From IMG/VR virus record IMGVR_UViG_3300020446_000070, positions 1 to 26,002 of that record: a stretch of 26,002 nucleotides of DNA; one strand, given 5' to 3'. A program made the position numbers and the translations under genes. Below, in pieces: positions 1-26,002 of this stretch; position 1 is the first letter of the stretch, and every line of letters begins with the position of its first letter. Under the pieces are notes generated by a model, which saw nothing but the letters and a program-made list of their open reading frames with translations, was not told the origin of the DNA and made no database searches. This DNA comes from a virus.

Positions 1-1
1 C

Positions 2-277
2 GCCGACGTGCGAACCGACCTATACATGACTAGCGCCGACACGCTAGCGCAAGCGCGTGACGCGTGGCGACGTGGTGAGCGCACTTTCCGCGTGATAGGC
101 AATATCGACGAATTATCGAAAGGCGACGAGATTATATGTCCAGCTAGCGACGAGGCTGGAAACCGTACAACGTGCCTAAAATGCGGATTATGCGCCGGTG
201 CTAGCGTAAAGGCTAAGAATATCGCGATTGTGGCGCATGGTGCGGGGTCCGTTAATTTTGCAAATAATGTACAGTAA
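2..277 (+). CDS. DUF7227-like Cys-rich small protein, probably 5'-truncated
   Basis: The reading frame is open to the left window edge, so the true start may lie outside; in-window candidates are GTG at 8 and ATG at 26. Counting from the GTG, the protein has 89 residues with a central cluster of four cysteines (C44, C56, C59, C62) in a CPASxEAGxRTTCxxCxxC arrangement, followed by a KNIAIVAHGAG segment. This resembles the DUF7227 family seen in many phages, a family of unknown function. The Cys spacing suggests a bound metal, which is inference. It heads the chain of small early genes, with 14 nt to the next start. Confidence 0.6.
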   Translation, partial: ADVRTDLYMTSADTLAQARDAWRRGERTFRVIGNIDELSKGDEIICPASDEAGNRTTCLKCGLCAGASVKAKNIAIVAHGAGSVNFANNVQ

Positions 278-291
278 AGCGAGGTATAGTA

Positions 292-417
292 ATGTTGATT
301 CATGAAATCATTTTGTTAACGCTATTCGGTCTATTTACCGTCGGCGTTTTGGCGTTTTGGATTGATTGCGCGATTGCGGATATCACAAGGCGAAACAATA
401 GACGAATAAAGCGATAA
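292..417 (+). CDS. 41-aa single-span membrane peptide
   Basis: ATG at 292 is preceded by a GAGG-type ribosome binding site near 280. The peptide starts MLIHEIILL, has one strongly hydrophobic stretch over roughly residues 4-26 containing Gly, Phe and Val, and ends in a very basic tail (RRNNRRIKR), as expected for a one-pass membrane peptide with its C-terminus in the cytoplasm. I recognise no family. Its TAA stop at 415-417 lies inside one strand of stem II of the ribozyme at 411-493, so the last codons have a second job in RNA structure. Too short for standard gene callers. Confidence 0.55.
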   Translation: MLIHEIILLTLFGLFTVGVLAFWIDCAIADITRRNNRRIKR

Positions 418-493
418 GGCGAAACCGGTCCGCGTATGTGGGCCGGTCGTTCACGCGTGGTTGCGTGTTCCTGATGATGCCAGCTAGCATCGC
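411..493 (+). ncRNA. Type II hammerhead ribozyme 1 (upstream of methyltransferase)
   Basis: Circular order matches a type II hammerhead. Stem II 3' strand is GGC at 418-420, with an outer GCGAT at 411-415. Core GAA is 421-423. Stem III is 424-433 with 438-447 (10 bp, GTAT loop). The cleavage triplet GTC is 446-448. Stem I closes with G449-C470, has a TT/TT internal loop, then CACGC (452-456) with GCGTG (463-467). Core CTGATGA is 471-477. Stem II 5' strand is GCC at 479-481, and ATCGC at 489-493 pairs with GCGAT. Predicted cleavage is between 448 and 449. The one irregularity is an extra T at 478 between the core and stem II. The element fills the gap from the stop of the 41-aa gene to the SD of the methyltransferase. 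Confidence 0.8.
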
Positions 494-510
494 AAAAGAA
501 AGGCTAGAGT

Positions 511-1497
511 ATGTCTAGAACGTATAAACAGGGGCTCAATGTCCTATCGCTATTTGACGGCGCGTCGTGCGGTCAGGTAGCACTAAACAGGGCCGGAATT
601 CCGGTCGCGAATTACTTCGCAAGTGAGATAGATAAATACGCTATTTCAATCACGCAAAAGAACCATCCGGACACCGTCCAGCTAGGGTCGGTCGTTGATG
701 TTAAATCTGAACAATTACCGGAAATCGATTTACTGATAGGCGGGTCGCCTTGTCAGGATTTTAGCTTCGCCGGTAGTCAGTCCGGATTTAAAGGCGACAG
801 GGGCGCGTTATTCTTCGAATACATCCGGTTGTTGAAAGAATTAAAGCCGACCTATTTCTTGCTGGAAAATGTCCGCATGAAAAAAGACAACGAACAGGCT
901 ATAACGGACTACCTAGCCGACGCCGGTTATCCATGCGAACCGCGTCATATAAACAGTAACCTTGTGAGCGCTCAGAATCGGCATAGACTGTACTGGTCGA
1001 ACATTCCGGATACCGGATTGCCGACTGATAAAGGCGTCGTGTTACAGGATATTCTTGAGACAGGATTTACCGACCGCGACAAGGCGCACTGTATCGACGC
1101 GAACTATTTTAAAGGCGGTAACCTTCGGTCGTATTTCCACAAAAATCGTCGACAATTAGTCTTCGACCTTGCCAAGGGTGACAGTGGTCTATTGCTAGCC
1201 GGTGAGGCTGACATAAACGGACACGACCTGATTAAGCGCGTGTATTACACCGAAGGGAAAGCGCCTACACTCAACGCGGTATCCGGTGGTAATCAGGAAC
1301 CTAAAATCCTACAGGACCAATTGACATGGCGCAAACTGACGCCGACCGAATGCGAACGTTTGCAGACATTGCCGGACGGATACACCGACGGCGTGTCCAA
1401 TACTCAACGGTACAAGATGCTAGGCAACGGCTGGACGGTCGATGTCATAGCGCACATTTTCAACGGCCTACAGGTCCAGCAAAGCGAGGTAGCGTAA
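511..1497 (+). CDS. DNA (cytosine-5) methyltransferase
   Basis: Transfers a methyl group from S-adenosylmethionine to C5 of cytosine in a specific DNA site. The 328-residue protein carries the C5 motifs in order: motif I FDGASCG at 15-21, motif IV with catalytic Pro-Cys-Gln at 80-82 (Cys81), ENV at 119-121, QNRHR at 155-159, motif IX with RKLTPTECERLQ near 274, and motif X GNGWTVDVI near 305. The stretch between motifs VIII and IX is short, so the target recognition region is small. No restriction partner is next to it, so it is an orphan, most simply a guard against host restriction. The start has an AAAGG Shine-Dalgarno 7 nt upstream, just 3' of the ribozyme. The stop overlaps the next ATG by one base. 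Confidence 0.93.
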   Translation: MSRTYKQGLNVLSLFDGASCGQVALNRAGIPVANYFASEIDKYAISITQKNHPDTVQLGSVVDVKSEQLPEIDLLIGGSPCQDFSFAGSQSGFKGDRGALFFEYIRLLKELKPTYFLLENVRMKKDNEQAITDYLADAGYPCEPRHINSNLVSAQNRHRLYWSNIPDTGLPTDKGVVLQDILETGFTDRDKAHCIDANYFKGGNLRSYFHKNRRQLVFDLAKGDSGLLLAGEADINGHDLIKRVYYTEGKAPTLNAVSGGNQEPKILQDQLTWRKLTPTECERLQTLPDGYTDGVSNTQRYKMLGNGWTVDVIAHIFNGLQVQQSEVA

Positions 1498-1691
1498 TGA
1501 CAGTTTTAACATATTGCCCACTAACCCGCGTCGTTCGTATGTCGTCGCGGATCAGGACCGCCGACGAAGCACAAGCGCACATCGATGACCACTTCCTAGC
1601 GCCTGATCTAGACGTGCCTAGCGAACTGTATTTCGAGGACGACGACGTCTGTCGGAACGGTAAGCCAATAATGGAATGTGAATGTTGCTAA
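1497..1691 (+). CDS. Hypothetical small acidic protein
   Basis: A 64-residue protein whose ATG shares its A with the TAA stop of the methyltransferase gene (translational coupling), with GCGAGG upstream at 1482-1487. It has an acidic centre (FEDDD) and three C-terminal cysteines (ECECC plus an earlier Cys in DDVC), which may be a metal or redox site. I recognise no family. A longer in-frame reading back to 1326 exists but runs inside the methyltransferase gene. Its TAA stop at 1689-1691 lies in stem II of the second ribozyme. Confidence 0.6.
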   Translation: MTVLTYCPLTRVVRMSSRIRTADEAQAHIDDHFLAPDLDVPSELYFEDDDVCRNGKPIMECECC

Positions 1692-1769
1692 AGGCGAAAC
1701 ACTCCGCGCAAGCGGGGTGTCCGACCGGTGTTTGGTTCACCGGCGCTGACGAGCCAGCCAGCCGAAACA
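1683..1769 (+). ncRNA. Type II hammerhead ribozyme 2
   Basis: All elements of a type II hammerhead are present without core mismatch. Stem II 3' strand is GGC at 1693-1695; core GAA is 1696-1698. Stem III is 1699-1707 with 1712-1720, 9 bp and a GCAA tetraloop. The cleavage triplet GTC is 1719-1721. Stem I pairs 1722-1723 with 1744-1745, then 1725-1730 with 1738-1743, with A1724 bulged and a TTTGGTT loop. Core CTGACGA is 1746-1752. Stem II 5' strand is GCC at 1753-1755. Stem II can be extended by GCT 1687-1689 with AGC 1760-1762 and TGTT 1683-1686 with AACA 1766-1769. Predicted cleavage is between 1721 and 1722. It begins at the stop codon of the upstream gene and ends just before the SD of the next. 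Confidence 0.88.
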
Positions 1770-1786
1770 AAAGAAAGGACGAAAGT

Positions 1787-2029
1787 ATGACAACATGCTT
1801 TTTAACAGGGAAAACTTACCCTGACTATGTGGACACCGACGCGGAGCAACGCGCGGATTTCCAACAGGAACTCTATAAGACCTTGGGGTCATGGGGTTGT
1901 TTCGTGAATCACGAACAGACGCAGATGGCGATTCAATGCGCCAAGTTGCTAGTCAATCTAAACAATAACAATCCGGAAGCATTCAAGATGGTTCTAAACG
2001 CAATCAACAAAGAGGTGAACAATGGCTAG
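1787..2029 (+). CDS. Hypothetical protein, 80 aa
   Basis: Starts at ATG 1787 with AAAGGA 6-12 nt upstream; an in-frame extension back to 1682 would run through the ribozyme and lacks a binding site, so I reject it. The protein is soluble and mixed, with a predicted helical C-terminal half (QTQMAIQCAKLLVNL onward) and a run of Asn. I recognise no family. The gene ends 8 nt inside the next one. The mRNA leader left after ribozyme cleavage would be 65 nt, almost the same as the 62 nt left for the methyltransferase gene. Confidence 0.65.
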   Translation: MTTCFLTGKTYPDYVDTDAEQRADFQQELYKTLGSWGCFVNHEQTQMAIQCAKLLVNLNNNNPEAFKMVLNAINKEVNNG

Positions 2030-2252
2030 ATATAGCGACCCACTGTCAGGTATGTATGGCAGATTTGTAACAGGTCAGATGACCAAACACGACGGCTCTG
2101 TCCGTCCAGTATGGGGCGTCTTCAAGAACGACCCATCGATACCGGCGCACCTTCGCGTCATGTACGACATGCGGATTAAACAGTACCGCAGATTCGATAT
2201 CAACCTACCTTTCCGCGTCCGCAGCGGGGTAAAGGCGGTCGGCAATGACTAA
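2022..2252 (+). CDS. Hypothetical basic protein, 76 aa
   Basis: ATG at 2022 overlaps the end of the preceding gene by 8 nt and has AGAGG upstream at 2011-2015. The protein is basic, with many Arg and Tyr and a motif-like MYGRFVTGQMTKHDG stretch near the N-terminus. I recognise no family. It belongs to a row of four small genes (2022-2880) that overlap or nearly touch, so they are co-translated. Such rows in T7-like phages often encode host take-over or anti-defence proteins, which is an inference from position only. Confidence 0.55.
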   Translation: MARYSDPLSGMYGRFVTGQMTKHDGSVRPVWGVFKNDPSIPAHLRVMYDMRIKQYRRFDINLPFRVRSGVKAVGND

Positions 2253-2469
2253 CATTCCACGCTATCAATTCTGCGAAATTCCGAACACTCCGGAAGGTTG
2301 GGAGTTTGTTAAGTCGATGAAGAAGTACCTTAACAAACAGGGCTATAAACTGAGAGTTAAAGGCCAGCACATGGACGCTATCGCCAAGGCTAACTGGCGG
2401 TACTATGAGCGCGGTCAGCCTATCAGCCGGTCCACCCATCTGCGAGTGTATCTAGATGACGTACGTTAA
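2245..2469 (+). CDS. Hypothetical protein, 74 aa
   Basis: ATG at 2245 overlaps the previous gene by 8 nt. The Shine-Dalgarno is poor (GGCGGTCGGC region), which suggests coupling to the upstream gene. The protein is basic and has an aromatic-rich C-terminal half (NWRYYERGQPISRSTHLRVY) that may bind nucleic acid. I recognise no family. It overlaps the next gene by 14 nt. Confidence 0.55.
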   Translation: MTNIPRYQFCEIPNTPEGWEFVKSMKKYLNKQGYKLRVKGQHMDAIAKANWRYYERGQPISRSTHLRVYLDDVR

Positions 2470-2665
2470 ATTTCCGGCAACCACATGCCCTCACTGTAAA
2501 GCAGTGGGGGCTGAAAATTTATTCCAGCTAGGCGACAAGGCTTATCTTTGTTGCCTTACTTGCGAGGGCGAATACAGCATCCTACTGCCCACGCTGTATG
2601 CAGAACGTAGGACAAAATATGGACTTGAGTTGGAGGCGCTATACGGTGAACAGGTAATCGATTAG
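2456..2665 (+). CDS. Small zinc-ribbon-like protein, 69 aa
   Basis: The protein has CPHC at residues 11-14 and CCLTC at 32-36, a spacing typical of a zinc ribbon with two Cys-x2-Cys knuckles. A charged C-terminal helix follows (LYAERRTKYGLELEALYGE). Zinc binding is expected from the pattern; the partner or nucleic acid bound is unknown. Start at ATG 2456 lies inside the preceding gene. The next gene begins 8 nt after the stop. Confidence 0.6.
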   Translation: MTYVKFPATTCPHCKAVGAENLFQLGDKAYLCCLTCEGEYSILLPTLYAERRTKYGLELEALYGEQVID

Positions 2666-2673
2666 GAGACTAA

Positions 2674-2880
2674 ATGACAATAGAAATCGTTGTGAAGTTC
2701 GCACTGGAGTCATCGCTTGATGGCTCCACTTTGTGTGAATGTGATTCATGCAGCGCGATAGATGCGTTCGTGGATGTAGGTTACATCGACCTGACTGAAC
2801 AGACTCTGGTCGTTGGTGATGAGATTCCGGCTGGTACATGTGTCCGCTGCCAGGATGGCCTTATGTATTTGAAGGAATAG
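2674..2880 (+). CDS. Small Cys-rich (probable zinc-binding) protein, 68 aa
   Basis: ATG at 2674 has a good SD (TTAGGAG at 2663-2669). The acidic protein has cysteines at 21, 23 and 26 (CECDSC) and at 56 and 59 (CVRC), two clusters that could hold one zinc ion. The middle is a beta-rich stretch (YIDLTEQTLVVGDEIPAG). I recognise no family. It is the last gene before the control region upstream of the lysogeny module. Confidence 0.58.
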   Translation: MTIEIVVKFALESSLDGSTLCECDSCSAIDAFVDVGYIDLTEQTLVVGDEIPAGTCVRCQDGLMYLKE

Positions 2881-2900
2881 TATAAACAGATAAACAGATC

Positions 2901-2928
2901 TTGAATTATAATCCAGTGATGCTATATC
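2901..2928 (+). promoter_or_regulatory. Candidate host sigma70-type promoter
   Basis: TTGAAT at 2901-2906 and TATATC at 2923-2928 are separated by 16 nt, close to the sigma70 consensus. It lies in the 78-nt gap ahead of the 41-aa gene at 2959 and the regulator/integrase operon. A TATAAT also occurs at 2907-2912 but has no convincing -35 partner. Based on pattern only. Confidence 0.35.
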
Positions 2929-2958
2929 TAGTAGTATCAACTAAAGTAGGACTAAAGT

Positions 2959-3084
2959 ATGGAAACAAAACTTCCCAATATGAGATGTGCTAGGCAGTAC
3001 CCTATCGACAGAGTCGGTGGGCTATTTGTGTTGGCGCAGTTTCTCTTCTTTATAATCACTGCTGCGGTCGCCCTATGCAATTAG
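2959..3084 (+). CDS. 41-aa membrane peptide
   Basis: ATG at 2959 has GTAGGA at 2946-2951, 7 nt upstream. The peptide has a basic, Cys-containing N-terminal part (METKLPNMRCARQYPIDR) and a hydrophobic C-terminal span over roughly residues 20-40, ending ALCN. One membrane span with the N-terminus inside is likely. It stands alone between two repeat clusters just before the regulator, where temperate phages may carry small exclusion or membrane-active peptides, but I recognise no family. Confidence 0.45.
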   Translation: METKLPNMRCARQYPIDRVGGLFVLAQFLFFIITAAVALCN

Positions 3085-3123
3085 AGGGGGCTACTGCCAA
3101 AGGCCGTCTAGAGTATACTTTAG

Positions 3124-3146
3124 ATACTTTAGACACTATAGTCTCT
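3124..3146 (+). promoter_or_regulatory. Possible phage RNA-polymerase-type promoter
   Basis: The 10-mer GACACTATAG at 3132-3141 is identical to the -9 to +1 part of the SP6 promoter as I remember it, and CACTATAG also matches T7. Aligned over -17 to +1 it agrees with SP6 at about 12 of 18 places. It overlaps the operator-like repeats. The same core is not seen at other gene gaps, so it may be chance or a feature of the repeat array. Confidence 0.25.
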
Positions 3147-3204
3147 ACTACTATAGTAATACTAATACTTAAAGTAGAACAGAAAGTAAGACAGAAAGGA
3201 ACAG

Positions 3205-3525
3205 ATGGCTTTCAATACATATGATGCGTCGTCAAAGGAAGCACGAATTCTTCGAGCCGAAGCTGGCGACTACATAAAGCGACTTCGCATAGAGAAACAG
3301 TTGACACAAAAGCAAGTGTCTAACGAACTAGGCTTAGACTACTACACGTTTATCTCTCAACTAGAGTGTGGACAAGGTAGGCTCCCGCCAAAGATGTGGG
3401 TGTCTATGGCAAAGATACTTGGCCAGGACCCCAAGAAATTCTCGTTAACAATGCTGTCATTTTATGACCCCTATGCACATCAAGCAATAACAACAGGAAA
3501 GGTACAACTGTATGAGCGTAATTAA
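3205..3525 (+). CDS. XRE-family transcriptional regulator
   Basis: A 106-residue protein with a Cro/CI-type helix-turn-helix over residues 24-72. IKRLRIEKQLTQKQVSNELG gives the first two helices, and LDYYTFISQLECGQGRLP gives the recognition helix and following turn. The C-terminal 30 residues may serve dimerisation. The start at ATG 3205 has AAAGGA upstream. It lies directly downstream of direct and inverted repeats and upstream of the integrase in an overlapping operon, so it most likely controls lysogeny and its own promoter. It lacks a LexA-like peptidase domain, so induction by RecA-driven self-cleavage is not expected. It could be a CI-like repressor or a Cro-like protein; sequence alone does not decide. 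Confidence 0.85.
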   Translation: MAFNTYDASSKEARILRAEAGDYIKRLRIEKQLTQKQVSNELGLDYYTFISQLECGQGRLPPKMWVSMAKILGQDPKKFSLTMLSFYDPYAHQAITTGKVQLYERN

Positions 3526-3898
3526 ACATGACTTTAAGAAACGACCATTAGCATTTACACCTCAAGACATCGCATATTTATACAAAGTAAAACGTTGCTT
3601 TGAGAACAGTGGATTGTCTCCACATGAATTACATTTCGGTGAAACAGATGAGGGCCAAGGTTGGTGTCTTGTTAAACGTCTGTGCAAACATGACGGAATT
3701 AATTGGAAGGACCACATGGGTATTTCTTGCGAGGAATACGCCGACATCGTTGCTGAAATTATAGTGACTAAATTTGGCTACGAACACAGAGGAACGTGGG
3801 GTAAATGGAAAGCGCGGACAATCGAAGGGTTGTTCAAAGATGTAAGAATGCCCGAACTCTATTCTGAGATGATACAAAAGGAAGTCAAAGATGCTTGA
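3512..3898 (+). CDS. Hypothetical protein, 128 aa
   Basis: Overlaps the regulator gene by 14 nt and the integrase gene by 8 nt, so it belongs to the same operon. AGGAAAGG at 3495-3502 precedes the ATG. The soluble protein is rich in Trp, Lys and Glu, with a central GWCLVKRLCKHDGINWKDHMG segment and a helical C-terminus. I recognise no family. Position between a regulator and an integrase suggests an excisionase-like or accessory lysogeny role, but no helix-turn-helix typical of excisionases is evident. Confidence 0.6.
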   Translation: MSVIKHDFKKRPLAFTPQDIAYLYKVKRCFENSGLSPHELHFGETDEGQGWCLVKRLCKHDGINWKDHMGISCEEYADIVAEIIVTKFGYEHRGTWGKWKARTIEGLFKDVRMPELYSEMIQKEVKDA

Positions 3899-4985
3899 AG
3901 TATACAACAGACCTGACAGTCCATACTGGTGGTACAAGATACCACTGTTGGACGACAACGGACACGTCATCAGATATGAACGTGGTTCGACCAAGCGACG
4001 TGACAAACGTGAGGCCAAGTTGGTTGCGAAAGCATACGCCAAGAAGATACAAGACCGCGACCAGTTGGACACGCGAGAGACATCTACGATTCAACAAGCT
4101 GGTCAACGTTATCTCGCGGAACTAATCGCAGAAGGTAAACCTTCACAGAAAGACGCTCGTACTTTTGTGGATCGTTTGTCCAGTGGAACTGCTAGCAGCA
4201 AACCTTTAACTCATTTGAATGCTGGCTTCCTGTCGAACCTCAAACAACAGCGCCTTATGAAGGGCTATGCTGCGCGTACGATTAACAATGAAATTACGTT
4301 TTGGATAACTGTATTTAACAGAGCAAAGAACAGTTGGTACTTGATGGTCGACAAAGATGCTAGGTTCGATGGCATCAAGTTAAAACCGCATCAAAAGACA
4401 CGTTATCTTTTGGACGGCGAAGAAGAACGTCTGCTTGCAGAACTCGAACCTGACGGCGACCCCAAGCGTCAAGACCAGTACGACCTTGTCTTGTTTCTGA
4501 TGGACACCGGAGCCCGATACGACGAGATAGCTAGTGTTCAATGGTCGTCGATTGATACCATCAACTGGACGACAGTGAACCTGTACCGCAACAAGGTGGG
4601 CAACGAGGGTACACTGACGCTGACAGACAGAACACGCGCCATGCTCGAACGACGCTGGCGTACATCAGGAAATAACATTTACGTTTTTCCGTCCGACACG
4701 AAACCAAACGCGCCTCGCGGTTACTCTACAAAGGGTATCCGTCTGGCTATTAAACGTGCCGGACTGAACGAAGAACATCTAGTGAAACGGTACGGTCGGT
4801 TTACTGTTCACTCACTGCGACACACTTTTGCCTCACGGCTAGTGCAAGCGGGGATGTCGCTCTACGCAGTCAGTCAACTGCTAGGGCATTCCGATACAAG
4901 TATGACGCAAAGGTACGCACACCTCGCACCATCACAAGTATCACAACAAGCAGCCGACATACTTAACAAGCGGGAGACAATATGA
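3891..4985 (+). CDS. int: Tyrosine recombinase / phage integrase
   Basis: Catalyses site-specific recombination between attP and the host attB. The 364-residue protein has an N-terminal AP2-like arm-binding region (residues 5-35), a core-binding SAM-like domain (about 65-155) and a catalytic domain (about 170-350). The catalytic set is complete: Arg209 (TGARYDE), Lys235, His307 and Arg310 (HSLRH), His333 (LLGHSD) and the nucleophile Tyr342 (MTQRYAHL). ATG at 3891 overlaps the previous gene. The cognate attP lies about 250 nt downstream, past one small gene, and RNA polymerase follows. This integrase-attP-RNA polymerase order is known from temperate marine T7-like phages such as some pelagiphages. 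Confidence 0.97.
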   Translation: MLEVYNRPDSPYWWYKIPLLDDNGHVIRYERGSTKRRDKREAKLVAKAYAKKIQDRDQLDTRETSTIQQAGQRYLAELIAEGKPSQKDARTFVDRLSSGTASSKPLTHLNAGFLSNLKQQRLMKGYAARTINNEITFWITVFNRAKNSWYLMVDKDARFDGIKLKPHQKTRYLLDGEEERLLAELEPDGDPKRQDQYDLVLFLMDTGARYDEIASVQWSSIDTINWTTVNLYRNKVGNEGTLTLTDRTRAMLERRWRTSGNNIYVFPSDTKPNAPRGYSTKGIRLAIKRAGLNEEHLVKRYGRFTVHSLRHTFASRLVQAGMSLYAVSQLLGHSDTSMTQRYAHLAPSQVSQQAADILNKRETI

Positions 4986-5233
4986 CTTACGACGATTTTA
5001 TGAACAAGATATTCTGGATGTGCGTTGATGCACTCAATGCATGGGCAGATCTCATGGGTTGGACATACGAAGAACTGAACATCTGGATTTTCATTGTCAT
5101 TCATCCATTGCTGACATTGTTTCTGTTCTTTGTGGTATGGCTACAAAGACGGTCACACTATCGGCACGTCCAGAAGTTACAGGAGCGCTGGACTCTACTG
5201 ACTGAAGTGTATTTTAGTAACAAAGTCAGGTAG
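4982..5233 (+). CDS. Small membrane protein, 83 aa
   Basis: ATG at 4982 overlaps the TGA of the integrase (ATGA), so translation is coupled; GGGAG at 4971-4975 is the SD. One clear membrane span covers about residues 33-54 (IWIFIVIHPLLTLFLFF), followed by a basic region (LQRRSHYRHVQK), which predicts a cytoplasmic C-terminus. I recognise no family. It sits between integrase and attP, so in a prophage it would lie at the very end next to the host tRNA gene. Superinfection exclusion or another lysogeny-related role is possible but unproven. Confidence 0.65.
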   Translation: MTYDDFMNKIFWMCVDALNAWADLMGWTYEELNIWIFIVIHPLLTLFLFFVVWLQRRSHYRHVQKLQERWTLLTEVYFSNKVR

Positions 5234-5238
5234 TTAGT

Positions 5239-5283
5239 TGGTTGCGGGAGTAGGATTTGAACCTACGACCTTCAGGTTATGAG
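5239..5283 (-). other. attP: attP core: 3' half of initiator tRNA-fMet
   Basis: Read on the minus strand, these 45 nt are the anticodon loop CTCATAA, anticodon stem 3' arm CCTGA, variable AGGTC, T arm GTAGG-TTCAAAT-CCTAC, acceptor 3' strand TCCCGCA and ACCA. This matches the 3' half of tRNA-fMet as remembered from alphaproteobacteria, with about one difference. The 5' half of a tRNA is missing: positions 5284-5288 do not pair with CCTGA. So it is not a working tRNA gene but the attP identity block, which would restore the host tRNA on integration. It lies downstream of the integrase gene. Confidence 0.85.
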
Positions 5284-5306
5284 AATTCTACTCCACTTCC
5301 AACGCA

Positions 5307-5336
5307 TTGAAAACCTTACAGTTTTCACTGGCTAAT
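5307..5336 (+). promoter_or_regulatory. Candidate host promoter for the RNA polymerase gene
   Basis: TTGAAA at 5307-5312 and GCTAAT at 5331-5336, 18 nt apart, make a fair sigma70-type promoter 54 nt before the RNA polymerase start. An inverted repeat GAAAAC/GTTTTC (5309-5314 and 5321-5326) overlaps the spacer. TTCACTG at 5324-5330 is inverted as CAGTGAA at 5347-5353. These could be integrase arm sites or an operator. Pattern-based only. Confidence 0.3.
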
Positions 5337-5389
5337 CAACAACATACAGTGAAGCTGCGATATTAATTTAGTAAACTCAGGGGGTTACA

Positions 5390-7873
5390 TTGAAACAACA
5401 GTTTGACACGTTATTGGCACAGTCGCTCGATCCGGCGCTCGAAGACGAGCAAAGGCGCATCGAAGCCGAAGGCGTAAATGAGGGCGTTGCCAAGTATCGG
5501 AAGATGCTGTTCGAGGGTAACATTTCTGACACTGGCGCTGGTCGTCAGATATTCAAAGAAACAATGGGGCTGGTCATTCCAGCAATCAAGAAAGCACAGA
5601 CAGAGGCAGTCGAAGGTATCGCTAACAGTGGGCCTGGAGTACGTCCTGTTTGGTGGTGGTACATCTCTTTTGTGTCACCAGAGAAGCTAGCGTATATCGC
5701 GCTCCGGTCAGTACTTGGAGTTCGCATGGTAAAGGCTGGGTATGGACGCCCAGCGCGGAGCATATGTTTGAGCATAGGTCTGGCTGTTAAACAGCAAGTA
5801 GAATTCGAAAAGTGGTTGAGGGATAGTAAAGATGAAGCCAAGAACACCGGTGGCCCAGACTTGGCGGCACGTCTTGTCCGCACGGCGAAGAACTTCAACC
5901 AGCGTCAGTGGGGCAACTGGTCACGACGCATCAAGTCAATCGAAACACTCGATTGGCGACGAGATGTGCGAATGCACATCGGAGCAAAAATCCTCGAACT
6001 CGTCATCGAAAACGGTGGTGGGTTTTTCGAAATGAAATATGTGCAAGTCAGGAACAAGACAGAACGCCAAGTGTTTTTGTCTGACGCCTGTCGAGCCATG
6101 ATGGATGATATCAACAGCCAGATAGAAATCTCTGCGCCGACGTTGAAACCTATGATCATAGAGCCAAGACCGTGGTCATGGGATGAAACAAACAAGCGGT
6201 ACGACGGTGGTTACTACATGGTCGACGTTGATTTCATACGCGGTGGTCTACACAAGCACACTGCTAGTTTAGACAATCCGTTCTCCCGCACCACACTTCG
6301 GGCAGCCAACTATCTTGGTTGGGTTGCTTGGCGTGTGGACGAAGAGGCTTTGGAGTTAGCAAGGGAAACATTCCTCCAAAATACTCAGGCCATTGCCTGT
6401 ATCCCCTCGCCTGACCCAGAGCCTCTTCCGGAGAGAAAGACAGACATCGAATGGGATGGTATGTCTAAGGCAGAACGCGCTGCATGGAAATACGATTTGA
6501 ACTGCATTCACGACCGCAATGCCAGCGAGGTATCGAAGCGTGAATCAGTGATACGCAAATTCAACCTGACCGATCAGGTGAAAGGACGTGACGTCTATAA
6601 CGTTATTAAATGTGATAGTCGTTCACGCTTTTACTATGTGACGCCGGATTGGAACCCGCAAGGCGACAGTCTTGCGAGAGGCACTATGCGTTTCGCGGAT
6701 GGTCAGCCCTTGGGTAAAGATGGTCTGTACTGGTTAGCAGTCAGACTGTGTAACACCTATGGGGAAGACAAGATAACATTCGATGAAATGCAAGAATGGG
6801 CGAAGGACAATCACGACTTGATTGTACAATCTGCGACCGAACCTTTTGGAAGAGAGGAGCGCCTTTGGACACACGCTGATTCAGAACTTGAGTTCTGGCA
6901 AACGTGTGTTGATTGGACACAAGCTACAGGCATGGATAACCCTGAGAAGTTTGTTTGTACTCTACCTGTTCATCAAGATGGTTCGAACAACGGTTTACAA
7001 TTATTGTCGTTGCTTGGTCGTGATCCTGTTGGTGCTAAACTAACGAACTGTTCTTCTTCTCCGGAGCGGTTCGACATCTACAGCGAAACAGCCGAAGTTG
7101 TTAAACGGTTGGTCGCTGACGACATTGCGAATGGTCGTCATCTAGAACAGGCACATCGTTGGATTGGAACTATAGACCGCGCTGTATGTAAACGCGCCTG
7201 TATGACCACATCCTACGGTGTGACCCCTAGAGGCATACAAGACCAGCTAATCAAAGACGGCTTCGTCGATAAGCTAGACGGTAGCCGTCTGGAGAACGCT
7301 GGGTATATGCGTGATAAACTTATGGTCGCGCTTGACCAGACCATCGTCGCATCACGACCTATCATGGAGTACTTTCAAAAGTGCGCCACGGCATTGGCAG
7401 AGTTCGATTTGCCACTGCGCTGGGTTACACCAGTGGGGTCAACGATTCAGCAATCGTATTGGAACGTAGCTAAGTCAGACGTGAAGACTGTCATGGGTAG
7501 TTACTTTCTGTGGGATGAGAATCCCGAAGGTGGGCTGAGTGTTCGTAAGCAGATGTTATCATCGAGCCCGAACATCATTCACTCTATCGATGCTGCATTG
7601 ATGCAGAAAGTTATCGTTGAGTTACGAGAGGAACACCATGTGTATTCCATCGCAGCAATACATGATAGCTTTGCTGTCCTACCTTGTCATGTTAGGCTTA
7701 TGCGTGACGTGATAAGACAAACCGCTCACCGCATGTTCAAAGGGAACTGGATCGAAGATAGCTTTCATCCGTATCTCAAAGAGTATGCACCGAACGTGGA
7801 CTTACCGGAGCCACCGGCTCAAGGTGAGTTCAATATTGAAGAGGTTCTCGATGCAGAGTATTTCTTCGCTTAG
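5390..7873 (+). CDS. T7-type single-subunit DNA-directed RNA polymerase
   Basis: Transcribes the phage genes from phage-specific promoters. The 827-residue protein (T7: 883) has the full catalytic set: Asp530 in HQDGSNNG, Lys601 and Tyr609 in AVCKRACMTTSYG, and Asp759 in IHDSF, equal to T7 D537, K631, Y639 and D812. It ends in FFA like the T7 C-terminal foot FAFA. The promoter specificity loop should lie around residues 676-708. The start is TTG at 5390, backed by a strong AGGGGG 7 nt upstream and by N-terminal likeness to T7 (EGVAKYRKML). The next in-frame Met, residue 39, would remove conserved sequence. It lies just after attP. Confidence 0.97.
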   Translation: MKQQFDTLLAQSLDPALEDEQRRIEAEGVNEGVAKYRKMLFEGNISDTGAGRQIFKETMGLVIPAIKKAQTEAVEGIANSGPGVRPVWWWYISFVSPEKLAYIALRSVLGVRMVKAGYGRPARSICLSIGLAVKQQVEFEKWLRDSKDEAKNTGGPDLAARLVRTAKNFNQRQWGNWSRRIKSIETLDWRRDVRMHIGAKILELVIENGGGFFEMKYVQVRNKTERQVFLSDACRAMMDDINSQIEISAPTLKPMIIEPRPWSWDETNKRYDGGYYMVDVDFIRGGLHKHTASLDNPFSRTTLRAANYLGWVAWRVDEEALELARETFLQNTQAIACIPSPDPEPLPERKTDIEWDGMSKAERAAWKYDLNCIHDRNASEVSKRESVIRKFNLTDQVKGRDVYNVIKCDSRSRFYYVTPDWNPQGDSLARGTMRFADGQPLGKDGLYWLAVRLCNTYGEDKITFDEMQEWAKDNHDLIVQSATEPFGREERLWTHADSELEFWQTCVDWTQATGMDNPEKFVCTLPVHQDGSNNGLQLLSLLGRDPVGAKLTNCSSSPERFDIYSETAEVVKRLVADDIANGRHLEQAHRWIGTIDRAVCKRACMTTSYGVTPRGIQDQLIKDGFVDKLDGSRLENAGYMRDKLMVALDQTIVASRPIMEYFQKCATALAEFDLPLRWVTPVGSTIQQSYWNVAKSDVKTVMGSYFLWDENPEGGLSVRKQMLSSSPNIIHSIDAALMQKVIVELREEHHVYSIAAIHDSFAVLPCHVRLMRDVIRQTAHRMFKGNWIEDSFHPYLKEYAPNVDLPEPPAQGEFNIEEVLDAEYFFA

Positions 7874-7911
7874 TACAGTAGAACTGCTACTAGCACAATT
7901 AGGGGATGCTT

Positions 7912-8091
7912 ATGTCCAACCGTGACTTTCAGTATGAGGACTTGCTCACTCGTTGTGCATTTATATTCTGGCAGATTGGTTATTTGCCGGAAGACTACAA
8001 GAAGAAACTAGCCAAGCATGGAATGAAGTATGACGAGTTCTGCGCGATGGCAATGATGTTTCATCCCGAACTAACCGAACCTAACCAATAA
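7912..8091 (+). CDS. Hypothetical small protein, 59 aa
   Basis: ATG at 7912 with AGGGG at 7901-7905 (6-nt spacing) is preferred over ATG 7906, which abuts the SD. The protein is helical and has aromatic and acidic residues (FIFWQIGYLPEDYKKKLAKHG). I recognise no family. It sits between RNA polymerase and ssDNA-binding protein, where T7 carries small regulators such as gp2, the host RNA polymerase inhibitor; likeness to gp2 is not visible. Confidence 0.6.
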   Translation: MSNRDFQYEDLLTRCAFIFWQIGYLPEDYKKKLAKHGMKYDEFCAMAMMFHPELTEPNQ

Positions 8092-8109
8092 CAAGGAAGA
8101 TCTAAAACT

Positions 8110-8661
8110 ATGGCAAAGCAAAAAGTAAGACCGATTGTCTCACCAGTAGCAACCAGCGCGTACGCATGGTTGGCACGACCAGACGAAGGACAGGAGTTCA
8201 GTGACGGTAAGTACAAAGTTACACTGGTACTGGACAAGGGTGATAAAGAAGTCAAAGACTTCATCGCAGACATCACCAGAGAAGCAGAGGCGCTTGCGAA
8301 GAAAGCGTGGGATGCTGTTCCGAAGAACATGCGTTATCCGTTCAAGGATGGTGACGATTCAGAAAAGGAAGAGTTCCACGGCAAGTGGCTGCTGACTGCA
8401 AAGACAAAGTTCCAGCCTGGATTTGTCGATCAGTTCAATAAACAAATCGATGAGGAAGACATCCCATCGAGCGGTGACCTGATACAAGCGTCATTCAGTT
8501 TGAAAGAGTATGCGACCGGCGGTGGCAAAGGTGTCACTAGTCAGTTGCGTAACGTTAGGCTGATTGAGAAACGCAATACGTCATCAGGCGCATCGAATGA
8601 TTTCGGTGATCCTATCGAGACACCGTCGGAGTCAGGCAATGACTTCGACATCGCGATATGA
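8110..8661 (+). CDS. Single-stranded DNA-binding protein (T7 gp2.5-like)
   Basis: Coats ssDNA during replication and recombination. The 183-residue protein starts MAKQKVRPIVSPVATSAYAW, has an OB-fold-like basic core with GKYKVTLVLDKGD, and ends in an acidic, aromatic tail (ESGNDFDIAI). Such a tail contacts polymerase and helicase in gp2.5-type proteins. AGGAAGA precedes the ATG. Its end overlaps the RusA-type gene by 23 nt in another frame, so the acidic tail codons double as the start of the nuclease gene. Confidence 0.85.
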   Translation: MAKQKVRPIVSPVATSAYAWLARPDEGQEFSDGKYKVTLVLDKGDKEVKDFIADITREAEALAKKAWDAVPKNMRYPFKDGDDSEKEEFHGKWLLTAKTKFQPGFVDQFNKQIDEEDIPSSGDLIQASFSLKEYATGGGKGVTSQLRNVRLIEKRNTSSGASNDFGDPIETPSESGNDFDIAI

Positions 8662-9088
8662 TTTTACGAGCGCAGTTGAAGAACACTTAGGACAGGCTGG
8701 GTACTTGGAATTCTTTATACCAGTTGACCCTGTACCAGCCTCTCGCCCTAGGGTGAGCAAGTGGGGAACGTACTACGGTAAGACATACGAAAACTTTAGG
8801 ACAAAAGTAAGAGAGGCTTTACGCAACCTGACTAACTTATCAGGTGAGCCAATGACCGGTCCTATACATTGTCTGATCGAGATTGTTGCTCCCAAACCGA
8901 AAACAACAAAGAGAGATTACCCGCGTGGCGACGTGGATAATTTTGCAAAAGGTCCACTCGATTCCATGACTTCACATGGTGGCTTCTGGAACGACGACGA
9001 CCAAATCACTGCACTAGCGGTGACCAAGAGATACGCCAAGTCGGATGAACCAACAGGCGTTAGAATAATTTATCAGGAGATAGAATGA
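8639..9088 (+). CDS. RusA-type Holliday junction resolvase
   Basis: Resolves four-way DNA junctions. The 149-residue protein has the RusA pattern: PVPASRPRVSKWG near residue 31, PRGDVDNFAKGPLDSM at 95-110 with metal-binding Asp98 and Asp100, and WNDDDQI at 117-123 with the third acidic site. Start ATG 8639 has GGAG 7 nt upstream and lies 23 nt inside the ssDNA-binding gene; a longer in-frame reading from 8564 has no support. In T7 this place is held by endonuclease I (gp3), also a junction resolvase, so the function seems kept by an unrelated family. The stop overlaps the next ATG. Confidence 0.9.
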   Translation: MTSTSRYDFTSAVEEHLGQAGYLEFFIPVDPVPASRPRVSKWGTYYGKTYENFRTKVREALRNLTNLSGEPMTGPIHCLIEIVAPKPKTTKRDYPRGDVDNFAKGPLDSMTSHGGFWNDDDQITALAVTKRYAKSDEPTGVRIIYQEIE

Positions 9089-9288
9089 CACAGATAGACA
9101 TACTCAAGAAACATTTCAAAGTAAGACCTTCAATCTCTAATCTTGAAGCACAAATGATGTATCGCATCCGCGCACTACCGCGACGGATTAAAGACCTTGA
9201 AGAAAACCATAAGATGCAATTCGAACGAGCAACCCGAACAGACCCAACAGGACAAAGATATGTCAGATACACAATCATCAATCACTAA
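9085..9288 (+). CDS. Small winged-helix protein (HTH_39-like)
   Basis: A 67-residue protein that overlaps RusA by the ATGA junction. It follows the plan of short phage winged-helix proteins: an N-terminal helix (IDILKKHFKVRPSISNLEA), a recognition helix (MYRIRALPRRIKDLEE), and a beta wing (TGQRYVRYTI). That order is typical of the HTH_39 group in phage replication modules. It probably binds DNA. It overlaps the primase-helicase start by 29 nt. Confidence 0.6.
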   Translation: MTQIDILKKHFKVRPSISNLEAQMMYRIRALPRRIKDLEENHKMQFERATRTDPTGQRYVRYTIINH

Positions 9289-10861
9289 AGCACACCAGCC
9301 TTGTGAAGACTGTGGCTCTTCTGATGCTCTCGCTGAGTACGACGACGGTCACACCTATTGTTTCTCATGCGAGAAGCACACATGGCTCGATGGAAGTCAG
9401 CCCGAAACTACAGTAGTAGCAGATGACTTAGTCACTGGACTACAGTACATTGCTATCACGAACCGCAAACTAAGTGAGGATGTGTGCAAGAAGTACGGCT
9501 ATGGTGTAGCCAAGGTAAACGGTAAAGTCTGCCACATCGCACCTTACAGAAATTTAAAAGGTGAGGTATGTGGTCAGAAGTTACGGTTCGAAGGTAAGCA
9601 GTTTCAAACCAGAGGCAACATGTCTTCGGTCCAACTGTTTGGTCAGCATCTGTGGAAACCAACCAAGCGCGTCGTCGTTTGTGAGGGCGAGGTTGATGCA
9701 CTGAGTTACCATGCGGTGACAAAGTCTTGGCCTGTCGTTTCAATTCCAAACGGATGTCAGTCTGCCAAACGTGCAATAGCTAACAACATAGAGTGGCTCG
9801 AAGGTTTCGAGGAAGTTTGCTTTATGTTTGATAACGATGAGCAAGGACAGAAAGCTGCGAAAGAATGTGCGGAGTTACTCTCCCCCGGAAAAGCTAGCAT
9901 CGCTCAGTTGGGTAAATACAAAGATGCAAATGAGATGCTGGTGGCTAACGCTGTAAAGGAGTTAGTCCAATCAGTTTATACAGCAACCGTACATCGTCCT
10001 GACGGTGTACTTAACGGAAAGGAAATATGGGATGTTGTTAGACAACCTGTTACGATGGGCGCAACATACTGTTTCCGTTCTTTCAACGACGCTCTCTTCG
10101 GCTTTCACAAAAGTACGATTGTCACGCTTACGGCTGGCAGTGGAGTGGGTAAAAGCACAATTGCAGCTCAGATTGCTTATTCGTTGGCTATCGATGAAAA
10201 TAAGACAATCGGTTATGTGGCTCTTGAAGAAAGCCTTGGACGCACTGGCTTGCGATTCATGTCCTACGCCATCGGTAAGCCGTTACACTTGCCACAAGAC
10301 GTCGAAGAAAAAGAACGGAAAGAAGCGTTCGACAAAAGTTTAGGAACTGGTCGGTTTATACTTTATGACCACTTCGGCTCACTGGATGCCGACCACCTTC
10401 TGAACAAACTTAAATACATGGTGCAAGCGTGTGGCGCTGAATTCTTATTCATCGATCACTTGTCTATCTTGTTATCCGGCGGTGACTTCATGGTCGCTGG
10501 TGGTGATGAGAGAAAGCAAATCGACTACACCATGACCAAACTCAGATCATTCGTACAACAGCATAATGTTGGGATGATGTTGATTTCACACCTGAGTCGT
10601 CCATCCGGTGACAAGGGATATGAAGACGGCATCGAACCTACGTTATCAAAATTGCGTGGCTCACAATCTACGGCACAACTGTCGGACATTGTATTGGCAG
10701 TCAGTAGGAACGCATCCGACGGTGAGAACCGGTTGAAGGTACGTTGCTTGAAGAACCGGCATGTCGGTAACACTGGCGAGGTTTGCGATTTGATCTACAA
10801 CCCGAACACCGGATTGCTTGAAGAAGCTACGGAGTTCGACGCAGAGGTAATCAAACTTTGA
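9260..10861 (+). CDS. DNA primase-helicase (T7 gp4-like)
   Basis: Makes primers and unwinds DNA at the fork. From ATG 9260 (AGGA 7 nt upstream) the protein has 533 residues (T7 gp4: 566). It has a zinc-binding domain with Cys15, Cys18, Cys34 and Cys37; a TOPRIM primase core with Glu142 in CEGEVDAL and Asp191/Asp193 in FDNDEQG; a linker; then a RecA-like helicase with Walker A GSGVGKST at 293-300, Walker B FLFIDH at 395-400 and motif H4 RGSQSTAQLSDIVLA at 466-480. An in-frame start at 9197 is less likely because it has no binding site. No internal start just after the zinc domain, as for T7 gp4B, is evident. Confidence 0.95.
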   Translation: MSDTQSSITKAHQPCEDCGSSDALAEYDDGHTYCFSCEKHTWLDGSQPETTVVADDLVTGLQYIAITNRKLSEDVCKKYGYGVAKVNGKVCHIAPYRNLKGEVCGQKLRFEGKQFQTRGNMSSVQLFGQHLWKPTKRVVVCEGEVDALSYHAVTKSWPVVSIPNGCQSAKRAIANNIEWLEGFEEVCFMFDNDEQGQKAAKECAELLSPGKASIAQLGKYKDANEMLVANAVKELVQSVYTATVHRPDGVLNGKEIWDVVRQPVTMGATYCFRSFNDALFGFHKSTIVTLTAGSGVGKSTIAAQIAYSLAIDENKTIGYVALEESLGRTGLRFMSYAIGKPLHLPQDVEEKERKEAFDKSLGTGRFILYDHFGSLDADHLLNKLKYMVQACGAEFLFIDHLSILLSGGDFMVAGGDERKQIDYTMTKLRSFVQQHNVGMMLISHLSRPSGDKGYEDGIEPTLSKLRGSQSTAQLSDIVLAVSRNASDGENRLKVRCLKNRHVGNTGEVCDLIYNPNTGLLEEATEFDAEVIKL

Positions 10862-10862
10862 T

Positions 10863-11246
10863 ATGGCACGAAGACAATCGACGGAAGAGCGCCGGTTGTA
10901 CAGACGAAAGAAGAAAGCAGACCTAGTAGCATATAAGGGCGGGGAGTGTGAACGTTGCGGTCAGAAATATCTACCAGACGTTTACGATTTTCATCATCGT
11001 GATCCAACCACGAAGAAATTCACATTAGATGTATCACGCATGTCAGCGGTGCGTTGGAGCGCAATCATTGAAGAGGCCGATAAATGCCATCTTCTTTGTG
11101 CGAATTGCCACCGCGAGATTCATGCGTTGAAAGAGGAAGAATACTTTGGAAAGCAAAACGATACTAATAGCAGACATCGAGACAGACGGATTCATAGCAA
11201 ACAAATGTCACTGCCTCTCGATATCGAACCTAGCAGCTCCGACTGA
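10863..11246 (+). CDS. HNH endonuclease, overlapping the DNA polymerase gene
   Basis: A 127-residue protein with a basic N-terminus (STEERRLYRRKKKAD) and an HNH nuclease core: CERC at 29-32, FHHRD at 43-47 with the catalytic His pair, and LLCANCHREIH at 77-87 with Cys79 and Cys82 as the second zinc pair. It cuts DNA and looks like a free-standing homing or phage nuclease. The ATG lies 1 nt after the primase-helicase stop and has only a weak, distant SD. The last 33 residues (from about 95) are read in a different frame over the first 101 nt of the polymerase gene and are charged, low-order sequence outside the nuclease fold. Confidence 0.85.
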   Translation: MARRQSTEERRLYRRKKKADLVAYKGGECERCGQKYLPDVYDFHHRDPTTKKFTLDVSRMSAVRWSAIIEEADKCHLLCANCHREIHALKEEEYFGKQNDTNSRHRDRRIHSKQMSLPLDIEPSSSD

Positions 11247-12885
11247 TATAATAACTTACGCGGACGCTGATGGATATCCAGCAATAGAAGAAGGATTGAA
11301 ACGATTACAAGAAGCAGACCACACTGTGTGGCACAATGGTTTAGGGTACGACCATCCAACGCTGGAGCGTTTGTATCCTGACTACCCCATTCCACATGAG
11401 CGAGTGTTAGACACTTTAGTATTGTCTAGATTGCACAACCCGATTCAGCGCAAGCACTCTTTGGAATATTGGGGCGAACAACTTGGACTAGCCAAGATTG
11501 AGTTTACAGATTTCGAAACGTTCACGCCAGCTATGGCAGAGTATTGTGAACGTGATGTGATGGTCACCACAAAAGTATATGAGCATCTATATAAGTCTAT
11601 GGATGGTTTCAAAGGATGGGGTGACGCCATCGAAATGGAACACCGGTTCGCATATGTAATTAACTTACAAGTCGAGCATGGGTTCAAACTGGATGTACAA
11701 AAAGCTGTCGACCTGTCAGCCGAACTCCGACAGGAAATGGCAGACATAGAGATAAAATTACAAGAAGCGTTCCCACCTATCGTGACTGAACGCTATTCAG
11801 AAAAGACAGGCAAAAGATTAAAGGACGGCGTCGAGGTGTTCAATCCTGGAAGTCGTATGCAAATAGCGCAAAGACTTATAGAGCGTTATGATTATGAGCC
11901 TGATACTTTTACTCCGACAGGGTCACCTCGTATCGACGAGGGTATCCTAGCCAAGCTGGATTACCCCGAAGCTAAGATGATATCTCGCTTTCTGTTTTGT
12001 CAGAAACAGTTGAGTCAAATTAGTGAGGGCGCATCCGGCTGGCTAAAGTGTGTGACTGATGCTGGCTATGTACATGGCAAGGTTAACACGATTGGCACGG
12101 CTACATCGAGGTGTAGTCATTGGGGTCCGAACATGGGGCAAATCTCGAAGCGTGATCTAAGGATGCGTGAGATGTGGTTGCCCGACGCTGGACACAAGCT
12201 GGTCGGTTGTGATGCTGACGCGCTCGAACTTCGAATGCTTGCTCACGACCTTGGTCACTTCGATGGCGGGGCGTATGCTGATGCATTGCTCAAAGGATCG
12301 AAGGAAGATGGTACTGATGTGCATTCGCGTACTGGCAAGGTTCTAGGTTTAGCCGACCGTGATATTGTCAAACGTGCAACGTATGCATTTTTGTACGGCG
12401 CTAGTAATCACAAGCTAGGTCAGATTATGGCTGACGCTGGTAAGAAGATGTCGGGTAAAGAAGTCCGACGTCGTATGGAACAAGGCATCACCGGCCTTGA
12501 TAAGTTAGTCAGCATTATCGCTGACAGGTGTGAGCGTGGATACATACTAGGCATTGATGGTAGACGAGTTCCCATCTTGTCACCGCATTCAGCATTGAAC
12601 TTTCGTCTGCAAAGCAGCGGAGCGATTGTGATGAAGAAAGCGTTGGTTGTGTTTCATTTCGACGTTGCGCCTAAAGCCGGTCATGTCGTCAACAACAAAC
12701 CTATCACCTTTAAATACTGCGCGAACGTGCATGACGAAGTTCAGCTTTCTGTTCAGCCGGAATACGCAAAGGAAATTGGTCAGCTATTTGCTAGGTCAAT
12801 TGAGATTGCTGGAACACTACTCGAACTGAAGTGTCCGGTGTCGGGCTCTTATGACATTGGTGATAACTGGAAGGAGACTCACTAA
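11146..12885 (+). CDS. Family A DNA polymerase with 3'-5' exonuclease
   Basis: Replicates the phage genome. The 579-residue protein (T7 gp5: 704) has exonuclease motifs Asp10/Glu12 (ADIETDG), Asp69 (HNGLGYDH) and Tyr133-x3-Asp137, then polymerase motif A with Asp356 (CDADALELR), motif B Lys409-x3-Tyr413 through Tyr417-Gly, and motif C His529-Asp530-Glu531. Tyr413 equals E. coli Pol I Phe762 and T7 Tyr526. The short length argues against a T7-like thioredoxin-binding insert. The start is TTG at 11146, with GAGGA 8 nt upstream; the exonuclease motif begins by residue 7, so a later start is excluded. It starts inside the HNH gene. Confidence 0.95.
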   Translation: MESKTILIADIETDGFIANKCHCLSISNLAAPTDIITYADADGYPAIEEGLKRLQEADHTVWHNGLGYDHPTLERLYPDYPIPHERVLDTLVLSRLHNPIQRKHSLEYWGEQLGLAKIEFTDFETFTPAMAEYCERDVMVTTKVYEHLYKSMDGFKGWGDAIEMEHRFAYVINLQVEHGFKLDVQKAVDLSAELRQEMADIEIKLQEAFPPIVTERYSEKTGKRLKDGVEVFNPGSRMQIAQRLIERYDYEPDTFTPTGSPRIDEGILAKLDYPEAKMISRFLFCQKQLSQISEGASGWLKCVTDAGYVHGKVNTIGTATSRCSHWGPNMGQISKRDLRMREMWLPDAGHKLVGCDADALELRMLAHDLGHFDGGAYADALLKGSKEDGTDVHSRTGKVLGLADRDIVKRATYAFLYGASNHKLGQIMADAGKKMSGKEVRRRMEQGITGLDKLVSIIADRCERGYILGIDGRRVPILSPHSALNFRLQSSGAIVMKKALVVFHFDVAPKAGHVVNNKPITFKYCANVHDEVQLSVQPEYAKEIGQLFARSIEIAGTLLELKCPVSGSYDIGDNWKETH

Positions 12886-13079
12886 TGTGGAAAGTCGTTG
12901 TAGTGGCTTGCAATCTATTCGCACCCGAACAGTGTCTAGTATTTGATGATGCATGGGGTCCATATCAAACAAAAGAACAATGCCTCGAACGTGGGGCCAT
13001 CATGGCTGAAGACGTACTAGAGATGTTACCACCATCACGTTTGTTTTGGCGTTGTGAAGCAGAAAAGGAGATGACATGA
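12885..13079 (+). CDS. Conserved hypothetical Cys-containing protein, 64 aa
   Basis: ATG shares its A with the TAA of the polymerase gene and the end overlaps the exonuclease start, so the three genes are coupled. The protein starts MWKVVVVACN and has three spaced cysteines (C9, C17, C33) and a GPYQTKEQCLERG stretch. Proteins of this plan (hydrophobic start, Cys, GPY-x-T-x-x-x-C) recur in phage and bacterial genomes, but I know no function. No clear signal peptide. Confidence 0.6.
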   Translation: MWKVVVVACNLFAPEQCLVFDDAWGPYQTKEQCLERGAIMAEDVLEMLPPSRLFWRCEAEKEMT

Positions 13080-14089
13080 CAACAGCAATAATCGATGGAG
13101 ACATCGTTGCGTTTAGATCCGCAGCGGCGGTCAGCGAACCTACGGATACACTGATGCCATTCAATCCTAACCATGCAAAAGAATACATGGAACACATGAT
13201 GAATGAGTGGATCAAGCGCGTAAAACCAAACGCTATTGTTATGTGTTTCAGTGATGAATCACGACGTTACTTTCGCCACGAAATCTTTCCTGAGTACAAA
13301 GCCAATCGTGGTGGAATTGAGCGACCTTCTGCACTCAATTTCTGTTATGAATATCTATCAGAAAAATACAAGGTTGTTCGTAAAGCAAACTTAGAAGCTG
13401 ATGACTTGTTGGGAATCTTAGGCACTCAGCCTGATATAGATAACCCTGTAATTATTAGCATCGATAAAGACATAATGACTTTGCCTTGTAAGGTATTTAA
13501 TCCGGACAAAATGCGACGACCTATTCGCATCAACCCTAACATGGCTGACCTTGCTGTATTCAAGCAAGCTATGGTGGGCGACAGTTCCGACAACTACAAA
13601 GGCATTCCGGGTGTAGGTACAGTAAAAGCAGATAAGGTATTACTGAATGCCCCACACCCAAAACTAGCATGGGATGTAACGCGCCAAGCGTTCCTCGATG
13701 CTGGACTAACAGAAGACTATGCCATCCTCATGGTTCGCCTAGCGCGTATCCTGAGACATGGCGACTATAAAGAAACTACCGGAGAAGTAAGACTATGGAC
13801 AGCAAACCAGCCAGACATATGGATGAAGCCATCAGCCCAAGCCATTACCAATTCAGAGCAACCGTCACCCTCGACGACGGAACAAAAGTCTCTGCCACCA
13901 TCGAAACCAAAGACTACATCAAAGCAGTCTGTCGGACACTCGAAGGTGACGAAGCGTGGGCGGTCAGCAACATCCTCAAGTACATCAGCCGGTACAGAAC
14001 CAAGCACAAAGAAAACGTCAAGCGCGACATCAACAAAGCAATCGAATACACGGACTTCCTCATCGAAATCCTCAAAGAAAAAGGGGTAA
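13076..14089 (+). CDS. 5'-3' exonuclease (T7 gp6 / FEN-like) with Ser/Thr/Lys-rich tail
   Basis: Degrades DNA from 5' ends and removes primers. The 337-residue protein has the FEN/5'-nuclease acidic sites: Asp8 in IDGD, YKANR at 74-78, EADD at 107-110, SIDKD at 128-132 and GDSSDNYKGIPGVG at 168-181, the last including the helix-hairpin-helix DNA contact. The nuclease fold ends near residue 240. The remaining ~98 residues are almost only Ser, Thr, Lys, Pro and Gln, basic and probably disordered, and are read out of frame over the DUF3310 gene (295-nt overlap). The core is close in length to other phage 5' exonucleases; the tail is extra. Confidence 0.92.
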   Translation: MTTAIIDGDIVAFRSAAAVSEPTDTLMPFNPNHAKEYMEHMMNEWIKRVKPNAIVMCFSDESRRYFRHEIFPEYKANRGGIERPSALNFCYEYLSEKYKVVRKANLEADDLLGILGTQPDIDNPVIISIDKDIMTLPCKVFNPDKMRRPIRINPNMADLAVFKQAMVGDSSDNYKGIPGVGTVKADKVLLNAPHPKLAWDVTRQAFLDAGLTEDYAILMVRLARILRHGDYKETTGEVRLWTANQPDIWMKPSAQAITNSEQPSPSTTEQKSLPPSKPKTTSKQSVGHSKVTKRGRSATSSSTSAGTEPSTKKTSSATSTKQSNTRTSSSKSSKKKG

Positions 14090-14106
14090 TCAATGATGAA
14101 AGATAG
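13795..14106 (+). CDS. DUF3310-family protein
   Basis: A 103-residue protein with the DUF3310 pattern: PSHY at 15-18, an IETKDYIKAV helix at 36-45, and NILKYISRYRTK at 59-70 followed by DINKAIEYTDFLI. Family members are common in phage nucleotide-metabolism modules; T7 gp1.7, a nucleotide kinase, is reported to be related, so a nucleotide role is plausible. ATG 13795 has GGAGAAG 8-14 nt upstream; an ATG further in is possible. Almost the whole gene lies within the 3' end of the exonuclease gene in another frame, and its end overlaps the MazG-like gene by 14 nt. Confidence 0.8.
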   Translation: MDSKPARHMDEAISPSHYQFRATVTLDDGTKVSATIETKDYIKAVCRTLEGDEAWAVSNILKYISRYRTKHKENVKRDINKAIEYTDFLIEILKEKGVINDER

Positions 14107-14497
14107 AAGCAGAGAAATGGCTGTGATGGAATTCAATAAGGCATTCGATCACCCTATTGATACGCGCATGACAGTTGACGAACTGATGCTACGTTTCGAA
14201 TTCATTAGAGAGGAATTTGAAGAATTTTCACTAGAGGTACATAACGCTGGGTGGCGTCTGTCTCATGGCAAACCACCGGACAACCTTGAGAACCTTCTGA
14301 AAGAACTAACGGATTTACAATATGTAGTAAGTGGCTTTGCTGTGGTTTTCGGCCTACCACTGCAAGTCGCTTTCAACAGAGTGCATCAATCAAACATGTC
14401 GAAGTTAGGCGACGATGGAAAGCCCATCAAGCGTGACGACGGTAAAGTATTAAAAGGCCCAAACTATAAAGAACCAAATCTCAAGGACTTAATATGA
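14093..14497 (+). CDS. MazG-like nucleotide pyrophosphohydrolase
   Basis: Members hydrolyse (d)NTPs or ppGpp-like substrates to monophosphates and pyrophosphate. The 134-residue protein shows the all-alpha NTP-PPase plan: an acidic helix with E40, E41, E43 and E44, and ELTDLQYVV at 71-79 with the second metal site (Glu71, Asp74). The C-terminus has a phage-typical VHQSNMSKLGDDGKPI-like stretch and a KGPNY motif. GGGG 6 nt before the ATG is the SD. It lies between DUF3310 and RNR, so a role in nucleotide supply fits. Confidence 0.88.
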   Translation: MMKDRSREMAVMEFNKAFDHPIDTRMTVDELMLRFEFIREEFEEFSLEVHNAGWRLSHGKPPDNLENLLKELTDLQYVVSGFAVVFGLPLQVAFNRVHQSNMSKLGDDGKPIKRDDGKVLKGPNYKEPNLKDLI

Positions 14498-16188
14498 CAA
14501 TATCAAATTACCACTATGGACCTACTCTTCCCCTCTCACAAGAAATCGACCGCGAGAAGTATCGCCAAGAGGGTGAAGACTTTTATCAAAAAGTAACTCG
14601 CATCGCTCAAGCATTAAAAGACAGCGGTGACCACTTTGAAGAGTTTCGTGATGCACTACGGCACATGCGTTTCCTACCGGCTGGTCGTGTGCAGAATGCT
14701 GTTGGCGCTGCGCGTCAAACTACAGCGTTCAACTGTTTTGTCAGTTCGCCTATCGAAGATTCGATGGACTCGATCATGGCAGTAGCTACTGAGGCTGCTG
14801 AAACAATGAGGCGAGGCGGTGGTATTGGATACGACTTTAGCAAGATCCGACCGCGTGGTGACAGAATCAAATCATTAGACAGTAAAGCATCAGGCCCAAT
14901 AAGTTTCATGGGTATCTTCGACGCGGTGTGTCAGACCATAGCTTCGAGCGGCCACAGACGCGGCGCGCAAATGGGTTGCATGTTGATATCCCACCCCGAT
15001 ATCGAGGAGTTTATTCTAGCTAAGAATAACTCTGACAAACTATTAGGATTCAATATCTCAATCCTAGTTACTGACAAGTTTATGGAATGCTTACAGTCTG
15101 GTGAGAAGTTCCCTCTTGAGTACGACGGAAGAGTCTATAAAGAAGTAGACCCTAAAGCGCTATGGGATATGGTCATGCGTTCGACTTGGGATTACGCGGA
15201 GCCAGGCGTTCTGTTTGTCGATACTATCAATAAAAACAATAACTTATGGTACTGTGAAACAATCTCTGCGACTAATCCATGCGCCGAACAGCCTCTACCT
15301 CACAACGGTGCGTGTCTGTTAGGGTCATTCAACTTGGTTAAATATGTCCTTGATGGTGCGTTTGATTACGGCGCTCTGACTCGCGACATATATCCAGTAG
15401 TCCGCGCTATGGATAATGTAGTTGATAGAACCATCTACCCACTACCGGCTCAAGAAAAGGAAGCTAAAGAGAAAAGACGTATGGGTCTAGGTGTTACCGG
15501 ACTAGCTAACGCTGGTGCGATGATGGGTCTAGATTATGCCAGCCCAAAGTTTATGGAATGGATGCATAAAGTATTAGGTATCATTCGTGATCACTGTTAT
15601 GCGGCATCGGCTGACCTCGCAAATGAGAAGGGAAGTTTCCATAAATACGAAGAAGAAATGTACACTCAAGGCGACTTCTATAAGACCCTTTCTGATTGGG
15701 TCAAAGAAAAGATTGTAAAACAAGGACTTAGGAACTCTCACCTACTTTCGATTGCACCGACCGGAACTATCAGTCTGGTTGCTGACAACGTGTCTTCTGG
15801 TATCGAGCCACCTTTCTCTTTGTATTACGACAGAACCATTCAGCATTTTGAGGGCTCTAAGGTCGAGCGTGTAGAAGACTATGCGTATCGTCAGGGGTAT
15901 GTCGGTAAGACTGCCAATGAGATTACCGCTCAAGACCATGTTCGTGTTCTTGCTTGTGCATCTGCTTATGTTGATTCAGCGGTGTCTAAAACGTGCAACG
16001 TTGGTGACGATGTTCCGTATGAGGAATTTAAGACGCTATACGAAAATGCATGGGCTCTTGGCTGTAAAGGCATAACGACCTTTAGGGCTGCTGGAAAGCG
16101 ATATGGCGTTTTGAACGAAGTAAAAGAAGAGCCAAAAGCAGAGGCTTGCTACATCGACCCAGCAACCGGACAAAAGGAGTGTGCTTAA
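14494..16188 (+). CDS. nrdJ: Class II (adenosylcobalamin-dependent) ribonucleotide reductase
   Basis: Reduces ribonucleotides to deoxyribonucleotides. The 564-residue protein carries Cys81 (AFNCFVSS), the radical site Asn261-Cys263-Glu265 (NPCAEQPL), the partner Cys274 (ACLLGSFNL), an APTGTISL phosphate loop and C-terminal cysteines 552 and 563 for re-reduction. The lack of a small-subunit gene nearby and the short monomer favour class II, like the enzymes of cyanopodoviruses. It overlaps MazG (ATGA) and the next gene by 1 nt. The host must supply cobalamin and thioredoxin or a substitute; none is encoded here. Confidence 0.9.
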   Translation: MTISNYHYGPTLPLSQEIDREKYRQEGEDFYQKVTRIAQALKDSGDHFEEFRDALRHMRFLPAGRVQNAVGAARQTTAFNCFVSSPIEDSMDSIMAVATEAAETMRRGGGIGYDFSKIRPRGDRIKSLDSKASGPISFMGIFDAVCQTIASSGHRRGAQMGCMLISHPDIEEFILAKNNSDKLLGFNISILVTDKFMECLQSGEKFPLEYDGRVYKEVDPKALWDMVMRSTWDYAEPGVLFVDTINKNNNLWYCETISATNPCAEQPLPHNGACLLGSFNLVKYVLDGAFDYGALTRDIYPVVRAMDNVVDRTIYPLPAQEKEAKEKRRMGLGVTGLANAGAMMGLDYASPKFMEWMHKVLGIIRDHCYAASADLANEKGSFHKYEEEMYTQGDFYKTLSDWVKEKIVKQGLRNSHLLSIAPTGTISLVADNVSSGIEPPFSLYYDRTIQHFEGSKVERVEDYAYRQGYVGKTANEITAQDHVRVLACASAYVDSAVSKTCNVGDDVPYEEFKTLYENAWALGCKGITTFRAAGKRYGVLNEVKEEPKAEACYIDPATGQKECA

Positions 16189-16382
16189 TGACACCCCAAG
16201 AATTTGGGATGTGGGGGATATCAGTATTTGTATGGGTCTGCACCGTGTTTTTCACGGTGTGGGCTGTCTCTTTCGTCCGCAATGAACGGCAGAAACTCTG
16301 GCTAGAAGAGCAAATGAGACTGCGATTTCTAGAGCAAGTAGACAAAGAAGAACTGCATATTGAATTTAAACCAGAAGAATAG
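16188..16382 (+). CDS. Small membrane protein, 64 aa
   Basis: ATG at 16188 shares its A with the RNR stop; AAAGGAG lies 8-14 nt upstream. One membrane span (about residues 9-29, MWGISVFVWVCTVFFTVWAVS) is followed by a basic then acidic coiled helix (RNERQKLWLEEQMRLRFLEQ). The positive residues after the span predict a cytoplasmic C-terminus. I recognise no family. An in-frame reading from 16146 would start inside RNR and is rejected. Confidence 0.65.
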   Translation: MTPQEFGMWGISVFVWVCTVFFTVWAVSFVRNERQKLWLEEQMRLRFLEQVDKEELHIEFKPEE

Positions 16383-16397
16383 AGGGGGGTTCTGCCC

Positions 16398-16598
16398 ATG
16401 AAACTAGACGAAGACTATCCATTTCCAGAAACCAGCGAACAACTAATAGAACGTTTGGATGAGGCATACCCGCCCCGCTGTTTAGGAAAAGACGAAGACG
16501 TGATCGCTCATCATCGTTATGCAGCAAAGCGCGAACTGATAGATGAGTTGAAACAGGCACTACTAGAATACAAAGAAGGTGACAATGAGAATCCGTAA
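16398..16598 (+). CDS. Conserved hypothetical phage protein, 66 aa
   Basis: ATG 16398 has a strong AGAGGGGGG upstream. The acidic helical protein has a LIERLDEAYPPRCLGKDED stretch and HHRYAAKRELIDEL, a pattern I recall from small proteins near the head genes of other T7-like phages; no function is known. It overlaps the acetyltransferase gene by 14 nt. Confidence 0.65.
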   Translation: MKLDEDYPFPETSEQLIERLDEAYPPRCLGKDEDVIAHHRYAAKRELIDELKQALLEYKEGDNENP

Positions 16599-17040
16599 AA
16601 TGACATCTAACGATGTTCCTATAGTTATTGCTCTTGGACATGCTATGCATGAAGAGAGTTACTTTAAATTTCTCGACTTTAATGAGGATAAATTACAAAG
16701 GCTATGGCAGAACATCGAAGACATGCCGACAATGTTTTGTGCATTTGTCGCTGAGTCAGATACAGAGTTCATTGGTTTCTTTGTAGGTATGTGTACCGAA
16801 CACTGGTTTGGGCATGATAAGGTTGCATGTGACCTAGCTGTTTACGTCCGCACTGACAAGCGTGGGGGTACGGCTGCACCGCGATTAATAAAAGCCTATG
16901 AAGAATGGGCTTGGAATGTTGCGAATGCTCAAGAAGTTCACATTGGAACATCAACTAACGTTAACTCTGAACGTGTGAAATCACTTTATAAGCGACTAGG
17001 TTTTGGTGACGAAGCGTTCTTTTTAAGAAAAAGGAAATAA
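16585..17040 (+). CDS. GNAT-family N-acetyltransferase
   Basis: Transfers acetyl from acetyl-CoA to an amine. The 151-residue protein has the GNAT plan: N-terminal MRIRKMTSNDV, beta 4 DLAVYVR at 83-89, the acetyl-CoA pyrophosphate loop DKRGGTAAPRLIKAYEEWA at 91-109, and a C-terminal SLYKRLGF segment at 133-140. ATG 16585 is preferred over GTG 16579 because AAGG at 16576-16579 is properly spaced for it. Similar enzymes sit before the portal gene in several marine podoviruses. The substrate is unknown; a host or virion protein is possible. Confidence 0.85.
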   Translation: MRIRKMTSNDVPIVIALGHAMHEESYFKFLDFNEDKLQRLWQNIEDMPTMFCAFVAESDTEFIGFFVGMCTEHWFGHDKVACDLAVYVRTDKRGGTAAPRLIKAYEEWAWNVANAQEVHIGTSTNVNSERVKSLYKRLGFGDEAFFLRKRK

Positions 17041-17045
17041 GGAAT

Positions 17046-17276
17046 ATGTGTGGCGCACCAAGAATAAGCGCTCCACCGCCCCCTCCACCACCTCCAGCAC
17101 CAGCACCAGCGCCGACTGCACCAGCACCAAGCGCAGCTATCTTGCCGGATGCTCAAGGCTACATTCAAAGCCGGAGAAAGAGGAAGGGCGCTGGACGTTC
17201 GAATCTAAGAATTCAACTAAACCAAGGCAATGGCATGGGAACTGCTGTTGGTACTGGTATCAATACTAATCAATAA
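17046..17276 (+). CDS. Pro/Ala-rich gp7.3-like tail assembly protein
   Basis: The 76-residue protein starts MCGAPRIS, then has a run of Pro and Ala (residues 10-28), and ends with a basic RRKRKGAGRSNLRIQL segment and a Gly-rich tail with GTGIN. T7 gp7.3, a virion/tail protein needed for adsorption, shares the plan of an Ala/Pro-rich front, a basic R-K patch and a Gly-rich end with GGGINI, and the same position before the portal gene. ATG has AAGGA 5 nt upstream. The homology is inferred from plan and position because the sequence is low complexity. Confidence 0.6.
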   Translation: MCGAPRISAPPPPPPPPAPAPAPTAPAPSAAILPDAQGYIQSRRKRKGAGRSNLRIQLNQGNGMGTAVGTGINTNQ

Positions 17277-17287
17277 GTGAGGTGATC

Positions 17288-18823
17288 ATGGCAGAGACTG
17301 CACGATCCCGCTACGAACTAATGAAGCGGAAGCGTGACCCTTATCTACGTCGGGCTAGAGATTGTGCAGCTCTGACAATCCCCGCTCTGATGCCACCAGA
17401 AGGTCATAACGAATTTGCGTTATTGCCGGAACCGTATCAGGGGCTAGGGGCTAGAGCGACAGTAAGTCTAGCTAGTAGATTAATGGTTGCGATGTACCCG
17501 CCTGGAAAATCGTCATTCAAACTAGATGTGCCAGCGGAAGCCAGAATTCAAGCTGGTGAAATGGCACTATCTCCAGACATCGAGCAAGGTCTTGTTATGT
17601 CTGAAACGTTGATTGGCGCAGAGATTGAGCGGAAACAATGGCGAAGGTCAACTAACCTCGCTCTGCAATATCTTCTGGTTACAGGTAATGTGCTAGAATT
17701 TATGCAACCCGATAACACCATACGCATCTTTCGATTAGACCAATTCTGCGTATCTCGCGATATGCAAGGTGACGTAATAGAAATAATAACAGAAGAATAT
17801 CTGTCACCCGAAAGTTTGCCCGACAATGCAAGAGGGCTGGTAGCGGAAGATGATTTTACTGACAATCGCGTTCCTTTGTACACGCACGTCAAGCGGAACA
17901 AAGATTTAAACTACGATGTGCATCAAGAGATTAATGGCAAGACTGTGCCTAAATCAAAAGGTCTTTATGAGACACTACCGTACAACGCATTGAGATATAC
18001 TTCCGTCGTGGGGGAAGACTACGGAAGAGGCAAAGTAGAAGAACACTTGCCAGATTTACGCACCATTGACGCCTTGTCGAAATCACTTATCGACGGCGCG
18101 GCGATGGCCTCTCGTAACATCACAATGATACGTCCTAACGCAGCCGGCGGTATTAACCTAAGACGTCGTATCGCGAAAGCTGATAACGGCGATATTATTG
18201 TTGGCAATGCTGAAGACGTTGTGATGCTACAGTTTCAGAACAACAACGGTATGCAGTTATGTGCGGCCGAACTGGAACGACAGACGCGAGAAGTATCGCA
18301 AGCGTTCTTAATGGGCGCAGCGACTGTTCGTGATTCAGAAAGAACCACGGCATTTGAAGTGCGTAGAATGACTGAAGAACTTGAAGCCACTTTAGGTGGA
18401 GTCTATTCGCAGTTGTCGGAAACGATGCAACAAGCGCGTATGAGGAGACTCATTGTGCAAATGAAGAGAAATGGTCAGCTACCGGATTGGCCCGACGGTC
18501 TTGTCGAGCCTGTAATCTTAACTGGCATGGAAGCCTTGGGGCGTGAACAGGACGTTAACAAGGTACAAACCGCTCTTGCATTCCTCTCAGGTATGCCACC
18601 AGAAATGATGAAGTTTATCAAAATGGATGTACTTCTATCTAAGGCATTCCACGGCCTTGATCTGCCAGACGCAGTAAGAAGCCAACAAGAGGTTCAAGAA
18701 GAGCAAGAAGAACAAGCACGTCAGGCCGCGCTAGCAGCCGGTGCTAATGCCGCTGCAACGCAAGCGGGTACTATGGGTGCAGATGCCGTTATCCAGCAAG
18801 CACAAGCTAATATGAACCAGTGA
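17288..18823 (+). CDS. Portal / head-tail connector protein (T7 gp8-like)
   Basis: Forms the dodecameric ring at the capsid vertex through which DNA enters and leaves. The 511-residue protein (T7: 536) has the typical N-terminal helices (RSRYELMKRKRDPYLRRARDCA), a central DQFCVSRDMQGDVIEI strand, LPYNALRYTSVVGEDYGRG near residue 235, and a Gln/Glu/Ala-rich C-terminal region. ATG 17288 is chosen over GTG 17282 because GAGGTG serves as its SD. It precedes the scaffold gene. Confidence 0.93.
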   Translation: MAETARSRYELMKRKRDPYLRRARDCAALTIPALMPPEGHNEFALLPEPYQGLGARATVSLASRLMVAMYPPGKSSFKLDVPAEARIQAGEMALSPDIEQGLVMSETLIGAEIERKQWRRSTNLALQYLLVTGNVLEFMQPDNTIRIFRLDQFCVSRDMQGDVIEIITEEYLSPESLPDNARGLVAEDDFTDNRVPLYTHVKRNKDLNYDVHQEINGKTVPKSKGLYETLPYNALRYTSVVGEDYGRGKVEEHLPDLRTIDALSKSLIDGAAMASRNITMIRPNAAGGINLRRRIAKADNGDIIVGNAEDVVMLQFQNNNGMQLCAAELERQTREVSQAFLMGAATVRDSERTTAFEVRRMTEELEATLGGVYSQLSETMQQARMRRLIVQMKRNGQLPDWPDGLVEPVILTGMEALGREQDVNKVQTALAFLSGMPPEMMKFIKMDVLLSKAFHGLDLPDAVRSQQEVQEEQEEQARQAALAAGANAAATQAGTMGADAVIQQAQANMNQ

Positions 18824-18830
18824 GGATTTT

Positions 18831-19649
18831 ATGAACGACACAGATAACCAAGCACCGGCAGAAGGTTCTGATGACTACAACCAGCAAATGGCTGACCGTT
18901 ATCAAGGACAAGGTGAGGCACAAACCGACCCTGTAGAACAACTGCCAGTAAACCCAATGCCCGAAGGTGGCTACGATAAGTTTTATAACAAAGACACCGG
19001 AAGCTATGATTGGGAGAACCATGCAAAAGAACTTGCATACCGGTTGCAACAACAGCAATCAAACCAAGACCCGAATGCTAATGACCAACAGACCGATACG
19101 AAGACAGAATCGGAACAGACAGAGGTCAATAGTATCATCACACAAGCCGGACTTAGCCCAGACGTCTTGCGAAACCAACTTGAGCAAGAGGGCGACCTTA
19201 CGGATGAACAGTTCGCCGCGTTGGAGCGGGTGGGAATTCCAAGAGATATCGCGGAAACATACGTCGACAACTTAAATTACAGACGTGAGGCCACTCGTAA
19301 TGAGGCGCTAGAATATATTGGTGGTGAGCAAGCATGGAAAGATATGGTTGATTGGGGTTTGCAAAATCTTGAGCAAAGCGAGATTGATACATACAACAAT
19401 CTTCTAGCTACCAATGATTGGCGTATTGCTGCGGACGCTATCCGCGTAAGGATGGGCGACTTAGCACCTAACCGAACACCAGAACCACAATTGGTATCTG
19501 GTCAAACACAGAACGGCTCAACGTTTGGTTATCGTTCTAAATCTGAAATGATGGCTGATATGTCCTCTCCACAATATCAGTCTGATCCAGCATTTCGACA
19601 AGAGGTTGCGCGTAAAATGCAGACCGCAACATGGGATCTGGATGGTTAA
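18831..19649 (+). CDS. Capsid scaffolding protein (T7 gp9-like)
   Basis: Guides capsid assembly and leaves before DNA packaging. The 272-residue acidic protein is rich in Gln, Asn, Glu and Asp, has YDWENHAKELAYRLQQQ coiled sequence, and a C-terminal GYRSKSEMMADMSSPQYQSDPAFR segment typical of T7-type scaffolds, ending in a short basic helix that should contact the capsid protein. GAGG precedes the ATG. It sits between portal and capsid, as in T7, and is followed at once by a terminator. Confidence 0.92.
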   Translation: MNDTDNQAPAEGSDDYNQQMADRYQGQGEAQTDPVEQLPVNPMPEGGYDKFYNKDTGSYDWENHAKELAYRLQQQQSNQDPNANDQQTDTKTESEQTEVNSIITQAGLSPDVLRNQLEQEGDLTDEQFAALERVGIPRDIAETYVDNLNYRREATRNEALEYIGGEQAWKDMVDWGLQNLEQSEIDTYNNLLATNDWRIAADAIRVRMGDLAPNRTPEPQLVSGQTQNGSTFGYRSKSEMMADMSSPQYQSDPAFRQEVARKMQTATWDLDG

Positions 19650-19653
19650 CAAA

Positions 19654-19685
19654 AGGGGTGGTCTTCGGACTGCCCCTATTTTTTG
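19654..19685 (+). terminator. Intrinsic terminator after the scaffold gene
   Basis: A 10-bp stem (19654-19663 with 19668-19677, two wobble pairs) capped by a stable TTCG tetraloop and followed by ATTTTTT. It starts 4 nt after the scaffold stop. It would reduce read-through from upstream, so the capsid gene probably has its own promoter. Confidence 0.9.
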
Positions 19686-19826
19686 TGCATTTTGAGTACA
19701 CTTCTGCCCGATAAATATAGGCACGGTAAGCCAGTAAGTAAGACAGACCCGATACGTCGGATAATCTGTGTGTGAAAGCGGTAATACCAAAACTCAACTT
19801 TAATTAACGACTAGGAGAAAAATGTT
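19686..19826 (+). promoter_or_regulatory. Capsid gene leader with candidate promoter and hairpin
   Basis: A gap of about 140 nt with no gene. TTGAGT at 19692-19697 and TATAGG at 19716-19721 (18 nt apart) could be a promoter; TATAGG could equally be the start region of a phage-polymerase promoter. A hairpin follows: ACAGA 19743-19747 with TCTGT 19765-19769, and CCGA 19749-19752 with TCGG 19757-19760 around a TACG loop. It may stabilise the leader or be an RNase III site, as in the T7 capsid leader. The strong SD AGGAG lies at 19812-19816. Confidence 0.4.
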
Positions 19827-20819
19827 ATGGCTACAGGTCAGGCATCGAGTCCAGTCCGTTTTGGTAAAGGCCAATCTAGTCCAGTAGACAATAGATCCCT
19901 TTATTTGGACGTATTTGGTGGCGAGGTCATCACTGCGTTCGATAATGCAACTGTTACTCTGGATAAGCACACGGTTAAAACCTTAAGCGGCGGGGCCAAA
20001 TCTTATCGCTTTCCTAAGACTTGGAAAGCAGACGCTGAATATCATACGCCCGGCACAGAATTGCTTGGTAATGATTTCACAACTGGTGAACTCACCATTA
20101 ACGTTGACGACATTCTTGTCTCACACTATGCGATTGCAGACTTAGACCGAATCTTGTCTCACTTTGACATGAGGTCAATCATCTCTGGCGAGATGGGTCG
20201 CGCACTTGCAAAAGTGTTCGATAAGAACGTATTCCGTCAACTCATTCTAGCAGCAAGAACAGCAGCTTCTGCGCCATTCCCAGGCGGTGAAAGCATCACT
20301 GATGCATCGCTGGCTGCTACGAATAGTGTTTATAGTGGTATCGATTGGATCGACGCCATTCGTGACGCAAACATCCGACTGTTTAATAAAGATGTACCAG
20401 ACGACATGCCAAGGTTCTTGGCGGTCACCACTGAAATCTTTGACGCAATCAAGTATGCCAAAGATAGCAATGGTCAGTACCTCGTATTGAACAGGGATTT
20501 CCAAGCTGATACAGCCGGTGGTATTTCCTCACGCGCTGAAACTATCAAGATTGATGGTGTGACTGTTGTTAAGTCACGCAACATTCCAAACTCTGATGAG
20601 TCCGCTGATGCAACAGTGTTCTCTAAGTATAGAGGTGACTACTCAAACACCGTTGGTGTTATGTGGTGTCCTCAGTCTGTTGCGACTGTCAAGCTGATGG
20701 ATATCAGTATGGAAACAGAACGTGATGTCCGTAGACTTGAAGACTTTATGGTCAGCAAGATGTTCGTCGGACATGGCACTATGCGTCCTGAGATGGCTAT
20801 CGAACTTAAGACTGCCTAA
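19827..20819 (+). CDS. Major capsid protein (T7 gp10-like)
   Basis: The 330-residue protein (T7 gp10A: 345) shows the HK97-fold T7 family pattern: YLDVFGGEVITAFDNATVTLDKH near the start, ISGEMGRALAKVFDKNVFRQLILAAR around residue 112, and KYRGDYSNTVGVMWCPQSVATVKLMD near the end. AGGAG 10 nt before the ATG is strong, as expected for the most abundant protein. It is framed by terminators on both sides. No slippery site or downstream extension for a 10B-type frameshift product is visible. Confidence 0.95.
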   Translation: MATGQASSPVRFGKGQSSPVDNRSLYLDVFGGEVITAFDNATVTLDKHTVKTLSGGAKSYRFPKTWKADAEYHTPGTELLGNDFTTGELTINVDDILVSHYAIADLDRILSHFDMRSIISGEMGRALAKVFDKNVFRQLILAARTAASAPFPGGESITDASLAATNSVYSGIDWIDAIRDANIRLFNKDVPDDMPRFLAVTTEIFDAIKYAKDSNGQYLVLNRDFQADTAGGISSRAETIKIDGVTVVKSRNIPNSDESADATVFSKYRGDYSNTVGVMWCPQSVATVKLMDISMETERDVRRLEDFMVSKMFVGHGTMRPEMAIELKTA

Positions 20820-20827
20820 TCATTATC

Positions 20828-20859
20828 GGGAGAGTCCATTGTGGCTCTCCCTATTTTTT
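20828..20859 (+). terminator. Intrinsic terminator after the capsid gene
   Basis: GGGAGAG (20828-20834) pairs with CTCTCCC (20845-20851). An inner CCA/TGG (20836-20838 with 20842-20844) forms with T20835 bulged, followed by TATTTTTT. It lies 8 nt after the capsid stop, in the position of the T7 late terminator, and probably lets part of transcription pass to the tail genes. Confidence 0.9.
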
Positions 20860-20872
20860 ACAGGAGATTTGA

Positions 20873-21472
20873 ATGGCTTTAACAAAACTAGAAGCCGTGA
20901 ATATCGTCCTCGATGCCATCGGTGAATCACCAGTATCATCGCTCACCTCTGGTTTGCCTGATGCCGAAGCAGCCGAAGCAAAGCTAGACGAGGTTCGCAC
21001 AGAGATACTATCCAGAGGATGGCATCAAAACATGGAAAAAGAGGTTAAGTTAAGGCGTGACGCTAATAACAACATCCTCATATCAAATACATACTTGCGT
21101 GTAGATACCGCCGGTGACGACAAAGACAAGAACGTTGTCCAGCGAACTACATCAGGTAAACGTATGCTGTTCGATGTTAAGAACAGAACATATACGTTTG
21201 ACACAGATTTAGTCTGTGACGTCATCGTCGATATACCGTTCGACGAACTGACGATTGAATTACAAAATTACATTGCATCGAGAGCGGCGCGCAAATTCCA
21301 AGAGTCTGCGCTAGGTTCTGCATCGCTTGATAGTTTTACTGTCAGGGCTGAAGCAGAAGCGTGGTCAGGTTTACAGGACGCCGAAGCTGAGAACGAAGAT
21401 AATAACATCATTCGAGAGAGCCCTCACGTTGCTAATGCAACATACAGACATCATCCGTATTGGGGGAGATAA
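20873..21472 (+). CDS. Tail tubular protein A (T7 gp11-like, gatekeeper)
   Basis: Joins portal and tail nozzle. The 199-residue protein (T7 gp11: 196) begins MALTKLEAVNIVLDAIGESPVSSL, a hallmark of the family, with LSRGWHQNMEKEVKL near residue 47 and a C-terminal YIASRAARKFQESALGS helix region. CAGGAG 7 nt before the ATG. It is followed 4 nt later by the gp12-like gene. Confidence 0.94.
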   Translation: MALTKLEAVNIVLDAIGESPVSSLTSGLPDAEAAEAKLDEVRTEILSRGWHQNMEKEVKLRRDANNNILISNTYLRVDTAGDDKDKNVVQRTTSGKRMLFDVKNRTYTFDTDLVCDVIVDIPFDELTIELQNYIASRAARKFQESALGSASLDSFTVRAEAEAWSGLQDAEAENEDNNIIRESPHVANATYRHHPYWGR

Positions 21473-21475
21473 CAA

Positions 21476-23806
21476 ATGGGCAAACTCGTCGAACAGAGCA
21501 TCAAGACTATGTATCAAGGGGTGTCGCGTCAGCCCGACCCTGTTCGACTGCCGGGTCAGGTTCAAGAAGCTGACAACATCCTTGTATCTATTGTCACCGG
21601 TGGTATCGAAAGCCGACCGGCGTCTAGACATATTACAGAGATTCCAAGCCTTAACGATACAGACACACCGGCAATCTATGCGTACTCTAGAGATGCTATT
21701 GAACGTTACATGATTATTATCAACAACGATGATCTCAACGTTTATGATCTTGAGGGCAACTTACAGACTGTAAATTTCCCAGACGGTAAAAATTACTTAG
21801 CATCTACAAACGAGGTAAGTGACTTTAGTTTCGTTACAATTGCTGATTTTACTATTATCGCAAATGCACAAATCAACGCAGCAATGGCTCCGTCAACCTA
21901 TGTGCCTCAGTATCGTGCGCTTATCAATTGTCGTACTACAAATACACAAACGACTTACAAGATTGATATCAGCATAAACGGTGGTGCATTTTCAAACAGA
22001 TGGACTAAGGCTGTCACTACAGCGCTGTCAAATACCCAGCTAGCTGCTGATGTGTTCAATAACTTTAGTTTGCCTAGTGGTTTCACTAAATCACGAATAG
22101 GTGAGACTATTATTATTACAGGCAACCAGCCGTTTGACATACGCCACCAAGGTACAGACGCAACATACGGTCCTTGGGCGATGACAGATACAATCCCACA
22201 ACGTGAGTATTTACCATCCGCAGCGCCAGACGATTACTACATTCGTGTAGGTCAAAATATTGATGGCGACCAGTATGGCTATTGGGCTAAGTTCGACAGC
22301 GATGAAGGTGGTTGGATTGAAAGTGTTAATCCTAGTGAGGATAATGATTTTGATTTGGCAACAATGCCACACTTCCTAATTAGAGAAGCGAACGGAACAT
22401 TTACATTCCGACAAGGTGATTACGGTGGGCGTATCTCAGGTGATAATGAAATTGTACCACCACCCGACTTTGTTGGTAACGGCATCGAAGCCGTAGCGTT
22501 TCACCGTAACAGGCTTGTGTTTGTATCTGGTGAAAGTGTGAACTTTAGTCAGGCTGGTAAATACTTTACCTTCTGGCCCGACTTCTCAACGCAAACTTTA
22601 GACTCCGACGGCTTTGGACTAACGGCCTCTTCTGAGACTGTGAACGATTTGAAACACGCTGTTGGTTTCCGTAAGGCATTATTCCTGACGTCTAACAAGG
22701 CGCAGTTTGAGGTGGCTGGTGCTAACATCCTGTCACCAAAGACAGCGACAGTGGATCTGGCAACTACTTATCTTACAGAAGAAAAGTGTAAGCCTATCAC
22801 ACTTGGTAACAAATTGTACTTTGCTGCTAAGTCAGGACGTGACGCGATTGTGTTCGAATATCAGTTTAGTGACCAATCAGTGTCTAACGTGGCTTCGGAC
22901 ATTACACTACACGCGCTAGGTTACATCCCAGCGCCGATTGACCGTATGGCTGGTGACCCAACAAACGACATGCTTATGTTGCTTACAGAACGTGAGCCCA
23001 ATGCTTTGTATATTTATAAGATGTACGAAGACGGTGGATCAAAAGCACAGTCAGCGTGGGCGCGGTGGACATACGGTGCAGACTCTAAAATTAAATGGAT
23101 GGAAGTAATCGATGGCGAATTATTCATGGTTCTCTCGCGGGAGAACGGAACAGTCTTCTTTGAGAAGACATTCCTCAGATACGAACTGTCTACCGAAAAG
23201 CATCCTTATCAGTTGTCTATGGACAGGCAAGTCAAAGTCACTGGAACATATGATGTCAACACCAATCTCACAACGTGGACAGTTCCTTATAACCATAATA
23301 ACGCATCGTCCATTGTTCTATCCACTGATTTCCCTGATGGACAAGTTGGTGAGGTTCTTAACATCGACTTCCCCACGCCGACCACGATCACGACTGTCGG
23401 TAACTATGAAGCGGGGGATGCAATCATTGGCGAAACGTTCACATCGTCAGTAGTCTTATCGAAACTTTATCCGCGTGATCCAAACAACCTTCGTATTGCT
23501 ATTACGTCAGGTCGTTTCCAACTTAGGACCATCGCGTTTAACTTTAAGGAAACAGGTTACTTTCAAGTAGACATTACGCCAGAATTTAGACCGACAAAGA
23601 CATTCCAGTTTACTGGTCGTATTATCGGTCGAGGCACATCCAGGGTTGGTGTCGCACCAGTAGAGGCGCTTGGTCAATTTAAGATACCAGTAAGAGCCAA
23701 TGCAAACGCGGTAACTATCCGAATACATAACAGTACTGAGAAACCGGTGAACATCATGTCCATCGACTATACAGGCTACTTCAACGAAATAACACGACAG
23801 GGGTGA
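21476..23806 (+). CDS. Tail tubular protein B (T7 gp12-like nozzle)
   Basis: Six copies form the tail nozzle. The 776-residue protein (T7 gp12: 794) has the typical start with SIKTMYQGVSRQPDPVRLPGQV, IVTGGIESRPA, then a beta-propeller-like body with AVAFHRNRLVFVSGESVNFSQAG near residue 340 and LTASSETVNDLKHAVGFRKALFLTS. GGGGGAG is 6-12 nt before the ATG. It sits between gp11-like and gp14-like genes, as in T7. Confidence 0.94.
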   Translation: MGKLVEQSIKTMYQGVSRQPDPVRLPGQVQEADNILVSIVTGGIESRPASRHITEIPSLNDTDTPAIYAYSRDAIERYMIIINNDDLNVYDLEGNLQTVNFPDGKNYLASTNEVSDFSFVTIADFTIIANAQINAAMAPSTYVPQYRALINCRTTNTQTTYKIDISINGGAFSNRWTKAVTTALSNTQLAADVFNNFSLPSGFTKSRIGETIIITGNQPFDIRHQGTDATYGPWAMTDTIPQREYLPSAAPDDYYIRVGQNIDGDQYGYWAKFDSDEGGWIESVNPSEDNDFDLATMPHFLIREANGTFTFRQGDYGGRISGDNEIVPPPDFVGNGIEAVAFHRNRLVFVSGESVNFSQAGKYFTFWPDFSTQTLDSDGFGLTASSETVNDLKHAVGFRKALFLTSNKAQFEVAGANILSPKTATVDLATTYLTEEKCKPITLGNKLYFAAKSGRDAIVFEYQFSDQSVSNVASDITLHALGYIPAPIDRMAGDPTNDMLMLLTEREPNALYIYKMYEDGGSKAQSAWARWTYGADSKIKWMEVIDGELFMVLSRENGTVFFEKTFLRYELSTEKHPYQLSMDRQVKVTGTYDVNTNLTTWTVPYNHNNASSIVLSTDFPDGQVGEVLNIDFPTPTTITTVGNYEAGDAIIGETFTSSVVLSKLYPRDPNNLRIAITSGRFQLRTIAFNFKETGYFQVDITPEFRPTKTFQFTGRIIGRGTSRVGVAPVEALGQFKIPVRANANAVTIRIHNSTEKPVNIMSIDYTGYFNEITRQG

Positions 23807-23810
23807 TAAT

Positions 23811-24374
23811 ATGTGTATGACACTTATGGTGGCTTCACTCGCGATGTCAGCCGTGGCGGGTATGAGCGCGATGAAAGAAGCCAAGAAAGCTGGTCAAAGA
23901 GCAAACCAACAAGCAATGGATGCTTACGACCAAGCAGCGGCAAATACGAAAGCTAAATATGCAGAAACTAACCGAAAGATTGCTGAAAGCCAGATTGATG
24001 CGTTTGATGAAAAGTCAGACAAAATGCGAGAAGCTAATTATGCGCTAGGAACATTTAGGGCATCAGAAACATCATTAAGTGACGCATCACTAGGTACAAT
24101 CTTCTTTGAGCAATTGTATGGCGATAGTCTGGATTATGTACGTTTGGATAGAAATGCACAACGTGAGTTCCAAGCCTTTGAATCAGAAAAGACTGCGGCC
24201 GAAATTCAATACATCAATGAAACAACGATGGCACAAAACCAAGCAGACAATGCTGTAAGAGAAGCTAACGCCAGACGGTCACAAGCATTTATGAATATGA
24301 TTGGGTCAGGCTTACAGATTGGTACAGGCTATTACAATCAACAACAAACTATTAATACGTTAGGGAAACTATAA
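23811..24374 (+). CDS. Internal virion protein (T7 gp14-like)
   Basis: Ejected with the genome to help form the channel across the host envelope. The 187-residue protein (T7 gp14: 196) has a hydrophobic N-terminal span (LMVASLAMSAVAGMSAM), long Ala/Gln/Glu-rich helices (residues 20-150), and a C-terminal AFMNMIGSGLQIGTGYYNQQ region. That plan and the position after gp12 support the call. Start ATG 23811 has GGGGTGA just upstream. Confidence 0.85.
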   Translation: MCMTLMVASLAMSAVAGMSAMKEAKKAGQRANQQAMDAYDQAAANTKAKYAETNRKIAESQIDAFDEKSDKMREANYALGTFRASETSLSDASLGTIFFEQLYGDSLDYVRLDRNAQREFQAFESEKTAAEIQYINETTMAQNQADNAVREANARRSQAFMNMIGSGLQIGTGYYNQQQTINTLGKL

Positions 24375-24377
24375 GCG

Positions 24378-26002
24378 ATGGTACAAAGAACACCTAATGT
24401 CCTGTCGCAAACTGCTAGCGCACAAGGCGGCATGGCGACAGTAAAGAATAGGCGATTCCAAAATCAACAGGTTTCGCAAATATCAAAATCAGCCGGTCTT
24501 AACCCTTTTGCGGGTGACCTGACAAATGCGTTCAACAGCTTCTTCGGACAGGTGTCTAAGTCTATCGATAATCTACAGCAAGTAGAATTCCAAAAAGACA
24601 AGATAGAAGCAAAACGTTTTGCGCTAGAGAAACGCAAGCAAGCCAGTGTCGATGCCGTCAATGCATTTAATAGTGGCGATTTTACATCTCTCGAAGAAGC
24701 AAAGAAAGCAAACAAAAGTCAGTACAAAGACGAGTATGGCTACGGTCAGGCATTCGAAGAAAGCTACGGTCAGGCAACTGGTGGTAAAATGTGGGCTGAC
24801 TTCGAGGCTGCGTCTGTAAACGTTGCTCCCGAACAATATGAACAGTTTGCTAGTGATTGGTGGGAAAATAACTACGCGGACGGTACTGGTAGTGCAACTG
24901 CCGACCTTCAAGTACAGGCAGCGTGGCAAAAGAACTACCAGCAAAAGCGTGTAAGCATGGCGCTAAAAGCTGTAGAAAATCAGCGTGAGACTGCGCTGGT
25001 GGCTGCACAAAACTCAGCGCAAACAATTGTCAAAACACCGGGGGGATGGGGCTACGAACAGTACTACGAATTGAAACGTAAAGTAGGCGCTATCAATCCG
25101 ACGTTACCTGACGGCAAAGTTAGGGCAGCGACGCTCGACTTACTTATGAGTGCTTCCGTTGCAAACGGTAAAGTGGGTACACAGAACTTTCTAGCGTTTC
25201 TAGACAGGGCTGACATATCATCTGACGATGAGGTGGACATGGGTCCAGCGCCTAGTTTGGCTGACCGCTTTCCACAAGACATCGCGGCACTTAAGCAGAA
25301 GACATACAGCTTATTGCAAAACTACGTCACCGTCGAAGGTGTCGAGGCAGTTACTAGATTTAATAAAGACCTAACGACTGTCCTTAACGAAACTCAAGGC
25401 AACGTAGATGAGCGTATTAAAAGACTAACTGACATGTCGACAAGCATGGGTGGTTTGCTTAATACGCCGGGCGTTAACATGACGATGATAGGTACAGCTA
25501 GAGCGGAAGTTGCCAAGCATTTAACAACAGCGACAAAGCTAAAGCTAGGTATGAATCGAGTTGCTGAATTTGTTAAAGGTGGTGGGAATGTTAATCCACA
25601 TCCGTCGCTTACAACAGAGTCTGTTAAAGAGTTGATGCCTAACATGATGGGGCAACCCACGTTCAACTTCTTGGCAGATAGTGATGTAGCTATCAATGCG
25701 GGAAACATGTTGAATGAGGTTATCCAGCGTTTTGGCTTAGAAGCTGTAGACGATGATACATTGCAGATGATTAAAGCTGGACTAATGTCAGACGACCAAT
25801 CAAAGCAAGAAGCCTCACTATCCGTTTTGCGTGTTATAGACCCGACTTTCGAAATAGCTTCTAAAATGTTCAAAGACGATACTGACGTTCTCAGTATGTT
25901 TACTGTAAACACAGACGGCTCTATTACGGCAGACTTGTCTGATGCTCAAAACCCAGGATTGCTAGCGTCTAGAGATTTTGTCAGGGAAACCGGTATTGAA
26001 CA
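24378..26002 (+). CDS. Internal virion protein (T7 gp15-like), truncated by window end
   Basis: Open from ATG 24378 to the window edge, 541 codons, with no stop; T7 gp15 has 747 residues, so about three quarters is present. It starts MVQRTPNVLSQTASAQGG, has a charged helical stretch (FQKDKIEAKRFALEKRKQAS), then GYGQAFEESYGQATGGKMW and SDWWENNYADG, followed by long mostly helical sequence. The call rests mainly on position after the gp14-like gene, length and helical plan. No strong SD; the start is 4 nt after the previous stop. Antisense readings across this span are shadows. Confidence 0.8.
   Translation, partial: MVQRTPNVLSQTASAQGGMATVKNRRFQNQQVSQISKSAGLNPFAGDLTNAFNSFFGQVSKSIDNLQQVEFQKDKIEAKRFALEKRKQASVDAVNAFNSGDFTSLEEAKKANKSQYKDEYGYGQAFEESYGQATGGKMWADFEAASVNVAPEQYEQFASDWWENNYADGTGSATADLQVQAAWQKNYQQKRVSMALKAVENQRETALVAAQNSAQTIVKTPGGWGYEQYYELKRKVGAINPTLPDGKVRAATLDLLMSASVANGKVGTQNFLAFLDRADISSDDEVDMGPAPSLADRFPQDIAALKQKTYSLLQNYVTVEGVEAVTRFNKDLTTVLNETQGNVDERIKRLTDMSTSMGGLLNTPGVNMTMIGTARAEVAKHLTTATKLKLGMNRVAEFVKGGGNVNPHPSLTTESVKELMPNMMGQPTFNFLADSDVAINAGNMLNEVIQRFGLEAVDDDTLQMIKAGLMSDDQSKQEASLSVLRVIDPTFEIASKMFKDDTDVLSMFTVNTDGSITADLSDAQNPGLLASRDFVRETGIE

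Follow-up and report, generated by a model that had tools for sequence, protein, structure and literature searches.

Long out-of-frame overlap of a T7 gp6-like exonuclease gene with a DUF3310 gene in a clade of viral contigs

Introduction

The closest described relatives of the enzyme considered here are the T7 gp6-type exonucleases (PHROG 107; PF02739/PF01367). T7 gp6 itself ends Leu-Trp-Arg-Pro-stop, and its gene overlaps the following gene, 6.3, by 13 nt. The accessible part of PMC8903798 gives a median overlap length of 15.6 nt for DNA viruses (interquartile range 8.5–61 nt), and that of PMC7017920 places 84% of overlaps over all viruses below 50 nt. Overprinted viral proteins are typically disordered, according to the part of the source available (PMC8227390). 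A second relevant system is T7 gp1.7, residues 122–184 of which match the Pfam model PF11753 (DUF3310); the domain is cited as implicated in the nucleotide kinase activity of gp1.7 in the accessible portion of PMC9339283.

Here, we analyze a viral DNA stretch of 26,002 nt (IMG/VR record IMGVR_UViG_3300020446_000070, hereafter "the window", meaning the whole stretch), in which the gene of a gp6-like exonuclease continues through almost the whole of a DUF3310 gene in another reading frame. The initial annotation, made from the letters of the window, had described an exonuclease tail overprinted on a DUF3310 gene over 295 nt and had called overlaps of this size rare; the length is indeed far above the DNA-virus median of 15.6 nt in the part of PMC8903798 cited above. 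Our literature search found no paper on an exonuclease/DUF3310 overlap, which is weak evidence of absence given incomplete coverage, mostly without subscription papers.

Results

Gene layout of the window

The source of the window is a T7-like phage. Its genes include those for an RNA polymerase, a gp2.5-like protein, a T7-type primase-helicase, a family A DNA polymerase, the exonuclease, a MazG-like protein and a ribonucleotide reductase, as well as head-tail genes and an integrase, in an order that we take to resemble that of T7. The phage integrase gene (3891–4985) lies beside a repressor-like ORF (3205–3525), and together these suggest a temperate lifestyle.

The exonuclease gene (13,076–14,089, plus strand) has an ATG start and encodes a 337-aa protein, of which the overprinted tail is part. 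Residues 2–243 match PHROG 107 (exonuclease; E = 2.8e-53); the PF02739 and PF01367 matches extend as far as residue 190, the latter scoring under its cut-off. AlphaFold2, supplied with 26 aligned sequences, predicted a confident 5'-nuclease core, with pLDDT ≥90 in 204 of the 337 residues and high values throughout the core save one short stretch. The best Foldseek matches of this model in the PDB were solved 5'-nucleases (E down to 6.8e-12), including plastid exonuclease 1, T5 D15 and E. coli ExoIX. By profile and by predicted FEN-superfamily fold, the protein is a member of the T7 gp6-like family, from which its 5'–3' exonuclease activity is predicted. Conservation and the AlphaFold2 model delimit a core of residues 1–241 (13,076–13,798, plus strand) that ends Leu-Trp. 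The ending a few residues past Leu-Trp that is present in T7 is absent from the window exonuclease, which has 96 further residues; we regard the long ending as a variant of the family and do not take the short ending as a requirement for membership. Since the PHROG 107 match ends at residue 243, about 94 residues lie beyond the recognizable enzyme.

The second ORF (13,795–14,106, plus strand; 103 aa, ATG start) matches PF11753 with E = 7.3e-8 and 32.8 bits, against a curated cut-off of 24. It is nested in the exonuclease gene save for its last 17 nt, and both ORFs are present as initially annotated: the out-of-frame overlap of 295 nt (13,795–14,089, plus strand) is real. In the register of the overlap, DUF3310 codon position 2 is exonuclease codon position 1. 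Upstream of the DUF3310 ATG, the exonuclease codons Thr-Gly-Glu-Val contain a Shine-Dalgarno-like sequence, CGGAGAAG (13,780–13,787, plus strand). The ATG of the next gene, assigned by Pfam and PHROG to a MazG/PRA-PH-like pyrophosphohydrolase (14,093–14,497, plus strand), lies 3 nt past the exonuclease stop, inside the end of the DUF3310 gene. With no significant structural match either in a fold search of the DUF3310 model against the PDB (best E = 0.48) or in a profile search of solved chains (best E = 0.58), it is the Pfam domain shared with gp1.7 that points to a putative role as a nucleotide kinase.

A programmed frameshift yielding an exonuclease-DUF3310 fusion was also considered for the window: a scan of 13,700–14,086 in one codon phase found a single slippery heptamer, at 14,080, too close to the end to be relevant. 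The overlap is also covered by a 123-aa ORF on the minus strand (13,765–14,136). The antisense frame aligned with the DUF3310 codons holds 0–1 stops in every one of the 35 clade contigs described below, and its openness is probably a side effect of C-rich codons and few Leu and Ser codons.

Several other gene ends in the window overlap. An HNH endonuclease-like ORF (10,863–11,246; PHROG 2255, residues 7–101) reaches 101 nt into the DNA polymerase ORF (11,146–12,885), whose first in-frame start is a TTG at 11,146. The stretch just after this TTG resembles what we take to be a 3'–5' exonuclease motif. If the TTG start is right, the window would contain another C-terminal tail overlap of this type, on a smaller scale. 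The gene for the gp2.5-like protein (8110–8661), which has an acidic end, overlaps a RusA-like ORF (8564–9088) by 98 nt if the TTG start of the latter is used; methionines at residues 12 and 26 of the RusA-like ORF would shorten this overlap. A 121-aa ORF without a PHROG match (1326–1691) overlaps the end of a DNA methyltransferase gene (511–1497) by 172 nt, which its Met58 (at 1497) would reduce to an ordinary 1 nt.

Conservation of the overlap in related contigs

To the window we added 34 relatives, one locus per contig, giving a set of 35 with core identities to the window of 52–94%. Rows too remote or too partial for the core end to be placed (L095–L097, L100, L101, L129–L135) were dropped, as was L242, which runs off its contig. 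All tail carriers found were IMG/VR contigs and none was a named phage record; a search of genome contigs returned two remote partial relatives. The exonuclease frame is open over the DUF3310 gene in 35 of 35 contigs, the window included. Two of these (L123 and L125) run off the contig, and in the 33 that reach the tail stop the tails measure 75–114 aa and the overlaps 232–300 nt. The DUF3310 ATG occupies the same place in all 35, formed by the third base of the Leu codon together with the two bases that open the Trp codon, and GGAG or GAGG occurs within 22 bases before it in every contig (counted by eye). Where the whole DUF3310 gene is held, its product has 84–103 aa. A tree that leaves out L128 (partial core) joins its 34 tail-bearing rows in one clade with support 100/99, with one long-branch join with an outgroup flagged. 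The initial proposal of dual coding is thus borne out by two frames that are open and conserved throughout the set; early stops in the tail frame turned up solely outside this clade.

Relative to L007 and a second ring of relatives, DUF3310 is 12 residues longer in the window and in most of its close subclade. This indel, at 13,855–13,900 of the window (about DUF3310 residues 23–34), keeps both frames and so lengthens the tail too. In L007 (2088–2429), the tail frame continues for 55 nt past the end of DUF3310 and enters the MazG-like gene, so that three genes are crowded together.

Outside the clade, the exonuclease stops 2–6 residues past Leu-Trp in 73 of 73 loci with 37–46% identity (L008–L080) and 5 residues past it in L092–L094. 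A wider census sampled the best 80 of at least 600 stretches and gave 77 loci, one of them not assessable; tails of 0–19 aa were found in 71 of the remaining 76, and long tails in five. Among named phages, a protein search returned 1617 records, all below 60% identity, and 11 of the best 60 of these 1617 cover at least 80% of the query; in the subset of matches opened individually, no long tail was found. A DNA search with 12,885–14,500 against named phages matched only at the MazG end, in four records. In eleven phages of Pelagibacter, Roseobacter, Desulfovibrio and Pseudomonas, a DUF3310-like gene occupies the corresponding place, in the same register, and overlaps the exonuclease gene by 13–19 nt; in all 11 the exonuclease frame meets one to seven further stops. 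Of these short-overlap controls, four were run against Pfam and all four scored above the DUF3310 cut-off; the other seven are DUF3310-like by eye. Mesorhizobium phage Lo5R7ANS gave a weaker, sub-threshold DUF3310 match, and in Synechococcus phage S-SRP01 the gene overlapped is NblA-like, over 59 nt and in another register. With a DUF3310-like gene already in place in outgroups that overlap only briefly and have no tail, the brief overlap seems to be the ancestral state and the tail a later gain, in line with the earlier suggestion that the tail was overprinted on an older gene.

Composition and predicted structure of the tail

For the re-coding, codon and composition tests, 21 of the 35 contigs served as representatives, 14 near-copies being left out; frame openness and stops were counted in all 35. 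In the window, the tail after Trp241 (13,799–14,086, plus strand) comprises 96 residues, among them 24 Ser, 16 Thr, 14 Lys and 8 Pro, with a net charge of +13. AlphaFold2 gave pLDDT below 50, mostly near 30, over residues 256–337, a prediction of disorder that agrees with the disordered tail first described. Short strands were predicted at residues 238–240 and 248–250, and these are presumably paired in the model. In a Pfam search, the tail had no meaningful match (best E = 0.37). The net charge of the tail is positive in 21 of 21 representatives, at +2 to +14. Mean column identity in the subclade of the window is 63% for the tail versus 77% for DUF3310, and pN exceeds pS in the tail in about half of 32 pairs (15–17, counted by eye), so that the exact sequence appears loosely held and a specific binding motif is not indicated.

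Tests for selection on the tail frame

When the DUF3310 gene of the window was re-coded synonymously with the phage codon usage outside the overlap, the tail frame stayed open in 0 of 4000 draws. The probability of an open frame was below 0.05 in 18 of the 21 representatives, the exceptions being L107 (0.19), L121 (0.06) and L137 (0.06). Between 9 and 22 silent one-base changes per sequence could create a stop in the tail frame, yet none of the 35 sequences carries one.

The DUF3310 codons within the overlap are strongly skewed. In the window, all 21 of the I/L/V/F codons that DUF3310 has within the overlap end in C, versus 18 of 60 in the exonuclease core, and the C-ending share is 75–100% over the 21 representatives versus at most 57% in the 11 controls that lack the long overlap. 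C in place of T at DUF3310 third positions puts Ser, Thr, Ala and Pro into the tail instead of Phe, Leu, Ile and Val, and is not needed for avoiding stops. In six loci whose neighboring gene outlasts the exonuclease frame (L181, a near copy of L180, being left out of the pool), the third-position C:T ratio is 213:36 in the overlap versus 17:23 after the exonuclease stop (p = 1.8e-8; as the Fisher tests treat sites as independent, the sequences share ancestry and some of the compared pairs share branches, p-values are to be read as guides). Of the 40 counts after the stop, 28 come from L179, which has a C-rich core (90:43), and L119 alone shows the opposite tendency (3:1). In view of the controls and of this fade, we reject a C bias that is general to the DUF3310 gene.

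Silent divergence pooled over nine clade pairs was 0.268 in DUF3310 versus 0.506 in the core (p = 2.5e-19) and was lower in DUF3310 in all nine. In five control pairs, two of which use L170, the values were 0.489 and 0.445, respectively (p = 0.27). Among these, the pair L157–L176 showed a lowered DUF3310 divergence (ratio 0.52) and another pair a raised one (2.92); L157 and L176 each have 12 of 21 I/L/V/F codons ending in C in DUF3310 versus 20 of 57 and 20 of 54 in their cores. Silent divergence of DUF3310 in the clade is thus about half that of the core, and the controls show no overall drop, a synonymous-site pattern that upholds dual coding.

Tails simulated from the overlap geometry, with stops excluded, allowed composition to be assessed as well. 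Ser and Thr exceed this expectation in 21 of 21 representatives (p ≤ 0.012), and hydrophobic residues fall below it in 21 of 21 (p ≤ 0.0007). Net charge exceeds what the DUF3310 protein would lead one to expect in none of the 21, and in 15 of them the real tail is no more basic than at least 95% of the simulated ones. Taken together, these tests statistically support dual coding with selection on the openness and hydrophilic composition of the tail; the basic character remarked on in the initial annotation does not emerge as a selected property.

Long tails beyond the main set

The five further long-tail loci vary in the gene that is overlapped. L180 and L181 have a 70-aa tail over DUF3310, and the tails of L182 (82 aa) and L184 (76 aa) lie over a DUF3310 gene of different appearance that starts with TTG. 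In L179, a 52-aa Ser/Lys/Arg-rich tail lies over a non-homologous DUF6378 gene (E = 4.2e-28). L180, L181, L182 and L184 match the pattern of the main set, with probabilities of an open frame of 0.0025–0.045. The statistics of L179, a single contig, are weak: the probability of an open frame is 0.14, with p = 0.07 for Ser/Thr and p = 0.03 for hydrophobic residues, and its net charge is somewhat above expected (p = 0.07). Its third-position C:T ratio is 21:5 inside the overlap versus 12:16 after it. The shifts in Ser/Thr and hydrophobic residues go in the same direction in all five loci and are weakest in L179.

A second tree, built from a chosen 36 of the 77 census loci, places L179 inside the tail clade beside L180/L181 (100/99). 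Its 22-row clade (100/98) contains all of its 20 long-tail rows together with L183 (19 aa) and L195 (15 aa). A single origin of the long tails is possible, but their monophyly is weakly supported in this tree (16/1).

Discussion

The account that we favor, and consider reasonably probable on these comparisons, is that the exonuclease was extended by ancestral stop loss through the DUF3310 gene and that a flexible, Ser/Thr-rich tail of low hydrophobicity was selected. In the outgroups, the ATG of the next gene consists of the last Leu base and the first two bases of the terminal Trp codon, with a stop a few codons on, and we take this to be the ancestral state. That stop and the further in-frame stops (one to seven in the 11 controls) would then have been lost, giving a longer exonuclease. 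Selection, as the statistics support, would keep the frame open and favor C over T at DUF3310 third positions, while DUF3310 would still be translated separately, from the start codon and Shine-Dalgarno-like site that lie inside the exonuclease gene. That the exonuclease protein carries the tail would follow from the open frame. At its beginning, the tail may dock onto the core through a predicted short strand, and the remainder would form a bulk disordered tether in which composition matters more than exact sequence. A flexible tether is the likeliest task of the tail, which would most likely tune where the exonuclease acts or with which partners.

The main rival places the benefit in translation: the extended frame would carry exonuclease ribosomes over the DUF3310 gene and release them near the next start, regulating DUF3310 or coupling to MazG, and the tail would merely be harmless and for that reason Ser/Thr-rich. 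A harmless tail would be hydrophilic too; in the window the exonuclease stop lies 3 nt before the MazG ATG, and of the 33 contigs in which the tail stop is present, 29 have an ATG at most 16 nt from it, whether or not it is a gene start in each. The reading is weakened by tails that end 26–155 nt before the end of the neighboring gene: the tail stop precedes the DUF3310 stop by 50 nt in L119 and by 26 nt in L137–L139, none of which has an ATG near the tail stop, and precedes the stop of the neighbor by about 47 nt in L180/L181 and about 155 nt in L179. Moreover, DUF3310 ribosomes already finish beside the MazG start, so coupling needs no tail, and we judge this role unlikely. Less likely again is that a basic tail was selected for non-specific DNA binding, raising the affinity of the exonuclease, as the initial annotation had suggested. 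The enzyme acts on DNA and the tail is net positive in every representative, but its charge is never above expectation and mostly lies at the low end of the simulations; Ser/Thr are raised and hydrophobics lowered, not charge, so that the suggestion, though possible, gains no support.

A constraint at the nucleotide level, from RNA structure or from a preference of DUF3310 for C-ending codons, would make the tail a neutral by-product, since C for T at third positions would open the frame too. In its favor, the two Roseobacter phage controls (near kin) show a mild C preference in DUF3310 without the long overlap (12 of 21 each). However, no control reaches the 75–100% of the tail clade, the C bias fades past the exonuclease stop (although mostly on counts from L179), and the third forward frame over the overlap keeps 1–7 stops in 35 of 35 contigs, which together make this explanation very improbable. 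ORFs of about 100 codons do arise by chance in single genomes. A chance open frame in one genome, or an assembly error, is nevertheless refuted by the 35 open contigs and by the failure of all 4000 re-codings to keep the frame of the window open, and we give it practically no credence.

With selection for a flexible tail as the preferred reading, a broader idea can be put forward tentatively, as a possibility that we hold with less confidence: the tail may be selected as bulk disordered matter and not as a sequence, and overprinting may act as a cheap tail generator on whatever gene lies downstream, yielding a similar Ser/Thr/basic tail in the same register on differing neighbors (L182/L184 and L179). 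On the favored account, the locus would stand as a clear example, in a dsDNA phage, of a replication enzyme of old origin that acquired a long disordered tail encoded over the next gene. Its short-overlap ancestral state (13–19 nt), its many clade members and the control for codon bias found within single genes allow a test of whether overprinted proteins are disordered because of the geometry of the overlap or because disorder is selected as such; in the present clade, composition departs from what geometry predicts and charge does not.

With the T7 gp6-type exonucleases the locus shares the core of residues 1–241, a DNA polymerase gene upstream, nucleotide-metabolism genes downstream and a neighboring gene that likewise starts at the Leu-Trp codons; it differs in the 75–114 residues by which the clade continues where T7 gp6 stops. 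The domain shared with T7 gp1.7 forms here a stand-alone protein of 84–103 aa, encoded by the same DNA as the exonuclease tail. As in the overprinted viral proteins described in the accessible part of PMC8227390, a new frame lies over an older gene and its composition is biased toward disorder. The present case differs from those proteins in that the new coding would lengthen an old dsDNA phage enzyme at its C-terminus rather than yield a free-standing product, and in that the Ser/Thr excess of the tail goes beyond frame geometry and codon usage.
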